Source: Turneriella parva DSM 21527
GTDB taxonomy: Bacteria; Spirochaetota; Leptospiria; Turneriellales; Turneriellaceae
DNA: 64,000 nucleotides
Direction of reading: 5' to 3'
Assembly (NCBI RefSeq): GCF_000266885.1
Contig: NC_018020.1
Coordinates: 1,860,001-1,924,000 of the forward strand
Shown here: positions 1 through 64,000 of the stretch, one piece after another
Layout: each line of letters starts with the position of its first letter
How positions within the stretch are numbered: the first letter of the stretch is position 1
Position numbers and translations under genes: made by a program
The notes under the pieces: generated by a model
Seen by the model: the letters and a program-made list of their open reading frames with translations, nothing else
The model's database searches: none
Told to the model about the DNA's origin: nothing

Positions 1-771
1 CCTCTGAACTATTCGTATCTGATTCCCGGCAAATACCGTTTGGTATTGAAGCTCGACGGTTATGAGTCACAGGCCGTGCCGATTGAACCGCAGAGCGGCG
101 CGGTCTTCACCCGGTCGTTTTCGCTTTCGCCCGGCAAGACCGGCGGTCGCCTTGAGCTTATCACCGACCCGCCCGATGCGCGCATCTATCTTGATGCGGA
201 TTATAAGGGCAAGACACCCAAGACGCTTGAAAATATCACGCTCGGAACCTATCGCGTGCATCTGCTTTTGCCTGAGAAAGGTGAAGCCTACAAGACTGTG
301 ACTCTCACCGAGGCGACCCCCTACCTCAAGATTTCAGAATCACTCACCGAATTTATCGACCAGCGGCAGTCGGGCCTTTTGGGGCTTTCTTACAAGACAT
401 GGTATTACATGTCGCTCACAACTTCGGCTCTGTTCTTCGGCAGTGGCATCGCATTTTATGTCTGGCGCGACGAAGCTCAAGAGCAGATATTCGGACGTTT
501 AAGCGGCAAATCTGTTTCGCAGTACACGACAGAAGACAACATATTTCTCGCCGAACAGAACGCAGCATATGAGTCGCGCGGCACGTACGCGACTGCCTTC
601 ACAGTGACCGCTGGCTTCTTCGCCGCCCTCTCGATCTATTTTTACGTGCAGCATTTGCTTTCGGCCGACGACGGCATCGTCATGAAACAAAAGCCCAAAA
701 CCGAAGACTATGAAATTCGTATCGGCGCAATGCCGGGCAATCAGGGCGTTTCGGCGCACTTTCATTTCTGA
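1..771 (+). CDS. PEGA-domain membrane protein, 5' end outside window
   Basis: The frame is open from base 1, so the start lies off the left edge; 256 codons are visible. Two PEGA-like beta repeats are seen: one ending in LKLDGY at the very start and a second around visible residues 50-100 (GGRLELITDPPDARIYLD), the usual surface carbohydrate-binding-like fold of envelope proteins. Two hydrophobic segments follow, at about residues 134-155 (after SYKT) and 198-220, separated by a polar loop, then a short polar tail. PEGA domains are known in bacterial envelope and lipoproteins; the exact role here is unknown. No partner is visible, and the next gene is convergent. Confidence 0.8.
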   Translation, partial: PLNYSYLIPGKYRLVLKLDGYESQAVPIEPQSGAVFTRSFSLSPGKTGGRLELITDPPDARIYLDADYKGKTPKTLENITLGTYRVHLLLPEKGEAYKTVTLTEATPYLKISESLTEFIDQRQSGLLGLSYKTWYYMSLTTSALFFGSGIAFYVWRDEAQEQIFGRLSGKSVSQYTTEDNIFLAEQNAAYESRGTYATAFTVTAGFFAALSIYFYVQHLLSADDGIVMKQKPKTEDYEIRIGAMPGNQGVSAHFHF

Positions 772-824
772 GATGCTCAACAAGCTCCCGATGCCTGCCA
801 GACGTTTCATTTTTCAGCAGACCG

Positions 825-1979
825 CTAACCTTCACCCAAGGGCGTCGCGCGTTTTGTTTCGCTGAGTGACATGATGTTGGGTTTCGCCCCCGCGAACAAG
901 AAGTGTGGTATGCGGTTGCTGCGAATCTCAAGATAGTCATAAGCGTCCCAGGTGGCGGCGCGCAGCAGGTCGCGTTCTGAAAACTTTTCTTCTTTTTGCA
1001 GCGCGCGCAGTTCTTGCAAGACCGAGAGGTCGGTGTTGGTTGCCAGCGAGTCGGTGCCGATGAGCATTTTGAGCGGTGCGTTTTTAAGCGTCTCCCAGTT
1101 GGTGCGTTCGATACCGAGGTGCTTGTTCGACCGGTGGCACATGACCCACGCGGCGTGCGGCACATAGTCACTCAGCTTGTCGATGTCTTCGACACGGGCG
1201 GCAGAAAGGTGCACCAGCAAAAGTTTCTTGAACGAGAGCATTCCTACTGAATAGAGATAATCGACCGCAGAGCGCCCTTGCATTTCGTGATGCTTCACGT
1301 GCTGGCCGATCTTTTTCAGAAACGCGACAATTTCGCCGCGGTCGTGCTGAAAGTCAATTTCATCGGGGCTTTCGAGCAGGTGAATCGAAACCGAAGTGTG
1401 GCGCGCCTTTTCGCGCACAAAATGCATTTGCAGCGGCGAAGAGCCGTAAACCGAATGCACTGTCGGGTAAAAGGTCGAATCGAGATTCAACAGTTCACGC
1501 GCCTTTTCGATGCGGGCCACATCGCTCGGCGATGAAAAACCGAGAAGCTCGAGATAGCGGTTGCCGCTGAAAGTTGGCAGGTCGCGCAAGAAGCGGATAA
1601 AGTCTGTGCTGTTGCAGATATCGCAGAAGAAAAACGTGCCCTGTTCTTCTGCCTGTTTTATCGCCGCAACGGCGGCCTGGCGAATCTGCTGGCTGGTCAT
1701 TTGACCGCGCGTTGACTGAATGATGCCACCCATATCGGTGAGGCGACTGCCGTAGGGTACCTTGGCGGCCATGCACGAAAGTTCTATGTGGCTGTGCGCG
1801 TTGACGAAACCGGGCACCACAACACCCGGTGGCAGCATGCGCGCAAAAAATTCTTTGGGAGGTTTACCGAAACCCGAATCGACAATCTGTTTGCCCGAGA
1901 CGATATACCATGGGTCGGCGCGAAAGTCGGCTTCGCGGGTGAGGCCCCATTCACCGCGCAGTACCTCAAACAGATTCAT
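825..1979 (-). CDS. Metal-dependent amidohydrolase (aminodeoxyfutalosine deaminase-like)
   Basis: A 384-residue member of the amidohydrolase superfamily (ATZ/TRZ type), which hydrolyses C-N bonds, often deaminating nucleosides. The metal motif HSH is at residues 62-64 inside VVPGFVNAHSHIELS; later come HSVYGSSP, IHLLESPDE, LVHLSAA, MCHRSN and the terminal-metal motif LIGTDSLATN. This set fits the branch that holds aminodeoxyfutalosine and S-adenosylhomocysteine deaminases, so a role in futalosine-type menaquinone synthesis is possible but is inference. It lies downstream of a DAHP synthase on the same strand (63 bp gap), the entry enzyme towards chorismate, which is the precursor of that pathway. 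Stop codon is TAG. Confidence 0.8.
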   Translation of the reverse strand: MNLFEVLRGEWGLTREADFRADPWYIVSGKQIVDSGFGKPPKEFFARMLPPGVVVPGFVNAHSHIELSCMAAKVPYGSRLTDMGGIIQSTRGQMTSQQIRQAAVAAIKQAEEQGTFFFCDICNSTDFIRFLRDLPTFSGNRYLELLGFSSPSDVARIEKARELLNLDSTFYPTVHSVYGSSPLQMHFVREKARHTSVSIHLLESPDEIDFQHDRGEIVAFLKKIGQHVKHHEMQGRSAVDYLYSVGMLSFKKLLLVHLSAARVEDIDKLSDYVPHAAWVMCHRSNKHLGIERTNWETLKNAPLKMLIGTDSLATNTDLSVLQELRALQKEEKFSERDLLRAATWDAYDYLEIRSNRIPHFLFAGAKPNIMSLSETKRATPLGEG

Positions 1980-2042
1980 CAGGGCCTAAGCGGCGTCATC
2001 GCCATGGCGTGTCGATGATTTACAATGAATGCAGGGCGCAGG

Positions 2043-3122
2043 TCAAAGCGTTTCGTGCGCGTACTTCAGCAGAACTTCGGTTGTGGCGAAGTTCACGCAG
2101 GCATCGGTGATCGATACGCCATATTTGAGGTTCGCCTTCACATTGGCATCGAGAGTCTCGGGCAACTTCTGGTTACCTTCGTTCAGATTGCTTTCGAGCA
2201 TCATGCCGATGAGGCTCGTATTGCCTGCCTGCCGCTGTGCGATTATGCTGCGCCAGACATTTTCTTGCCGCTCAAATTTTTTCTCTGAATTGGCGTGCGA
2301 ACAATCGACAACAATTGCGGGTTCAACCCCCGCGGCTTTCAGCTTTTCTTCGGCGCGTGCAATATGTTCGGGTTCATAGTTTGTCATGTTGTTGCCGCCG
2401 CGCAATATCACGTGGCCCCACGGGTTGCCGTTGGTGCGCACGACTGCGGTTCTGCCGGTTTCATCGATGCCGAGAAAGCTGTGCGGCGACCTTGCCGACT
2501 GCATCGCATCGAGCGCGATCTGCACATTGCCGTCGGTGCTGTTTTTGTAACCCACCGGCATGCTGAGGCCTGAAGCCATCTGCCGGTGCGTCTGCGATTC
2601 GGTCGTGCGCGCGCCGATCGCTGCCCAAGAAACCAGATCGGCGATATATTGCGGTACAATCGGGTCGAGAAATTCTGTAGCAGTCGGTATGCCTATCGCC
2701 ACGATTTCTTGCAACAGCCGGCGACCGGTCTTCAGGCCCTCTTGCACGTCGTCTTTGCCGTCGATCTGCGGGTCTGTGATGAGGCCTTTCCAGCCGATGG
2801 TTGTGCGCGGTTTTTCGAAATAGACGCGCATCACGATTTCGAGACGGTCTTGATAGGCGACCTGCAATTTCTGCAGTTTCTGCGCATATTCGAGCGCGGC
2901 CTTTTCGTCGTGTATCGAGCAGGGTCCGCAGATCACGAGAAACCTGGGTGATTTTTTGCTGAGAATCTGCTGAATACGCTCGCGCGCCGCAATCACCGTC
3001 TGCGTCATGGTGTCGCTCGCCGGGTACAAATTCATCAGCGCAACGGGCGACAACAAAGGCTCGATCGTGCGAATATTAACGCCAGAGACCTGCGCGGCAG
3101 CCGAATGGGAAACAGCAGACAT
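2043..3122 (-). CDS. aroG: 3-deoxy-7-phosphoheptulonate synthase, type I (DAHP synthase)
   Basis: Condenses phosphoenolpyruvate and erythrose 4-phosphate, the first step of the shikimate pathway, in the cytoplasm. At 359 residues it has the length of E. coli AroG/F/H. Hallmarks are GPCSIHD (66-72, with metal-ligand Cys68), KPRTTIGWKG (104-113), GARTTESQTHR (170-180), GYKNSTDG (191-198) and DCSHANS near residue 270. An N-terminal stretch of about 50 residues matches the regulatory/oligomerisation part of feedback-controlled AroFGH enzymes; which amino acid inhibits it cannot be read from sequence. It sits between an EIIA-Ntr-like gene (41 bp upstream) and an amidohydrolase, all leftward. Confidence 0.95.
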   Translation of the reverse strand: MSAVSHSAAAQVSGVNIRTIEPLLSPVALMNLYPASDTMTQTVIAARERIQQILSKKSPRFLVICGPCSIHDEKAALEYAQKLQKLQVAYQDRLEIVMRVYFEKPRTTIGWKGLITDPQIDGKDDVQEGLKTGRRLLQEIVAIGIPTATEFLDPIVPQYIADLVSWAAIGARTTESQTHRQMASGLSMPVGYKNSTDGNVQIALDAMQSARSPHSFLGIDETGRTAVVRTNGNPWGHVILRGGNNMTNYEPEHIARAEEKLKAAGVEPAIVVDCSHANSEKKFERQENVWRSIIAQRQAGNTSLIGMMLESNLNEGNQKLPETLDANVKANLKYGVSITDACVNFATTEVLLKYAHETL

Positions 3123-3163
3123 GTTCGGTAAACAAAGAGATTTAGTCAGGTCGTAAATGAAAC

Positions 3164-3673
3164 TTACACATGATCGGCGACACTCATGATTGCCGCGAGC
3201 GCTTCAGCAGGAGTCTTCGAAGCAATGACCTTCGCGCGCGCCTCGGCCCGGTAAAAGACCTTCGCAATAGACGCCATTACCTTGAGGTGCGCCTGTAATG
3301 CCGACTTCGGCGCCACCAGCATCACGACGATATGCGCCTTTGAGCCGTCGATGCTTTCGAACTCAATACCCTCGGGCAAAATCGCGCACTGCGTCATGAG
3401 CTTGCAGGCCCCGGCAATCACCGCATGGGGTATCGCCATTTGTTCGCCGATGCCGGTGCTCATCAGCTTCTCGCGCGCCAACAGCTCGTGCTCAATCTCG
3501 GCGCAGAGTTCGGCACTCACCTGCTCACGTTCGCACAGGGCTTTTCTGAGCCCGTTCAGAAGGGTCCATTTATCGGTGAGGTCGAAGTTGCCCGGGTTCT
3601 GTGCAGAAATAATGTGAATGTTCGCCTCGGTGAGAGACTCGCGCCACGGACGGTAACCTTCATCAGGCTGCAC
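3164..3673 (-). CDS. PTS EIIA type-2 (PtsN-like) domain protein
   Basis: A 169-residue single-domain EIIA of the fructose/nitrogen type. The phosphoacceptor region GIGEQMAIPHA is at 74-84, with His83 as the likely phosphorylated residue. Proteins like this usually regulate (EIIA-Ntr) rather than transport, since no EIIB or EIIC is nearby. An N-terminal extension of about 35 residues precedes the domain. The start is GTG at 3673; no better start is seen. Upstream of two leftward metabolic genes, so it may be cotranscribed with aroG. Confidence 0.85.
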   Translation of the reverse strand: MQPDEGYRPWRESLTEANIHIISAQNPGNFDLTDKWTLLNGLRKALCEREQVSAELCAEIEHELLAREKLMSTGIGEQMAIPHAVIAGACKLMTQCAILPEGIEFESIDGSKAHIVVMLVAPKSALQAHLKVMASIAKVFYRAEARAKVIASKTPAEALAAIMSVADHV

Positions 3674-3779
3674 GGGGAATTATGTCACGCTGTTTTCATG
3701 TGGTCAATCAGTTTAGAGCCAAAGCGGCTGCGCAATACCTTGACATGGTGCGCGGGGGGTATGTCAGGGTTCGCCACGT

Positions 3780-4931
3780 ATGCAAGACGAGCTCGCCAAT
3801 AAACTGCGCGTGGCATGGGTTGCCGATATCTTCGACGAAGTTTCAGGTATCATTACCGACACCGAAGAGATGTACGAACTCGCGCAGGCGCGTGGCTATT
3901 TCTGGCAACCAGTGACGACATACAAGAAACCCATACATCCTTTTCATATTTTCGACCCGATTCTGCCCGTGCCGACCGGCAGCTTTTACAAAGGTACCAG
4001 CATGTACGTGCCCGACTTTTTGCGCGTCGTGCAGTTCTTTCGCAAGAATAAATTTAACGTGCTCGTCTCGAATACACCCGGTGTCATGGGCATGCTCGCA
4101 ATGGCAGCCGCAAAATACCAGTCGCTGCCATGGGTCGATATTTACCACACCGACATTGACTATTACATGAACGATCTTTCGGGCAGGTTGGTGAAGCCGT
4201 TCGTGAAAAACCCGGCGTTGTTCTTTCTGAAGCAATACCAAAAACAGGCAGACCTCATTTTTGTGCGCACGCGCGAGTTTTACGAGCTAATGGTCAAGAA
4301 AGGCCACGATGAGCGCAAGCTGCGCTATTACCCGGCAGGCGTCAATGCGCGCCACTGGAACCCCGAAAATGCCGACCGCGCGTCGCTCAAAGATCACGGC
4401 ATCGACCCAGAGATGACTGTCGTGATTTTTGTCGGGCGGATTACGAAAGTCAAAGATATCGAATTCTTGCTGCGGTATTTCACCGAAGAGAAACCCGAGA
4501 AGGCAGTGTGCGCAGTCATCGGCGGCGGCCCTGAAAAAGAGCTTTACGAAAAAAAATATGCGGGTGACCGCGTGAAATTTCTCGGCGTGCAGCGCGGCGC
4601 AGCCTTACAAAAACTTTATGCCAGTGCAGACCTCTACGTGCTGCCGTCGGCAAGTGAGACACTCGGCAAGACGGTGCTCGAGGCGATGGCATCGGGTACA
4701 GGCGTCGTCGTCTCTGATAAGGGTGGCCCCAAAGATTATGTGACGCACGGCGAAAACGGAATGATCTTCAAGGCGCATGACTACGATTCATTCAAGCAGG
4801 CGATGCACTCTCTCTTCAGCGATCGCGCGCACATGAAAATGCTCGGCACCAAAGGCCGCGAGTCGATTGGCAACCACACAGACGAAAAACTGTTCGAGTC
4901 ATTCACACGGCACATTGCCGAGTTGGTGTGA
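3780..4931 (+). CDS. Glycosyltransferase family 4 (group 1)
   Basis: A 383-residue GT-B fold retaining glycosyltransferase. The acceptor-side half (1-200) has the VADIFDE opening and the DIYHTDIDYYM segment typical of the SqdX/MgtA-like and lipid-directed branch. The donor-side half has FVGRITKVKD (217-226), the GGGPE loop near 248-252 and the E-x7-E motif (Glu293 and Glu301 in SETLGKTVLE), which binds the nucleotide sugar. Likely works on a lipid or envelope glycan at the inner membrane; donor and acceptor are unknown. Isolated: the flanking genes are leftward. Convergent with the next gene, with the stops one base apart. Confidence 0.9.
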   Translation: MQDELANKLRVAWVADIFDEVSGIITDTEEMYELAQARGYFWQPVTTYKKPIHPFHIFDPILPVPTGSFYKGTSMYVPDFLRVVQFFRKNKFNVLVSNTPGVMGMLAMAAAKYQSLPWVDIYHTDIDYYMNDLSGRLVKPFVKNPALFFLKQYQKQADLIFVRTREFYELMVKKGHDERKLRYYPAGVNARHWNPENADRASLKDHGIDPEMTVVIFVGRITKVKDIEFLLRYFTEEKPEKAVCAVIGGGPEKELYEKKYAGDRVKFLGVQRGAALQKLYASADLYVLPSASETLGKTVLEAMASGTGVVVSDKGGPKDYVTHGENGMIFKAHDYDSFKQAMHSLFSDRAHMKMLGTKGRESIGNHTDEKLFESFTRHIAELV

Positions 4932-4932
4932 T

Positions 4933-5475
4933 CTAACCACCCCAGCCATATTTCTTTTCAAACTCCGCAAACTCTGCTTCGAGACCGTTCGCCTTGCAGC
5001 CGGCCTCGAGGTGTTTGCGCCAGTCTTGCAGGCTTTCGATGCCGCTGACGATGTTTTTCATAGCTTTGAGCATCGCGGTGAAGGCTGAGAAGCCCGACGC
5101 CTCTTTTTCGAGTTGGGCAAGTTTCTGAAAGCTCACCTGTATGTCGGCGACGCCCGACTGCAGTTCGGCGTGCAGACGGCCGACGTCTTCAGTCGAGGTT
5201 TTGATTTTGCTGAGTGCCTCGACCGCCTGCGCAAGCTTTTGCCCTTCTTTTTTGTCGTCGAACTTTGGCAGGTCTTGACTTTCGCCCGCCTCTTTTTCTT
5301 TGAATTTTTCGCTGAGCAGCGCCATCAGCGCAAACAGGCTGTCTGCTTTGGGTAATTCAACCTGCAGATAGTTTTTCAGATCGGCTTTGATTGCATCGCT
5401 GGTGCCGACTTTTTTCTTGCATGCACCCGTGGCGGCGAGGGCGATGATCAGGTATAAAACGAGACGGTTACGCAT
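4933..5475 (-). CDS. Small predicted lipoprotein, unknown function
   Basis: About 180 residues. The frame is open further upstream, but ATG at 5475 is chosen because it begins a clean signal peptide, MRNRLVLYLIIALAATGAC, with a lipobox whose Cys is residue 19, followed by the polar KKK. The mature part is nearly all helical and rich in Lys, Glu, Leu and Ala (e.g. LLSEKFKEKEAGE, VEALSKIKTS), so probably a helical bundle or coiled coil held at a membrane. No recognised domain. Its upstream region is the 151-bp nested palindrome at 5562-5712. Confidence 0.7.
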   Translation of the reverse strand: MRNRLVLYLIIALAATGACKKKVGTSDAIKADLKNYLQVELPKADSLFALMALLSEKFKEKEAGESQDLPKFDDKKEGQKLAQAVEALSKIKTSTEDVGRLHAELQSGVADIQVSFQKLAQLEKEASGFSAFTAMLKAMKNIVSGIESLQDWRKHLEAGCKANGLEAEFAEFEKKYGWGG

Positions 5476-5561
5476 GCACGCTTTTGCAGGCGCGCCACGT
5501 GCGCGTAAACCAGATTTTACGTGAGTGACCAGGCGGGAACTCGCGAAGCATAACACACAAG

Positions 5562-5712
5562 GCGCATTTTCTTGGCGATGCGAATTGCGATGCCGCCGAA
5601 GGCGGCAAATCAGCGCAAATTCGGGCGGCTTTGCGCCCCTCGCATAGCGAATCGCCTCGATTCGCGGAGGAATTTGCTTTGATTAGCAGTTCGCATGGGC
5701 AAGAAAATGCGC
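5562..5712. repeat. 151-bp nested palindromic element
   Basis: Outer arms at 5562-5588 and 5686-5712 are inverted repeats, 27 nt with 24 Watson-Crick pairs, one wobble and two mismatches. Inside them is a second inverted pair, 5608-5622 with 5670-5684 (13 of 15 plus one wobble). Three perfect hairpins branch off: 5592-5606 (GCCGCC/GGCGGC), 5623-5638 (GGGCG/CGCCC) and 5647-5665 (GCGAATCG/CGATTCGC). It fills the gap between the leftward pirin gene and the lipoprotein gene. It looks like a MITE-like or other multibranch repeat, or a structured RNA; no open frame and no clear target-site duplication. Confidence 0.7.
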
Positions 5713-5732
5713 GGCAGCGAGTTCCGGCCTGG

Positions 5733-6443
5733 TCACGAGAGGGGCACTTCGATCGCCAGAAGGCGCGCATCATCTTTGACGGTGATGTCGATTGTATCTG
5801 CGCCAGATATGCCGATTGCGTCGCGGTTCTGCAGCGTTTCACCCGCAACCTCGACGCTGCCCTTGATGACGAACAGATAGAAGCCCGTATTTTCGGCCGA
5901 AGGTTTCAGTTGAACTTTGGTGCCCGGGTCGAACACGCCCTGAGAGAATTCGGCGCGTTGGTTAATCCACAATGCGTCGCCACTTTCTTGCCAGCTGACA
6001 ACTTTGATGAAACTATTGCGTTTCGCCTCAAGGTCAAAACTGCGCTGGCCATAGCGCGGTGCAATGCCGCGCTTTTCGGGCAGCACCCAGATTTGCAAAA
6101 AGTTAACCTCTTTGGCGTTGTCGGGGTTGAACTCAGAGTGCATAATACCGGTGCCCGCCGACATGATCTGCACATCGCCGCTCAAGATTGTCTCGCTGCG
6201 GCCGGTCGAGTCTTTGTGCGCCAGCGAACCCGAAAGCGGTATCGACACAATTTCCATGTCTGAGTGGCCGTGCATGCCGAAGCCCATGCCGGGCGCGACG
6301 CGGTCGTCGTTGAGCACGCGCAGTGCGCCAAAATTCATGCGCGATGCATCGTGATAGCCTGCGAAACTGAACGTGTGGTTGCTCTTCAGCCAGCCATGGT
6401 CGGCGTACCCCCGGGTGTTCGCGCGGTGCAGAATTTTTTGCAT
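5733..6443 (-). CDS. Pirin family protein
   Basis: A 236-residue bicupin of the pirin/YhhW type. The N-terminal cupin keeps the metal ligands: His58 and His60 in GMHGHSD, and His102 and Glu104 in GIMHSEF, so it should bind iron or another divalent metal. Bacterial relatives include quercetin 2,3-dioxygenases and proteins that bind pyruvate dehydrogenase; which applies here is not known. The sequence opens with the typical family segment ending in GWLKSNHTFSFAGY. Monocistronic as seen: a divergent NfeD gene lies upstream and the palindromic element downstream. Confidence 0.9.
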   Translation of the reverse strand: MQKILHRANTRGYADHGWLKSNHTFSFAGYHDASRMNFGALRVLNDDRVAPGMGFGMHGHSDMEIVSIPLSGSLAHKDSTGRSETILSGDVQIMSAGTGIMHSEFNPDNAKEVNFLQIWVLPEKRGIAPRYGQRSFDLEAKRNSFIKVVSWQESGDALWINQRAEFSQGVFDPGTKVQLKPSAENTGFYLFVIKGSVEVAGETLQNRDAIGISGADTIDITVKDDARLLAIEVPLS

Positions 6444-6534
6444 GAACTAAATCTAACAAAGTCTTTGCCCGCGCAGAAAAAAAATCGCGTTTACGTCAGC
6501 GATTCGTCGGCGAATTGAGCGACAGGCATACCTC

Positions 6535-6990
6535 ATGGAATATTTCAGCAACTTTTGGTTTTGGTTAATAGGGGGATCGACCCTCGTTCTGCTTGAATTT
6601 CTGATTCCGGGGCTTGTGGTCATTTTTCTGGGTCTTGGCGCGCTCATCACCTCGGGCCTGCTGTACATGGGTTACATACGCGAAGCATGGCTTGCTATCA
6701 CCTGTTTCGGTGTGGCTTCGATTCTGATGCTGGCGACGCTGCGCAAAATGATTCTGCGTTTTTATCCCTCGCTGACTGAAAAGGTTGAGACCGATGAAGA
6801 AGCGCTGATCGTCGGGCAGCGTGCCCGCGCTGTGTCGTTGCTTTCGGCGCACGACTATTCGGGCCGCGTCAAATATTCGGGCACTACCTGGCCCGCGCGC
6901 AGCGAAGCAGGTGAAATTGCCGAAGGTGCAGAAGTCGAAATCACCGGCCAGGACAATATAAACCTTGTCGTGAAAAAAGTCGCAGACTAA
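6535..6990 (+). CDS. NfeD-like membrane protein
   Basis: A 151-residue short NfeD (no protease domain). Residues 1-75 hold membrane segments (WFWLIGGSTLVLLEFLIPG, then LVVIFLGLGALITSGLL and a third near 50-67); residues 85-150 form the C-terminal OB-fold domain (GQRARAVS...GRVKYSGTTWPARS). Short NfeD proteins pair with stomatin-like SPFH proteins in membrane microdomains, and two such genes follow 105 bp downstream on the same strand, supporting a functional set. The stop codon lies inside a long hairpin (6980-7023) that may set the ratio to the SPFH genes. Confidence 0.9.
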   Translation: MEYFSNFWFWLIGGSTLVLLEFLIPGLVVIFLGLGALITSGLLYMGYIREAWLAITCFGVASILMLATLRKMILRFYPSLTEKVETDEEALIVGQRARAVSLLSAHDYSGRVKYSGTTWPARSEAGEIAEGAEVEITGQDNINLVVKKVAD

Positions 6991-7023
6991 AGGTCTCCCG
7001 AAAGGGTAACCGTTAGTCTGCGA
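6980..7023 (+). terminator. Stop-codon hairpin between NfeD and SPFH genes
   Basis: Arms CGCAGACTAA (6981-6990) and TTAGTCTGCG (7013-7022) are perfectly complementary and extend by one more pair. Within the loop, GGT/ACC and CCC/GGG pair around a GAAA tetraloop. The TAA of the NfeD gene is in the left arm. No U-tract follows, so it may act as an attenuator, RNase stop or factor-dependent terminator rather than a classic intrinsic terminator. Confidence 0.55.
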
Positions 7024-7095
7024 TCCATATTTCAGCAGCCGCGCTTAAAAAATGCAATGCGTTTGACATGACGCTCGCATGGGATAAACAGCCAC

Positions 7096-8046
7096 ATGGA
7101 AAACTTTGCCACTATTCTCGTGCTGGGCATCTTCTTTTTGGTGCTGCGCATGTTTCGTATTATACCCATGCGCGCGCTTGCGGTTAAAGAGAGGCTTGGC
7201 GCCTTTAAGGGTGTCTTAAAGCCGGGCTTTCACTTTATTGTGCCCTTCATCGACCGCATTGCGTACGTGCACGATGCGCGTGAACAGGTCATCGACATAC
7301 CCAAACAGCGCTGTATCACGCGCGATAACGTCGAAGTCGATGTCGACGGCGTTGTCTACCTCAAGGTCGTCGATGCGCAGAAGGCGAGTTATGGCATCAG
7401 CAACTACCATGCAGCCGTCATTTCGCTCGCGCAGACGACCATGCGCTCTGAAATCGGCAAAATGGCGCTCGACGATACCTTTCGCGAGCGGGACAAAATT
7501 AACGACAAGATCGTGATGGAGATCGACAAAGCCTCTGAGCCGTGGGGCATTAAGTTTATTCGCTACGAGATACGCACTATTGAACCCTCTGCGAACATGA
7601 TGAACACCATGGAAAAACAGATGGAAGCCGAGCGGCAGAAGCGCGCTGACATTACGCTCGCACAGGGCGAAAAACAGGCGCGTATCAATGTTTCAGAAGG
7701 CGAGAAACAGGCCGCGATCAATGTTTCGACAGGTGAAAAGCAGAAGCGCATCAACGAAGCCGAAGGCCGCAGTAAAGAGATCACTCTCGTTGCTGACGCG
7801 ACTGCCAACGGACTCAAGCGCATCGCTCAGGCGATCGGCCAGCCGGGTGGCGCGTCAGCGGTCAAGATGCGCATTGTCGAACAGTTTCTCGAAGAATTCG
7901 GCAAAGTGCTCGCGCACTCGAAAATTTCTGTCGTGCCAGGCCGCATCGCCGAGCTGCAGGCATACTTTCAGGGGCTATCGACGCTGACCGGCCAGACAGC
8001 AGAGGCCGCCAAACCGGCAACACAACAACCCAGGAGCGCAAAATGA
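7096..8046 (+). CDS. SPFH/stomatin-like (paraslipin) protein 1
   Basis: 316 residues: an N-terminal membrane anchor (about 5-22), an SPFH/band-7 domain (about 24-180, with RLGAFKGVLKPGFHFIVPFIDR and the TMRSEIGKMALDDTF motif), then a coiled coil built from an 11-residue repeat (GEKQARINVSE, GEKQAAINVST, GEKQKRINEAE), and a hydrophobic C-terminal part. Such proteins form ring or cage oligomers that organise membrane domains and often work with NfeD. The next gene, a paralogue, starts inside its stop codon (ATGA), so the two are probably made together. Confidence 0.9.
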   Translation: MENFATILVLGIFFLVLRMFRIIPMRALAVKERLGAFKGVLKPGFHFIVPFIDRIAYVHDAREQVIDIPKQRCITRDNVEVDVDGVVYLKVVDAQKASYGISNYHAAVISLAQTTMRSEIGKMALDDTFRERDKINDKIVMEIDKASEPWGIKFIRYEIRTIEPSANMMNTMEKQMEAERQKRADITLAQGEKQARINVSEGEKQAAINVSTGEKQKRINEAEGRSKEITLVADATANGLKRIAQAIGQPGGASAVKMRIVEQFLEEFGKVLAHSKISVVPGRIAELQAYFQGLSTLTGQTAEAAKPATQQPRSAK

Positions 8047-8969
8047 ATCCGTTTGATATTATTGTCTGGGGCGGTTTATTCGTCTATTTTCTCTTTAAGC
8101 TTGTGCGCTCGGTGCGCATTATTCCCCCGCGCGTCGCGGCAATCGTCGAGCGGCTGGGCAAGTACCATAAGACCCTGCTCAGCGGCTTTCACGTGCTGAT
8201 TCCATTCATCGACAAGGTCACTTACATTCAAGACCTCAAAGAAGAGGCGATGACTGTGCCGCCGCAAGACTGCTTCACGCACGATAACGTGAAGGTCGAA
8301 GTCGACGGGGTGATCTACATGATGGTAACCGACCCGATGCTCGCCAGCTATGGCGTAACCGATTTTCGCCAGGCGACCGTGCAGCTTGCGCAGACGACAA
8401 TTCGTTCGGTCATGGGCACGCTTGACCTCGACCGCACGTTCGAAGAGCGCGAGATGATTAACCAGAAGATCGTCAGCGTGCTCTCAGAAGTCGGGCAAAC
8501 CTGGGGTATCAGGGTGTTGCGTTACGAAATCAAGAACATTGTGCCGCCGGTGTCGGTGAAGAATGCGATGGAGCGCCAAATGACTGCCGAGCGTGAACGC
8601 CGCGCGCAGATTGCCCGCTCAGAAGGCGACATGCAGTCGAATATCAACAATTCAGAAGGTCTCATGACCGAACTCGTGAACCGTTCTGAAGGTGAAAAAC
8701 AGCGTCGTATCAACGAAGCCGAGGGCCGCGCGAAAGAAATTGAGGCGCTCGCGAATGCAACTGCGCAGGCTATTGAATCGGTCGCCGCCGCGGTACGCGA
8801 ACCCGGCGGCAACCAGGCGATGGCGCTGAGACTTACCGAGTCATACCTGAACAAACTCTCAGGCGTGGCGCGCAAAGACGCGACGGTGATCATTCCGTCT
8901 GACCTGACGCGGCTCGACGAGCAGCTCGCGGCGCTGGGCCTCAAGTCTTCAGCTAACAAAGAAAGTTAG
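8043..8969 (+). CDS. SPFH/stomatin-like (paraslipin) protein 2
   Basis: 308 residues, a paralogue of the preceding gene with the same layout: membrane anchor (about 5-23), SPFH domain (PPRVAAIVERLGKYHKTLLSGFH; TIRSVMGTLDLDRTFEER), an 11-residue repeat coiled coil (SEGDMQSNINN, SEGLMTELVNR, SEGEKQRRINE) and an ALGLKSS tail. It overlaps the first SPFH gene by 4 bp (ATGA), suggesting a hetero-oligomer like HflK/HflC or Leptospira stomatin pairs. No protease is fused or adjacent. Followed by the regulatory hairpin before the glutamate dehydrogenase gene. Confidence 0.9.
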   Translation: MNPFDIIVWGGLFVYFLFKLVRSVRIIPPRVAAIVERLGKYHKTLLSGFHVLIPFIDKVTYIQDLKEEAMTVPPQDCFTHDNVKVEVDGVIYMMVTDPMLASYGVTDFRQATVQLAQTTIRSVMGTLDLDRTFEEREMINQKIVSVLSEVGQTWGIRVLRYEIKNIVPPVSVKNAMERQMTAERERRAQIARSEGDMQSNINNSEGLMTELVNRSEGEKQRRINEAEGRAKEIEALANATAQAIESVAAAVREPGGNQAMALRLTESYLNKLSGVARKDATVIIPSDLTRLDEQLAALGLKSSANKES

Positions 8970-8996
8970 TCTAATCTTGTTTCTGCCCTGAATAGA

Positions 8997-9034
8997 CATC
9001 GTGTTGTTTCCTAACTTAAGGAAACAACTCGATG
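8997..9034 (+). promoter_or_regulatory. Leader hairpin covering RBS and start of glutamate dehydrogenase
   Basis: Arms CATCG and CGATG (8997-9001, 9030-9034) and GTTGTTTCCT / AGGAAACAAC (9003-9012, 9019-9028) pair around the loop AACTTA, with a single T-T mismatch between them: 15 pairs in all. The right arm holds the only Shine-Dalgarno-like sequence (AAGGA) and ends on the ATG at 9032, so both would be hidden when folded. It could instead be a DNA operator, as the inner 10-bp arms form a perfect inverted repeat. Confidence 0.6.
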
Positions 9035-10267
9035 TCCCCCTTTGAACAAACCAACTTCTTTCTTTCAAAAGCATTCGCGGTTGCAAAGCTCGGCGAAGCG
9101 GTTCAGCGAAATCTGCTCTCGCCGCGCCGCGAGCTGCAGTGCAAGCTGAGCGTGCAGCTCGACAACGGGCGCACCGAGACCTTTACAGGTTATCGCGTGC
9201 AGCACGACAATTCACGCGGGCCTTTCAAGGGTGGCATTCGTTACCACCATGAGGTAAACCTCGACGAGGTGCGCTCGCTCGCCTCGCTCATGACCTGGAA
9301 AACCGCAGTCGTGAATATTCCCTTCGGCGGGGCCAAGGGCGCTGTGCTGTGCCGGCCGGGCGAACTTTCTGCGAATGAAAAACAGCGCCTCACGCGCGCG
9401 CTCGTTCGCGCGCTGCACGAAGTTATCGGCCCCGACAAAGACATACCCGCGCCCGACGTCGGCACTTCGGCGACTGAAATGGCCTGGTTCGTCGACGAGT
9501 TCGAACTGCTGCATGGCTTCGCGCCCGGCGTCGTGACCGGCAAACCGCTTGAGCTCGGCGGCTCGCTCGGGCGCGATGCGGCGACCGGCCGGGGCACCTT
9601 ATTTGCGATTCGTGAAATTCTGCGCCTCGCAGGGGCAGGTGAAATTACCGGCAAGACCTTCGCTGTTCAGGGCTTTGGCAATGTGGGTACCTGGGCCGCC
9701 AGGCTCATCGCAGCAGAAGGCGGCCGCATCATTGCAGTGACGAACAGCCAGACGGGGATCTACAACCAGAAGGGCCTCGACGCCGAAGCGATTTGGGCAG
9801 AGTACCAGAAGGGCGATAGATCCTACTCAAAAACTGCAGGCGAAAAAATTACCAACGCCGATTTGCTCGCGTTAGATTGCGACGTATTGGTGCCGGCCGC
9901 TTTAGGGGGAGTTCTCACCGCAGAAAACGCTGGCCGCGTGCGCGCAAAGTTTATCGCCGAAGCTGCCAACCACCCGGTCACCCCAGAGGCAGATGAAATG
10001 CTTCGGCAAAAGGGGGTCGTGCTGATACCCGATATTCTTTGTAACGCGGGTGGCGTCACCGTATCGTATTTTGAATGGGTGCAAAACGCGCAGCGCGCGG
10101 CCTGGAGCGAGCTGAAAGTGAATGCCGAGCTCGAGCTGAAAATGACCGAAGCTTGCCGCAGTGTCTGGTCGCTCGCACGTGAAAACAATGTCGATTTGCG
10201 CACTGCAGCGTTTCTACTGGCAATAAAACGCGTCGCCGCAGCGACGACCCTGCGCGGGTTTCATTGA
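9032..10267 (+). CDS. gdhA: Glutamate dehydrogenase (Glu/Leu/Phe/Val family)
   Basis: Interconverts glutamate and 2-oxoglutarate plus ammonia with NAD(P). 411 residues, the usual length for the hexameric short type. Substrate region GPFKGGIRYHH (63-73), catalytic Lys102 in PFGGAKG, PAPDVGTSATEMAW (139-152) and the Rossmann loop GFGNVG (214-219) are all intact. Cofactor choice cannot be fixed by eye. The start ATG at 9032 is preceded by AAGGA at about 9 bp, but both lie in a stable hairpin, implying translational or transcriptional control. Flanked by the SPFH pair and mreB. Confidence 0.95.
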   Translation: MSPFEQTNFFLSKAFAVAKLGEAVQRNLLSPRRELQCKLSVQLDNGRTETFTGYRVQHDNSRGPFKGGIRYHHEVNLDEVRSLASLMTWKTAVVNIPFGGAKGAVLCRPGELSANEKQRLTRALVRALHEVIGPDKDIPAPDVGTSATEMAWFVDEFELLHGFAPGVVTGKPLELGGSLGRDAATGRGTLFAIREILRLAGAGEITGKTFAVQGFGNVGTWAARLIAAEGGRIIAVTNSQTGIYNQKGLDAEAIWAEYQKGDRSYSKTAGEKITNADLLALDCDVLVPAALGGVLTAENAGRVRAKFIAEAANHPVTPEADEMLRQKGVVLIPDILCNAGGVTVSYFEWVQNAQRAAWSELKVNAELELKMTEACRSVWSLARENNVDLRTAAFLLAIKRVAAATTLRGFH

Positions 10268-10274
10268 ATGTTGG

Positions 10275-10290
10275 CCAAAAGCCTTTTTGG
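10275..10290 (+). terminator. Weak hairpin after glutamate dehydrogenase
   Basis: CCAAAA (10275-10280) pairs with TTTTGG (10285-10290) just after the stop of the dehydrogenase gene; an alternative GGC/GCC stem would be followed by TTTTT. Short and weak, so only a candidate terminator. Confidence 0.3.
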
Positions 10291-10336
10291 TTGTCAGCTT
10301 GTTTAGTGGCGAAGGTTAGCCTGATTAAAGGTATAT

Positions 10337-11353
10337 ATGATATTTGACTGGTTTCACTCTCTCTTTTCGAACGACATGGGCATCGACCTCGGTACCGCGA
10401 ACACGCTGGTATATGTCAAAGGCCAGGGCATCGTGCTCTCAGAACCTTCGGTGGTCGCGATTCAGGCGTCGACCGGCAAGGTGCTCGCAGTAGGGCAAGA
10501 GGCGAAGCGAATGCTCGGCCGTACTCCGGGTGAAATCGTGGCGATTCGCCCGATGAAAGACGGTGTTATCGCCGACTTTGAAACCGTCGAAAAGATGATT
10601 CGTTACTTTATCAACAAAGTGCACAACCGAGCGACGCTGGTAAAGCCCCGCATCGTGATCGGTGTGCCCTCGGGCATCACCGAGGTGGAGCGCCGGGCGG
10701 TACGTGAGTCTGCCGAACAGGCAGGTGCGCGCGACATCTTCTTGATCGACGAAGCTTTTGCAGCCGCGCTGGGCGCCAAGATTCCCGTGCACGAACCTGC
10801 GGGTAACATGATCATCGATATCGGCGGTGGCACGACTGAGATTGCAGTCATTTCACTCGGCGGTATGGTGATCGCCGACAGTATTCGTATCGGCGGCGAC
10901 GAATTCGACGAAGCGATCATCAAGCACCTGCGTCTGCACCACAACCTCATTATCGGCGAGCGCACCGCTGAAGAGATTAAACTCGCGATCGGCAATGCTA
11001 TGCCCGAGAAAAAAACCGAAACGTTCGAACTTAAGGGTCGCGACGCCGGCACGGGGTTGCCGCGCACTGTCGTGATCGACAGCACCGAAGTGCGTAAGGC
11101 GCTGAAAGAACCGATCGATGCAATCGTCGAAGCGACAAAAATTGCGCTCGAGAAAACTCCCCCTGAGCTTGCGGCCGACATCGTCGAGCGCGGCATCGTC
11201 ATGACCGGTGGTGGCTGCCTCTTGAAAGGCCTCGATAAGCATATCTCGAAAGAAACCGGCGTACCGGTGATTCGTGCCGAGAACCCGCTCAACTGCGTGG
11301 TCGAAGGTACGGGCAAATATCTCGAAGAATTGAAGTATTTGAAGGGGCGCTGA
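10337..11353 (+). CDS. mreB: Rod shape-determining protein MreB
   Basis: Actin-like filament protein that guides lateral cell-wall synthesis at the inner face of the membrane. 338 residues, full family length. Nucleotide-binding motifs are intact: [19 protein letters not shown] near 14-31, [10 protein letters not shown] near 140, [18 protein letters not shown] near 156-173 and [10 protein letters not shown] near 295. A short hydrophobic N-terminus ([11 protein letters not shown]) should act as the membrane-binding helix. mreC, mreD, pbp2 and rodA are not adjacent: a strong terminator and a convergent gene follow, so this mreB is monocistronic. Confidence 0.97.
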
Positions 11354-11357
11354 GTTC

Positions 11358-11394
11358 AAATTTCGATTTCGGCCTCTGGCCGAAATCCAAATTT
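11358..11394. terminator. Bidirectional intrinsic terminator
   Basis: GATTTCGGCC (11365-11374) and GGCCGAAATC (11378-11387) pair perfectly around TCT, and outer AAATTT (11358-11363 and 11389-11394) extends the stem past one C-C mismatch. The A-rich and T-rich outer arms supply a U-tract in both directions, serving mreB and the convergent leftward operon. Confidence 0.85.
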
Positions 11395-11857
11395 ACTTCG
11401 TCGCCCCTTTGACTAACTGCCACACATCGTTCAGGTAAAGCCCTGTACGGCGATCGCGAAAAGTTTCGTCACTCAGCGTGTGGCTTGCGAGCACTTTGCC
11501 CGACAGCACGAGCTGCGCTTTCAGAAATAACTCATCGTCGAAGAAGATTGCACCTGCCGAGGGTGCATATGCCGCAGTGACAACATTGGTGTGGCTGACG
11601 TAGCCAGGTATCAACCTTACGCCATAAGTTTTTGACTGCAGGCTGAAAACTTTGCGTGCAAACTTCTCGAACGTCGCAATCCGCCTGAGCTCTTTGACTG
11701 CCACAAACTTAAAGCCCTGTTTCTGCCCGGCGATCGGTAGCGGTCTCGAAGCATAGTCATAACCGGGCAGGTTCTTTTCGATAGTGGCGATCGCCTGAAT
11801 CAGTTCGTCGTCGCCTTCGTATTCGAGCAGCAGAATAAAGCGGCACTGGTTGTTCAT
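11393..11857 (-). CDS. DUF4416-like protein
   Basis: 154 residues, cytoplasmic, no signal or membrane segment. The pattern RLIPGYVSHTNVVTAAYAPS followed by AIFFDDELFLKAQLVL and a late DETFRDRR is like the DUF4416 family (IDPGYL...VLAT...YAEVTL...YPDYR), though divergent; this is a judgement by eye. Function of the family is unknown. It is the last gene of a six-gene leftward operon and overlaps the HEAT-repeat gene upstream by 4 bp (ATGA). Confidence 0.6.
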   Translation of the reverse strand: MNNQCRFILLLEYEGDDELIQAIATIEKNLPGYDYASRPLPIAGQKQGFKFVAVKELRRIATFEKFARKVFSLQSKTYGVRLIPGYVSHTNVVTAAYAPSAGAIFFDDELFLKAQLVLSGKVLASHTLSDETFRDRRTGLYLNDVWQLVKGATK

Positions 11858-13179
11858 AGTTTTGGCAGCTTGCGTTTCATGAGATCGACCAGATAACCTT
11901 TTATCTGTACGCGAATCGACTGGTCTTTTTCACTATCGTAGGTCACGAACAGCGGCTGAATCGCGGCCTCGCTGTCGAACTGCGAAACCGAAATCAGTGC
12001 GGCAGAGCGAATCAGCTGTGCGCGCGCCGGGTCGGCGACGAGACCGAGTAGCTGTGGCAGGTGTTTCTTTTGTTTGAAGGCCCCCAACGCCACCACGCCT
12101 TCGAGCACTATCGTTTCGTCTGCGTTGGTTGCCACAAGGTGCGACAGCGGTTCGGCGCAGCGTTGCTCGCCAAAGCGAATGCAGGCATGCACAGACCAGA
12201 GCAGCAGTTCGGTGTCTGTCTCTTTTTTCAGTAGCGCCAGCACGCCATTCATGCCGCCGCCCGAACCGAGGCTCAGCAGCGCCCGCAGCAGCGCGTGTTT
12301 CTGCGCCATGTCTGTTTCGCGGGCGAGGTGTTCTGATATCGCATGGGCATAACGTTTGTCGTTCTGGGCAAGCGCCGATTCGAGCGCTTTCGCCCGTACC
12401 GCAAGTTTGTTATCGCTTATCAGGCGCTGCACAGCCGAAAAAACAGGGCCTGTTTTGAACTGCCGCAGAATTTCAACGGCCTTCAGCCGAACCTCTTCGT
12501 CGGCCTCGTTCTGCGCGAGGTTGATCACGCCAAATTGCGCCTTGTCTGAGCCGATCGCTTCGAGGGTTTTCAGCGCAAAATAGCGTACATTCTTGTTGGG
12601 GTTCGATAACTGCAACAACAGCAGTGGCACGGCCCGCTCATCTTTGAGGGCGAGCAGTGTTTCCATGGCGTAGATTTTGTCTATGGCGTTTTCGGCAGCG
12701 AGCAGCTGGCCGATCAGGGGGTAGATACGCTCATCACGGCGTATGGCGACCGCGCGGTTCGCCTCGGCCCTTAGCACCGCCTGCGGGTGCACCAGAAAAG
12801 GAGCGATCGTATAAATGAGATCGGGGTTTTTATTGGGGCCAGCCGCTTTGAGGCAGAGTTCGGCGTAGTCGGTGTCGTCTTCAACCCTGTTCTCTTTGAT
12901 CATGCGCAAGAGTTCGTTGTGCACGTGTTTGCCGGCAATCGCATCATGGCGCTGCTTTTCGACGATGACCCGTGTCAGTTTTTTGCGCTGCTTTTCTTTA
13001 GCTGCGGCAAACCATTCGACGAGTTTTTCGCCGTCTTCTTCGTTAGGCTCGGCGCCTGCAAAAATCTCGAGTGCCCGCGAATGGTCATCGGCAGCAATCG
13101 CTGCGTCGAAGGCACCTGCGGCGCTGATACTGTACTGGCAAAGCAGGGTGAATGTTGCCACAAATGTCAGACGCTTCAC
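11854..13179 (-). CDS. Exported HEAT-repeat protein
   Basis: 441 residues. An N-terminal signal peptide (MKRLTFVATFTLLCQYSISAAGA) is followed by an all-helical body with about ten HEAT/PBS-lyase-like repeats of some 30 residues; clear ones include DERAVPLLLLQLSNPNKNVRYF, DEEVRLKAVEILRQF and AQLIRSAALISVSQFDSEAA. HEAT solenoids serve as protein-binding scaffolds; being exported, it likely acts in the periplasm, perhaps with the two other exported proteins of this operon. It overlaps folC upstream and the DUF4416-like gene downstream by 4 bp each. Confidence 0.8.
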   Translation of the reverse strand: MKRLTFVATFTLLCQYSISAAGAFDAAIAADDHSRALEIFAGAEPNEEDGEKLVEWFAAAKEKQRKKLTRVIVEKQRHDAIAGKHVHNELLRMIKENRVEDDTDYAELCLKAAGPNKNPDLIYTIAPFLVHPQAVLRAEANRAVAIRRDERIYPLIGQLLAAENAIDKIYAMETLLALKDERAVPLLLLQLSNPNKNVRYFALKTLEAIGSDKAQFGVINLAQNEADEEVRLKAVEILRQFKTGPVFSAVQRLISDNKLAVRAKALESALAQNDKRYAHAISEHLARETDMAQKHALLRALLSLGSGGGMNGVLALLKKETDTELLLWSVHACIRFGEQRCAEPLSHLVATNADETIVLEGVVALGAFKQKKHLPQLLGLVADPARAQLIRSAALISVSQFDSEAAIQPLFVTYDSEKDQSIRVQIKGYLVDLMKRKLPKL

Positions 13180-14372
13180 AGACCGAACCTCGCTCTGAGT
13201 TCTGCGTAAATACCCATGCTGCCCGCGAAGACATGGAGTGCCTCCCGATCTTTCAAGATGGCACTGATCTGCTCATCTGAGTGGGCTTCGATACCTGAGG
13301 GAGAGTTCTCTGCCGCGTAATAGCCTGGCGAGCGCATGCTAAAAAGAAAAAACCTCGCTTTGCCGCCGAGGGTTGCCGCCAAGCGGCTGAAGAATTGCGC
13401 CAAGTCACGCTCAACCATGGTGTTGAGAAAAAAATTGTATTGCGATTCAGGCTGTCGATTAACTATCTCGGCAAGTGCCTGCATCGCCGCGTCGTTATGA
13501 CCCGAGTCAAAAATGATTCGCGGTTCAGAACGCAAGATGCTGAACCTGCCGAACACCGGCTGCTCGAGCGCCTTTGTTATTGCCGCGATACCCGCAGCAT
13601 CGGGCGAAAATTCCCGCGTCAGAATCTCACGCGCCAGATGGCGATTGCGTTCGGTGAAGTCGCTGCCGTTGTCGCCGATGACCACTAACTCTGAACCAAC
13701 ATCTGCGCAGACGCTACGCAAGACCTCGAGCGCGGCGTCGATCTGCGTACACGTATAGACGCGCCGCCCTGGCTTGATGATACCGGCCTTTTCGCGTGCG
13801 ATGGCGTCAATGGTGTCGCCCAGAATCTGCTGGTGGTCGAGGCCGATGCGCGTGATGACGCTGAACTCTGAGTGCAGGTTGTTTGTCGAGTCGAGCCTGC
13901 CGCCGAGCCCCGTCTCGATCACCGCATAATCGACCCGCTCGTCGGCAAAGATTTCAAAAGCCATCGCAGTCATCGCGTCGAAAAAAGAAAGCGTCTCGAG
14001 GTTGCCGGCTGCCAGCAGCTGCCCCCATGCGTGGGCCAGCTGCCCGTCTGTTATCGGTCTGTCGTTTACCAGAATGCGCTCTTTGAGGCTCACGAAATGG
14101 GGCGACAGGTAAGTTCCGGTCTTCTTGCCGAGCGACACGAGTCCGCGCGCCAGATAGTTCGTTGTGCTGCCCTTACCGACCGTGCCGGCGACGTGTATCG
14201 TCTTGTATGAAAACTGAGGATCTCCCCTTGCCGCCAGATGTTGACGCAGAATCGCCGGGTCATACGCTCCCTTAGCGAACCGGCGGCTGCGTTCGAAATT
14301 GCGCGCGCTAAAGAATTCGAGAATTTCTTTTTCTTCGGGTGCCGGGTCTGGTAGCTCGATACGGCTATTCAC
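13176..14372 (-). CDS. folC: Folylpolyglutamate/dihydrofolate synthase FolC
   Basis: Mur-ligase-family enzyme that adds glutamate to (dihydro)folates. The frame is open to 14522, but that part lies inside the previous gene; GTG at 14372 is preferred, giving 398 residues and a GTGAATAG overlap with the upstream stop. P-loop GTVGKGST at 63-70, TGTYLSPHFVSLKERI, the ETGLGGRLDSTN segment, GLDHQQILGDT and DSGHN in the C-terminal domain are all present. Whether it has both synthase activities is not visible. Odd context: a core folate gene embedded among exported proteins. Confidence 0.92.
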   Translation of the reverse strand: MNSRIELPDPAPEEKEILEFFSARNFERSRRFAKGAYDPAILRQHLAARGDPQFSYKTIHVAGTVGKGSTTNYLARGLVSLGKKTGTYLSPHFVSLKERILVNDRPITDGQLAHAWGQLLAAGNLETLSFFDAMTAMAFEIFADERVDYAVIETGLGGRLDSTNNLHSEFSVITRIGLDHQQILGDTIDAIAREKAGIIKPGRRVYTCTQIDAALEVLRSVCADVGSELVVIGDNGSDFTERNRHLAREILTREFSPDAAGIAAITKALEQPVFGRFSILRSEPRIIFDSGHNDAAMQALAEIVNRQPESQYNFFLNTMVERDLAQFFSRLAATLGGKARFFLFSMRSPGYYAAENSPSGIEAHSDEQISAILKDREALHVFAGSMGIYAELRARFGL

Positions 14373-16107
14373 TCTTGAGCTGTGCCTCAATCTCTTGCAA
14401 GCGGTTAATCCACAGGTGTGTCGCGGCCGGGTCGCCCTTTGCAGCTTCAATCTTGCGCTTGATGCGCTTGATCTCTTCGATGCGAAAATTATTTTCAGAG
14501 AGTGCCTTATCTTTGTCGGCATCGAACGGAGACACGAAAAAGAGGTAGTGGTGCGCCGGCCCCAGCACGCGGCTGCGCTCGTCGCGCATCGCGATGTGCA
14601 GGTAATACCTGCCCGCTGCCTTAATTCTGAAGCCGATACGCCCCGACGATGCGGCCACCGGCCGTTTGGGTATCGTATCGGGCTTGGTGTCGACTTCAGC
14701 GTAATAGCTGCCGGGGTTCAGGTTTTGAATCAGAAATTCTGCCATGCCAGGGCCTACCATGCGCGGGGCAATTTGCCCCCGCAAAATGACCTCGGGTTCG
14801 GGCGGGGCGTACTGCCATTCGATAGGTATATGGTAAACGCGCGAAAAAGAACCCGTGCGCAGGTTGCGCACCTGCATATGCAGCACGTACGTGCCTTCTT
14901 TACGCGCGGCGAACTGCAGCGTGTTCGAGGGTATAAGTTTGGTTTCGTTCAGGGGCTCGGTGCTCTGGTTCTGGTCGAGCAGATAGCGGTAAGCATATTC
15001 GCTGCCCTTAGGCGTTGCCCAATTCACGAGCATCACCGGTGGGTTGCGCTTCACGTCGAGGCGCCAGTCGATGTCGCTGATGACTGCCGTCGGCGCGTTC
15101 CAGGTTTCGAGAAAAATATGGCGAATCTCGGTCTCGAGCAGAAAAGTGAGCTGGTTCGTATTGTCGATCATCGGGTAGATGTGCCCCGGCCAGAAAAGCT
15201 TTCTTTCTTCGAGCCGCAGCTTGCGCCTCGGCACCGGAAAGTCATCGAATATCAGCCGATACGCCGAGGGCAGGTGATCGGCCGTCAGCAGAATATTCAG
15301 CTCTTTATTGAAATTGACGGGAATCACGCGATCGACATAAGTGAGCCGCGGGTCTTTTATGAGCATGTTGCGTCTCAGTTCGTTGCCGCCGATGTTGAAC
15401 TGCCACAAAGCGCCCTCGAGATCGAGGCCGATCAGATGAATCGTGTTGCGAAAACGATAGAAGCGCGCGCTCTTCACGGGAAAGGGCAGCTGGTAAGAGC
15501 GGTAGTCGCCGTCTTTCCAGGTTGTCCACGTGTGGCCTGAAGGTGACGAAGAGACGTAGTTGACACCCCCGTCGGTCCATTGCAAGAACATAAGCTCGAT
15601 TGGGTCACGGCTGACCATAATATCTGTCGTGCGGTTCTCACTCCAGTATTTGATCGAATAGTTCTTATTGTTATAAGCATAGAACAGGCAAGACGGATTG
15701 CCCGCGACGATGTTCACGCGCGCATCGACATCGTAGACGTTGTAGCCGAGCGCAAATTCGTTCGAGTATTTCATCTGCCCGGCAAAATCGAATGCGACAA
15801 ACGAGATAATCTTCTCGAGGTTGTAGACGCTGACGATCAGATCGCCGTCTTCCATGGGAAAATGCTTCAGCAGGTCAGGGACGCGGCGAAACTGGTGCAC
15901 CCGCTGCAGCGAATATTTTTGGTCGGCGACCCGGCCATAGATGAGATTCTGCTGGTCGTCGATTGCGAAGAAGCGGGCTATCCACGATGACCACTGCGTG
16001 CGTATCAGGCGCAGGTTGGCGATCGGCCATTCACCGGTTGCCTGCGGTGCGAGCGGCAGTGTCGCACAAATAACCGCAAGAAGAACCAGCCGCCGCATCA
16101 CGCCCAT
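14365..16107 (-). CDS. Exported protein with propeller-like and beta-sandwich domains, unknown
   Basis: 580 residues. Signal peptide MRRLVLLAVICATLPLAPQATG; starting at ATG 16098 instead (three codons later) would give a TGATG overlap with the upstream gene, and is equally likely. Residues 25-330 are beta-rich with repeated YG/WTxGG-type strands and may be a propeller. Two fibronectin-like segments follow (near 350-440 and 450-530; each ends YxLHMQVRN or YYLHIAMRD). The C-terminus (540-580) is a charged helix with KRIKRKIEAAKG. Related in style to the 837-residue neighbour, so the two may form one envelope complex. Function unknown. Confidence 0.7.
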   Translation of the reverse strand: MGVMRRLVLLAVICATLPLAPQATGEWPIANLRLIRTQWSSWIARFFAIDDQQNLIYGRVADQKYSLQRVHQFRRVPDLLKHFPMEDGDLIVSVYNLEKIISFVAFDFAGQMKYSNEFALGYNVYDVDARVNIVAGNPSCLFYAYNNKNYSIKYWSENRTTDIMVSRDPIELMFLQWTDGGVNYVSSSPSGHTWTTWKDGDYRSYQLPFPVKSARFYRFRNTIHLIGLDLEGALWQFNIGGNELRRNMLIKDPRLTYVDRVIPVNFNKELNILLTADHLPSAYRLIFDDFPVPRRKLRLEERKLFWPGHIYPMIDNTNQLTFLLETEIRHIFLETWNAPTAVISDIDWRLDVKRNPPVMLVNWATPKGSEYAYRYLLDQNQSTEPLNETKLIPSNTLQFAARKEGTYVLHMQVRNLRTGSFSRVYHIPIEWQYAPPEPEVILRGQIAPRMVGPGMAEFLIQNLNPGSYYAEVDTKPDTIPKRPVAASSGRIGFRIKAAGRYYLHIAMRDERSRVLGPAHHYLFFVSPFDADKDKALSENNFRIEEIKRIKRKIEAAKGDPAATHLWINRLQEIEAQLKSE

Positions 16108-18611
16108 GCCCCTGCATAGAACGCAATGCGTTTACGTTGCCACAGAGCGAGCAACGCCAGCACTGCAAGCGCGATACCGAGTGCCTGGTAAACCTGGCGG
16201 CGAAACTCTTTGCGCACATCGGGTACTTCAATGACGCGCGAGTCATAGGTAAACTGCTGTCTCTCGGGCCCTTTAAACAGCGTCTTGGCATTCAGAAAAT
16301 AATTGCCTGGCTTCTGCAGGTAGATGTATTCGACGGGTGCGGAGAAATTGATTTCACCCTGCGGTATGCGCTCTGCACTTGCTATCTCCCACACGAAACC
16401 TTTGACTTTTACTTTCTTCGGCGGCCGGTAATCAAGGCGGATTTCTAAAATGCCTCGGTCAAATTTCGAGCTGATCAGTTCTGCCCTGCCGCCCACCTGA
16501 ATGGCGTCGCGCTCTTTGGGCATGACCACCTTTTCATAATCAATGTCAGTAAATTGAAATTTCTTGCGCGCCCGCGGGTCGTTCGAGTCGAAGTAGAAGT
16601 GGCGCGGCGCCGCGCGGGTGCCGTCGGCGTAAACGATGCCGAGCGAGATTACGCTGATGCCCCGCTCGAGGTTCTTGAGCCGCACCGTATAGATGTTTTC
16701 GTTTGCCTCGATCGGTGCCTTTTTGCCCTTAAAAGGGTCACGAATGTCGAAGCCAGACTGTTGGTAAACTTCGGCGATGCCCCGCGCGCCGTTGTCTTCA
16801 ATCGTGAATGTGATGTCGGGTCGCGTGATAACATCGGCTTCGGCATTGTGGCGAATCGTCAGGTCGTTTCGCTCGTTCGCCCCGATCTCGACACGGTAAA
16901 ACGCACGCTCAGAAACATTGCCCCCCAGGTCGACGGCTTCTACGGCGAAGATGTACTTGCCCACCGGCACATTGCTGAATGCAAGTTCTGTCGAGCTCGT
17001 CGTTTCGGTGAATTGACGCGGTAGTTTTTCTGCAAACGCGTAACGGTACGTCTGTATGCCGCTGTCGTCGGCCGCGCTGAACCTGATCACGACATCTTGG
17101 CGCGAATCGGGAATGCCATTCTCGTGCGTCGTGCTCGTGATAATCGGCCGACTCGGGGGTATCGAATCGACGACAAACGGGTAATGCTTCACCGGCGAGA
17201 CATTGCCCGCCTTGTCGCGGTATTTGATGTGCAGATAATAAGCGCCGCCGTTGAGGCCCGGTATCGTGATCTGCGTCGCGCGCGCATTCAGGTTATAAAG
17301 ATCGGGGTCAGTTTCTTTTTGGTCGTCGATCACCCACGCATAACTTTCGATACCCGATATGTCGTTGGGTTTTGGCCACTGAAAGACGGCATCGCTCGCT
17401 TTTGAAATTTTTCCGAGGGCGTGCGTGCGCGAGAAAATACCCACAGGGTCTGCTGTGGTGTCGGTCTCGCGCAGGCAGAGCGCCGGGCCGCAACCATAAA
17501 AGAGGTAAGGGCGAGCGCCGATGCGCGCAAACTCAAGCGGGCGGGCGGCGATGCCGTCGCGCGTTACGCGGTGGTCGACACCCACAAAAGGGTTATCTGG
17601 ACGATCGATAAACCGTGCATATATCTGCGGCGCGCCATTGCGTGTATCTTGCCACGCGGTCACGACCGTGTCTGAACCCGCCACGATGGCCGGCAGATAA
17701 CTCGGCGCGGCATTCTCGCTGACGCGCAGCGGCTCTTGTCCCTCAGGTGCGGCAAAAATCGACCAGACTTTGTCAGGGTTGCTCTGCCAAACGAAGATAA
17801 GCTTATCCTTTGCATCCGTCATTCTCGCTGAAAAATTCTGTGCGCCGTTTGAAGTGATGCGCACGTTGCCCGCCCAGCTGGCGCCGCCGTCGAGGCTGAA
17901 TGAGCGAAAGATGTCGTCGATCAGTGTCGATTCGGCGCGGTTCTGGTATAATATATCGAGGCGGTTGCCGCGGCGCAGCACCGCAGGGAAAAGCGCGCCC
18001 CGCGTCGCACCGCTGATTTCTGCCACTGTTGTTGTGCCATAAAACTGGCCACCAGCGCCGTTTGCCGCCGTGAGCCGAAACCGGTTCGTTCCAGCGGGCT
18101 CTTGATAGAAGATAATGTGCTTGCCTGTACCGGTCATTTTCGCCAGCGGCAGAATTGCGTTGAGCTTACCCGCGGTTGCCGGTAGCACCTGCTTCGGCGA
18201 AAGCCCTTCGACGCCCGAAGCACTGTATACATAATAGATGCCTGAGGCGCCACCCTGCGGCAAAGTCTCTTGCCATGAGATAAGAATTTCATTCGCGAGC
18301 ACCGAGATCGAAGGGTGCAGCGGAAACTGCTGCTCTGCCGGGCCGAGCGTCACGTCGGCCACAACCCGCCGCGTGAATTTACCCATGTCGCTGTAAACGA
18401 TTGCGATCTCGGCTTCGGTGGCTACATTCTTGGCAAATGGCGCCTTCAACGAGGCCGTGACCGCATAGAGACGACTCTCACCTTCATGGCAACAGGTTGC
18501 ATATTCGTCAGCGCGCCGGTCGACAAGCACTGGGTCGCCCCAGCCGATCGGCTCGGCGAATACCGTGCCAATAACTACGACAAGGTGGATACGCAGTATC
18601 CACTTTGTCAT
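16098..18611 (-). CDS. Membrane-anchored periplasmic protein with sialidase-like propeller and FN3-like domains
   Basis: 837 residues. Signal peptide (MTKWILRIHLVVVIGTVFA) followed by a propeller-like half (25-370) with an Asp-box-type motif SLDGGASW and repeated WQD/WQS strands, as in BNR/sialidase folds, but without a clear sialidase active site. Next come fibronectin/bacterial Ig-like segments (DKAGNVSPVKHYPFVVDSIPP; VEAVDLGGNVSERAFYRVE), and a C-terminal TM helix (about 803-822) followed by RKR, giving a periplasmic protein held in the inner membrane. It overlaps the MBL gene upstream (ATGA) and the 580-residue exported protein downstream. Confidence 0.75.
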   Translation of the reverse strand: MTKWILRIHLVVVIGTVFAEPIGWGDPVLVDRRADEYATCCHEGESRLYAVTASLKAPFAKNVATEAEIAIVYSDMGKFTRRVVADVTLGPAEQQFPLHPSISVLANEILISWQETLPQGGASGIYYVYSASGVEGLSPKQVLPATAGKLNAILPLAKMTGTGKHIIFYQEPAGTNRFRLTAANGAGGQFYGTTTVAEISGATRGALFPAVLRRGNRLDILYQNRAESTLIDDIFRSFSLDGGASWAGNVRITSNGAQNFSARMTDAKDKLIFVWQSNPDKVWSIFAAPEGQEPLRVSENAAPSYLPAIVAGSDTVVTAWQDTRNGAPQIYARFIDRPDNPFVGVDHRVTRDGIAARPLEFARIGARPYLFYGCGPALCLRETDTTADPVGIFSRTHALGKISKASDAVFQWPKPNDISGIESYAWVIDDQKETDPDLYNLNARATQITIPGLNGGAYYLHIKYRDKAGNVSPVKHYPFVVDSIPPSRPIITSTTHENGIPDSRQDVVIRFSAADDSGIQTYRYAFAEKLPRQFTETTSSTELAFSNVPVGKYIFAVEAVDLGGNVSERAFYRVEIGANERNDLTIRHNAEADVITRPDITFTIEDNGARGIAEVYQQSGFDIRDPFKGKKAPIEANENIYTVRLKNLERGISVISLGIVYADGTRAAPRHFYFDSNDPRARKKFQFTDIDYEKVVMPKERDAIQVGGRAELISSKFDRGILEIRLDYRPPKKVKVKGFVWEIASAERIPQGEINFSAPVEYIYLQKPGNYFLNAKTLFKGPERQQFTYDSRVIEVPDVRKEFRRQVYQALGIALAVLALLALWQRKRIAFYAGAWA

Positions 18612-19579
18612 AATTCGATTTCGAGTCCCTCGTATGCCGCCATAATCTGTAACGGATGATTCGGCGCCATCATGCTCTTGTACTTGATTGCCTGAAGCAG
18701 CACGTTATCCATCTTTTGGTCGTCGTAAGACGGGTCGTGGTGGTAGAGTACCAATTTTTTGACCTCACTCTTGATGGCGATGTCTGTGGCAATCGCAGCA
18801 GACGAGTGGCCCCAGTCAATTTTCTGCAAACTTTCTTCAAAGGTATATTGTGTGTCGAACACCAATACATCCGCACCAAAAAAATAATCGATGTAAGGGC
18901 CAATATCTTCGAGCGTTTCGAGGTTAAATTCTGCATCAGAACAAAAGACAAAAGTTTTGCCATTCGGCTGTTTAAATTTGTAAGAGTAACATCCGCCTGG
19001 GTGCCTCACCGATTTTGCCGAGACGTTCAGGCCGTAGACATCGACGCTACCCGTCTCTTCGAAATGCGTGAACGACTTCTGCGCGCTGAGCTCGTCGAAT
19101 GTCAGCGGAAAATGCGTCGTAATCATCTGGTAGCGCAGACGCGCTTCGATGTCGGGAAAGCACGAGTAAAAGTTCAGTTTGTTGCCCGGGATAAATATCG
19201 GCACAAAAAACATAAGACCCTGAATGTGGTCCCAATGCGAGTGCGTGAAAAAGAATGCCATGTCGTCGCTGCCGGTCATTTTGCCGCGCGACATGAGAGC
19301 GTTACCGAGGCCCCTGAGGCCAGTGCCGGCATCGACAACGATGGTCTTGTTTTCGCTGGTCTGAATTTCTACGCAGGTCGTGTTGCCGCCATAGGTACCG
19401 CGCACCGAAAATGGCAGATTGCCGATGAAGTTCTCGATCGCTTCGCGCGACAGCAGGTCGGCAGGGCTCGCGAGTTCGAGCACCTTACGTATTTTGTCTT
19501 CGACCTGACGGGCGGTAATTGCGGTGGCGAGCGAGCCCCGCACCCCCCAAAAGCGAATGAACATCGCTCCCGATTTCAT
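18608..19579 (-). CDS. MBL-fold metallo-hydrolase
   Basis: 323 residues, metallo-beta-lactamase fold related to PhnP/RNase Z-like phosphodiesterases. The zinc motif HSHWDH is at 113-118 (THSHWDHIQG); further ligands are in VRHPGGCYSYK, VFCSDAEFN and the late VLYHHDPSYDD. It opens with FIRFWGVRGS and ends with AAYEGLEIEL, both seen in the branch often linked to cyclic-nucleotide or response-regulator signalling. The substrate is unknown. ATG at 19564 (five codons in) is an alternative start. First gene of the overlapping operon, so its promoter lies in the 19580-19660 gap shared with the divergent marC-like gene. Confidence 0.85.
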   Translation of the reverse strand: MKSGAMFIRFWGVRGSLATAITARQVEDKIRKVLELASPADLLSREAIENFIGNLPFSVRGTYGGNTTCVEIQTSENKTIVVDAGTGLRGLGNALMSRGKMTGSDDMAFFFTHSHWDHIQGLMFFVPIFIPGNKLNFYSCFPDIEARLRYQMITTHFPLTFDELSAQKSFTHFEETGSVDVYGLNVSAKSVRHPGGCYSYKFKQPNGKTFVFCSDAEFNLETLEDIGPYIDYFFGADVLVFDTQYTFEESLQKIDWGHSSAAIATDIAIKSEVKKLVLYHHDPSYDDQKMDNVLLQAIKYKSMMAPNHPLQIMAAYEGLEIEL

Positions 19580-19659
19580 AGGGCGAACGCGTCAGCAAGG
19601 TTTTTTGTGCCTTCGCTAAAACGGTGTGCATGGCACGGCGTTTTGGCGAAGTTTCCCTG

Positions 19660-20247
19660 ATGGAAGAGTTTCTCAGGGCCATTGTTGTCACGTTTATCCC
19701 TATTTTTGTCGCGACAGATGCTGTCGGTATTCTGCCCATTTTCGTCGGCATGACCCGCAAACGCAAGAACGCCGAGCGGCGCCGTATCGTCGCGCTTTCG
19801 ATGATCACAGCCTTCGTGCTCACGGCGATTTTTACCGTCATGGGCAAGGCGATCTTTCGTTTTATGGGCATCACTGTGTTCGACTTCATGGTCGCGGGGG
19901 GAGTTATACTTTTTATTCTGGCAATTCTCGACGTCATGGGTGCGCGCCATAATCACGATGACGACAGCGGCGCCATGGGCGTAGTGCCGCTCGGTACCCC
20001 CATGGTTGCCGGCCCAGCGCTCATCACGACCTGCGTTCTGATGGCGAATGAATATGGCTATACAGTCACCCTCATATCGCTTGCCGTCAATATCGTAATC
20101 GCGGGTCTGCTGTTTCTGCAAGCACCACTTGTCACGAAAGTGCTCGGCGACGAGGGTTCGGCCGCTCTTTCTAAAATCACCAGCCTGCTGCTCGCTTCGA
20201 TTGCCGTCATGATGGTGCGGCGCGGCGTGCTCTCAATGGTCAACTGA
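19660..20247 (+). CDS. MarC family integral membrane protein
   Basis: About 195 residues with six predicted TM helices. ATG at 19660 is chosen because the product then begins [20 protein letters not shown], as in other MarC proteins (hydrophobic start with an early Asp); in-frame starts at 19624 and 19630 would add 10-12 polar residues. Family motifs include [16 protein letters not shown] and [12 protein letters not shown]. MarC/SNARE-associated proteins are of unknown transport function; the old multiple-antibiotic-resistance link is not supported for E. coli MarC. Followed 23 bp later by the sugar dehydrogenase gene. Confidence 0.88.
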
Positions 20248-20270
20248 ATGCCTTAACCCGGAGTCAAAAG

Positions 20271-21530
20271 ATGAAACTGAAATGGAAAATTTTGATCGCT
20301 ATTCTGTTGCTCACCGGGGGGGCTGTGCTGCTCTTTACCGAAGAGATCAAGATTAAGATAATCCACATTCTGGGGGCGGCAGAGAATTACAAAGTCGAGG
20401 GTGACCCTAACGCCATGCAGCCGCGTTTTAACGATGCGGATATACAACGCGAGAAGATTCTGGTGAATCTGGCACAGATCGCCTCTGGTTTTACGCAGCC
20501 GGTCGACATTCAGTTTTCACCCGTCGAAAAAGATACCGCACTCATCGCTGAAAAAACCGGCGCTCTCAAATGGGTTAATTTTAGAAGCAAGGCAATGGGC
20601 ACGCTTGCGAAAATTAATGTCATTACCAATGCTGAAGAAGGTTTGCTCGGAGTCGCGTTTCACCCGGCTTATGCGACAAACGGAAAGATCTACCTCAACT
20701 ATGTTGCGAATGAAAACGGCAAAGACGTCAGCCGTGTTTCTGAATGGATTGTCTCGAAACCTGCAAATCTCGCAGAAGCTACGCTCGGCGATGAACGTAT
20801 TCTCATGCGCGTCGTGCAGCCCTACGCGAACCATAACGCGGGCCAGCTCGCGTTCGGGCCAGACGGTATGCTCTACATCGGTTGGGGCGACGGCGGTTTC
20901 AAAGACGACCCGAAGGGCCATGGTCAAAACCCGCTGACTTTTCTCGGCAGCATGCTGCGTATCTCGGTCGAGCCAGACGTAAACGGCAAGCCTTACCCCA
21001 TACCGAAAGACAATCCTCATGTTGGCGATACACGTTATGCGCCCGAGACCTGGGCGATTGGGTTTCGCAACCCGTGGCGCTACAGCTTTGACCCGAAAGG
21101 GCGGCTCATCGTCGCCGATGTCGGGCAAGACCTGTATGAAGAAATCGACATCGTCGAGAAGGGCGGCAACTATGGCTGGAACCGGCGCGAGGGCTTTCAC
21201 TGTTTTGAACCTAAAGAAAATTGCGAGACGAAAGGACTTCTGGACCCCGTTTATGAATATGGCCGCAAAGAAGGGCAATCGCTTACCGGTGGTTATGTTT
21301 ATACCGGCGCGGAGATCTCTGCGCTGAAGAACAAATATGTGTTCGCCGATTTCGTCAGCGGGCGCATCTGGGCGATCGATCTTCCTGAAAATGCGCAGAC
21401 GAAGGTGACGAAAGTTTTCACTCTCGGGCGCTGGCCGGTGCTGATTTCAAGTTTCGGGCGCGATGCTGCGGGCAATGTTTATGCGGCCGATTTTGGCAGC
21501 GGAAAGATTTTTCGGCTGGTGGCTAAATAG
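20271..21530 (+). CDS. PQQ-dependent sugar dehydrogenase-like protein
   Basis: 419 residues; N-terminal signal anchor ([19 protein letters not shown]) then a six-bladed soluble glucose/aldose dehydrogenase-type propeller. Hallmarks: [84 protein letters not shown] and [10 protein letters not shown]. Expected to oxidise sugars in the periplasm with PQQ; no PQQ biosynthesis genes are in the window, so the cofactor may come from elsewhere. Convergent with the next gene with no spacer between their stop codons. Confidence 0.88.
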
Positions 21531-21977
21531 TCATAAGTAAAAGTCATAAAGGCGCATGTCGTTGGCCAAACCTGCGAGCGGTATCGGGCTCTGGCTTCGC
21601 AGGCCGAAGCGGTCGGCGTACCCGGTTGCTAAACCCATCAGAAAACCCGTCGAGTTTGTGAAGCGCCCCAGCGTGATGTTGCGAAAGCCGAGCTGGCCTG
21701 TGAAGTAGAGCGCATCGTTATCGAAGCTGTTTTTCATGTATTGCGCGCTCCAACCGACGAAGCCTTTCGCAAATTCATTGCGGCCACCAAAACCGACCGT
21801 ATGGTGCAGCTCATTATAGGGTTTGCCGCGAAACTCTCGGGTAAAGTGGTGCGAGACTCCTCCGAACATGAGCTGGTACGATGTACATTGCGTCGCCAGT
21901 AGCGCAGCTATAGACACCAAGGCGATAACTCGCCGGGTGCTACTGTAGAAACGGTCGATTCTGAAAATACTTAGCAT
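21531..21977 (-). CDS. Predicted lipoprotein with PagP-like small barrel character
   Basis: 148 residues. The N-terminus has a hydrophobic stretch ending in LLATQC, a possible lipobox (Cys27). The rest is beta-rich: YNELHHTVGFGGRN, GFVGWSAQYMKNSFDNDALYFTGQL, GFLMGLATGYADRF. The NSFDN...ATGY pattern is often seen in small eight-stranded barrel or barrel-like proteins, but no family can be named with confidence. It sits between a convergent dehydrogenase and a leftward membrane protein gene 37 bp upstream. Confidence 0.55.
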   Translation of the reverse strand: MLSIFRIDRFYSSTRRVIALVSIAALLATQCTSYQLMFGGVSHHFTREFRGKPYNELHHTVGFGGRNEFAKGFVGWSAQYMKNSFDNDALYFTGQLGFRNITLGRFTNSTGFLMGLATGYADRFGLRSQSPIPLAGLANDMRLYDFYL

Positions 21978-22014
21978 GAAAATTTAGAATCCGTTTCGCT
22001 CGCGACCACAACTG

Positions 22015-22440
22015 TTATTGTTTCATGTTGGTGAGCGACTGCGACAGCCGAATCGAACCTGCACCCAGCACGTTCAGAATCACAGAAATATTCCAGAGCG
22101 TCAGCTGCGCCGGCGCCAGTAGTTTCAGAAAGCCGCCCCCGAGCATGAAGGCGACGATTGCGAACGAAAGCAAAACATCGATTGAGTTGCCCAGCTCTTG
22201 CCATAGCGGCTTTTCATTGCTCGTCGGTTTTTTGAGAGTCCGCACGACGAGCGAAAGCACGCACGCATCGGTTGCGCGGTGGCGGCTGATGACCAGCGCC
22301 AGAAGGTTCGCGACGTTGATCACTAGATCGAGCGCCCCCCAGAAGGTTAGCCACACCTGCCCGAGCGCAATGCCCGCAAGAATTTTGAAGGCGCAGAAAG
22401 GCAGGCCGACAGTGATGATTTCGAAGCTGGCGGATAGCAC
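22015..22440 (-). CDS. Small membrane protein, unknown
   Basis: 141 residues with four predicted TM helices (about 5-30, 34-52, 92-110, 117-136) and a cytoplasmic-looking loop with HRATDACVLSLVVRTLKKPTSNEK in the middle. No recognised family. The start is GTG at 22440; an upstream in-frame stop near 22453 limits alternatives. Divergent from the phd-vapC pair and sharing its short promoter region. Confidence 0.6.
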   Translation of the reverse strand: MLSASFEIITVGLPFCAFKILAGIALGQVWLTFWGALDLVINVANLLALVISRHRATDACVLSLVVRTLKKPTSNEKPLWQELGNSIDVLLSFAIVAFMLGGGFLKLLAPAQLTLWNISVILNVLGAGSIRLSQSLTNMKQ

Positions 22441-22446
22441 GAGAAA

Positions 22447-22499
22447 AAAGTACTAAATTTATTGTCAAATAGCACTAAATTCCGTACTTTCTAAGTATG
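22447..22499 (+). promoter_or_regulatory. Promoter and operator of phd-vapC pair
   Basis: -35 TTGTCA (22462-22467), 17-bp spacer, -10 TACTTT (22485-22490), then six bases to the ATG at 22497, so the transcript should begin at or next to the start codon (leaderless). Inverted arms AAAGTAC (22447-22453) and GTACTTT (22484-22490) frame the promoter and could be the antitoxin's own operator. Confidence 0.6.
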
Positions 22500-22733
22500 C
22501 GAATCGCCCCCATGCAAGAGCTCAAAGAGAATCTGGCGACTCTCGCCGATATCGCTGCACGCGGCGAAACCATCGAAATTACCAAGCACAATAAACCCTT
22601 CATTCGTCTCACGCCTGCGACTGCTTTGGGGTTGCATATCGGCCGCAGCGTGGGTAAAGCCCGGCTGAAGGCGGCCGTCGTCAAGAATACCGGCGGCGCG
22701 TATCTGAAAATTCTTGCAGCTGATCGTGAATAG
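22497..22733 (+). CDS. Phd/YefM-family antitoxin
   Basis: 78 residues. The N-terminal half (MQELKENLATLADIAARGETIEITKHNKPFIRLTP) has the Phd/YefM pattern: a helix followed by GE-x-I-x-IT-x-x-x-KP-x-x-x-L, which forms the DNA-binding dimer. The C-terminal part (IGRSVGKARLKAAVVKNTGG) would bind and block the toxin. Upstream of and overlapping (8 bp, GTGAATAG) a PIN-domain toxin gene, the expected order. Likely autoregulated through the inverted repeat in its promoter. Confidence 0.85.
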   Translation: MRIAPMQELKENLATLADIAARGETIEITKHNKPFIRLTPATALGLHIGRSVGKARLKAAVVKNTGGAYLKILAADRE

Positions 22734-23142
22734 AGTTTATCTCGACACCTCTGCGTACCTCGCGGTTCTCTTGGGCGAGAAGCAGGCTGCGTCGGTTACG
22801 AAGAAGCTTTCGAACCGCGTACTTTGTTCGAGCACGCTGTTGTTAATAGAAGCTGAGCGCAATCTTGTGCACTTGGTGCGTCTTGAAAAAATCAGCACGC
22901 TTGATTTTGAATCGGCATACACACAAATCCGCAAAGACCAGGAGGCTTTCCTTTTGCGTGACTTTACGCCCGATCTATGCCTGACGCGCCACTTTCCGCT
23001 GATTAGGACTCCGAAATCAGCCGACATGGTGCACCTGCGTACCGCACAATGGTTTATGAAAAACGGCGGTCTCGAAGAATTTATTTCTCTCGATGAAAAC
23101 CAACTGCAGGCCGCGCGTGAACTTGGTTTACCCGTGAATTAG
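22726..23142 (+). CDS. vapC: PIN-domain toxin (VapC-like)
   Basis: About 138 residues from GTG at 22726, which overlaps the antitoxin stop (GTGAATAG); a TTG four codons earlier is less likely. PIN nuclease acidic residues are present: Asp in VYLDTSAYL, Glu in LLIEAERNL, Asp in SADMVHLRTA and Asp in ISLDENQL. VapC toxins cleave tRNA or rRNA; the target here is unknown. Fused by context to a Phd-type, not a VapB-type, antitoxin, a mix that is common. Convergent with ispG. Confidence 0.85.
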   Translation: MNRVYLDTSAYLAVLLGEKQAASVTKKLSNRVLCSSTLLLIEAERNLVHLVRLEKISTLDFESAYTQIRKDQEAFLLRDFTPDLCLTRHFPLIRTPKSADMVHLRTAQWFMKNGGLEEFISLDENQLQAARELGLPVN

Positions 23143-23175
23143 TGAAGTTCTGAGAATGTCATGCGCGGCGAGTTT

Positions 23176-23204
23176 CTCCTCCGCGCACCTCCGTGCCCTT
23201 TGTG
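23176..23204. repeat. Short degenerate 9-nt tandem repeat
   Basis: In the vapC-ispG gap, three imperfect 9-nt units follow each other: CTCCGCGCA, CCTCCGTGC, CCTTTGTGG, then TTTA. The text resembles the CCGTG/CCTCTGTG-type degenerate repeats seen in intergenic DNA of many unrelated bacteria. Function unknown. Confidence 0.35.
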
Positions 23205-23218
23205 GTTTATGAAGAATT

Positions 23219-24370
23219 TCAGAGCTTCAGCGATTTCTCGAGAATCGCAATCTCTTCGAGCACGCGCGGTACAATCTCCGATTCGGCAATTTTGCCTTTG
23301 CTTTCGCCTTTGACATAGAGAATCGCCGAGCCTGCACCGGCAGAAATTCCGATATCCGCCTCTTTAGATTCGCCGGGGCCGTTGACGAGGCAACCCATGA
23401 CCGCAACCTTCAGCGGTGTCTTGATATGCGCGACCGCTTCTTCGACTTCTTTGGCGATGCGAAAGAGGTCGACCTCAAGGCGGCCGCAAGTCGGGCATGA
23501 GATGAGCGTTACGCCAAAACTCACGAGGCCGAGCGAGCGCAGAATTTCGCGGCCGACCTTTACCTCTTCAGTGCCATCAGTCGTGAGGCTGACACGAATG
23601 GTGTCGCCGATACCTTCAGACAAGAGGCCGCCGATGCCGATCGATGACTTGATCGTGCCCTGCCAGCTTGTGCCTGCTTCGGTGACGCCGAGGTGAAACG
23701 GGTAGTCGCACAATTTCGCGAGTTTGCGGTAAGCCTCCATCATCATAAAAACGTCGCTCGATTTGAGCGAGACAATCACGTCGTCGAAGTTGTGCTCGTT
23801 ACAGATTTCGATGTGCCTGAGCGCAGATTCGACCATACCGTCAGAAGTGGGATATCCCACTTTGCGCATGATATCTTTCTCGAGTGAGCCTGCGTTCACG
23901 CCGATACGAATCGGAATGCCGTTATCTTTGCAGGCGCGCAGCACTTCTGAGACTTTGTCTTTGTTGCCGATGTTGCCGGGGTTAATACGAATCTTGTCGA
24001 CGCCGCTTTTCACGGCAATCAGCGCGAGTTTGTGCTGAAAGTGTATGTCGGCGACGAGGGGAATATGAATATTCTCTTTGATCTTCTTTAAAGCATGCGC
24101 CGCGTCTTCGTCGTTCGCAGTGCAGCGCACGACCTGGCACCCGGCCTCTTCGTAGCGCAGAATCTGTTCGACTGTTGATTTCCAGTCGGCGGTTTTCGTC
24201 TTCGTCATCGACTGTACCGGCACCGGGTGGCCAGACCCGATAGGCACACCGGCCATCATTACGGTGCGGGTTTTGCGGCGCTCGACTTTGTCGTGCACTT
24301 CAGCGCTGCCGATTTCTGCGGGCGTCGGCCCGTCGAATTCATTGGGAGCAGATTTTTCCGGAGCCGTCAT
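23219..24370 (-). CDS. ispG: 4-hydroxy-3-methylbut-2-enyl diphosphate synthase IspG
   Basis: Penultimate enzyme of the MEP isoprenoid pathway: a 4Fe-4S protein that reduces MEcPP to HMBPP. ATG at 24370 gives 383 residues; an in-frame TTG at 24391 would add seven. The TIM-barrel part has VQSMTKTKTADW, ADIHF, IRINPGNIG and IRIGVNAGSLE; the C-terminal part has the cluster cysteines in SCPTCGR and GCLVNGPGE. It is the short form without the inserted A* domain found in plants. Monocistronic, convergent with vapC. Confidence 0.96.
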   Translation of the reverse strand: MTAPEKSAPNEFDGPTPAEIGSAEVHDKVERRKTRTVMMAGVPIGSGHPVPVQSMTKTKTADWKSTVEQILRYEEAGCQVVRCTANDEDAAHALKKIKENIHIPLVADIHFQHKLALIAVKSGVDKIRINPGNIGNKDKVSEVLRACKDNGIPIRIGVNAGSLEKDIMRKVGYPTSDGMVESALRHIEICNEHNFDDVIVSLKSSDVFMMMEAYRKLAKLCDYPFHLGVTEAGTSWQGTIKSSIGIGGLLSEGIGDTIRVSLTTDGTEEVKVGREILRSLGLVSFGVTLISCPTCGRLEVDLFRIAKEVEEAVAHIKTPLKVAVMGCLVNGPGESKEADIGISAGAGSAILYVKGESKGKIAESEIVPRVLEEIAILEKSLKL

Positions 24371-24490
24371 GGGGCCGGGTGCGTCTCTCAATCAGGCTGA
24401 AAAGAGCTTTCCGGGTTATCGTGTCCCGTTCGTGGTAATTGGCTGCGGGCGGCAGGTCTAAATACAGCTGCCATCGCCGTTGTTATCAAA

Positions 24491-26353
24491 GTGAAAGCGA
24501 AGTCACTCGCCATTGCCATTATTGCGCTCTGCGGCACCGCCAGCACCGGCGCGGTTCAGGTCGATGACGGGTTTAGCCAGAGCGCCTTGAGCCGGGTCGA
24601 AATTCTGGTGACCGACAAGGCGCTCACGCTTTTGCAGATACAGAAGTTGAAGTTCTCACAACCTGCTGCATCACAGATAGGCCTTAGGGCCACCGAATCT
24701 GTCTGGCTGCGATTGCCCGTCGAATCAGCCGCAGCTGTGAAGGTACCACTCGTCGCCCGCTATGAGTTTCCATGGACAGACCGCGCCGAGTTCTTTGTCG
24801 TCAGAGAAAACGGCGAAGTCATCTCATCATCACTGGGGGGAGACACGGTCAAAGGGCGGCGTACCGAGCGCCTGCCGTTGGTGCGCTTCGAGCTGCAGCC
24901 GCAGGAAAGGCTGACTGTGTATCTGAAAGTCACCACGGTTGCCCGCGCAGCCGCGCAGATCAATCTTTACAGACGTGAATCTCTCTCCCCGCGTGTTTTC
25001 GCCGAGCTGCTCGCGCAAGGTGCCTTTGTCGGTGTCGTGTGCATGCTGCTCATCTTTCATCTGAATATGTACATCGCCACGCGCGACGCGATGCTACGCA
25101 GTTATCTCGGCTATATTTTGACTGTGTCTCTCTTCATGCCGCTGCGCAGCGGTATTTTGCCGCAATTTCTGTTTGGTGAGTATGCCCACCTCAGCGACAT
25201 GGTCTGGGTCATTTTGGTCAGTGCGACTTATTTCACCGGTGTGAGTTCGGCGCGGGCGTTGCTCTCGCTGAAAACCACAGACCCACGCGCCGACCGCCTG
25301 CTCTCTGTTCTGCAGGTACTCACGCTTACACCTGCGCTGGTTCTGTTCGTCGGCAGGCGTGAAGCATTCATTGCTGAAAACATCGCCGCGCTTTTTGTCG
25401 GGCCGCCACTGCTCGTGCTGGGCTTAATGCATGTGTTTCAGAAGCGCCAGCATGCGCTCTATTTCGTCGTTGGCTTTAGCGTACCGATCATTGCCGCGAT
25501 CGCCGATAACCTGGTCGAAGCCGGGGTTTTGCCCGCTTTCGCATTGCGAAACGAAATGTTGCCCGCGGCGATGCTCTTTGAGTTCTTGCTCTTCGCGCAG
25601 ATCATCTATCGCAAGCTCGCCGATTCAGAGACCGCGCGGGTCAGAGACCACGAAAGACTGACCCGCTTTCGCTCAGAACTGGCGTTTGCGAGTGCAATTC
25701 AAAAAAGCCTGTTGCCGCCGCTTGCGCAGACATTCGGCCGCATCGAAGTGCGCGCCGCTTACCGCTCTGAAAAAGCTGTTGGTAACGATTACTTTGATGT
25801 TCTCGAAGCCGGCAAAAACAGCATCGGGGTGCTGCTTACCGATGCCGGTGCTGGCAGGGCCTCGTCACTCGCTGCCGCGCTCGATGTCTCTGCGGTGCGC
25901 ATGGCATTTCGCAATAGTTTTTCAGCCGGCGCAGAACCTGATGTCGTGATGCAGCGCATGTTCGCGATGCTCGAGCCGGTGACGAAGTCGCGCCCGGTGG
26001 CCGCAACATACGTCACGCTCAACACTGACACGGGTTTCGTGCGAGGGTACTTGCATATGAATCCGGTGCCGGTGGTTGTGCGCGCAGGCGGCGCGCGTGA
26101 GGCGATATTTTCAGATAATGAGGATATCCCCCTTACTCAGAAATTTGACCTGCAGCTGCGCCCCGGCGACACATTGGTTCTGGCGACGACCGGCATCGCG
26201 CGGCGCATTAACCTCGTTCGTGACAGACTGCACCCCCGCGAACGCGTCGACAAGATGCAGCAACGGCCGCGTCTGAGTGCGGCGCGAACCAAGCGGCGCG
26301 CGCGCGACGACATGACTCTCATTACACTGCATTACGCCGAGGCTCAGAGTTGA
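24491..26353 (+). CDS. 7TMR-DISM receptor with degenerate SpoIIE/PP2C phosphatase domain
   Basis: 620 residues from GTG: signal peptide, a beta-rich sensor domain (about 25-175), seven TM helices (about 178-375) and a SpoIIE-like domain (about 395-620). The catalytic domain has lost key features: GGDYYD is GNDYFD, DVSGHG is DAGAGR, AGHPP is MNPVP, and the TDG motif is TTG with Thr567 in place of a metal-binding Asp. The late DD (606-607, RDDMT) remains. Phosphatase activity is therefore doubtful; it may bind a partner or regulate the intact paralogue made from the next gene, with which it overlaps by 4 bp (TTGA). The 7TMR-DISM sensor likely binds an unknown ligand outside the membrane. Confidence 0.85.
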   Translation: MKAKSLAIAIIALCGTASTGAVQVDDGFSQSALSRVEILVTDKALTLLQIQKLKFSQPAASQIGLRATESVWLRLPVESAAAVKVPLVARYEFPWTDRAEFFVVRENGEVISSSLGGDTVKGRRTERLPLVRFELQPQERLTVYLKVTTVARAAAQINLYRRESLSPRVFAELLAQGAFVGVVCMLLIFHLNMYIATRDAMLRSYLGYILTVSLFMPLRSGILPQFLFGEYAHLSDMVWVILVSATYFTGVSSARALLSLKTTDPRADRLLSVLQVLTLTPALVLFVGRREAFIAENIAALFVGPPLLVLGLMHVFQKRQHALYFVVGFSVPIIAAIADNLVEAGVLPAFALRNEMLPAAMLFEFLLFAQIIYRKLADSETARVRDHERLTRFRSELAFASAIQKSLLPPLAQTFGRIEVRAAYRSEKAVGNDYFDVLEAGKNSIGVLLTDAGAGRASSLAAALDVSAVRMAFRNSFSAGAEPDVVMQRMFAMLEPVTKSRPVAATYVTLNTDTGFVRGYLHMNPVPVVVRAGGAREAIFSDNEDIPLTQKFDLQLRPGDTLVLATTGIARRINLVRDRLHPRERVDKMQQRPRLSAARTKRRARDDMTLITLHYAEAQS

Positions 26354-28239
26354 AGGCTGCTTCGTTCGCGTTCACGTTCTTGCTGGCGATCGCGGGCCTT
26401 GCGGCTGCCGACCAGCCGAGGCTGCACATCGACGGCGCCTTTCAGGTGAAAGACGCAGCGGGTTATTTGTACTTTCGTCTCACGCAGCAAGATATCGAAG
26501 GCGTCATGCAGCCTGAAAGCGCCTGGTTGCCGCTTACCGCGCCGGTTGTGCAAGAGCGTTTTTCGGGCGACCGGCTTTGGCTCAGGATTTCGCTGGTGAA
26601 TGACAAAAACTTTCCCGCAAATCTGGTGTTGGTGGCCGGTGAAGCGCGCACCGACAAGACACATTTCTATCTCTACCAGGCAGGTAGTCTGCAGAGTGCG
26701 CACGCGGGGGGCGACCTTATAACGCGCAACTCACGGCCCGACTTTCTGGCGGCCCGCTTCGCGTTCACTCTGGCACCCAATTCAGAGGCGCAGATATTTG
26801 TGTTGGTTGAAAATCCGGTTGATCTTGCTGCCGATTTTACCCTGCTGCGCGATTCTGCTTTCGCCGAGTTCGGTGGACGCACCTATCTCATTCAGGGAAT
26901 TTTCTTCGGCGCGATCATGGTGTTGCTGCTGTTTTATGGCGCGATCTATCTGTCGAAGCGCTCGCGTATTGTCGCGGCGTATTTCTGGTATCTGGTCGCC
27001 GCCGGTGTTTTTTTCGCGGCGCGCACGGGGCTGTTGTACCAACATGTCGGCTACCTGTCTGCCGAAATCATGAACGTGCTCGTTGCGCCGTTGCCCGGTG
27101 TCATCTATGCGGCAGGCATTCGCTTCACGCGCGCCTTTCTCGAACTTGCGCGCGGGTCAACAAGCGACAAGATTCTGCGCACCGCCCAGTATGTTGCGCT
27201 TGTACCCGTGCCATTGGCCTTTGTTTCACGGCATTTAACGCGTGATGCCTGCGATTGGCTTTCGCTTATTCTCGGCCCGGGGTTGCTGCTGTATGTCTGG
27301 CTGATTCGCCGGGAAGCCCGAAAGTCGAACCTCTTTTTGCTCGGGTGGTGCTGGCCTATTCTGGTTTCGCTGCTGCAATACACTGGGTTTGACAGCTCTT
27401 ATCTCTTGCGCAATGTGTTGCTGCAGGCGGCGATGCTGGTCGAGTTCGTACTCTTTGCGATATTTGTCGGCCGTGACATCAGCCGCTTTGAGATCGAGCG
27501 CAGCCAGCAGAGTGTCAATTTACTGATGCTGCAAGAAGACCTTGAACAGGCGCGCCGCGTTCATGAAACACTGCTTCCCGTCGGCACACCCGATTTCGCC
27601 GGCCTCGCAATCGCTCAGCTCTACCGGCCCATGAGCGAGCTCGGCGGCGACTATTACGATTGGTTCAGACTGAGCGAACAACGCACCGTGCTGATCGTTG
27701 CCGACGTGACCGGGCACGGTCTGCCGGCCGCTCTCGATGCCGCCGTGGTGCACATTGCCTTTCAGACAGCCGTGGTTGAGGCAGATGACGCTGCGGCAAT
27801 TCTGTCGGCGATGAATGCAAGATTGATCGCGCAGGGTATCGACCGCTGTGTCAGCGCCGTCTGTGCAGTTTACGATCACGCGACCAAAACTTGCGAAATT
27901 GCACTCGCAGGGCACCCCCAGGCGATCGTTGTCAGCGGTAATCGTGCGCTGCCCGTCGGCGAATATGGCCCGCTACTCGGGTTCACGCATCACAGCGAAT
28001 ATATATCTTCGCGAGTGAGCCTGCGCGCAGGTGACCGGTTGTTTCTTTGCACCGACGGGGCTTATGAAATTCCCGAGTCTGAGGCAGACGACGAACATAT
28101 ACAATTTGCCGAGATGCTGGCGTCAAAATCGCACCTGCCGCTGGCCGCAGCACTCGAAGCCACACTCGAACATTTCGACGCGCTCAGACAGAACAAGAGC
28201 TCAGACGATGTGACGTTGTTGGGCGCCGAGGTGAAATAG
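26350..28239 (+). CDS. 7TMR-DISM receptor with intact SpoIIE/PP2C phosphatase domain
   Basis: 629 residues from TTG, overlapping the stop of its paralogue (TTGA). Layout: signal peptide, sensor domain (about 22-170), seven TM helices (about 172-375), a linker helix and the phosphatase (about 395-629). All SpoIIE motifs are intact: LGGDYYD, VADVTGHGLPAA, LAGHPQ, TDG (568-570) and SSDDVTL (616-622). Expected to remove phosphate from an anti-sigma antagonist or similar substrate on an outside signal. No anti-sigma or STAS gene is adjacent, so the target is unknown. Confidence 0.9.
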   Translation: MKAASFAFTFLLAIAGLAAADQPRLHIDGAFQVKDAAGYLYFRLTQQDIEGVMQPESAWLPLTAPVVQERFSGDRLWLRISLVNDKNFPANLVLVAGEARTDKTHFYLYQAGSLQSAHAGGDLITRNSRPDFLAARFAFTLAPNSEAQIFVLVENPVDLAADFTLLRDSAFAEFGGRTYLIQGIFFGAIMVLLLFYGAIYLSKRSRIVAAYFWYLVAAGVFFAARTGLLYQHVGYLSAEIMNVLVAPLPGVIYAAGIRFTRAFLELARGSTSDKILRTAQYVALVPVPLAFVSRHLTRDACDWLSLILGPGLLLYVWLIRREARKSNLFLLGWCWPILVSLLQYTGFDSSYLLRNVLLQAAMLVEFVLFAIFVGRDISRFEIERSQQSVNLLMLQEDLEQARRVHETLLPVGTPDFAGLAIAQLYRPMSELGGDYYDWFRLSEQRTVLIVADVTGHGLPAALDAAVVHIAFQTAVVEADDAAAILSAMNARLIAQGIDRCVSAVCAVYDHATKTCEIALAGHPQAIVVSGNRALPVGEYGPLLGFTHHSEYISSRVSLRAGDRLFLCTDGAYEIPESEADDEHIQFAEMLASKSHLPLAAALEATLEHFDALRQNKSSDDVTLLGAEVK

Positions 28240-28342
28240 CCGCTGCAAGCTGCAGTGCCCTGTAGCAATTGGCAGCTGCGATGCACGAGAGCGACCCTAC
28301 AGCTTATTGCAACCGAGCCGGTGGCCAAAGCATCTAATTCGC

Positions 28343-29407
28343 ATGACATCCACCAAAGCCGGCGAAGATGCTGGCGCGGGCTTTCACCGCGGTCTTAGAG
28401 AAGCGGTTTTCAGTTTTCTGAAAACCAAGTCATTGAACCCAATCGACGAATCGGGCCTTTTGCGCAAGGCAATCATTAACTACACGATGTGGTTTACGCT
28501 TTATGCAGCGTATCTCTTCGTCGGCGCACAATATGGCTGGTATGCGCTGCTACTAGTGCTACCGCTCGCTTTTGCGATGCTCTGCATTGTGCTGTCAGTG
28601 ATGCACGACGGCAGCCATGGCGCGTTCAGCAATTCACGCTTCATCAACTCGCTTGCCTCTTACAGTCTTGCTTTCGCCGGTGGCAGCCCGATTCTGTGGC
28701 GGCAGCTGCACGTGCGCGCGCACCACGACAACACGAATGTCATCGGTCACGATCAGGATTTCGAATCGGGTGGGCTTATTCGCCTGCACCCGGCGCAGGC
28801 TCAACACAAGGCACACCGCTTTCAGCATCTTTACGCGTGGTTTCTGTATATGGGCCACAGCATCCGTTGGATATGGTTTGACGACATTAAGGATTACTTC
28901 ACCAACCGGTGGCCGGTCAGCCCTACTGAGCGTAAAACCCTGCTCACAGAAATTGTTCTCGCAAAGGCATGGCATGCCGCAAGTTATCTGATTGTACCCG
29001 CGCTGGTGACGGGCAGCTGGCAGCTCGCGATCGTATTTTATCTCGCGCACTGGATGATACTCAGCGTCGCGCTGATTCTGGTCTTCGCCATGGCGCACCT
29101 GACACACGTACAAGAAATGCCTGCGTCGACCGCCGAAGGCAAACAAGACTGGGCACTGCACCAGCTCGCAACCACGGTAGACTTCGCGACCGAGAACCGC
29201 CTGCTCTCATGGATAGTCGGGGGCTTAAACTTTCAGATCGAGCACCATATCTTTCCGAAAATTTCGCACACGCGCTATAAACTCATTCAACCTGTGGTCA
29301 AAGAATATTGTGCAAAGCACGGTGTTCGCTACTTTGAGTATCCGACGTTTGCTTCAGTGCTCGGCGGCCATTACAGGCATCTCAAAACCCTCGGCCAGCC
29401 GGCTTAG
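28343..29407 (+). CDS. Membrane fatty acid desaturase
   Basis: 354 residues from ATG 28343 (a TTG at 28307 would add 12). Di-iron desaturase with all three His boxes: HDGSH, HVRAHH (after ILWRQL) and QIEHH (LNFQIEHHIFPKISHTRY), with paired TM helices (YTMWFTLYAAYLFVG, LLLVLPLAFAMLCIVLSVM; a second pair near 215-260). The Gln in the third box marks the front-end/acyl-CoA type (delta-6 like), here without a cytochrome b5 domain. It likely adjusts membrane lipid fluidity. A perfect 9-bp hairpin (28405-28426) lies near the start of the coding region. Confidence 0.9.
   Translation: MTSTKAGEDAGAGFHRGLREAVFSFLKTKSLNPIDESGLLRKAIINYTMWFTLYAAYLFVGAQYGWYALLLVLPLAFAMLCIVLSVMHDGSHGAFSNSRFINSLASYSLAFAGGSPILWRQLHVRAHHDNTNVIGHDQDFESGGLIRLHPAQAQHKAHRFQHLYAWFLYMGHSIRWIWFDDIKDYFTNRWPVSPTERKTLLTEIVLAKAWHAASYLIVPALVTGSWQLAIVFYLAHWMILSVALILVFAMAHLTHVQEMPASTAEGKQDWALHQLATTVDFATENRLLSWIVGGLNFQIEHHIFPKISHTRYKLIQPVVKEYCAKHGVRYFEYPTFASVLGGHYRHLKTLGQPA
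28405..28426 (+). other. Hairpin inside the 5' coding region of the desaturase
   Basis: GGTTTTCAG (28405-28413) and CTGAAAACC (28418-28426) pair perfectly around TTTT, about 60 nt after the ATG. It encodes part of the N-terminal cytoplasmic segment, so it may be only coding sequence, but could slow translation or act as an operator. Confidence 0.4.
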
Positions 29408-29414
29408 TACGAAC

Positions 29415-29455
29415 CGCACCGGCAGGCTTCGTCTGCCGTGGTCATGCATTTTAAC
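29415..29455 (+). terminator. Candidate terminator after desaturase
   Basis: CGGCAG (29420-29425) pairs with CTGCCG (29433-29438) around a 7-nt loop, followed after some bases by ATTTT. Weak; the stem is short and the T-run is displaced. Confidence 0.35.
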
Positions 29456-29466
29456 AGCGGGCCGAA

Positions 29467-29494
29467 TTGTCTTTGCGGCGTGTTTCAGTATTGT
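29467..29494 (+). promoter_or_regulatory. Candidate promoter of malic enzyme
   Basis: -35 TTGTCT (29467-29472), 16-bp spacer, -10 TATTGT (29489-29494). Transcription would start about 10 nt before the ATG at 29511, leaving a very short leader without a clear Shine-Dalgarno. Confidence 0.4.
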
Positions 29495-29510
29495 TTTACA
29501 TCCTTAATTC

Positions 29511-30863
29511 ATGCTATACGAGAAGTCGACCGACACTCTCATAAAAAATCTTCGCTGTTACATCACTGACCGCCCGGGTTACCTCGGCAAGCTGCTCACC
29601 ACAATCGGCATGCACGGCGGCAATATCGGTGACCTGCGTCTCATTAAACGCGCTGGCCTCAACAACCTGCGCGAAATCGAACTCTACGTGCGCGACCAGG
29701 CGCACATGCAAGACATTCTGCATGCGGTCGGTGAACTCGACGGCATTCAGGTCGATTCGGTTTCAGACGCCGTGCTCGATCTGCACCGCGGCGGCAAGAT
29801 CGAGATGCGCAGCATTGTTCCAGTCGAAAGCGCGGGGGATGTCAGACGAATCTATACGCCGGGTGTGGCGGCGGTCTGCCGCGCCATTCAACAAGACCCT
29901 GACCTGATGTACGAATACACATATGTCAAAAACACCGTCGCGATTGTCACCAATGGCACCGCGATTCTCGGGCTCGGCGATATCGGTGTGCGCGCCGGCA
30001 TGCCTGTCATGGAAGGCAAGGCGGTGCTGTTCTCAAAACTCGTCGGCATCAACGGCATTCCGATTCTCGTTGATTCGAAAGATATTCAAACCTGTATCGA
30101 GACGATCGTCAACATCGCGCCCTCGTTCGGTGCGATCAAGCTCGAAGACTTTCGCGCGCCCGAATGTTTTGCGATTGAAGAGGCCCTCATGCAACGGCTC
30201 GAGATGCCGATTATGCACGACGACCAGCACGGCACGGCGACCGTCGTGTTGGCGGCGCTGCTGAACGCGACGCGTTATGTGGGTGACGATTTGCGCGTGC
30301 TGAGCGTGGGCATTGTCGGGCTCGGGGCTGCCGGTAATGGTATTGCGCGTTTGCTCAAGAGTTTCGGTGTGCAGACGATCTATGGCGCCGATATCAATGA
30401 AGACGCTAAAAACCGCCTCGCAGAAATGGGCGGCACACCGCTACCGCTCGCAGATCTCATGCGCGAAGCCCAGGTGGTAGTTACCACAACCGGTGTACCC
30501 AACCTCATTAAACCCGAGATGGTTCGGCCGCGCCAGATAATTCTCGCGCTCTCAAACCCCGACCCTGAGATAAAGCCTGAAGCGGCGATAGAAGCCGGTG
30601 CGGCCTTTGCCGCAGATGGCCGCGGGGTAAATAATGCCCTTGCGTTTCCCGGTATCTTTAAAGGCGCATTGCAGGCCCGCGCGTCGCGCATCAACAACCG
30701 CATGAAAATCGCAGCGGCGTATGCCATTGCCTCGCTTGCAAACAGCGACCGCAAAGAGCTGGTGCCCGCGCTCTTGAACACTGAAGTGCACCAGAGGGTG
30801 ACCGAAGCTGTCGAGCGCGCTGCGCTCGAATCGGGTGCGGTGAAGAAACTCAGCGAAATGTAA
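29511..30863 (+). CDS. NAD(P)-dependent malic enzyme with N-terminal ACT domain
   Basis: Decarboxylates malate to pyruvate. 450 residues: an ACT domain (about 1-85, IKNLRCYITDRPGYLGKLLTTIG; a fold that senses amino acids or similar), then the malic enzyme domains. The second part has YTPGVAAVC, TNGTAILGLGDIG, MEGKAVLF, DDQHGTA near 235, the Rossmann loop GLGAAGNG and ALSNPDPE. The small-subunit bacterial type lacks long extra domains. The ACT fusion suggests allosteric control. Monocistronic, followed by a long inverted repeat shared with a convergent gene. Confidence 0.93.
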   Translation: MLYEKSTDTLIKNLRCYITDRPGYLGKLLTTIGMHGGNIGDLRLIKRAGLNNLREIELYVRDQAHMQDILHAVGELDGIQVDSVSDAVLDLHRGGKIEMRSIVPVESAGDVRRIYTPGVAAVCRAIQQDPDLMYEYTYVKNTVAIVTNGTAILGLGDIGVRAGMPVMEGKAVLFSKLVGINGIPILVDSKDIQTCIETIVNIAPSFGAIKLEDFRAPECFAIEEALMQRLEMPIMHDDQHGTATVVLAALLNATRYVGDDLRVLSVGIVGLGAAGNGIARLLKSFGVQTIYGADINEDAKNRLAEMGGTPLPLADLMREAQVVVTTTGVPNLIKPEMVRPRQIILALSNPDPEIKPEAAIEAGAAFAADGRGVNNALAFPGIFKGALQARASRINNRMKIAAAYAIASLANSDRKELVPALLNTEVHQRVTEAVERAALESGAVKKLSEM

Positions 30864-30876
30864 ATAACGGGCGGTG

Positions 30877-30922
30877 CCAAAGAACTGAAAGACAGCATCG
30901 TCGCTGCTTTTCAGTTCTTTGG
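30877..30922. terminator. Long inverted repeat between convergent genes
   Basis: CCAAAGAACTGAAA (30877-30890) and TTTCAGTTCTTTGG (30909-30922) are perfect 14-bp arms around an 18-nt loop, in the malic enzyme-esterase gap. The right arm includes the TGA (30911-30913) and last codons of the leftward esterase gene. No U-tract in either direction, so likely a two-way transcript-end structure without the classic tail. Confidence 0.6.
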
Positions 30923-31897
30923 TATTGATCGCTTGCCAATGCCAAAAAACTGCACGGAACGTTTGGCGAAGCAGATTTTTTCGCGGGTGAAATATTCGCC
31001 CGTTTCGCCACAACCCTCGTTGACGGGTATCGTATGCCCCATCGAGTTGAGGGTATAACTTTCGACGACGGTTTGCCCGGCGCGGTTCTTTATTTTGACC
31101 TGCTTGATATTGCCGGGCAGTGAAACGCGCAGCCTGCGTGGCGAGCGCAGCCGATGAACTTTCAGCCATTGGTCGAATGCATCTTGTAACCGGCTAAAGG
31201 CGACATTCTTGTCACGTTTGCCGTGCCATATGCTCGCCCGCGGCCAGCTCTTGGGGCGCTTTCCCCTCACTGCCGGGGGGGCAGGTGTCTTGTGTATGCA
31301 CTCGAAAAAATGCGCGATGCCTGAGTGGTCGGTTTCGCAGCGATATCCCCCCGCGCCGATTGCCGAAACCGCGGCGAAAGTTCGCGGATACGTCGCCGCC
31401 AGAATCTGCGCCAGCTGCCCGCCCGATGAAAACCCGGTGACAAACACCTCTTTGCGCGAAATCGGAAAATTCGCGAGCATATAGTGCACCATCTGCATGA
31501 CTGATTGAACCTCGCGCCGTTCGAGTGTTGCTGCGCCTTGAATCTGGTGGTTGAAGCAGAGGTTACGGTTATTCTCAGCGCGTTGCTCGGGATAGATCAC
31601 GAAAAAACCGTATTCATCGGCGAGCTCGTTGAAGCCCGCGTTCGAGAATTGTTTTGCCGAGCCGCCGCAGCCGTGCAGCGCGACGACCAGAGCCGTCTTG
31701 CCGACCGGTAAAGATTGCGGAGTGTAGAGATGCAGAACGAGCTTGCCTGGGTTGGTATCAAAGTTTTCAATGATCGAAAGCCCGGGCAGGGCGAGAGATG
31801 CCGGTTCTGTTTCATTTTCATTTGTTTGCGCATCCAGGCGAAAGGCAAAGAGCGAAAGAATGCAGAAGTGCAAAGTTGATCGCGCGCGACGCGGCAT
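30911..31897 (-). CDS. Exported esterase of the PHB-depolymerase (LpqC/feruloyl) family
   Basis: 328 residues; signal peptide with a short hydrophobic core (FCILSLFAFRLDAQ). Alpha/beta hydrolase with oxyanion segment ALHGCGGSA (73-81), nucleophile Ser157 in GFSSGGQ (155-161), a likely acid in WHGKRDKNV and a catalytic His in SMGHTIPV. Family members hydrolyse esters such as ferulate or short polyhydroxyalkanoates; the substrate here is unknown. Cys pairs (CFN, CET, CIHK, CGET, CFA) fit a disulfide-stabilised exported enzyme. Followed upstream by another exported gene on the same strand. Confidence 0.88.
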   Translation of the reverse strand: MPRRARSTLHFCILSLFAFRLDAQTNENETEPASLALPGLSIIENFDTNPGKLVLHLYTPQSLPVGKTALVVALHGCGGSAKQFSNAGFNELADEYGFFVIYPEQRAENNRNLCFNHQIQGAATLERREVQSVMQMVHYMLANFPISRKEVFVTGFSSGGQLAQILAATYPRTFAAVSAIGAGGYRCETDHSGIAHFFECIHKTPAPPAVRGKRPKSWPRASIWHGKRDKNVAFSRLQDAFDQWLKVHRLRSPRRLRVSLPGNIKQVKIKNRAGQTVVESYTLNSMGHTIPVNEGCGETGEYFTREKICFAKRSVQFFGIGKRSIPKN

Positions 31898-31946
31898 GCT
31901 GGTGACAATTTGACACCCCGCGACAGCAAATCAATTAAGTTGCTAA

Positions 31947-32399
31947 TTATTTAGTACCGCTCAGCGAAAAAGAATGCTTCTTGACTTTGCCCTTGTTCCA
32001 GTAAGAGCTCACCGTTGCGACCGCTTCTTGGTCAGGGACAGAAAATGCAACCCGCTCACCGAATTCACGTGTTTCGAATCGCCAAACAGCAGAACCTCTA
32101 TTTTGTTCGAGCCGGCACGCAACCTTGCCGCCTGAAAAGCCCATGCCATCTGCGAGGCCCGGGCAATATTGAAATGACCAACTGCGCCCGGGCTCGACCG
32201 CGATTGCTTTGAATTCAGACCCGATGCCCTCGTGTTGGCAGATGAGCGTTATGGGGGCCGATGAGTTGTTCGTCACGCTCCAGCAGCTTTGGTCTAGGGT
32301 ATTGTGGCAGTTCGCAAATTCATGCGCAAAGGAGGATCTTGTCATTGCCAGAAACAGCGCGGCTATGGCGACCGCAACGAGTGCTCTAGGTGCTTTCAT
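31947..32399 (-). CDS. Small exported protein, unknown
   Basis: 150 residues from ATG 32399, chosen because it starts a signal peptide (MKAPRALVAVAIAALFLAMTRSSFA) that the longer open frame to 32465 would bury. The mature part (about 125 residues) has several Cys (NCHNTLDQSCW, LICQHEG, YCPG, ACRL), suggesting two disulfides, and is beta-rich. No recognised family. The same-strand esterase gene follows after 49 bp and may be cotranscribed. Confidence 0.6.
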   Translation of the reverse strand: MKAPRALVAVAIAALFLAMTRSSFAHEFANCHNTLDQSCWSVTNNSSAPITLICQHEGIGSEFKAIAVEPGRSWSFQYCPGLADGMGFSGGKVACRLEQNRGSAVWRFETREFGERVAFSVPDQEAVATVSSYWNKGKVKKHSFSLSGTK

Positions 32400-32538
32400 G
32401 GCGTTTAGACTGCTGCGCGCTGGACAAAGTTCATTTTTCTGTGCGGCGGGGCGTGGCCCACACAAACGTACGATTTTCAGTACTTACAAAATCCCCCTGT
32501 TTTTCGAACATTGCGATCGTCTATCGCGTCAAAACTTT

Positions 32539-33315
32539 ATGAAGAAATTACAGCACCTCGCGGTCGTTCTGCTTGTGACCGCGGGGGGCGGTTGCCGAGA
32601 CCACAACCTCAGAGACTCAGCGGGTAACGCGCTGAAAAACCGCTGGCTTTACGCGTCGGCCGACGGTATCGCCAAAATCGAAAATTTTGAACCAACTCTG
32701 ACAATGAACGCAGGCGAGATCAGCGGTTACACGGGGTGCAACCATCTACGGGGCGATTTTGAGACCTCGGGAAATACGATCAAAATTCGCCAGAAGCTGA
32801 AAACATCGATGCCGTGCCGGTCGCAGGCTGCCGTCGCCGCCGAGCTCGCGTTCGAAAATCTGCTGCAGTTAGTGGTACGATACGAAGTTGAAGCAGGGGT
32901 GCTTCGCCTCATTACCGCCGATGGCAAAAAGCTCGTTATGCATGCGTACGTACCCGCGCCCCGCGCAGCGCTCACCGGCACCGAGTGGAAAATGCTGAGC
33001 GCTGCCATGATGCCGGGCGCAGTCGGCACTTCAGAAATGATTCAGGCGCACCGGGCCCGGTTCGAGGGCAGCCGGTTTCGTCTGCGCCAGAGCTGCTATG
33101 AAATCACGGCAGACTATTCGGCAAACGAGACTACCGTGCGCTTCGCGAACGTGCAGTTAAAACAGCAGGCGTGCAAAGAGCGTCGGGAGGCCGATTTTAC
33201 TCTGCAATACCTCGAACCCATGTTCGCAAAAATCGATCGGTACACGATCAGCGAACGCCGGCTGAGCCTTTTCGCGGGCGAAAAATTTCAACTCGATTTC
33301 GACGCTAAACCATGA
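32539..33315 (+). CDS. META/HslJ-domain lipoprotein
   Basis: 258 residues from ATG 32539; the open frame upstream to 32209 overlaps the opposite-strand exported gene and lacks a signal. Lipoprotein signal with AGGGC (Cys near residue 18). The mature part starts with a META/HslJ-type domain: GYTGCNHLRGDFETSGNTIKI...TSMPC, the conserved small domain known from heat-shock and motility-linked lipoproteins. A second, diverged copy may follow (LTGTEWKML near 150, then GSRFRLRQSC). Exact role unknown. Same-strand FecR lipoprotein gene starts 67 bp downstream. Confidence 0.8.
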   Translation: MKKLQHLAVVLLVTAGGGCRDHNLRDSAGNALKNRWLYASADGIAKIENFEPTLTMNAGEISGYTGCNHLRGDFETSGNTIKIRQKLKTSMPCRSQAAVAAELAFENLLQLVVRYEVEAGVLRLITADGKKLVMHAYVPAPRAALTGTEWKMLSAAMMPGAVGTSEMIQAHRARFEGSRFRLRQSCYEITADYSANETTVRFANVQLKQQACKERREADFTLQYLEPMFAKIDRYTISERRLSLFAGEKFQLDFDAKP

Positions 33316-33382
33316 CGCGGGCACCTTGGCGCGGGCCGGCAAAACCACTAGACCGGGTGAATCGTGCATCAGATATGCAGTC

Positions 33383-34357
33383 ATGAAGAAGTTATATATC
33401 CTCATCAATATCGCGGCGGTCGCGTTCGTCGCCTGCAAAGAGCAGCCGAAGCCCGTCACCACGCACGCGGCGGCTGTAGTGTTTGTCGTCGGTAGCGACG
33501 CAAGAATATTCACAGCCAAGGGTGAAAGCAAAGCTGTCAAGGGCGCGATTTTGCACGAAGCCGACAAAGTACAGACGGGAAAAAAGTCTCAGGTAGACCT
33601 GCTGCTACCCAATAACATCTTAATCCGCATCGACCAGAACTCGACCGTTGAAATGAAAGAATTCAGACTCGGTGAGGGCGGCATACAGACTGACCGCCTG
33701 ATGCTGCAGCGCGGCACCGTGTTTGCGAAAGTGGCCAAGCTCGATAAAAAGTCTGCTTTCGCAATTCAGACCCCGACAATCGTCGCGGGCGTACGGGGTA
33801 CGCAGTTCATGACCGAGGCCGATGAAAACGGCACCGGCAAAGTTGCAGTGATCGAAGGCAAGGTGGCGGTTGAATCAGCGAAGACCGGCACGACCGAAGA
33901 AGTTACCGAAGGCGAGCAGGTGCAGCTGAATGACAGCGGTAACCTTGTCGAAAGTAAAATGGACGAAGCGACAGCTGCGAAAACCAATGCGCTCTCTGCT
34001 GTAGCCAAGATCAAAGACCAGGATCTACAGAACTTTCAGAATATTCTGGGCGACCAGCAGAAGCTGCTCGATAAAGCGGGCGGCGCCGACAAACTCAAAG
34101 GCATGATGGATGACAGCGATAAGCGTATTCAAGACCAGAAAGACATGACCAAAGAAAAGGTCGAGGGTCTTAAAGGCCAGACCGACACCAAAATTCAGGA
34201 TATGAAAGCATCGACCGAAGGCAAAGTTCAGCAGAGCACAGAAAAGGTCGATTCGATGAAATCAGACACGCAGAACAAGATTGATTCGATGAAGGGCGGC
34301 AACTCGATCGATGAAATGAAGAAAAAACAGCAAGAGATGCTGAAAAAATTTCCGTAA
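33383..34357 (+). CDS. FecR-domain lipoprotein with 11-residue repeat coiled coil
   Basis: 324 residues from ATG 33383 (upstream open frame to 33326 has no signal). Lipobox AVAFVAC, then a FecR-like domain (about 30-190; DKVQTGKKSQVDLLLPNN, TIVAGVRGTQF, GKVAVIEGKVAV). The C-terminal third (about 245-310) is an unbroken polar helix made of 11-residue units: TKEKVEGLKGQ, TDTKIQDMKAS, TEGKVQQSTEK, VDSMKSDTQNK. Such LEA/apolipoprotein-like repeats make amphipathic helices, perhaps lying on a membrane. No sigma or TonB gene is nearby, so not a classic iron signalling FecR. Ends at a clear terminator. Confidence 0.82.
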   Translation: MKKLYILINIAAVAFVACKEQPKPVTTHAAAVVFVVGSDARIFTAKGESKAVKGAILHEADKVQTGKKSQVDLLLPNNILIRIDQNSTVEMKEFRLGEGGIQTDRLMLQRGTVFAKVAKLDKKSAFAIQTPTIVAGVRGTQFMTEADENGTGKVAVIEGKVAVESAKTGTTEEVTEGEQVQLNDSGNLVESKMDEATAAKTNALSAVAKIKDQDLQNFQNILGDQQKLLDKAGGADKLKGMMDDSDKRIQDQKDMTKEKVEGLKGQTDTKIQDMKASTEGKVQQSTEKVDSMKSDTQNKIDSMKGGNSIDEMKKKQQEMLKKFP

Positions 34358-34365
34358 ATGAAGCA

Positions 34366-34405
34366 GTTCTGCAAGGTGATGAAGCCCTGCAGAACGCAAT
34401 TTTTG
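34366..34405 (+). terminator. Intrinsic terminator after FecR lipoprotein gene
   Basis: GTTCTGCAAGG (34366-34376) pairs with CCCTGCAGAAC (34385-34395) apart from one A-C mismatch, loop TGATGAAG, followed by GCAATTTTT. It ends two bases before the methyltransferase ATG (34407), so a transcript reading through would have this hairpin as its leader. Confidence 0.7.
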
Positions 34406-34406
34406 C

Positions 34407-35162
34407 ATGAGTTTTTCCGATCATTTTTCCACACAGTCAGTTGCCTACGCTGAGTTCAGGCCGCATTACCCTGAAGAAATTTTTGATTGGCTGGCAGGCC
34501 AGTGCAGAGAGCACAATCTTTGTTGGGATGCAGCGACCGGTAACGGCCAGGCGGCTGAAGCTCTCGCCGGGCATTTTGCCCGCGTCTATGCATCAGATGG
34601 CAGCGCTTCACAGATTGCCGCTGCAAGAAAAACAGCCAATATCGAATACGCTGTTGAGGTTGCCGAAAAGACGCAGCTCACGACAGAGAGCTGCGATCTC
34701 GTCACTGTTGCCCAGGCGTACCATTGGTTTGACCACGCAAAGTTTCACGCCGAAGTCTCTCGCGTTCTGAAGCCTTCAGGCGTGCTCGCGGTCTGGGGGT
34801 ATGGCCTGCACGAGGTTACGCCGCAGGTCGATGCTGTCACGCGCGAATATTACCATGATGTAGTCGGTGCATATTGGCCGGCCGAACGGCGCCATGTAGA
34901 AAATCACTACGCAGGCATAGCGTTTCCTTTTGCCGAAATACCAACACCGCAGTGGCAGATTCGCGCCGAATATTCATTGCCCGAACTTCTGGGTTATCTC
35001 GAATCGTGGTCGGCGACGCAGCGCTATCGCAAAGAAAATTCTAAAGACCCGTTGGTTTTGGTAAAAACCAAGCTTGCCGCGGTCTGGGGTGACGTGAAAA
35101 CCCGCAGCGTAAGCTGGCCGATTTTTATGCGCGTGGGGCGTAAGGAGAGTTCAGGTCGGTAA
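34407..35162 (+). CDS. Class I SAM-dependent methyltransferase
   Basis: 251 residues, Methyltransf_11-type Rossmann fold. SAM-binding loop WDAATGNGQAAEAL near 40-53, acidic residue at the end of strand 2 (YASDGS, near 65), DLVTVAQAYHWFD in motif IV and the post-motif VLKPSGVLAVWGYG near 127-140. Substrate not evident; relatives methylate small molecules or lipids. Its start lies right after an intrinsic terminator, so it needs its own (possibly leaderless) promoter or controlled read-through. Convergent with a receiver-domain gene, three bases apart. Confidence 0.88.
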   Translation: MSFSDHFSTQSVAYAEFRPHYPEEIFDWLAGQCREHNLCWDAATGNGQAAEALAGHFARVYASDGSASQIAAARKTANIEYAVEVAEKTQLTTESCDLVTVAQAYHWFDHAKFHAEVSRVLKPSGVLAVWGYGLHEVTPQVDAVTREYYHDVVGAYWPAERRHVENHYAGIAFPFAEIPTPQWQIRAEYSLPELLGYLESWSATQRYRKENSKDPLVLVKTKLAAVWGDVKTRSVSWPIFMRVGRKESSGR

Positions 35163-35165
35163 ATT

Positions 35166-35549
35166 TTACCCCTCAACGGTGCAGCTCGCTGCAACCATGC
35201 GCAGGTATTCTTCGTGCCTGAAGGGTTTCAGCATAAAGCCGAAAGCACCCGCGTCGATGGCGCCGGCCTTCATCGCCGAGCCGTCATCGGCCGAGAGTAC
35301 AATGACCTCGGGGCGAATTTCTGCGGGCATGCCACGCAGCGCCTTCAAAACGGTGATGCCATCGGTATCGGGTAGCGTCAGATCGAGAACCACAGCAGCG
35401 GGTTTTATGAGCGTGGCACTCTCAAGGCCACCGAGGCCTGTTTCTGCGTGTTCAACCGTGTAGCCCGCCTTCTCAAGCAGCGCTTTTTGCAGCATCGCAA
35501 TCGGCGCGCTGTCTTCAATAATCAGTATCTGTTTATGCGATGATGCCAT
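35166..35549 (-). CDS. Single-domain response regulator (CheY-like)
   Basis: 127 residues, receiver domain only. Acidic pocket Glu12/Asp13 (IIEDSAP), phosphoacceptor Asp56 (VVLDLTLPD), switch Ser86 (VLSADDG) and Lys108 (MLKPF) are all present. No output domain, so it acts by protein-protein contact, as CheY- or Spo0F-type shuttles do. No kinase is adjacent; the hybrid kinase at 46-49 kb in this window is a possible but unproven partner. Confidence 0.93.
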   Translation of the reverse strand: MASSHKQILIIEDSAPIAMLQKALLEKAGYTVEHAETGLGGLESATLIKPAAVVLDLTLPDTDGITVLKALRGMPAEIRPEVIVLSADDGSAMKAGAIDAGAFGFMLKPFRHEEYLRMVAASCTVEG

Positions 35550-35607
35550 AGCGCCGCCCGGTGCGGCGTCGAATCAACCACAGCTATGCGGGCGCGTAAA
35601 GCCTAAA

Positions 35608-36309
35608 TCAGCCGGCCTCTGCCCACCAGCGGTTTTTGAGGGGCAAAAGTTTAATCAGAATATAGGCCCAAAAGAAAGCAGAGAACAGTGTCATGATTTC
35701 AATTGAATACTGTTTCAGCACGCCGAGCGCGCCGAAAGCAAAGGCGGCTGTGAGCACGAAAGAGAGCCCGCGCCGGCCTTCACGGCGCAGCAGCACCGAA
35801 GCGGGCAGGCCAGCCATACCCAGAAACAGCCATTTGATGCGGGTGAACACGATCAGCTGCGGCAGGTGCGGCTCGGCAAGCGACTGCGTGCCGGCTTCAA
35901 TGATGTTGAAGATCGCGAGATTTTCAACTACGTCGCCGACTGCCGTCACTGCGACCAAAGCAATTGAGAGATAAATCCACCCTTTTGCTGCACCATGCCG
36001 ATGAATCAGCAGAAGATTCAAAAACAGGTATGCGAGTGAATAGACCGTGATGTAGCCGAAATCGAGCCAGGTGCCGAGAAAAAACGCCGCGCGCGATTTT
36101 TGCCCAGCTTCGCTTTGCGGGTCGCCGAGAATATCCCAGATTTCTTGCGTTGTCCAGGCAAGTTCGAGGCCAACGACCGGTAGGTTAAGGCCGGGCTGCA
36201 TTGCATTCACAGGTTTCGGGGGGTGAACGATTGCGAGTACGACCGACAAGACCAGAAGCGCCACGACGCTCGCGAAGAGCGCTGTGCGCAGGCGGCTGTT
36301 ATTCATCAT
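35608..36309 (-). CDS. Membrane protein, six TM helices, unknown
   Basis: 233 residues with six predicted TM helices (about 7-29, 70-96, 103-126, 154-170, 178-195, 201-222). The loop between helices 1 and 2 (MQPGLNLPVVGLELAWTTQEIWDILGDPQS) is probably periplasmic. No recognised family. Leftward, upstream of the single receiver gene (58 bp gap), and divergent from TolC; its first codons lie in the TolC upstream region. Confidence 0.65.
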   Translation of the reverse strand: MMNNSRLRTALFASVVALLVLSVVLAIVHPPKPVNAMQPGLNLPVVGLELAWTTQEIWDILGDPQSEAGQKSRAAFFLGTWLDFGYITVYSLAYLFLNLLLIHRHGAAKGWIYLSIALVAVTAVGDVVENLAIFNIIEAGTQSLAEPHLPQLIVFTRIKWLFLGMAGLPASVLLRREGRRGLSFVLTAAFAFGALGVLKQYSIEIMTLFSAFFWAYILIKLLPLKNRWWAEAG

Positions 36310-36376
36310 GCGTGAAGATCATGCGGCCCTTTACCCCGGCAAGGTTTTTATGGGGCAACTAACCGGGGTTGCACTC

Positions 36377-36406
36377 TTGTTCTTTCTGTTAACCAAACGG
36401 TTAAAT
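36377..36406 (+). promoter_or_regulatory. Candidate promoter with inverted-repeat operator before TolC
   Basis: Perfect inverted repeat TTAACC-AAAC-GGTTAA at 36389-36404, of the size and shape bound by TetR-type repressors. It overlaps a possible promoter: -35 TTGTTC (36377-36382), 18-bp spacer, -10 TTAAAT (36401-36406). A regulator gene is not adjacent. Confidence 0.45.
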
Positions 36407-36454
36407 TTTTTGGTCTTTTGTTTGGCGGTGCATTACATTGCTTGGGTAAACTCT

Positions 36455-38020
36455 ATGAAAACACGTCTCTTTACCCTCGTTCTGCTATGGAATTCCATAG
36501 CTGGACTCAGCGCCGAAGATGCGCCGGCCCAGCCGCCCGCCGCGGCACCTGCAGCTGTTCCCGAAAAATCGGCCGAAGCTAGCTTCACAATCGGTGGGGT
36601 CAATCTTACAATTCAAGACGCGATCAACATCGTGCTCGAGAAAAACCTGACGCTGCAGTCTGCCAAATATGACGTTGTCATGAGCGACACAAATGCGCGC
36701 AAACTCGATAAAAAGTTTGCCCCCATCGTCAGCGCAGAAGGGCAGCATCTGGGTTTCAGCGATTCGCCGCTTTCGTCAGCCAGCCGCGGATATCAATACA
36801 ACGGCTATCTCGGTATTTCAAAGCTCTTTGCCACCGGTACAACGGTCGGCGGCGGTTATCGTTACCAACAGCTGCACAGCGAAGCCTCCAATGGCTTTTT
36901 GGGGCTGCCAATCAATCAACCGGCAACGACAAGTACCTTCAATGGTTACTTCATCAATGTGCAGCAAGAGTTACTCAAAAACTCGTTCGGTTATGCCGAC
37001 CGCAAGCAAGAAAAAATCGCGAACAAACAGGCCGAAGGCCAGCGTGCTTACACCGTGAATCTTTTGTCAGGGCTTGTCGTGCAGGCGCTCACAGACTACT
37101 GGCAGGTGACGATTCAGAAATCTGCTCTCGAAAACGCCCGCCTCGAAGAGAAGTCAAACCGCCAGGTGCGCGCGATCGTCGCGCGTAACGTCAGCTATGG
37201 CCTTGGTGAAACTTACGACCTCAACAATTACAATGCGCGCGTCGCCATGTCGACGGCGAAGGTTTCCATGACCGAGCAGAGCCTCAAGAACGCGACGCGA
37301 AAACTGCTACGCACCGTGAACATGCCCGTCGACACGAAAGTCGAAGGTATCACGAACCTTGTTGAAACTCTGCCGAGCCTTGACGCGAACGCTGCGCTCA
37401 AAGCTGCAATGGAAAAAAGGGTGGATTTCAAAAACGCCAAAATCGAAAACGAGGTTGCAGAGATGCAGACCGATCTTTATGGCAATCAGGCACTGCCGTC
37501 GCTGACGGCTTATTTTAACTATGTCTCTCAGGGCACGAACCAGTTTATTCAGTTTCCCGGTTTCCCGGCGGCGGGTTCGCTGCAGAGCCCGCAGTGGCAG
37601 GTAGGCGTGAAGGCGAGTTATCCCCTTTGGGATGACGAAATCAAGGTCAACCAGCGCAACGCGGGCATGCAGCTGACGCAGAGCCGCATCAAACTACAGA
37701 ACCTGGAACAAGAAATTCGCGACGACGTGCTCACCCGCCTCGAGAACGTTCGCCTGAACTTTGAAGTTTTTCAGACGAGCCGCACCGCGCGAAAAGAATC
37801 AGAGGCTTTTTACAACAGAATGCTCGCGCGCACGCGTACGGGCAAACTCAACTTTCAGCTCGTGGGGCAGGCTCTCGAGAGCATGGTCGCCAGCCGCCAG
37901 AAAGAGCTCGAGGCGCTTGTGAACTACAATATCGCGTTGCTGCAGTTTGATCTGGCGAAGAACGAAATTTTCGAGCGCTATAACATTGACGTCGAAAAGA
38001 TTCTGGCAAAGGTAAAATAA
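36455..38020 (+). CDS. TolC-family outer membrane efflux protein
   Basis: 521 residues from ATG 36455, whose product has a signal peptide (MKTRLFTLVLLWNSIAGLSA); the longer open frame from 36284 is not used. After a Pro/Ala-rich linker comes the OEP fold: two long coiled-coil halves, with strands and the characteristic LTLQSAKYDVVMSD near 70 and ALESMVASRQKELEALVNYNIALLQFDLAKNEIFERYNID near the end. TolC channels join an inner-membrane pump and adaptor; neither is adjacent here, though the MacAB-like operon at 53.8-57.7 kb of this window lacks a TolC and could use it. Confidence 0.88.
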   Translation: MKTRLFTLVLLWNSIAGLSAEDAPAQPPAAAPAAVPEKSAEASFTIGGVNLTIQDAINIVLEKNLTLQSAKYDVVMSDTNARKLDKKFAPIVSAEGQHLGFSDSPLSSASRGYQYNGYLGISKLFATGTTVGGGYRYQQLHSEASNGFLGLPINQPATTSTFNGYFINVQQELLKNSFGYADRKQEKIANKQAEGQRAYTVNLLSGLVVQALTDYWQVTIQKSALENARLEEKSNRQVRAIVARNVSYGLGETYDLNNYNARVAMSTAKVSMTEQSLKNATRKLLRTVNMPVDTKVEGITNLVETLPSLDANAALKAAMEKRVDFKNAKIENEVAEMQTDLYGNQALPSLTAYFNYVSQGTNQFIQFPGFPAAGSLQSPQWQVGVKASYPLWDDEIKVNQRNAGMQLTQSRIKLQNLEQEIRDDVLTRLENVRLNFEVFQTSRTARKESEAFYNRMLARTRTGKLNFQLVGQALESMVASRQKELEALVNYNIALLQFDLAKNEIFERYNIDVEKILAKVK

Positions 38021-38101
38021 TGGGCTCGGGTCTGCACCTGCGGCTGGCACGCATTGTGCTACCCATAGTTGACGGGCAGTAGCCAAAGGGAATTATGTCA
38101 C

Positions 38102-38509
38102 ATGCATACGCTGGTTAAATATTTTCGCACGATGCCGCCGGTCGCGCTCATCGGTGCGAGCAATGATTCGACCAAGTATGGTAACATCATTTTCAAAGAC
38201 CTGAAATCAAAAGGTTACACCGTTTACCCGATTAACCCGAAGGCAACATCGATCGAAGGTGTGCCCGCTTTGAAGAGTCTTGAAGAGTTGAAAGAAAAAA
38301 CACAGGTCGATTTACTCGTGTTTGTGATACCTCCTAAACTGACGCTCGAGAGTCTGCACAAGGCAAAAGAGCTGGGTTACAAGAAAGTCTGGCTGCAACC
38401 CGGTGCGGCTGACGCGGCCGTTGCCGAATACCTCGACATGCACGACTTTCAGTACATCATCGGCGCGTGCGTCATGGTCGAGAGCCGTGATCTTGTCGCG
38501 GTGAGTTAA
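38102..38509 (+). CDS. CoA-binding domain protein (YccU-like)
   Basis: About 135 residues from ATG 38102, placed 10 nt after AGGGAA (the open frame starts at 38069). A lone Rossmann-like CoA-binding domain: PVALIGASNDSTKYGN near 14-28, GYTVYPINPKATSIEGVPALKSLEEL, DLLVFVIPP and VWLQPGAAD. Single-domain members bind CoA or nucleotides with unknown purpose. Same strand as TolC, 81 bp downstream, and 34 bp before a membrane protein gene. Confidence 0.88.
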   Translation: MHTLVKYFRTMPPVALIGASNDSTKYGNIIFKDLKSKGYTVYPINPKATSIEGVPALKSLEELKEKTQVDLLVFVIPPKLTLESLHKAKELGYKKVWLQPGAADAAVAEYLDMHDFQYIIGACVMVESRDLVAVS

Positions 38510-38543
38510 TTACCCCGGTACACCGGTAGGTTTAGATCAAACC

Positions 38544-39167
38544 ATGCTCGGCTATCTCAAAACGCTCACTTTCATTCTTTTTATGCTGTCGCTCGGCTTT
38601 ACCTGGCGATACGAATACTGGCTGCTCTACCACCTCTCATTTGGCGCGTTGGTTGTGCTGGCGCTTTTTATCGGCTTCACATTTGTCGTCGGTTTCTATC
38701 TTAAAGATTCAACCAATGCAGCGCTGAACGCGATTGGCAAAGTTTACGAAACTCTGTTTCAATACACCGCACTGGCGCAGGGTGTGTTCTACACGACGCT
38801 GGTCTTCTATGTCGTTGGCACGACCGTGAATGGCGATATGCCGCTGCCAGATTTTGACCGCCAGTTCATGTTCGACTGGATGTACGGTTCAGGTTTCGCA
38901 ACGCTGCTTGTATATGTCTCTCTGCTCGCGATGTTGCTGTTTTTTCAAAAGCTTTCGCCGCAGGGCTATCTGCTTGCGGCATTTATCGCAGCGGTCGGCG
39001 CCGCGCTGCCCATTTACTTTTTTGCAGCGGAAAATCAGGTGAGAAGTCTGCACGCCAATTATGGCGGATTTTTCACCTACTCGTTTATCTTCTCGCATCT
39101 GGCGCTCTCTGCGGCGGGCATGTACTCGATGGTCTTGATCGGCAAACAAAAGAAGCAGAAACGTTAG
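38544..39167 (+). CDS. Membrane protein, about six TM helices, unknown
   Basis: 207 residues; helices at about 5-27, 33-53, 67-91, 113-133, 140-163 and 176-200. No recognised motif or family. Short polar termini, C-terminal KQKKQKR suggests a cytoplasmic end. Downstream lies a structured hairpin (39173-39210) that probably ends the transcript. Confidence 0.6.
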   Translation: MLGYLKTLTFILFMLSLGFTWRYEYWLLYHLSFGALVVLALFIGFTFVVGFYLKDSTNAALNAIGKVYETLFQYTALAQGVFYTTLVFYVVGTTVNGDMPLPDFDRQFMFDWMYGSGFATLLVYVSLLAMLLFFQKLSPQGYLLAAFIAAVGAALPIYFFAAENQVRSLHANYGGFFTYSFIFSHLALSAAGMYSMVLIGKQKKQKR

Positions 39168-39172
39168 GTATC

Positions 39173-39210
39173 TTTCATCGGGCAGGGTATGTATTGCCCG
39201 CCCAATGAAA
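39173..39210 (+). terminator. Two-part hairpin after membrane protein gene
   Basis: Outer arms TTTCAT (39173-39178) and ATGAAA (39205-39210); inner arms CGGGCA (39179-39184) and TGCCCG (39195-39200), with a CCCA bulge on the right side. Followed by TAGG with no U-tract. Probably a terminator or a 5' structure of the next gene. Confidence 0.5.
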
Positions 39211-39250
39211 TAGGTTGCTCGAATCACTGGTACTTCGGCATAGGTTCAAT

Positions 39251-39811
39251 ATGTTAACGCGCCGTTTCGTCCATGTCTGCGCAATCATCGTACTTACAGG
39301 CCCGCTTTGGTCTCAATCTGCTGACCAGACGACGGTTTGCCCGAAAGAGAAACTCACAAAAATTATCAAAGGTAGTGAAGTTGGCTCGATCGATTACACC
39401 GACAGCTACGACAATGCCATGGCGCTGAAAGAACTCAAAATTTCGCCGGTAGGTTCTGAGCAGCGGTTTGCCGTAATGCAATCGACGAAGAGCTTCGGCG
39501 AGAAGTTTCCCGAAAAGACAAAAGAGCTGATCAATCGCTTTATCAATTCAGGCGAGCCGCATTTTGCGATCATCTATGACTGCCCAACCGCACAAATCGT
39601 CGATGTGAAAATGTACGCCGATTATTGGGGAGCTGAAACCATGCCGGTTTCTGAAGGCCAAGAGCTTCGTGTGGCAGGTCTTTACGCGATCGGCAAAAAA
39701 TACCGGGGCCAGAAACTCCCTAAGGCTGCGATCAAGGCAATAGCGAACGAATACCGTAAGACTCTGCAGAACATCTTTCAAACCAAAAATATCAGGGCAA
39801 AGGCCAGCTGA
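39251..39811 (+). CDS. Small exported protein, unknown
   Basis: 186 residues from ATG 39251, giving a signal peptide (FVHVCAIIVLTGPLWSQSA) that the earlier ATG-like start at 39215 would displace. Mature part about 160 residues, mixed alpha/beta, with two Cys (TVCPKEKL and IYDCPT) that may form a disulfide. No family recognised. The 137-bp gap that follows holds short inverted repeats only. Confidence 0.6.
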   Translation: MLTRRFVHVCAIIVLTGPLWSQSADQTTVCPKEKLTKIIKGSEVGSIDYTDSYDNAMALKELKISPVGSEQRFAVMQSTKSFGEKFPEKTKELINRFINSGEPHFAIIYDCPTAQIVDVKMYADYWGAETMPVSEGQELRVAGLYAIGKKYRGQKLPKAAIKAIANEYRKTLQNIFQTKNIRAKAS

Positions 39812-39827
39812 TCGCCACTCTCTTTCA

Positions 39828-39921
39828 TTGAGGAGGACCCTCACTACCACCCGGCTCGATGAGCTTCGCCATTGCTCCGCAGCGGGCGCCAGCCGGTTTC
39901 GGTGACACGCCCTTTAGGGCG
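39828..39921. other. Short intergenic inverted repeats
   Basis: Small perfect arms: TGAGG/CCTCA (39828-39842), CCGGCT/AGCCGG (39850-39855 and 39890-39895) and CGCCC/GGGCG around TTTA (39908-39921). The last may end transcription from either side of the gap between convergent genes; the rest has no clear role. Confidence 0.35.
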
Positions 39922-39948
39922 CAGGATTATAAATCTTGAAATACACTT

Positions 39949-41943
39949 TCAGAGCCGCGGATAGAACAGCACACGCTGGTTACCATTATCGGCTACATAG
40001 AGGCCATCAGGTGCCACATGTAGCCCCAGAGGCGAGCTCAGGCTAGTGGCAGAAACGCCGCCATTGTTGGAGGCACTATCTGTCATATTCGGCTGCCCGA
40101 AAACCTGCGTCGCGGTTGTCGAAGTACCCGGATAAAACAACACCCGGTTATTGCCGCTGTCAGAAATATAAACTCCATAGGGATCAGATTTCACAAACCA
40201 AGGATTATTTAAGGTATTCGCGCCCGCTGCTCCCCCTCGATTGACGCCTCCGTTCGTCGTTAGGTCAACCTGACCGTAAACGCGAGTAGCGACCGTCGAT
40301 GTGCCAGGGTAATAGAGCACGCGGTGATTGCTGACATCAGCAACATAAACCCCAGTACCGTCGGCGTGAATACCTCTCGGCGCATTGAGACTGCTCGCAG
40401 AAAAACCACCGGCATTTGGTCCGCCGGCGGTTGTTGCGTTTACCTGGCCGTACACGCGTGTAGCTGTCGTCGAAGTGCCTGAATAAAAGAGCACTCGGTG
40501 ATTACCGTTGTCGACGATATAGACTCCCGTCGCATCGGATGCTACACCTTGCGGGTTACTCAAACCGTCTGCAGTGGTCGTCGCAGTTCCGCTGGTGAAC
40601 AGCCCACCCTGGCCATAGACCCGCGTGGCCGTTGTGGATGTGCCGGCAAAGAAGAGAATGCGGTGGCCACCTAGGTCCGTAACGAAAACCCCGGTCATGT
40701 CGGTATACACGCCGCAAACATTACCGGCGAATGTCGTGTCAGAAAGACCGGTTGCGGTGGCCATATAATTGGCCTGCCCATAGACCCGCGACGCTGTGGT
40801 TGAGATGCCGGGAAAATACATCACTCGCTGGTTGTTTTGGTCGGCGACATAAAGGCCTGTGCCGTCGTTGCTCACATCACATGGGCTGCTGAACGTCGTC
40901 TGCGTCGTGCTGCCTGCATTCGCGGTGGTCATATTCGGTTGTCCATAGACTATGCTAGCCATGGTATCAATTTCGCCGGTTCCCGGGGGAGGGCCACCGC
41001 CAACACCGGGGCCAAAAAACCCCGTCGTGTTCCAGAGTTGCTCGGCTGTGTGAGAGGTGACAACATACATGTCGTCGCTTAATCCATCATTCGCGCTGAA
41101 GAGCACCAGATCACCTTCAGCAGATGAGCTGAAAAAGCTGTTAATCGTCGTGAGCTGAAGCCCGCTGGATGCGAGCGCGAGCTCGAGATTTACAACGGGC
41201 CCAACGATGGCGTCTTTGGTACTGGCCGTCGTTCCAAATTGGCCCATGACGAAATAGGCATCGGTGTAACCGCTGTTCGCTTCACGCACGCCGACGGCAG
41301 ACGAAGCGTTGTTGAGGCCCGGCAGCGCTGTTGCACCCGAACTCGTGCCGATTTCAAACGCGTTATTGCTGCCATCGAGAACGATCAGCTTCTGACCCGC
41401 AGCCTCGACGCCAATCGGAGTAGAAGTTACGTGCGCTGAGTTTGCGATGTTCGCTATGGTCACTTCACCCGTGGTTGCGTTGAGCGACGTCGAACACTCG
41501 AGGTTTGCGCCTGATTTGACACATACCGTGACCTGGCTGCCGTTAATCGTCGCAGCGAATTTCGCCTGTTGGGCAGTCCCAGGCCCGGCATTTACACCGT
41601 CACGGAGCGCAACCGGCGAATTAAAAAATGGCAAATTGACGCCATCGAAGGCTGTTATCGATCTCGAGATGAATATGTAGTGGAGGCCGGCCGTGCAGGT
41701 AGCTTCTGGATTGCATGCCCGGTTTGAACCGAAGACCAGGTACAGAAAATTGTCAGCGCCGAGTAAAAGGTGCGGGTTGTATTCGTCGGTATTTGGGCTG
41801 GAAATAGGCGCCCCCCCAGCCAGACGCAGAGAGAGTTTGGTCTTTACGCGCGAGTCGACCGCAGTGGGCCCCTTCGCACATTGGCTGGCAGCCGACACTA
41901 TCAGCAATATCGCCGAAAGTTGAATGAATTGTCTAACGGTCAT
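39949..41943 (-). CDS. NHL-type propeller lipoprotein
   Basis: 664 residues from ATG 41943 (open frame to 41979). Lipoprotein signal with SAASQC (Cys near 22). The N-terminal half (about 25-330) is beta-rich without a clear repeat. The C-terminal half has six copies of a repeat of about 58 residues built around VYVADxxNHRVLYYPGTSTxATRVYGQ, NHL-like, which should close a six-bladed propeller. A PPPGTGE linker separates the halves. Such surface propellers commonly bind proteins or glycans. The repeat is also visible in the DNA (about 170-180 bp period), so recombination between copies is possible. Confidence 0.85.
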   Translation of the reverse strand: MTVRQFIQLSAILLIVSAASQCAKGPTAVDSRVKTKLSLRLAGGAPISSPNTDEYNPHLLLGADNFLYLVFGSNRACNPEATCTAGLHYIFISRSITAFDGVNLPFFNSPVALRDGVNAGPGTAQQAKFAATINGSQVTVCVKSGANLECSTSLNATTGEVTIANIANSAHVTSTPIGVEAAGQKLIVLDGSNNAFEIGTSSGATALPGLNNASSAVGVREANSGYTDAYFVMGQFGTTASTKDAIVGPVVNLELALASSGLQLTTINSFFSSSAEGDLVLFSANDGLSDDMYVVTSHTAEQLWNTTGFFGPGVGGGPPPGTGEIDTMASIVYGQPNMTTANAGSTTQTTFSSPCDVSNDGTGLYVADQNNQRVMYFPGISTTASRVYGQANYMATATGLSDTTFAGNVCGVYTDMTGVFVTDLGGHRILFFAGTSTTATRVYGQGGLFTSGTATTTADGLSNPQGVASDATGVYIVDNGNHRVLFYSGTSTTATRVYGQVNATTAGGPNAGGFSASSLNAPRGIHADGTGVYVADVSNHRVLYYPGTSTVATRVYGQVDLTTNGGVNRGGAAGANTLNNPWFVKSDPYGVYISDSGNNRVLFYPGTSTTATQVFGQPNMTDSASNNGGVSATSLSSPLGLHVAPDGLYVADNGNQRVLFYPRL

Positions 41944-42026
41944 GTATACCCTACCCGATAAGGTACTAGACGCTGGCAATTACTATATTACGACAACGAA
42001 GTACAAAAATCCTGCGCAAATCACTG

Positions 42027-42056
42027 CTAACAGGTTCCTTTTCAGAAACCTGTTAG
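42027..42056 (-). terminator. Hairpin overlapping the flgF stop codon
   Basis: CTAACAGGTT (42027-42036) and AACCTGTTAG (42047-42056) are perfect arms; read on the minus strand the loop is TCTGAAAAGG. The flgF TAA (42053-42055) is in one arm. A TTTTT run lies some 20 nt downstream on the minus strand. Very similar to the hairpin at 46156-46183. Confidence 0.6.
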
Positions 42057-42901
42057 ACCCTAAGTACCTGATTAATCAGCGTGCCGAGCATGCCGTCGTG
42101 GGTCGTGATCGCGCGCTGGTTCGCTTCGTACATACGCTGCACTTCAATCATGTTGACCATTTCGGTGACGATGTTGACGTTCGATGCTTCGAGAAAGCCT
42201 TGCAAAATTTCAGGAGCTTTAACCTGATCAACCGGACGCATGTCACCCGATTCAGGGGTGGTGTTGTAAAATGACTGGCCCACTTTGTCGAGGTGGCGCG
42301 GGTGATCTACGGTGCGAATCTGCAGCGTGTCGAGCAGCACCGGGTTCTCCCATTGGTTTACGTCTTTCGAGGTGAAGTTCTTCGGGTCGTTGCCGACCGC
42401 CTGGTTGATCCAGACTTCGCCGTTTGTCTTGATAATGTAGTTGTTATGGTTTACTTGAATAGGACCTTTTTCCCCCATCAGCGGAAAGCCATCGGGTGTG
42501 ACCAGCATGCCGTTGCGGTCGAGAATGAAGGCACCGCTGCGTGTCAGCCTTGGGCCTGCCTGCGACTGCACCACGAAGAAGCCGTCACCGTTGATGGCCA
42601 CGTCTTGGTCGCGTTCAGTGCGCTTCAGTGCGCCCTGATCAAAACGCGTGAAGATTTCGTTTACCTCAGAGCCCGTGCCGAGTTTGCCGACGAGCGGCGA
42701 TATGTCAAAGCCCCCCATCGGTACCCAGCCCACGCCGTCGTCACGCGTGCGGTGAATTAACACTTCGGGGTTGGCTCTGAAGATCGTGACATCCTCTTTA
42801 AACGCGGTTTTGTCGACGTTTGCGAGATTATTCGCGACCGTATCCATTTTAACCTGCATCGCGGTCATGCCCGATGCGCCTGTGTAAATACCCCTGAGCA
42901 T
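42053..42901 (-). CDS. flgF: Flagellar rod/hook-basal body protein (FlgF-like)
   Basis: 282 residues from ATG 42901, since [12 protein letters not shown] is the conserved opening of FlgF/FlgG; the open frame to 42940 would add 13 residues. N-terminal rod helix with [12 protein letters not shown], the D1/Dc parts with GDGFFVV and RSGAF, and the C-terminal rod helix with [29 protein letters not shown]. This layout fits proximal-rod FlgF better than FlgG by start and length, but the two are hard to separate by eye. Unusual in standing alone: no other flagellar gene is in the window. Confidence 0.8.
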
Positions 42902-43085
42902 GTTAGAATATCGTGAGGATTTAGCAAAGTGCTGAGACATAATTTGCCCCGGGCAAGATTATGTCACATCAGTAGCTATGGATTTTCGCAGCTGATTCAG
43001 CCAATTATTTTCGGGCCGCCCAGCCACGCCGGCCACAATGAATTTCGTTTGACAGAGCCCCGCTTATAGCAATTGCCTGACCACC

Positions 43086-45062
43086 GTGTGGTTTCAGCGA
43101 AATTTTAGTTCTGTAGCCATTTGTTCGGTCGCGCTTGCCTTTCTCGGCTGCTCTGCAGATAACCTGCTCGATACAACGGTGCGCGAAAGTATCGCCGCGC
43201 GCCAGGGTGCGGTGATAAGCAACGTTCAGATAACCAACGCCTTTACCAGCACTGCATCGACAAAAAATACGGCGACGATTGCGTTCGATCTGAGCGAAAA
43301 GGGAAAGTATTCGATCGTCGCCGGTGCGTGTGAATCGGGTTCTGAGCTCGTTGCCAAATCAAACAGCGAGGCCGGCGCTGTGAGCGTTTCTATATCCGCA
43401 TCATCGCTTTCGTCTGGCGCCAATAGCCTCAAGATCTGTTATTGGGAACCCGTGCGCGGTCTGCTTTCAGATTCGTATACGGTGGTGTTGAACCGCGATG
43501 ATACAGCACCGACGATTGTTTCGTCAACCCCTGCTGACAATGCGGTGCGCGCCGATACCGATACGAATATCACGATTGTTTTTTCTGAACCGGTAGTTCT
43601 GCCGGGCGACACGGCGACGGGCATTGCCGTCAGCAATAATCAGGGCAACGTTGCGGGCGTGGCGACGCTGAACGCCAGCGGTGAAACACTCACGTTTCAG
43701 CCGACAGTTGCTTTCGGCTATACGAAGAATATTGAAGTGCAGATTCTCGCTGGCATTACCGACCGAGCCGGCAATGCTGTCACGGCCGCAACGCGGCGTT
43801 TTGCCACGCGCTTCACAATTCAGGCGGGCACGCTCGGCTCAGACATGGCGACAGCCCTCGCGCTCGATAGCAGCGATAATATCTATGTTGTGGGCACGGC
43901 CGAGGGCAGCCTCAACGGCGAGCCATACCAAACCGGTGCGCGCGATGCATTTCTCGTAAAATATGATTCGTATGGGCAGCGCACGTTCACGCGCATGATC
44001 AGCAGTTCGAGCACGCTGAGCTCAGGAAACGATAGTTTTCAGGCAGTGCTGGTCGATACGTCGGGTAACATTTTTACCGCAGGCCTGTCGTTCGGTTCGA
44101 CGACGATCACATTCGACGGTATCACCAAGTTCGGCAGTAACGATGCGTTTCTGATGAAATACGCGAGCGACGGTACGAAATTGTCGACGCACCTCGTCGG
44201 TTCAACGAGTACCGATTCGGGTGAAGTGCTCGTGAGCGATGCATCGGGCAACATCTATCTGATCGGCATGGCACGGGCGGGTTCGTCAATTGACGGGCAG
44301 GCTTTTACCGGCAGCGACGATATTCTCATACAAAAGTTTGACTCAACCGGCACGAAACTATTCACAAAACTCATCGGCACCACTGCAAGCGACAGCGTGA
44401 CCACCGCGCTGGTCGACAGTTCGGGTAATCTTTATATTGGCGGCAATTCGCAGGGGGCATTCGTTGGCACGAATATTGATGGCAACTCAGATATGTTTCT
44501 GATAAAGTTCGACAGCAGTGGCAACGAACTCTGGCGGCGCCAGATCAATAATTCAGGTCTTGAAAACGTGCGCGAGATGGTGTTCGACAACAGCGGCAAT
44601 CTTTGGCTCTGCGGTTATGCGACGCAGGCATTCGATGGCAATGCGACCTTTGGCAATAACGACATGATTCTGACGAAGTACCAGAGTGATGGCACAAAAC
44701 TTTTCAGCCGCCAGTTTGGTACGGCCTTTTCTGACAGCTGCGAAGCGATCACGAGGGATACCAGCGGTAACCTCTATATTGCCGGCAGCACATCTGGCGA
44801 TTTTGTCGGCACCAACAGCGATGTGACGCATTCGACCTCTGACATCGTTCTCGCGCGCATCGATCTGAACGGCAATCTTATCTGGCAAAAACAATACGGC
44901 GGTTCAGCCAACGACGATGTATTCGCGCTGAAGATTAATTCTCGCAGCGAGATATTTGTGACAGGTCGCACCACCTCGAATCTTGACGGCAATACGCTGC
45001 TCTCGGCTTCAAAGTTTGATTTCTTTCTGATGAAATTCGATATCTCGGGAAACCTGCAGTAA
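43086..45062 (+). CDS. Ig-like/SBBP beta-propeller lipoprotein
   Basis: 658 residues from GTG. Signal peptide with lipobox LAFLGC. Residues 35-135 form a strand-rich segment, 138-245 a bacterial Ig-like (Big_5) domain (TAPTIVSSTPADNAVRADTDTNITIVFSEPV), and 250-655 an SBBP-type propeller with repeated DSSGNLYIGG / YDSYGQ-like blades about 50 residues long. Typical Leptospiraceae surface or periplasmic lipoprotein; ligand unknown. The TPR-protein gene starts two bases after its stop, suggesting cotranscription. Confidence 0.85.
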   Translation: MWFQRNFSSVAICSVALAFLGCSADNLLDTTVRESIAARQGAVISNVQITNAFTSTASTKNTATIAFDLSEKGKYSIVAGACESGSELVAKSNSEAGAVSVSISASSLSSGANSLKICYWEPVRGLLSDSYTVVLNRDDTAPTIVSSTPADNAVRADTDTNITIVFSEPVVLPGDTATGIAVSNNQGNVAGVATLNASGETLTFQPTVAFGYTKNIEVQILAGITDRAGNAVTAATRRFATRFTIQAGTLGSDMATALALDSSDNIYVVGTAEGSLNGEPYQTGARDAFLVKYDSYGQRTFTRMISSSSTLSSGNDSFQAVLVDTSGNIFTAGLSFGSTTITFDGITKFGSNDAFLMKYASDGTKLSTHLVGSTSTDSGEVLVSDASGNIYLIGMARAGSSIDGQAFTGSDDILIQKFDSTGTKLFTKLIGTTASDSVTTALVDSSGNLYIGGNSQGAFVGTNIDGNSDMFLIKFDSSGNELWRRQINNSGLENVREMVFDNSGNLWLCGYATQAFDGNATFGNNDMILTKYQSDGTKLFSRQFGTAFSDSCEAITRDTSGNLYIAGSTSGDFVGTNSDVTHSTSDIVLARIDLNGNLIWQKQYGGSANDDVFALKINSRSEIFVTGRTTSNLDGNTLLSASKFDFFLMKFDISGNLQ

Positions 45063-45063
45063 C

Positions 45064-46158
45064 TTGTTACCAGCGACAAAAATTCGCGCATCAGCCATCG
45101 CTGTGCTCTTCTGCATGATAATGCCCGCGAGTATTGCGGCGAATATGCCAGAAATACCGCGGTTTGAGCCGACACCGGGCGTGTCGGCGGGCCAAACGCT
45201 GCTGCACGGTGTTTTCGGCGATTTTTACAAGCCCGCGCCCGAATTTGCGCTCAGGGCTTTCATGCCAGTCGGTCTCGCCAATCTCTTTCTCATGCCCGAA
45301 GCGCGCTACGGTTCGTTCACGCTCAAGACTTCAGAGGCTTCGAGACTCAATAGTTATAGTTTCTTCATGCCCATCGGCGCCTACTTGCCCTTATTCAGGG
45401 GGATTTTCCCTTTTCTGGCGGTGGGGCCTGAATTTGGTTATTTCACCGTGATCGCCACGGCGAGCGCGCAAGAATCATCGACCTATCGCCTTCGGCCCGC
45501 GGCGCGCGCCGGGGTTTTTATTCCAGTGACGTATTTTGCATTTCTCGACATTGCGGTGCAGTCATCTTATACACAGCTTTCGCAAGAGAGTTTTGTCGCA
45601 ACCACGTTCAGTGCCGGCATTACGGTGAGTTATCCCACCTGGAGGCGCAATGAAGAAGCCGTCAGCCGCGCGCTTGCGGAGCAAAGCCGGCAACAGAAGA
45701 TTCAGGGTGAAGTCGATGCACTCGAACGTCAGGGTAAGGCCCTCTTGGCCGAAGAGAAGTTCGACGAGGCCGAACAGAAGTTTCGCGAGATTCTGGCGCT
45801 GAAACCCGGTGACAAAGAAGCGCGCCGGCAGGTCGATGCTGCGAGGGCGATGCCGCTCTTGCGTGAAGCGCGCGCCTATCGTGAGGAAGGCAAAGGGCTC
45901 TCTGCGATTCGCAGTTACGAAAAAGCAGCTGCGGCCTTAGAAGAAGCGCGCACCGAGCTCGCCGAATACCGGCAACAGCTGAAGCCAACGGTGCCGGCGC
46001 TCTCGCAATCTGCGGTTCAAGCCTACGATGCGGCGCAATATGCCAATGCGATCTTGATGCTCGAAAAGGTCTTAGCGATCGACCCCGAGAACGAGACAGC
46101 CAAACTCTACCTGCCACGGGCGCGCAACCGCCAGCGTGCAGTTGAAAAACTGCGCTAG
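45064..46158 (+). CDS. Exported protein with beta-barrel-like and TPR parts
   Basis: 364 residues from TTG. Signal peptide (IAVLFCMIMPASIAA) then a strand-rich half (about 25-190; GQTLLHGVFGDFYKP, FFMPIGAYLPLF, FAFLDIAVQSSY) that looks like an outer-membrane barrel or a periplasmic sheet. The second half (195-364) has TPR-like helices: LLAEEKFDEAEQKFREILALKPGDKEARRQ and a partner near 320-355 (YANAILMLEKVLAIDPENETAKLYL). Likely a scaffold for the lipoprotein made from the gene upstream. Convergent with the hybrid kinase, with both stop codons in one hairpin. Confidence 0.75.
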   Translation: MLPATKIRASAIAVLFCMIMPASIAANMPEIPRFEPTPGVSAGQTLLHGVFGDFYKPAPEFALRAFMPVGLANLFLMPEARYGSFTLKTSEASRLNSYSFFMPIGAYLPLFRGIFPFLAVGPEFGYFTVIATASAQESSTYRLRPAARAGVFIPVTYFAFLDIAVQSSYTQLSQESFVATTFSAGITVSYPTWRRNEEAVSRALAEQSRQQKIQGEVDALERQGKALLAEEKFDEAEQKFREILALKPGDKEARRQVDAARAMPLLREARAYREEGKGLSAIRSYEKAAAALEEARTELAEYRQQLKPTVPALSQSAVQAYDAAQYANAILMLEKVLAIDPENETAKLYLPRARNRQRAVEKLR

Positions 46159-46183
46159 CAGTTTTCTGAAAAGAAACCTGCTA
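46156..46183. terminator. Hairpin spanning both convergent stop codons
   Basis: TAGCAG (46156-46161) pairs with CTGCTA (46178-46183) and TTTCT with AGAAA inside, one mismatch between. It contains the TAG of the TPR gene and the TAG of the kinase gene, so it can act for both. Strongly similar to the flgF hairpin (shared TTCTGAAAAG loop region). Confidence 0.6.
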
Positions 46184-48919
46184 ACTTTCGGCAGTGTAAT
46201 CAATCAGCACGAAAGTGACATCGTCGTCAAAGTACTCGGGGTTGTGTTCGCGCAGCTCTTTCATAAGGCTGTCTGCCATTTCTTCGCTGTCGAGCTGCGT
46301 TGTTTTGAGAATGATATCCCGCAGCCGGTTATAGCCAAACTCATGACCCGCGCGCGACCGGTTCTCGACAACGCCGTCGGTGACCTGCAGCAGGCGAATT
46401 CCCGATTCGAGGCTGTCTTCGCCTTCTTCATGCTGAATCTCGGGAAATACGCCCAGAAAGCTGCCCCGCGTTTTGCGTTCTTGAATCGTGCCTGAGGGGC
46501 GCGACACGAAATACAGCGGGGGGTGACCTGCGCTGGCGTGCAGAACCTTGCGCCCTTTGAAATCGATGAAATAGTAACTCGCCGTCACAAAGTGGTTGTC
46601 GACCTTATCGCAAAGAATCTGGTTGAGCGCCGTTAGCATTTTACCTGGTCGGGGAGCCAGATGGCGGTTGAGTGAGAATGCCATCTTGACCATGCTCGCA
46701 ATGAGCGCCGCGGGTATTCCATGCCCCGATACATCGGCGATCAGCACGCCCAGGCCTTCTTCGTGTTCGACAAAATCGTAGAAGTCACCGCCGATTTCGG
46801 CCATGGGGTAATAGCGCGCAGCGATGCGAAGCCCCGGCATCTGCGGGTATTTTACCGGCAGCAGAGCCTGCTGAATCTTTTGCGCAACCGAAAGCTCCCG
46901 CTGCAGATTTTCGAGCATGTCTTTTTCACGTACCGATTCTTTGAGAGAGATCGCCGTCTTGACCCTTGCGAGCAAAACTTCAGATTCGATCGGTTTGCTG
47001 ATATAGTCGTTCGCGCCCGCCTCGAAGCCCCGAATCACATCTTCGCTACGGTTCTTGGCCGTGAGCATCAGAATCGGCACTTCATACGAAGTGTATTTAT
47101 TGCGCAAGATGCGACTGACGTCGTAACCCGACATGCCGGGCATCATCACATCGAGCAGAATGGCGTCGGGCACAGGTTCGTGTTCCATATAGTTGATTGC
47201 CTCTTTGCCGCTCTCGGCCACGGTCACTTTGTAGCCGACGAGCGACAGCTGGTTGACGAGCACCTGCAGGTTGACGGGTTCGTCGTCGACGAGCAGAATG
47301 TTGTAACCACGCTTCGTGGGCGTGCCAGCTGTTTCTTTCGGATTTTCTGTCACACGCGCCCGCATTTCATTGGCAATCGATTCTGAAAGCCGCTCGAGCG
47401 GTAACGGGGTTGTTTCGGGCAGCCGGGCCGCAGGTGCAGCGGCGACCGAGTTCAGTTCAAACCAGAATTCGCTGCCCTTACCGGGGGTCGAGTTCACATG
47501 AATGTGTGTGCCGTGCAATTCGGCGAGCTGTTTGCTGACCGAAAGCCCGAGACCAATGCCGCCATAACGCCGCGTATCCGATGACTCGAGTTGTTCGAAT
47601 GAGTTGAAGATACGGGACTGGTCTGCGGCGGCGATGCCAATACCGGTATCTTTCACAGCGATTCTGATGACGCCGTTCTGGTGGCTCGCACCGAGTGTTA
47701 CCTCGCCTTTCTCTGTGAATTTGACCGCGTTGCCGGCGAGGTTATACAATATCTGCGCCAGCCGGTCGCGGTCTGCCATGACCATCGGCAGGTCGTCAGG
47801 CGCTTCAAGTCTGAACGCCAGGTGTTTGGCCTCTGCACCAGGCTGCATCAGCGTTTTAACTTCGTCGAGCAGCTGCCGCAGATCGACCGGCATCGGTGTA
47901 ATCGACACCTTGGTATTGCGAAGTTCTGCCACCTGCAGAATTTTATCGACGAGTGCGGCGAGCCGAATGCCGCTCGACCGTATCACCTGAATGTTGCTGC
48001 GCAGCGGGGCTGACAGTTCGCCGGTCGCGCCGTCGAGCAGAGTGCCCGAAAGACCAATAATACCATTTAAAGGGGTTTTGAGTTCGTGCGAAGTCACCGC
48101 CAGAAAGTCGTCTTTAAGCCTGTCGAGCTCTTTGAGTTCTGCGTTCTTGACCTTTAGTTCGGTCATCGACTGGTCGATCGTTTTCGCCATGCGGTTGAAG
48201 GCGCGTGCCAACTGGCCGAGCTCGTCGCCCGAGCTCGTGCTGATCTCGCTGACAGTCGCATTTTTTTCGAGATTCTCAACGCCCTGCATCAGATCGTGCA
48301 CGGGCTGCGTCACGCGTCGCGCTATAAAGAAGCCCGCGAGCAAGAGCAGTGCAATGACACCTGCAATCGTCGAATACAAGATTGCCCGCAAACGGTAGAT
48401 GGGCGCAGTCACCTCGGCGAGGCTGTAGACCAATTCGACGGTCAGCGCTGCAGGTTTGCCTGTCGGGCCGACCGATGCAATGAAGCGCAGGCACTTTTCA
48501 TCATTTGCGCCGCAGTCGACGAGCCCGAAAGGCGAAGAGGCCCACGCAGCGGAGCTGTTTCCGAACACCTCAGGCAGCGGACTGCCCTGTCGGTCAAAGC
48601 CCGCGATGATGATTTTGTCGCGTGCAGGTTGCGCTGAAGTTAAATATGCTATGGCAGTGAGCAATCCTTCTTTTTCAAGACCTTTGTAGATCGCGCTGAG
48701 CTCGCGCGCGTCGATGCGTGCCGACTTGACTTCGCCCGCATTCATCAGCAGAATATTAAAAACGCTGCGCGCGAAAAGTTTCGCCTGCACGTCGCCGCGG
48801 CTCGTTGCAGCCGCAAGGCGTTCTTTCTCTTGCGTGTCGACGATGTAGACAGAGACAGGCAAGACGCCTGCGAGAATAATCGCGGCAAGCAGCAGAGAAA
48901 TTTTATAGCGAAGGCGCAT
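46181..48919 (-). CDS. Hybrid histidine kinase-receiver-SpoIIE phosphatase
   Basis: 912 residues from ATG 48919 (the open frame begins at 48952). Order: TM helix (about 4-26), periplasmic sensor (to about 178), TM (about 180-200), HAMP (about 201-255), HisKA with His278 in SHELKTP, HATPase (about 385-490), receiver with phosphoacceptor Asp590 (LLDVMMPG), then a SpoIIE PP2C domain (about 672-912) with all motifs: IGGDFYD, ADVSGHGIPAA, SAGHPP, TDG and DDDVT. The layout suggests a self-contained relay in which receiver phosphorylation gates the phosphatase. Target of the phosphatase not in view. Confidence 0.93.
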   Translation of the reverse strand: MRLRYKISLLLAAIILAGVLPVSVYIVDTQEKERLAAATSRGDVQAKLFARSVFNILLMNAGEVKSARIDARELSAIYKGLEKEGLLTAIAYLTSAQPARDKIIIAGFDRQGSPLPEVFGNSSAAWASSPFGLVDCGANDEKCLRFIASVGPTGKPAALTVELVYSLAEVTAPIYRLRAILYSTIAGVIALLLLAGFFIARRVTQPVHDLMQGVENLEKNATVSEISTSSGDELGQLARAFNRMAKTIDQSMTELKVKNAELKELDRLKDDFLAVTSHELKTPLNGIIGLSGTLLDGATGELSAPLRSNIQVIRSSGIRLAALVDKILQVAELRNTKVSITPMPVDLRQLLDEVKTLMQPGAEAKHLAFRLEAPDDLPMVMADRDRLAQILYNLAGNAVKFTEKGEVTLGASHQNGVIRIAVKDTGIGIAAADQSRIFNSFEQLESSDTRRYGGIGLGLSVSKQLAELHGTHIHVNSTPGKGSEFWFELNSVAAAPAARLPETTPLPLERLSESIANEMRARVTENPKETAGTPTKRGYNILLVDDEPVNLQVLVNQLSLVGYKVTVAESGKEAINYMEHEPVPDAILLDVMMPGMSGYDVSRILRNKYTSYEVPILMLTAKNRSEDVIRGFEAGANDYISKPIESEVLLARVKTAISLKESVREKDMLENLQRELSVAQKIQQALLPVKYPQMPGLRIAARYYPMAEIGGDFYDFVEHEEGLGVLIADVSGHGIPAALIASMVKMAFSLNRHLAPRPGKMLTALNQILCDKVDNHFVTASYYFIDFKGRKVLHASAGHPPLYFVSRPSGTIQERKTRGSFLGVFPEIQHEEGEDSLESGIRLLQVTDGVVENRSRAGHEFGYNRLRDIILKTTQLDSEEMADSLMKELREHNPEYFDDDVTFVLIDYTAES

Positions 48920-49027
48920 TGCCACAAGTGCGCGTGTAAATAAGGGCTGCAAGCAATATTACCCTGATGGCTATATTGCGCGCACTAAATTACCTTGACC
49001 TGCCCCAATTCAAATCTGTTATTTCCC

Positions 49028-49117
49028 ATGCAACAAATACCGCAAAAACCTTCGGCCGCGTTTGTTGATATGCAACAGCCGGGCTATTCGCCTGAGCGAA
49101 AAAGCAAAGCAGAGTAG
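49028..49117 (+). CDS. Possible 29-residue upstream peptide
   Basis: An open frame beginning MQQIPQKPSAAFVDMQQ ends three bases before the TTG start of the following membrane protein gene. No strong Shine-Dalgarno precedes it and it has no family; it may be a coupled leader peptide or chance. Listed because it fills most of an otherwise empty 201-bp gap. Confidence 0.25.
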   Translation: MQQIPQKPSAAFVDMQQPGYSPERKSKAE

Positions 49118-49120
49118 ATC

Positions 49121-49657
49121 TTGCGAGGTACGCACCCTGTCGGCAATCTGTGGCGCCTCACGGGCCTCTTGCCCATCTTGTTCTTCACGCTCAAGGTGTG
49201 GCAATACGCGCCCGCCGGGCAGGCGGCGCAGCTCGTTTGGTTCTGCAATATCTCAAACCTGGTTCTCGGTCTCGCGATCTTTGCGCTCCGTAGCGACGCG
49301 ATTTTTATTACCACCGCGCTGCTTCTCATCGGCCTACCGATTTGGCTCTTTGATGTCGCCGTTCAAGGGGGATTTCATGCGTTCTCGATTCTGACGCACG
49401 TCGTGAGCCCCGCTCTCGGGCTCTACCTCTGCCGCAACCTCGGTGTCGGCAGGCATGTGCCCATTCTTACCATTGGCTACTATATTGCCCTGCAGCTTGC
49501 CGCGCGATTTCTCACTTCGCCTGCAGACAACATCAATGTAGCGTTCGATGTCTACGTGCCGGTGAAGGGCCTGTTTCCGAATTTCTGGGTTTATTCGCTG
49601 GCGAACATGGCGGGATTGTTTGTATTTGCCGTGGTGTTGCGCCGCGCATTGAAGTGA
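49121..49657 (+). CDS. Membrane protein, six TM helices, unknown
   Basis: 178 residues from TTG. Helices at about 10-27, 37-57, 60-82, 86-105, 112-130 and 152-172. A conserved-looking YVPVKGLFPNFWVYSL loop is near the end. No recognised family. The start is uncertain: TTG at 49121 immediately follows a small open frame. Divergent from the hybrid kinase. Followed by palindromic repeats before the YiiX-like gene. Confidence 0.6.
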   Translation: MRGTHPVGNLWRLTGLLPILFFTLKVWQYAPAGQAAQLVWFCNISNLVLGLAIFALRSDAIFITTALLLIGLPIWLFDVAVQGGFHAFSILTHVVSPALGLYLCRNLGVGRHVPILTIGYYIALQLAARFLTSPADNINVAFDVYVPVKGLFPNFWVYSLANMAGLFVFAVVLRRALK

Positions 49658-49685
49658 CAGGTGCCGCCTTCACGGCCGAAGAAAT

Positions 49686-49740
49686 GTCCCCCTCCGCCTT
49701 CGGCACCTCCCCCGCTTGCGGGGGAGGCTGGGAGGGGGAC
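49686..49740. repeat. Cloverleaf palindrome 1
   Basis: Outer arms GTCCCCCTCC (49686-49695) and GGAGGGGGAC (49731-49740) enclose a small GCC/GGC hairpin (49696-49704) and a perfect CCTCCCCCG/CGGGGGAGG hairpin (49706-49714, 49719-49727). Recalls GC-rich intergenic palindromes found in many bacterial genomes. Lies 53 bp before the YiiX-like gene. Confidence 0.6.
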
Positions 49741-49792
49741 ACCCCAGCCTCAGAAAGATTGACCCCTGAACCCGGTAAGAATTTCTAAAGTT

Positions 49793-50407
49793 ATGCGAGT
49801 CTCAAAACTCATTGCGCCTGCCATCTTCATCTCGGCGCTCACCGCAGCAGAACCTCAGCTGCAGGTGAAGAACGGCGACGTCATTTTTCAAACGACTGCA
49901 TCCTCACAAAGCAAGGCGATTCAACTGGCGACGCACTCGCGTTACTCTCATGTCGGCATCGTCTATTTCGAAAAAGGTCGCGCGATGGTGCTCGAAGCAG
50001 TGCAGCCGGTGCGCGTGACGCCGCTCAAAAAGTTTCTCGCGCGCAGCGTCGGCGGGCACTACGCGGTGAAGCGCCTGAAAAATGCGGATGCAGTTCTCAC
50101 ACCGGCCATTCTCAAAAAGATGCAGTCGGTCGGACGAAATTACATCGGCAAAAATTATGACTGGGCTTTCGGCTGGTCAGATGACCGCATCTATTGCTCT
50201 GAACTCGTGTGGAAAATCTACCAGCAGGGTGCAGGCATCGAACTTGCCGCGACCAAAAAATTACGGGAGTTCGATCTCTCTCACCCGGCGGTGAAGGCGA
50301 AGCTCAAAGAGCGCTACGGCAGTCGAGTGCCCCTCGACGAACCGGTCGTTGCGCCGAGCCAGCTCTATGAGTCGGGGTTGCTCGAGAATATTTTTGTGAA
50401 TGAGTAA
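49793..50407 (+). CDS. YiiX-like permuted papain-fold hydrolase
   Basis: 204 residues with a signal peptide (about 1-19, MRVSKLIAPAIFISALTAAE). NlpC/P60-related YiiX/YebB fold: His53 in RYSHVGIVYF, Glu68 in VLEAVQ and the nucleophile Cys135 in IYCSELVWK, a permuted order of the papain triad (His before Cys). Members are probable amidases or acyl/peptide hydrolases of the envelope; substrate unknown. Framed by palindromic repeats on both sides (49686-49740 and 50413-50491). Confidence 0.88.
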   Translation: MRVSKLIAPAIFISALTAAEPQLQVKNGDVIFQTTASSQSKAIQLATHSRYSHVGIVYFEKGRAMVLEAVQPVRVTPLKKFLARSVGGHYAVKRLKNADAVLTPAILKKMQSVGRNYIGKNYDWAFGWSDDRIYCSELVWKIYQQGAGIELAATKKLREFDLSHPAVKAKLKERYGSRVPLDEPVVAPSQLYESGLLENIFVNE

Positions 50408-50412
50408 GACCC

Positions 50413-50491
50413 GACCCGCGGCTCTCGCCTGGCTTCTGGGGAGCCACAGCCCGCCGAGCGAGCAAGGATTCGCGACGCGAATCCGCAGGTC
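50413..50491. repeat. Cloverleaf palindrome 2
   Basis: Outer arms GACCCGCGG (50413-50421) and CCGCAGGTC (50483-50491), 8 of 9 paired plus a wobble-type pair, enclose two branches: CTCGC/GCGAG (50424-50428, 50458-50462) with an inner TGGCT/AGCCA hairpin, and GGATTCGC/GCGAATCC around GAC (50466-50484). Sits between the YiiX-like gene and the toxin gene end. Confidence 0.6.
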
Positions 50492-50522
50492 TCCGACTTC
50501 TTAGCGCAGCAGGTAAGTCTTT

Positions 50523-50939
50523 TTAGCTGCCGTAGCCAAGTTCGATAAAATCTTGCGGTGAAATGGGCTTTACTGCTGATTTTTTGTAGTCTCTGATATT
50601 TCGAGTCAGAATCCATGCCATATTTGTTCTCGTGGCAATACTAACTTGAACCGCATCCTCAAAATCAGGCATTTGCAAAGTTAGGGCGTTTAAAATATCA
50701 TCTTTCTTTAAGTCAATAATCTCTAATAGGGCCAATATGGTTTCTATCTTCGCGCGCGCTGTTTTTTCGTCCGTAAGCTTTCGAAGCATATAATGCAGGT
50801 TACATAAAATCAGTGAAGAGGTATAGCCTCGTACTTTTTTGAATTCTGAAAGACTCAAAGCTTCGGCTGATTTTTCATAGTGATTTATACGTTCGGCTAA
50901 AACATCGAGCAGAACGTCGGAATCAAAAAAAACTTTCAT
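50523..50939 (-). CDS. PIN-domain toxin (PIN_3 type)
   Basis: 138 residues. Acidic PIN motifs: Asp in VFFDSDVLLDVLAE, DFEDAVQVS near 91 and the late TRN-I-RDYKKS segment, with SPQDFIEL at the end, as in PIN_3 family toxins. Expected to cut RNA (often tRNA); the target is unknown. Overlaps the antitoxin stop by one base (TGATG), placing it second in the operon. DNA visibly more AT-rich than flanking genes. Confidence 0.85.
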   Translation of the reverse strand: MKVFFDSDVLLDVLAERINHYEKSAEALSLSEFKKVRGYTSSLILCNLHYMLRKLTDEKTARAKIETILALLEIIDLKKDDILNALTLQMPDFEDAVQVSIATRTNMAWILTRNIRDYKKSAVKPISPQDFIELGYGS

Positions 50940-51196
50940 CAGTGGACGCCATGCTTTTCACTCAGGATTTTCGTCAGCTCTTTTTTGTAATCAATATCTT
51001 TGTTCTTGATGACGCCAGATAAAGAGCGCACCAGCGGTGAAATCTTGGGATTGGCTGACCCGTTGGATGTTGTCGAAATCTCGTTAAAATACGCTTCAAC
51101 TATTCTTGATAAGCTAGTTCTGTTGGCCTTGGCATAGGTTTTTGCTTTGCGAATTGCTGATTTTTCAAGTTTTAATGTAAGTTTTGCGGCGCTCAT
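50939..51196 (-). CDS. RHH-like antitoxin (DUF6364 type)
   Basis: 85 residues. The opening KLTLKLEKSAIRKAKTYAKANRTSLSRIVEAYF fits the DUF6364 ribbon-helix-helix-like antitoxin group (beta strand, then two helices with a TSLS turn). The C-terminal half should wrap the toxin. Likely binds the two ATACGTA-type boxes in its own promoter. First gene of a toxin-antitoxin pair with the PIN protein. Confidence 0.8.
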   Translation of the reverse strand: MSAAKLTLKLEKSAIRKAKTYAKANRTSLSRIVEAYFNEISTTSNGSANPKISPLVRSLSGVIKNKDIDYKKELTKILSEKHGVH

Positions 51197-51231
51197 ACGT
51201 ATAGATTACTAAGGGATACGTACAAAGTCAA
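51194..51231 (-). promoter_or_regulatory. Promoter and operator of the second toxin-antitoxin pair
   Basis: Minus strand: -35 TTGACT (51231-51226), 17-bp spacer, -10 TAATCT (51208-51203), then six bases to the ATG, so a leaderless transcript is predicted. Two near-palindromes, ATACGTAT (51195-51202) and ATACGTAC (51216-51223), lie 21 bp apart, about two helical turns, and cover the promoter and start: probable antitoxin sites. Confidence 0.7.
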
Positions 51232-51256
51232 TATTTTTCCATTTTGATGTTCTGCA

Positions 51257-51274
51257 AACCCAAAGTTCTGGGTT
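51257..51274 (-). terminator. Small hairpin between 2TM gene and antitoxin
   Basis: AACCCA (51257-51262) and TGGGTT (51269-51274) pair perfectly around AAGTTC. In the 247-bp gap upstream of the antitoxin and downstream of the two-TM protein gene; a weak end-of-transcript candidate. The rest of the gap shows nothing else clear. Confidence 0.35.
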
Positions 51275-51443
51275 ATAGCAGCTGACGTGGAGTTCGTCTG
51301 GTGTGTTTTGACGCTTGTGTCAATTGTTCAATCTGTAATGCCGAATCGAGTCAAATACGTGGTCGAAGCGGCTCGCGGCGACGCGCGAAAAATTTGTTGG
51401 CGACGTTCGATAACGGTAATATTTTTGCCCCTAAGTCTTTTAT

Positions 51444-52151
51444 TCAAATCACCTTCAAGATGCGCCTGCCAGAATTAACCAGCTCGTCGTAATTAAGGCA
51501 AATGGCCGCTGATAATTCGTGTATTCGCTTGACCACTGCCCAAAATTCCTTGGGATTTTCGATTTCCCACTCTTTCGGTATTGTCTGACGACCACTTTCT
51601 GTGGGAAAAGTCTTTAGCGCTATTAGATGCTCGAATTCTCTTATTAATACTTTGATAGTCTGACGGAATTCTTCCAGCTTTGGGTGCATAAATCCAAAAT
51701 TTGGATTTTGGCATTCATATTCAAAATTACCTAAATCATCGAGCCGTTCAGATTCAAAGCTAAAACCAGCGAAATTGAAATTTCGGATGAATTGTATTGT
51801 ACCGCTTGCAGGGAGAAGTTTTTCCCTGATCTGATTAAAAACGACTGTGTCCAAAGGTATAAATTCGGGAGAGTATTCGACTGTCTTTCTCGCGGACTTA
51901 GTTTTTAAGAGAAACCTGAAAAGATATCGCAATAAGACTATAGAAATCAGGCTGATCCCAATCAGCCAGATTGGTACCTGTAGATTTAACAAGGAGAGAA
52001 AAGCTGGAATTAGGCTCAGCCGCGAAAAGTAGCCGTAAGCCAAAGTCCCAACTATGGTGAGTAACCCTATTATGCCGGCAGCAACTACTTTGCTCAAAAC
52101 TGGATCATGCCAGATATTTAACAGCCGTTTTCTGATTTGTGCCTTTGACAT
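51444..52151 (-). CDS. Two-TM protein with defence-effector-like layout, unknown
   Basis: 235 residues from ATG 52151, which has GGGAGA just upstream; the longer open frame to 52325 has a low-complexity Arg-rich extension. Residues 1-20 read MSKAQIRKRLLNIWHDPVLS, followed by TM helix 1 (about 22-42) and helix 2 (about 58-78). The DPVxSKVxA signature before two helices resembles membrane modules often attached to immune effectors in bacteria (recalled, not searched). The soluble part (90-235) has NFAGFSFESER, FMHPKLEEFRQT, TFPTE and the end CLNYDELVNSGRRILKV; no enzyme motif found. Distinctly AT-rich DNA. Confidence 0.6.
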   Translation of the reverse strand: MSKAQIRKRLLNIWHDPVLSKVVAAGIIGLLTIVGTLAYGYFSRLSLIPAFLSLLNLQVPIWLIGISLISIVLLRYLFRFLLKTKSARKTVEYSPEFIPLDTVVFNQIREKLLPASGTIQFIRNFNFAGFSFESERLDDLGNFEYECQNPNFGFMHPKLEEFRQTIKVLIREFEHLIALKTFPTESGRQTIPKEWEIENPKEFWAVVKRIHELSAAICLNYDELVNSGRRILKVI

Positions 52152-52422
52152 ATTCTCCCGAATGCCGCCCAAAAACCATTCCACGACCCAAGACTCGCCC
52201 TTCAGCCTTGCCTGTCTTCCATTTCTACCTCTCACGCCCCGTCGTGAGACTTCAGTTACAGTCTCGCTCTGATCAAAAAGGTTTGGGCGAATGCGGCAAA
52301 GCCTCACCGGTCGATTTAGGGCCATTTAATCTCCTAAATCCTACAAACCACGACGCGCTGCACTACAGTCGATCAATCAAAACACTGGCGTTTCTGTCTG
52401 CCCTCTGGCGAAATGGCCTGCG
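52152..52422. other. Divergent intergenic gap
   Basis: 271 bp between the leftward two-TM gene and the rightward diguanylate cyclase. It holds a perfect CTCACG/CGTGAG hairpin around CCCCGT (52231-52248) and mixed-composition DNA; promoters for both genes must lie here, but no convincing -35/-10 pair was found. No coding signal accepted. Confidence 0.4.
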
Positions 52423-53676
52423 ATGCATCGACAAGAGAAGTTGCAGCGCCAGCACGAGCAGTTGCTGGCCCACCGCTGGATTTCGAACCCGCTCGATTGG
52501 GCGCAGATCGATCGTTTGATTCTGCTCTCGGGCATGGTGATGCTCGTACCGCTCTTTTTTGGTATCTCCATCATCTGTGGGCTTAACTGGTCGCCAGAGT
52601 GGCTGAGCGCCGGCGTCGCGAAAACACTTTTGCTGTTTCATGCAGCGTATCTTGGTGCGATGCTCGTCTTTGTTGCCGCGGCTTTTCGGCGGCGTCGGCA
52701 CCATGCGACGTGGGCCCGCTTCGAAGATTTTATTATCTATAGTTACGTGGCCGTCGTGTTCGTGCAGTCGTGGCTTTCGGGTACGCACCTCACCGGTGGT
52801 ATGCTGCTGCTGATGATCGGCGCGTACCTGACTTCGGCGCTCGCCGACATACGCAAGGTTATGCGGGCATTCGTGATCGTCGTCATCGGTTTTGTCGTGC
52901 TGGGTATTATTGAAAGCAGCGGGCATTTTCGTTATGCGCCTGTCTTTGCCCGGCCACCCTATAATGCCGACGGCTCGCCGGTTTCGGGTTGGTTTGCAAT
53001 TCAGATGATGCAGATTGCGGCGTTGCTGATGATTACCTACGTCGGCATGATCGCCACGAAGCGCTGGGTTGAGCGCGAGAATCTGTTTCGCGAGATGTCG
53101 ACGATCGACGGGCTCACGCGGCTCACCAACCGGCGGTCGTTTATCGAGCGCAGCGAGAGTGAGTTTGAGCGCGCGCGCCGCGCATCGCTCAAGGGCATTT
53201 CATGCATCATGATCGACATCGATCACTTCAAGCGCATCAATGACACGCTCGGCCACCCGGCGGGTGACGCTGTGCTGGTGCAGACTGCCGGGCTCTTGCT
53301 CGACAGCGCGCGGCCTTACGACGAGGTGGGGCGCTATGGCGGCGAAGAGTTTGCCGTGCTGTTGCCCGAGACGACGCTCGAGGTGGCGACGCTCGTCGCC
53401 GAAAGATTGAGGCAGAAGATTGCAGAGCACGAAATCGTCGTCGGCCGCAAACGGGTGCGCGTCACGGCGAGTTTTGGCGTGGCTTGTTTTCCCGGCGAAG
53501 GCATTGAGACGATCAACGACTTGCTAAAAGCCGCAGACAAGGCGCTCTACGAGGCCAAATTTGGCGGGCGCAACCGTGTCGTGGCGAGCATCGAAAAAAC
53601 GAAAGGTCGCAGGGCTGCCGGTCGTGGCAATGCGACGGGTGCGAAACGAAAGGCGAAACCGGTCAGGCGCAAATAA
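52423..53676 (+). CDS. Membrane diguanylate cyclase (GGDEF)
   Basis: 417 residues. Six predicted TM helices (about 31-53, 68-89, 102-118, 124-142, 148-166, 190-212), then a GGDEF domain (about 225-385) that makes c-di-GMP. Active-site motif is GGEEF (306-310) with Asp/Asn residues in MIDIDHFKRINDTLGH. The product-inhibition I-site RPYD (297-300) is five residues ahead of GGEEF, so feedback inhibition is expected. A basic Lys/Arg/Gly-rich tail follows. The sensed signal is unknown. Confidence 0.93.
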   Translation: MHRQEKLQRQHEQLLAHRWISNPLDWAQIDRLILLSGMVMLVPLFFGISIICGLNWSPEWLSAGVAKTLLLFHAAYLGAMLVFVAAAFRRRRHHATWARFEDFIIYSYVAVVFVQSWLSGTHLTGGMLLLMIGAYLTSALADIRKVMRAFVIVVIGFVVLGIIESSGHFRYAPVFARPPYNADGSPVSGWFAIQMMQIAALLMITYVGMIATKRWVERENLFREMSTIDGLTRLTNRRSFIERSESEFERARRASLKGISCIMIDIDHFKRINDTLGHPAGDAVLVQTAGLLLDSARPYDEVGRYGGEEFAVLLPETTLEVATLVAERLRQKIAEHEIVVGRKRVRVTASFGVACFPGEGIETINDLLKAADKALYEAKFGGRNRVVASIEKTKGRRAAGRGNATGAKRKAKPVRRK

Positions 53677-53679
53677 TTT

Positions 53680-53754
53680 CTGACGCCAACCTTAAAATGG
53701 CGGATTGATTTGCGTGACGCGGTGTCGCCGCATATGGCGTCAGCTGTGTAGCTG
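53680..53754. promoter_or_regulatory. Inverted repeats upstream of the exporter operon
   Basis: CTGACGCCA (53680-53688) and TGGCGTCAG (53735-53743) are perfect 9-bp arms; a GCGG/CCGC stem lies between, and a second hairpin, CAGCT/AGCTG around GTGT (53741-53754), overlaps the right arm so the two would be mutually exclusive. It ends just before the ATG at 53759. Could be a terminator for the cyclase, or a switch before the exporter. Confidence 0.5.
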
Positions 53755-53758
53755 ACTC

Positions 53759-54508
53759 ATGGCCCGCCTTGCCCAACTCAAAAAAACGCCCCGCGCAGCC
53801 GCAAAGGCTGAAATCTTCAGCGTGCAGGGCATCTCAAAGGTTTATGATATGGGTGAGGTTAAAGTGCCTGCGCTCGAATCTGTCGACCTAAATCTTTACG
53901 CGGGTGAATTTGTGGTTCTGCTCGGGGCCTCGGGCTCGGGTAAATCAACGCTGCTGAATATTCTGGGTGGGCTCGACACGCCGACGTCGGGCCGCGTGCT
54001 CTTCAGAGACAAAGACATTTCGCAAATGAGCGAAGATGAGCTGACAGAGTTTCGCCGCCACCATATCGGCTTTGTCTTTCAGTTCTATAATCTGATACCA
54101 AGCCTTACCGCTGAAGAGAACATCGCGCTCGTGACCGACATCGTGAGCGACCCCATGCCGCCCGCAGAAGCGATGCGCCTGGTGAATCTCGCCGACAGAT
54201 TGGGGCATTTTCCCGCGCAGCTGTCTGGGGGCGAGCAGCAGCGCGTCGCGATTGCGCGTGCGATCGCGAAAAAACCCGACGTGCTGCTCTGCGACGAACC
54301 GACAGGTGCGCTCGATTTCAAAACCGGGCGCGTGGTGCTCGAGGCCATTGACACGGTAAACGAATCCCTCGGCACTACAACTGTCATCATCACGCACAAC
54401 GCGGCGATTGCCGACATGGCCGACCGGGTTATTGAACTGCGCGACGGCCGGCTTGTCTCTGACCGGCGCAATAAACGCCGCAAAAAGGTCGCAGAGCTCA
54501 GCTGGTGA
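53759..54508 (+). CDS. ABC transporter ATPase, LolD/MacB type
   Basis: 249 residues. Walker [10 protein letters not shown] (about 61-69), Q-loop [14 protein letters not shown] signature [14 protein letters not shown] and Walker [14 protein letters not shown]; the LTAEENI and TVVIITHN features mark the LolD/MacB/FtsE branch. It energises the following FtsX-type permease, overlapping it by 4 bp (GTGA). A 20-residue basic extension precedes the domain. Confidence 0.95.
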
Positions 54509-56844
54509 AAACCCTCAACCGCAAGGTCGTGCGCGAGATATCTGGCATGAAAAGCCAGACGATCACAATTGCGATCGTGGTTGCCGCCGGCATCGCGATG
54601 TTCGTCGGCTCGAAATCGGCTTACGATTCGATGTCGCGTGCGCGCGACCATTTTTACGGCACGACGGGTTTTGCCGAAGGTTTTGTTTCACTCAAAAAAG
54701 CGCCCGCGGGCACCGTACGCCGAATCGCGACGGTCAGCGGTGTGGCGCATGTCGAGTCGCGCATCGTGCAAGAGGCGGCTCTCGATTTTCAGGGTGAGAA
54801 ACTGCCCTCGGCTGGCCGGTTTATTTCTCTGCCCGAGAAGCTCAGCCGTCTGGCGGTCAGAAGCGGCAAGCTGCCCGCTGCGATGAACGAGGTGATGCTG
54901 AGCGAGTCTTTCGCGCTCGCCAATAAACTCGTTCCCGGTAGTCGTGTCGTCGCCGTGCTGAACGGCCGCCGTCAGGTGTTGCGCGTTTCGGGTACGGCGC
55001 TTTCGCCAGAGTTCGTCTATATTTTCAGGCCCGGCAGCTTTATGCCCGACGACAAACACTACGGCATCTTGTACGTGACGCGCGAAGCAATGGAGAGCCA
55101 CTTTGATTTTGGCGGCGCGTTCAACGATCTCGCATTAACGTTTGCGCCCGGTGCGAACGTGCGCCACACGCTCAAGTCGATTGATACCGTGCTTGAACCT
55201 TACGGTGGTCTCGGCGCATACGATCGCAACAGACTGCCGTCATATGCATTCTTGCGCGACGAATTCAAGCAGCTACGCACGAACGCTTTCTTTTTGCCGT
55301 TGGTGTTTCTCGGTGTCGCTGCCTTCTTGCTGCACATTGTCGCGACCCGCCTCATTGCGCGGCAGCGCGAGCAAATCGCATCGCTGATGGCGCTCGGTTA
55401 CGCGAACCGCACGATTGCCGGTCATTATCTGAAACTCATGCTGATTATCAGCGGCGGCGGTGCACTCATCGGTGTCGGTGCCGGCTGGTGGCTCGGCAAA
55501 TCGATGACAGCGCTCTATGGGGATTTCTACCGTTTTCCCGATTTGAGGCATGTATTCCATTTTTCCGTGGCGTTCTGGGGCCTCTTCATCGGCGCCAGCG
55601 CAGGCGCTGTCGGTACATGGTTCTCGGTGAAGCGCGTCATGAAAATGCAGCCAGCGCAGGCGATGCGCCCGCCATTGCCTGAAAGATTTGCCGAGTCGTT
55701 CTTCGAGCGCTGGTTTAAGAAAATACCCGCAATCACCAAGATGTTTCTGCGCAATCTGCTGCGCCGCCCGCTCAGAACGGTGTTCACGATTCTGGGGCTT
55801 TCAACGGCGGTGATGATCATGGTGCTCGGGCTCTTCATGACCGACGTCATGGATTCAATGCTCGGCACGCAGTTTGAGCTCTTGAACCGCGAAAGCATGA
55901 CGGTTTCTTTTCTGCGCCCGGTTTCGGCTTCGGCGCTCGACGAACTCATGCGCAGACCGGGTGTTCAACTTGCCGAGGGGTACCGCACGGTGCCCGTGCG
56001 CCTTCGATCGGGACAGTTTACCAAAGAGCTTGCGATAACCGGTCTGCCGGCAAATTCAGCGCTCAGGCGGGTTGCCGACGAGAACAGCAGGGTAGTCGAG
56101 CTGCCAACCTCAGGGGTGCTGCTCAATGCCAATATAGCGAAGAGAATGGGACTCAGGCGCGGCGACAGCATTGACCTTGAACTCTTAGAAGGCAACCGGC
56201 GCAAAATTCGTGTGACGATCGCGAGCCTCGTCGAAGAGATTCTGGGGCAGGGGTGCTATATGCAGATCGATGCGCTCAGCCATTTGCTCAGCGAAGAGCG
56301 CAGCATCAACGTCGCCGCGCTCAAGATCGATGTGCTAAAGCAAGACGAAATTATTGCGCACCTCAAAACTTCGTCTCGCGTCGCTTCGATCAGTACGCGT
56401 GAAGGCACGCTGCGCATCTTCTACGATATGATGTCGCGCAGCATGCTGGCGATGATCACGATTATTCTCATCTTTGCCTCGGCTATTTCTGTAGGCGTCG
56501 TCTACAATACCGCGATGATTCTGCTGTCAGAACGCACATTTGAGCTCAGTTCGCTGCGCATTCTGGGCTTTACCAAAGCCGAAGTCTTTGAAATGATCGC
56601 CTCTGAACTCGGCACTACGGTGCTTGCTTCGCTTCTACCCGGCTGCGCACTCGGCTATGCTTTTGCCTGGCTGATGATGAACACCGTCGACACAGAAGAG
56701 TTTACGATTAAGCTCATTATCAGCAGCCGCACCTATGTGACCGCAATGCTGGTGTCGCTCGCGACAGCGGCGGCGAGTTTCGTTATACTCTATTTTCGCA
56801 TCAGAAAAATGGATCTGGTATCAGTTCTCAAAGTGAGGGAATAA
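54505..56844 (+). CDS. ABC permease with two FtsX domains
   Basis: 779 residues from GTG. N-terminal TM (about 17-38), a periplasmic MacB-like region, then one FtsX unit with helices around 265-380, a second periplasmic region (about 470-640) and a second FtsX unit (about 645-770). Eight or so TM helices in all. This double-FtsX layout belongs to the larger MacB-like or lipoprotein/toxin exporters rather than to classic LolC/E. It sits between its ATPase and the adaptor protein, all rightward and overlapping or nearly so; the substrate is unknown. Confidence 0.92.
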
Positions 56845-56845
56845 A

Positions 56846-57718
56846 ATGGCAATCGCAGAAAAATTCAAAGCGTTATGGTCGAACCGTTATATGCGCTATG
56901 GGGGCATTGGCATTCTGCTGCTCGTATTCTTGATCATCTTCTACCGAAAACCGCCCGTGCCGACAGAAATTCACCGCGTGACAAAAGGCATCTATGAGGC
57001 GTCATTCGAAGAAGACGGCGTCACGCGTGTTAAAGAAAAGTTCTCAGTCTTTGCCCCGGCATCGGGTGTGCTGATGCGTGTCGAAAAACACGCTGGCGAC
57101 CTTGTGAAAAAAGGCGAAGTTATCACCCATGTGATGCTCGATTATATGCGCCCGGTGAAATCGCCGATTAACGGCACGATACTCAAGGTGCATCGTGAGA
57201 GCGAAGGTCCGGTTGAGATGGGCACGCCACTTCTCGACATCGGCGACACAGCAAAACTTGAAATTGTCTCAGAGATTCTGACGCGCGATGTCGTTGCGCT
57301 AAAGCCGGGTAACGAGGTCGTGATAACCGGTTGGGGCGGTGGCGCGTTAACGGGAAAAATCCGCACGATTGAGCCGGCCGCTTTTACGAAAGTGTCGACG
57401 CTCGGCGTCGAAGAGCAGCGTGTTCGCGTGCTCATCGATTTTCAGCGCCCGCAAGAAATGGGTGAGGGGTTTCAGGTGCGCTGCAGGCTCATTGCGAAGC
57501 GTGTTGAGAATAGTCTTACTCTGCCGGTTGGTGCGCTGTTTCGTGACGGCGAAGCGTGGGCGCTTTATCGTGTGATCAAACAGCGTGCGGTCAAAACGCT
57601 GGTCAAAATCGCTGAAACGAGTGGCAACGTGGCGCTCGTCGAATCGGGGGTCGCTCAAGGCGACGAGGTGGTGCTTTTTCCTGGCGAGAAGATTCGTGAG
57701 GGCGTGAAGGTAAAGTGA
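56846..57718 (+). CDS. Periplasmic adaptor (membrane fusion protein)
   Basis: 290 residues; TM anchor (about 14-31), then HlyD/MacA-like parts: a lipoyl half-motif pair (APASGVLMRVEKHAGDLVKKGEVI; SPINGTILKVHRESEGPVEMGTPLLDI) without a long hairpin between, a beta-barrel domain and a C-terminal end. The short hairpin suggests it docks on the permease rather than reaching far to a TolC. Starts one base after the permease stop. Forms with its neighbours an ATPase-permease-adaptor exporter. Confidence 0.9.
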   Translation: MAIAEKFKALWSNRYMRYGGIGILLLVFLIIFYRKPPVPTEIHRVTKGIYEASFEEDGVTRVKEKFSVFAPASGVLMRVEKHAGDLVKKGEVITHVMLDYMRPVKSPINGTILKVHRESEGPVEMGTPLLDIGDTAKLEIVSEILTRDVVALKPGNEVVITGWGGGALTGKIRTIEPAAFTKVSTLGVEEQRVRVLIDFQRPQEMGEGFQVRCRLIAKRVENSLTLPVGALFRDGEAWALYRVIKQRAVKTLVKIAETSGNVALVESGVAQGDEVVLFPGEKIREGVKVK

Positions 57719-58260
57719 AGACGACCAGCTACGTCATTGTTCCCGGGCTCGGCAATTCTGGGCCTGCCCACTGGCAGAGTCGGTGGCAGCAGTCGCTGCC
57801 GAATGCCGTACGCGTCGAGCAGCGTGACTGGGAAAATCCCCAGCTGGCTGAATGGCTGGCGGCGCTCGACGAGGTTCTGAAAAAGATGAGTGGCGATGCT
57901 GTTTTGATCGCGCATAGTCTCGGCGTCGCATTGGTGGCGCATTGGGCTCAGAAATTCGATAGCAGCAAGGTGCGTGCCGCGCTGCTGGTTTCGCCGAGCG
58001 ATGTCGATTCACCCGAGCGCACCCCCGACAGCGTGCGCGGCTTTGCGCCGATGCCGCTCGCGCGCCTGCCGTTCAAGAGCCTGGTCGTCGCGAGCACGAA
58101 CGACAATTTTGTCACGTTTGAACGCGCGCATTTTTTTGCCGATGCCTGGGGTGCGGATTTAGAAAATATCGGCCCCTGCGGACACATCAACGCCGATTCA
58201 AATCTCGGCGATTGGCCGCAGGGGTTGGCGCTGTTGACGAGACTTTCACTAAAAATCTGA
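57715..58260 (+). CDS. RBBP9/YdeN-family alpha/beta hydrolase
   Basis: 181 residues from GTG; 4-bp overlap (GTGA) with the adaptor. Serine hydrolase of the RBBP9/YdeN type: the oxyanion segment VPGLGNSGPAHWQ (about 9-21), nucleophile Ser in IAHSLG, Asp in ASTNDNF and His in CGHINADSNLG. Family members are small serine hydrolases of unclear substrate; being fused by translation to an exporter, it may process the exported compound or clear its intermediates. Cytoplasmic, no signal peptide. Confidence 0.9.
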   Translation: MKTTSYVIVPGLGNSGPAHWQSRWQQSLPNAVRVEQRDWENPQLAEWLAALDEVLKKMSGDAVLIAHSLGVALVAHWAQKFDSSKVRAALLVSPSDVDSPERTPDSVRGFAPMPLARLPFKSLVVASTNDNFVTFERAHFFADAWGADLENIGPCGHINADSNLGDWPQGLALLTRLSLKI

Positions 58261-58307
58261 ATTCTGCTGTATTCTACACCTAAAATTCTGACGCTGCCAG
58301 CGGTAGA

Positions 58308-59516
58308 ATGCGCGCCCAAAGGCTCATATCCATTTTACTTTTCAGCAGTGTATCTCTATCACCCTTATTGGCGGCGAAGCGCAAGTTGCTGATTCTGCCT
58401 TTTCAGAACCGCGAGAAGAATGCGCTCTATGATTACCTTGAGGGCAGCATCACAGACGCCGTCACAAGAAAGCTGCAAGAAAACTTCATTTTTGAGTCGC
58501 CAGCCGAAGAAAAATGGAAAGGTACCGCGTCGCAAAATCTCGTGCACCAGCATGAGTTCTACACACATACCGCGGGCATGCAGCTGGGCGCATGGCTCAA
58601 GCAAGATGTCGTCATCTCGGGTAGCTACATCGTGGTGCAGAAGCCGATAACCAGGGCGCGGCAGAATTACAGCGACGAAAAGCCCGCCGACAGACCGATC
58701 GACAAACTCGTCAATACGCCACAAACTTCAGCGCCTGTGATTGTGACCACGGTGCGCGTATTCGATATCTCAAAAAAGAAGCTCGTGACTGAATTCGACG
58801 TCGAAAGTTTCGCCGACGCTTCGCTTTTCGAGTCGATTGACGCCCTGGCTGTGCGCGTTGCCAAAGAGGCTGCGGTCGTTTTACCCAATGAAACCGAATG
58901 GCGCGAAACCCGGGCCAGCGAATTTGCCGATTACCAGCACCACGTGGGCCTCAGCGTGAGCGTCGGCGCAATCTCGACCCCGGCTGCGCTTGATACCGCG
59001 ATTGGTTCGGGTAGCCAGCTTTTACCTAAAGATTTTCATCCGCTGAAGTTTTCTATTGGGTATACGCGCCGCCAGACATTTTACCGCGATATTTTTGTTA
59101 CCGGGCAACTCACCTATGGTGCTGCGAGCAGCAGTTTCGCCGTTGAAAGGTCGACGAGTGATATCAGCGCTTCGAGCCGCTTACTCAGCGTCTCAGCCGG
59201 TGCCGGTTATCACTGGGCTTTCTGGTCGCGATACTATGCCGCCCCGGTTCTGCGCGTCGGATACCAGTCAGGCAACATTACGCTGAGCTATGAGAATTTA
59301 TTGACAAAGCCGGTCGACCTTGACGGTCAAGAGGTGACGAAACGCACCTTCACTGCCAATGCACCGTTAATTGGCTTTGGCGCGTTCGGGGGCTACCGTA
59401 TGAATGAGACGCTTGCCGCTGAATTTCACACCGAATATGAGTTGCTTTTTTTCTCGAACCGTGTTTCAGCACAGGTGTTTTTTGGTCTGGCCATGACGAT
59501 GGGGTTAGAACTATGA
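58308..59516 (+). CDS. Exported protein with outer-membrane barrel-like end
   Basis: 402 residues; signal peptide (LISILLFSSVSLSPLLAA) then an alpha/beta domain (about 25-190) opening KRKLLILPFQNREKNALYDYLEGSI, reminiscent of CsgG/FlgO-type N-terminal domains that bind or sense, and a C-terminal region (about 210-402) of alternating hydrophobic strands ending in SAQVFFGLAMTMGLEL, typical of an outer-membrane barrel. 4-bp overlap (ATGA) with the lipoprotein gene, so probably a pair in the outer membrane. No named family. Confidence 0.75.
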   Translation: MRAQRLISILLFSSVSLSPLLAAKRKLLILPFQNREKNALYDYLEGSITDAVTRKLQENFIFESPAEEKWKGTASQNLVHQHEFYTHTAGMQLGAWLKQDVVISGSYIVVQKPITRARQNYSDEKPADRPIDKLVNTPQTSAPVIVTTVRVFDISKKKLVTEFDVESFADASLFESIDALAVRVAKEAAVVLPNETEWRETRASEFADYQHHVGLSVSVGAISTPAALDTAIGSGSQLLPKDFHPLKFSIGYTRRQTFYRDIFVTGQLTYGAASSSFAVERSTSDISASSRLLSVSAGAGYHWAFWSRYYAAPVLRVGYQSGNITLSYENLLTKPVDLDGQEVTKRTFTANAPLIGFGAFGGYRMNETLAAEFHTEYELLFFSNRVSAQVFFGLAMTMGLEL

Positions 59517-60997
59517 AGCGCTTGTTTTCGTACAGCCTGTGTGCATTACTGTGCTCGTGCCTCGCGGCGCCTGAAGTTTCAGATACTTTTCGCGAACATG
59601 TGGTGCCGAAGGCGGCTGCGAACGGCATCGTGGTAGTGACGCCTGGTACGGGCATCGTTGGTGAGGCAGGCGTCACCAGCACGTTCACGATTCAGCTCGC
59701 GAGCCAGCCGACCGCAAACGTGTCGATGGTACTCACGAGCGCCGATGCAACCGAGGTTGTGCTGCGTTCGGCAGATGGTATCAACTGCGATAATTCGACC
59801 ACAACAGATAACAACAATTCATGTATTGTGACGTTCACTCCCTTGAACTATTCGACGGCGCAGACGATCGGTGTCGCGGGGCTTGATGATCTGATCGATG
59901 AAGACGACAGAGTCACAGCTATTCAGGTAGGTCTGACAACTTCGAACGACGCCAACTACAGCGGCATTGACCCGAGCGATATCAATATCACAGTGCAAGA
60001 CAACGACACTGCCGGTGGCACCATGACCTGCATTAACACAGCTTCTGACGCCACATTTACAGCCGCGAAGTGCACAGCTGGTGCTGCGACCACGACCGAA
60101 GACGCGAGCACAAATGGCACGCTTGACTTTACCATAGCGCTGAACACGCAGCCCACAGCAACTGTGACGGTAACCGCTACGAGCAGCGACGCGACCGAAG
60201 GCCGGCTCAAAGAAAATTCGGGAGCCTGCAACGTGGCGGGAGCTACGAATTCTGCTTCGTGCACTTTAACCTTCACAACTGCCAACTGGAACACGCCGCA
60301 GACCGTGCGCATTGCGGCCAACAACGACTTCGTCTTGAACGAAACACCTGCGCCAACGTATTCGATCAACCTGAGTTCTACGAGTGCCGATGCCAAATAC
60401 ACTGGCACAACACTACCCGCGTTCACCGGAATCACGAGCGTGCAACGGCAGAGCCGGTTGACTTTCGTGACAACCAACACCTCGAACGGAAATCTCGGTG
60501 GTGTTTCAGGTGCCGACGCAAGGTGCATGGCAGATCCAGGGCACCCTGACGCAGCACTACCGCTCGGCAGCAGGCGCGTCTTTAAGGCTTTTGTGGTGGA
60601 TAGCGGTGTGAGGCAGTATTCTTCGTCGGCCAATGCGCTGGGCGTCGTCGATTGGCCGCTCGCGGTCAATACCACATATTATAGGGCGAATGGCACGACA
60701 CCCATCATGACGACCGATGCTTCCCGAAATTTTTCGACGATGGCCAATTCAGTCGATGGCACAGCCAATGAATCATGGTTTGGCACGCTCGGCGGTGGTT
60801 CATGGAATCCGTATATTACAGGTTGCGGCGTGTCGTGCCCTTTGTTTACCGGCAACTGCTCGAGCTTCACGAACGGCACAAGTGCCCAAAGCCTGCGCAC
60901 GCTGATTCAGAACACTACAGTAGTTGGCAGCCTAAATTCCAGCGGTGCCGTTCGCTACTGCGATGCTCTGCGCCGCCTGTGGTGCATTCAGCAATAG
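59513..60997 (+). CDS. DUF1554 lipoprotein with Calx-beta-like repeats
   Basis: 494 residues; lipobox in LLCSC (Cys near 16). Two Calx-beta/Ig-like repeats follow (about 35-165 and 190-305; GVTSTFTIQLASQPTANVSMVL and ALNTQPTATVTVTATSSDATEG). The C-terminal third is DUF1554 (RLTFVTTNTSNGNLGGVSGADARCMADPG...VFKAFVV...R), a domain typical of Leptospira surface lipoproteins, rich in paired Cys. Probably a surface-exposed lipoprotein, possibly adhesive, carried with the barrel protein above. Good taxonomic marker. Confidence 0.9.
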   Translation: MKRLFSYSLCALLCSCLAAPEVSDTFREHVVPKAAANGIVVVTPGTGIVGEAGVTSTFTIQLASQPTANVSMVLTSADATEVVLRSADGINCDNSTTTDNNNSCIVTFTPLNYSTAQTIGVAGLDDLIDEDDRVTAIQVGLTTSNDANYSGIDPSDINITVQDNDTAGGTMTCINTASDATFTAAKCTAGAATTTEDASTNGTLDFTIALNTQPTATVTVTATSSDATEGRLKENSGACNVAGATNSASCTLTFTTANWNTPQTVRIAANNDFVLNETPAPTYSINLSSTSADAKYTGTTLPAFTGITSVQRQSRLTFVTTNTSNGNLGGVSGADARCMADPGHPDAALPLGSRRVFKAFVVDSGVRQYSSSANALGVVDWPLAVNTTYYRANGTTPIMTTDASRNFSTMANSVDGTANESWFGTLGGGSWNPYITGCGVSCPLFTGNCSSFTNGTSAQSLRTLIQNTTVVGSLNSSGAVRYCDALRRLWCIQQ

Positions 60998-61030
60998 TAC
61001 AACATTCTCTACGGGTCGTTTAGCAGCTTA

Positions 61031-62146
61031 TTACAAACTCAGCAAAGCATGCATTGCTCCCTCAACTACAATCTTTCCCTTGCTGTAAGGCTTCTTCAGA
61101 TCATTTACTATCTGCGATGCCCGCGCCGGCTTTAATCTTTGTGCATAATACTCGAGCGGCAATGAAACTTTTGTGTCGCCAAGCTTGGCTTCGACGAGTT
61201 CATCGACTTCGCCGTCTTTGACGACGCAGAAGTCTACCTCGCGGCCTTCTTTGTCTTTTACATAACAGAGTTCGTAGCGAAACCCCGTAGAATCTTCTTT
61301 AAACTGAATGCGCTTCAAAAGGTGTGTTGCTACCAGATTTTCGAAACGTGCGCCTTCATCGCCTATGACATCAGCATTGTCGAAAAAGTAGACTTTGGGC
61401 GGCTTTAAAACGGCACGAGGCAGGTTTTTCGTATACGGCCTCACCACGAACACAAGATACATGCGTTCGAGCACCTCGAGCCAGTGCTTCAGTGTCTGCG
61501 GCGATACCTGTAATTCATTCGCAAGATTCGACAGCACGATCGGCGAAGAAACACGACGGCGCAGCTGATCAACGAATAACGAGAGGGTCTGTATATCTTT
61601 CAGGGGTTCAAGATCGCGCACGTCATCTTTGAGAATACGGTCGTAGCGTTCTTTGCGCCAACGGCGCGCCTCAGTCTCGTCGTTATCGAGAAATGGCTCG
61701 GGAAAGCCCCCAACCGTCATGAGGCGTTTCAGGGCATCTCGCGGCGTGATGCCCTTCGGCAACTCTGACAGAGAAAACGGGTGCAGCCGCCAATAACGGT
61801 AACGGCCGAAGAGAGAGTCTCCACCCCGTTTGTAGACGTCGAGGCGTGCGCTACCAGTCACCACAATCTGGTGCTTTTTGAGCGACGTGTCATATATGCC
61901 TTTAATCCAATTTTTCCAGCGTGGAAACTTGTGCAGTTCGTCGAAAACGAGCATCTGGTCGTCATCGCTCCAGCGCTTTTTGAGAATGTCATTACGGTCT
62001 TCGTCTGAGTCCCAGTTGAAATACCTACCGCTGCTTTCGGGCAGAAGTTCACGCGCCAGAGTGGTTTTACCGCACTGCCTCGGGCCTCCGAGAAATACCA
62101 TCTTCTTCTGCACGTCCCTGAGAATGTGCGGAACTAGATAGCGCAT
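61031..62146 (-). CDS. AAA-family ATPase with DUF4143 (AAA_14)
   Basis: 371 residues. Walker A GPRQCGKTT (21-29), Walker B LVFDELHKF near 65-73 and a sensor Ser in VVTGSARLD, followed by a C-terminal DUF4143 domain with the nuclease-like strand pattern EVDFCVVK and EAKLG. This archaeal-type ATPase family is common and scattered in genomes, often near mobile or toxin loci; its action is unknown. Orphan here. A short inverted repeat lies just upstream. Confidence 0.88.
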   Translation of the reverse strand: MRYLVPHILRDVQKKMVFLGGPRQCGKTTLARELLPESSGRYFNWDSDEDRNDILKKRWSDDDQMLVFDELHKFPRWKNWIKGIYDTSLKKHQIVVTGSARLDVYKRGGDSLFGRYRYWRLHPFSLSELPKGITPRDALKRLMTVGGFPEPFLDNDETEARRWRKERYDRILKDDVRDLEPLKDIQTLSLFVDQLRRRVSSPIVLSNLANELQVSPQTLKHWLEVLERMYLVFVVRPYTKNLPRAVLKPPKVYFFDNADVIGDEGARFENLVATHLLKRIQFKEDSTGFRYELCYVKDKEGREVDFCVVKDGEVDELVEAKLGDTKVSLPLEYYAQRLKPARASQIVNDLKKPYSKGKIVVEGAMHALLSL

Positions 62147-62180
62147 ATGGCCATTTTAAAGTGTAGTTATAAATAGACAA

Positions 62181-62210
62181 GGCTATTCTATAGTCTGCTT
62201 AAAAATAGCC
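62181..62210. promoter_or_regulatory. Inverted repeat upstream of the AAA ATPase gene
   Basis: GGCTATT (62181-62187) and AATAGCC (62204-62210) pair perfectly around 16 bp in the gap between the ATPase start and the acs gene end. A possible operator, or an end hairpin for the leftward acs gene. Confidence 0.35.
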
Positions 62211-62226
62211 ATCAGCGCTTGTGCCT

Positions 62227-64000
62227 CTATTTCTGCCTGTCTTTCACCAGAATCTCCACCACCGCAGGGTCAGCAAGGGTCGAGGTGTCGCCCAGCGTGT
62301 CGATTTCACCCGCCGCGATCTTGCGCAAAATGCGCCGCATGATCTTGCCGCTGCGCGTTTTCGGTAACCCCGGCGTGAAGTGAATTACATCGGGTTTGGC
62401 GATGGGGCTGATTTCTTTCGCGACCTGCGCAATCAGTTCTTTGCGCAAATCGTCGCTCGGTATTCGGCCTTCTTTCAGAATTACATACGCGTAAATGCCC
62501 TGGCCCTTGATATCATGCGGAAAGCCGACGACCGCCGCTTCGGCGACATCTTGGTGCAGCACCAGCGCCGATTCAACTTCTGCCGTGCCGAGGCGATGGC
62601 CGCTCACATTCATGACGTCGTCAACGCGGCCGGTTATCCAGTAATAGCCGTCTTTGTCGCGGCGGCAGCCGTCACCCGTGAAGTAATAACCTTTGAACGT
62701 CGAGAAGTAAGTGTTGTAAAAACGCTCTTTGTCGCCATAAACGCCGCGCATAATCGACGGCCACGGAAACTGAATGCAGAGATTGCCTTCGGTTGCGCCC
62801 TTGAGCGGTTTGCCGTCGCTGTCGACCAAAAGCGGCTGCACACCGAAGAACGGCAGCGTTGCCGAACCGGGTTTCGTCGGTGTTGCGCCGGGCAGCGGTG
62901 AAATGAGGATTCCCCCCGTTTCTGTCTGCCACCAGGTATCGACTATCGGGCACTTACCCCTACCGACAGTGCGGTGGTACCACAGCCATGCCTCGGGGTT
63001 AATGGGCTCACCGACTGAGCCCAGAAGCCGCAGCGAAGAGAGATCGTGTTTTTTGACTGGCTCGTCGCCGAAACGCATCAGCGCACGAATCGCCGTCGGC
63101 GCCGTGTAGAATATCGAAACCTGATGCTTTTCGATGACCTTCCAGAAGCGGCTCACATCGGGAAATGTCGGTATGCCCTCGAACATGAGCGAAGTTGCCC
63201 CATTGATGAGTGGCCCGTACAAGATGTAGCTGTGGCCGGTTACCCAGCCTAGATCTGCCGTGCACCAATAGGTGTCGTTTTCTTGAATGTCGAAAACAAT
63301 CTTATGGGTAAATGAGGCATAAACACCATAACCACCAGTCGTGTGCAGCACACCTTTGGGTTTGCCGGTTGAGCCCGAGGTATAAAGAAGAAACAGCGGG
63401 TCTTCGCTATCGATCTCGGCGGCTTTGTTGACCCCCGAAACCTTTTCGGCTTCTTCGTGCCACCAGATGTCACGGCCTGCGACGACGTTGACGTGATCGC
63501 CCGTGTGGCGCACAACGAGCACCTTGCGCACATGGCCCGACATCTTTTCGAGCGCCTCGTCGACTTTGGCCTTGATTGGTATCACTTTGCCGCCGCGATA
63601 GCCTGTGTCAGTGGTGATGACAAAATCAGAACCCGCGTCGATGATACGGTCTTTGATAGAGTCGGCAGAAAAACCGCCGAAGATAATCGAGTGCACGGCG
63701 CCGATGCGCGCGCAGGCGAGCGTCGCCATCGCGAGCTCGGGCACCATCGGCATGTAGATCGTGACGCGGTCGCCTTTTTTGACGCCGTTTGCCTGAAGCA
63801 CGTTCGCCATGCGGCAGACTTCGAAATGCAGCTGCTGGTATGTGAACGTGCGCGAAGGTGTGGCGGGGTTGTCGGGCTCCCAGATGATAGCGGCTTTGTT
63901 TTTGCGCGCGGTGGTGAGGTGGCGGTCGAGTGCATTGTAGCAGAGGTTCGTCTTGCCACCGACATACCATTGGTTTTCTGCCTTGGCAAAGTTTGATTTT
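62227..64000 (-). CDS. acs: Acetyl-CoA synthetase, 5' end outside window
   Basis: Activates acetate to acetyl-CoA through acetyl-AMP. The frame stays open to base 64000 with family-typical sequence ([18 protein letters not shown]), so the first 50-60 residues are off the edge and about 590 are visible. Adenylation motifs: [18 protein letters not shown], the WWQTETGG loop, [20 protein letters not shown] and [10 protein letters not shown] hinge; C-terminal [14 protein letters not shown] holds the Lys that is acetylated in regulated enzymes. No truncation other than the window edge. Confidence 0.97.

Follow-up and report, generated by a model that had tools for sequence, protein, structure and literature searches.

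The two overlapping genes described here raise the question why a receptor-type phosphatase that has lost residues of its catalytic centre should stand next to, and be translationally coupled with, an intact one of the same design. They belong to Turneriella parva DSM 21527, a free-living spirochaete, and all positions refer to the window, i.e. the whole stretch of 64,000 nucleotides of contig NC_018020.1 that was analysed. Gene A (24491..26353, 620 amino acids) is an open frame with a GTG start and a signal-peptide-like N-terminus, and gene B (26350..28239, 629 amino acids) follows it head to tail; both, with their parts described below, are on the + strand. They follow the 7TMR-DISM plus SpoIIE plan that had been read from the letters in the first-pass annotation, and the Pfam domains, coordinates and frames agree with that reading: the ectodomain is of the DISMED2 type, the membrane domain of the 7TMR-DISM type and the PPM domain of the SpoIIE type. 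In A, the extracellular 7TMR-DISMED2 domain (PF07696, 48.4 bits) covers residues 41-160 (24611..24970) and the seven-helix membrane domain (PF07695, 86.5 bits, also visible as predicted helices) residues 173-371 (25007..25603), and the corresponding scores in B are 43 and 60 bits. With ectodomain and membrane domain above the cut-off, both proteins are members of the 7TMR-DISM receptor class. The SpoIIE domain (PF07228) reaches 130 bits in B and 36.9 bits in A, the latter still above the curated cut-off of 25, which makes A a member of the family by sequence.

The stop codon of A (TGA, 26351-26353) overlaps the start codon of B (TTG, 26350-26352) in the tetranucleotide TTGA at 26350..26353, and a GAGG lies 8 nt upstream of the TTG, in line with the translational coupling claimed earlier for the pair. 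Upstream, on the opposite strand, ispG (GcpE) is found, and downstream follow a fatty acid desaturase gene and a gene that we read from its sequence as malic-enzyme-like. A and B are 25% identical over 516 residues and are therefore old paralogues that did not arise by recent duplication.

To judge the state of the catalytic motifs, all 33 SpoIIE domains encoded in the T. parva genome were aligned. The Asp of the TDG motif is present in 32 of these 33 domains, and A is the single exception with Thr567; of 25 related domains, 24 have it. The idea that motif-poor SpoIIE domains are common in this genome and A is simply one of them was rejected, since each of the remaining 32 domains keeps this residue. 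More than one third of the 33 domains (L059, L069-L081 and similar loci) form a divergent subfamily that starts with QKKxF and has NADAMGKS for DVSGHG, AEHP for AGHP and SDGRDD, in which all four Asp are kept.

The motifs of A read GNDY, LTDAGAGRASS, HMNPVP, ATTG and RDDMT, where B has GGDY, ADVTGHG, AGHPQ, CTDG and SDDVT; B thus carries the full set of an active SpoIIE domain (GGDYYD, ADVTGHG, AGHP, TDG, DDVT). According to the alignment, A keeps Asp433 in GNDY (25781..25792) and Asp607-Asp608 in DDMT (26309..26320), and Thr566-Thr567-Gly568 (26186..26194) replace TDG with loss of the metal-ligand Asp. TDAGAGRA (25838..25861) replaces ADVTGHG; here Asp451, at the position of the M2 ligand, is kept, GHG is lost and a 3-residue insertion lies nearby. 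Of the four acidic positions of active SpoIIE domains (GGD, the Asp of DVSGHG, TDG and DD), three are hence retained in A, and AGAGRASS and HMNPVP stand in place of GHG and AGHPP. The earlier description of these losses holds for the TDG Asp, for AGHPP and for the retained GxDY and DDMT; it went too far for DVSGHG, which is lost only in its GHG part.

In SpoIIE, D628, D746 and D795 are putative metal ligands (PMC5468089). By motif, they may be equated with Asp451, Thr567 and Asp607 of A, D628 being the M2 ligand. Judging from the family, the missing equivalent of D746 should disable the two-metal centre, and A is very probably catalytically inactive. Residual or altered metal binding by A is possible, given Asp451 and the two other ligand positions. 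In the explanation that we favour, B would be the working serine/threonine phosphatase of the two.

A first comparison is offered by one other genome of the genus, which contains an orthologous pair in the same order (A 55% and B 59% identical), coupled by ATGA and followed by the desaturase and malic enzyme genes seen in T. parva. The frame of the orthologous A is uninterrupted and degenerate in the same motifs, namely GSDY, TDTGTH, NHMNP, TAG and ED for DD, so that two of the four acidic positions are kept, with Ala in place of the TDG Asp and Glu replacing the first residue of DD. This substitution pattern bears on the reading that A is still active, perhaps on a narrower range of substrates, with a rebuilt metal site in which Thr567 or other residues take the place of the TDG Asp. 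The three remaining acidic positions, the predicted fold and the constraint on the N-terminal part of the PPM domain (dN/dS 0.17) would fit such an enzyme, but the orthologue offers no conserved replacement ligand, the AGHPP motif is gone, and the lost Asp is near-universal in the family and a putative metal ligand in SpoIIE (PMC5468089). We therefore regard a still active A as very improbable.

An inactive domain may be one that is retained or one that is on its way out, and the predicted structure and the pattern of selection are relevant here. The AlphaFold2 model of A, built from five A sequences and of moderate confidence (mean pLDDT 70.8), keeps the PPM fold with two switch helices (residues 459-476 and 483-498), and one continuous helix (residues 356-407, 25556..25711) leads from the last membrane helix into the signalling linker. 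The region after TTG is short and modelled with low confidence. B is modelled in the same layout, its PPM domain with more confidence than that of A.

The dN/dS ratios were obtained from the comparison of two Turneriella species with dS near saturation, hence the values are rough, and differences between parts can be trusted more than the absolute level. The overall ratio of A is approximately 0.24, with 0.27 for the ectodomain, 0.10 for the seven-helix domain and 0.16 for the linker; within the PPM domain it rises from the 0.17 of the first part to 0.47 in the middle and approximately 0.87 in the C-terminal 50 residues. The three PPM parts of B gave 0.08, 0.13 and 0.34. Purifying selection maintains the membrane domain and linker of A, and its catalytic C-terminal half is relaxed. 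Compared to six intact pair proteins, the receptor part and linker of A are about as conserved as those of B, and the PPM parts of A are less so. In the linker (residues 376-412), 26 of 37 residues are identical between A and its orthologue. The switch-helix region (residues 459-494, 25865..25972) is identical at 24 of 36 positions (67%), as compared to 53 of 126 (42%) downstream of it (Fisher p 0.013). Switch region conservation is lower in A than in B (81%), and its excess over the rest of the PPM domain has the same ratio in B, so it is no special signature of A; it says only that the switch helices of A remain under constraint.

These data allow us to weigh the view that A is a decaying gene, which has been drifting since catalysis was lost and survives because of its place upstream of B, whose start requires that A be translated. 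The high ratios in the middle and C-terminal part of its PPM domain, the shortened C-terminal part with low model confidence and a stem branch longer than that of B are what drift would leave behind. Nevertheless, the frame has stayed open in both species, whose A proteins differ at 45% of the residues, the membrane domain and linker are under purifying selection like those of B, and conservation of the receptor part relative to the intact pairs is about equal for both proteins. Decay is hence improbable, though less so than retained activity. In the comparison available, A is maintained by selection and not decaying; the degenerate A is known from two genomes only, so that its conservation amounts to this one comparison. 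The first gene could have been absent or decayed in close relatives, but the one close relative with the pair has it in an intact frame.

At comparable score, both A and B are absent from another five genomes of the genus and from six further members of the family, and a scan with a pair profile across 393 genomes of the phylum placed the pair clade in only five genomes, separated by a wide score gap from other receptors (more than 700 versus less than 390 bits). A without B was found in none of the genomes searched. One scan of public genome contigs for extra copies returned only the orthologue already known (metagenome-assembled Spirochaetota), and at the desaturase locus of three other family members, on short contigs, the pair is absent and the surroundings are different. 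Four further tandem pairs occur in three more distant genomes of the class, one each in G030 and G033 and two in G041, where one pair is cut by the contig edge and the other lacks the end of B. The first gene of these distant pairs has intact motifs wherever they are readable, and so has its partner. The conservation of the pair in relatives, raised as a check in the first-pass annotation, is thus found both in the same-genus orthologue and in the coupled pairs of the three distant genomes. Co-inheritance is seen in six pairs from five genomes (one pair cut by a contig edge), and all six junctions of the clade are 4-nt stop/start overlaps, five of them ATGA and that of T. parva TTGA. The two pairs of G041 are located at G041:C84 (L050) and G041:C429 (L040). 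As a separate observation, a conserved gene for a membrane chemoreceptor-like (MCP) protein lies divergently upstream of the pairs in G041 and G033 (L040:7563-9149, L042:10622-12223).

In receptor trees, the pair proteins form a single clade of 11 (support 100/100), in which the Turneriella A proteins group with the A proteins of the G033 and G041 pairs and the B proteins likewise with their B proteins, at moderate support (82-90). A single clade of all five A proteins was not rejected (p-AU 0.135, with G030_A as a long branch), nor is it demonstrated. A separate or recent tandem duplication inside Turneriella was rejected, because A and B as one clade received p-AU 0.003 and are 25% identical. 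The tree test together with the intact motifs of the distant pairs indicates that the pair is much older than the catalytic loss of A: the tandem duplication is old, and catalysis was lost later, in the Turneriella lineage. What we see is an old pair of two phosphatases turned into a pair of pseudophosphatase and active phosphatase. Given its patchy distribution, the pair may have spread by horizontal transfer.

Which role could an inactive receptor have beside an active one? SpoIIE and RsbU are activated by dimerisation of linker and switch helices, which moves a metal ligand into place, and regulation by dimerisation through these helices is described for the group of SpoIIE, RsbU, RsbP and SiaA (PMC5468089; PMC12143880). 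In the explanation that we favour, A and B would be sister receptors, each built from a sensory domain in the periplasm, seven membrane-spanning helices, a helical linker and a SpoIIE-type domain. Without the TDG aspartate, A would lack a two-metal centre and keep its receptor, linker and switch helices, the parts by which phosphatases of the SpoIIE family dimerise. Since coupled translation makes both proteins together, A would most likely pair with B as its regulatory subunit, as the first-pass annotation had suggested; a signal received by either of the sensory domains might then shift the shared linker and switch and thereby turn B on or off. We give even chances to A being a maintained pseudophosphatase subunit that pairs with B through linker and switch helices, and heterodimerisation of A and B seems to us evenly balanced as well. 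The full picture, an obligate heterodimer of an active phosphatase and a pseudophosphatase, each with its own sensor, that arose from an old co-translated pair in one spirochaete lineage, is more tentative and somewhat below even. The coupled translation also fits two proteins that never come into contact.

The most likely substrates of B would be STAS-type anti-anti-sigma proteins, and the genome contains 22 STAS domains and approximately 10 RsbW-like ATPase domains as possible partners. No such target gene (STAS, RsbW-like) adjoins the T. parva pair, and no STAS gene is shared by the scanned surroundings of the distant pairs, which contain MCP, guanylate cyclase, tRNA synthetase and hydrolase genes.

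Another role is suggested by RssB of E. coli and P. aeruginosa. RssB is described as a pseudo-PP2C, the E. coli protein having lost catalysis (PMC5468089; PMC12143880), and it resembles A in its SpoIIE/PPM fold, helical linker and switch helices. By analogy, A might work alone as a homodimer. Its dead domain would then bind a partner protein, in the phosphorylated or unphosphorylated state, and hold or present it as the sensor of A dictates, and the coupling to B would exist only because both serve one pathway. In favour of such an adapter, RssB is a SpoIIE-fold pseudophosphatase that has kept its switch and works in this way (PMC5468089; PMC12143880), A has kept its SpoIIE fold according to the model, and Foldseek with this model gave RssB as the top match among solved structures, with RsbX and SpoIIE also among the best (E down to 6.5e-9). 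However, active relatives such as B match RssB too, so the match is not specific to A. Moreover, the substrate-side parts of A, the middle and C-terminal PPM regions, are its least constrained ones (dN/dS 0.47-0.87), and A was never seen without B in the genomes searched. The architectures differ as well: RssB is a soluble single protein with a receiver domain in front of its SpoIIE-type C-terminal domain and acts as a protease adapter, and neither a membrane receptor nor an active paralogous partner is involved; A has DISMED2 and seven-helix domains instead of the receiver. An adapter role of A is therefore unlikely, but of the readings other than a subunit paired with B it is the one that we rate highest.

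The remaining known systems are also related to the pair in part. SpoIIE, RsbU, RsbP and SiaA belong to the same catalytic family, of which B has all motifs, but they are described as dimers of one active chain and have other sensory parts, and no inactive partner subunit for them was found in the literature searched. Pseudo-PP2Cs as such are already known, with RssB in bacteria and TAB1 and PHLPP2 in animals (PMC5468089; PMC12143880; PMC12002173). The two eukaryotic proteins resemble A in that a PPM domain without metal ligands was kept for another role (PMC12002173; for TAB1 also PMC5468089), but they have unrelated architectures and are not known as partners of an active PPM receptor. The 7TMR-DISM receptors share with A and B the DISMED2 ectodomain, the seven-helix domain and a variable intracellular output. 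They are usually treated as single receptors, in contrast to T. parva, where overlapping genes form an orthologous pair and one of the two output domains is probably dead. In the open-access papers searched, we came across neither a SpoIIE pseudophosphatase of receptor type nor a receptor pair of the pseudo/active kind, and no paper on 7TMR-DISM together with SpoIIE.

The view of SpoIIE-type activation by linker and switch dimerisation comes mostly from dimers of one chain. Here, a dead partner is seemingly kept beside a live one, and the relatives in which both partners are live show what the pair was like before the loss. This offers a before-and-after system in which to ask if a subunit is able to regulate its partner and by which route pseudoenzymes come about. 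An obligate heterodimer, if true, would be a bacterial counterpart of the receptor pairs that contain a pseudokinase.

Two other SpoIIE loci of the same genome may be mentioned. A second overlapping SpoIIE tandem lies outside the window (G000:C1:1286610-1291897; L086:1111-3270, L063:235-3498); one of its proteins has TPR, the other 7TMR-DISM, HisKA and receiver domains, and all acidic positions are kept in both. Inside the window, on the - strand at 46184-48958, a 925-aa single chain combines HAMP, HisKA, HATPase, receiver and SpoIIE domains, which reads as a fusion of a histidine kinase with a phosphatase under receiver control.
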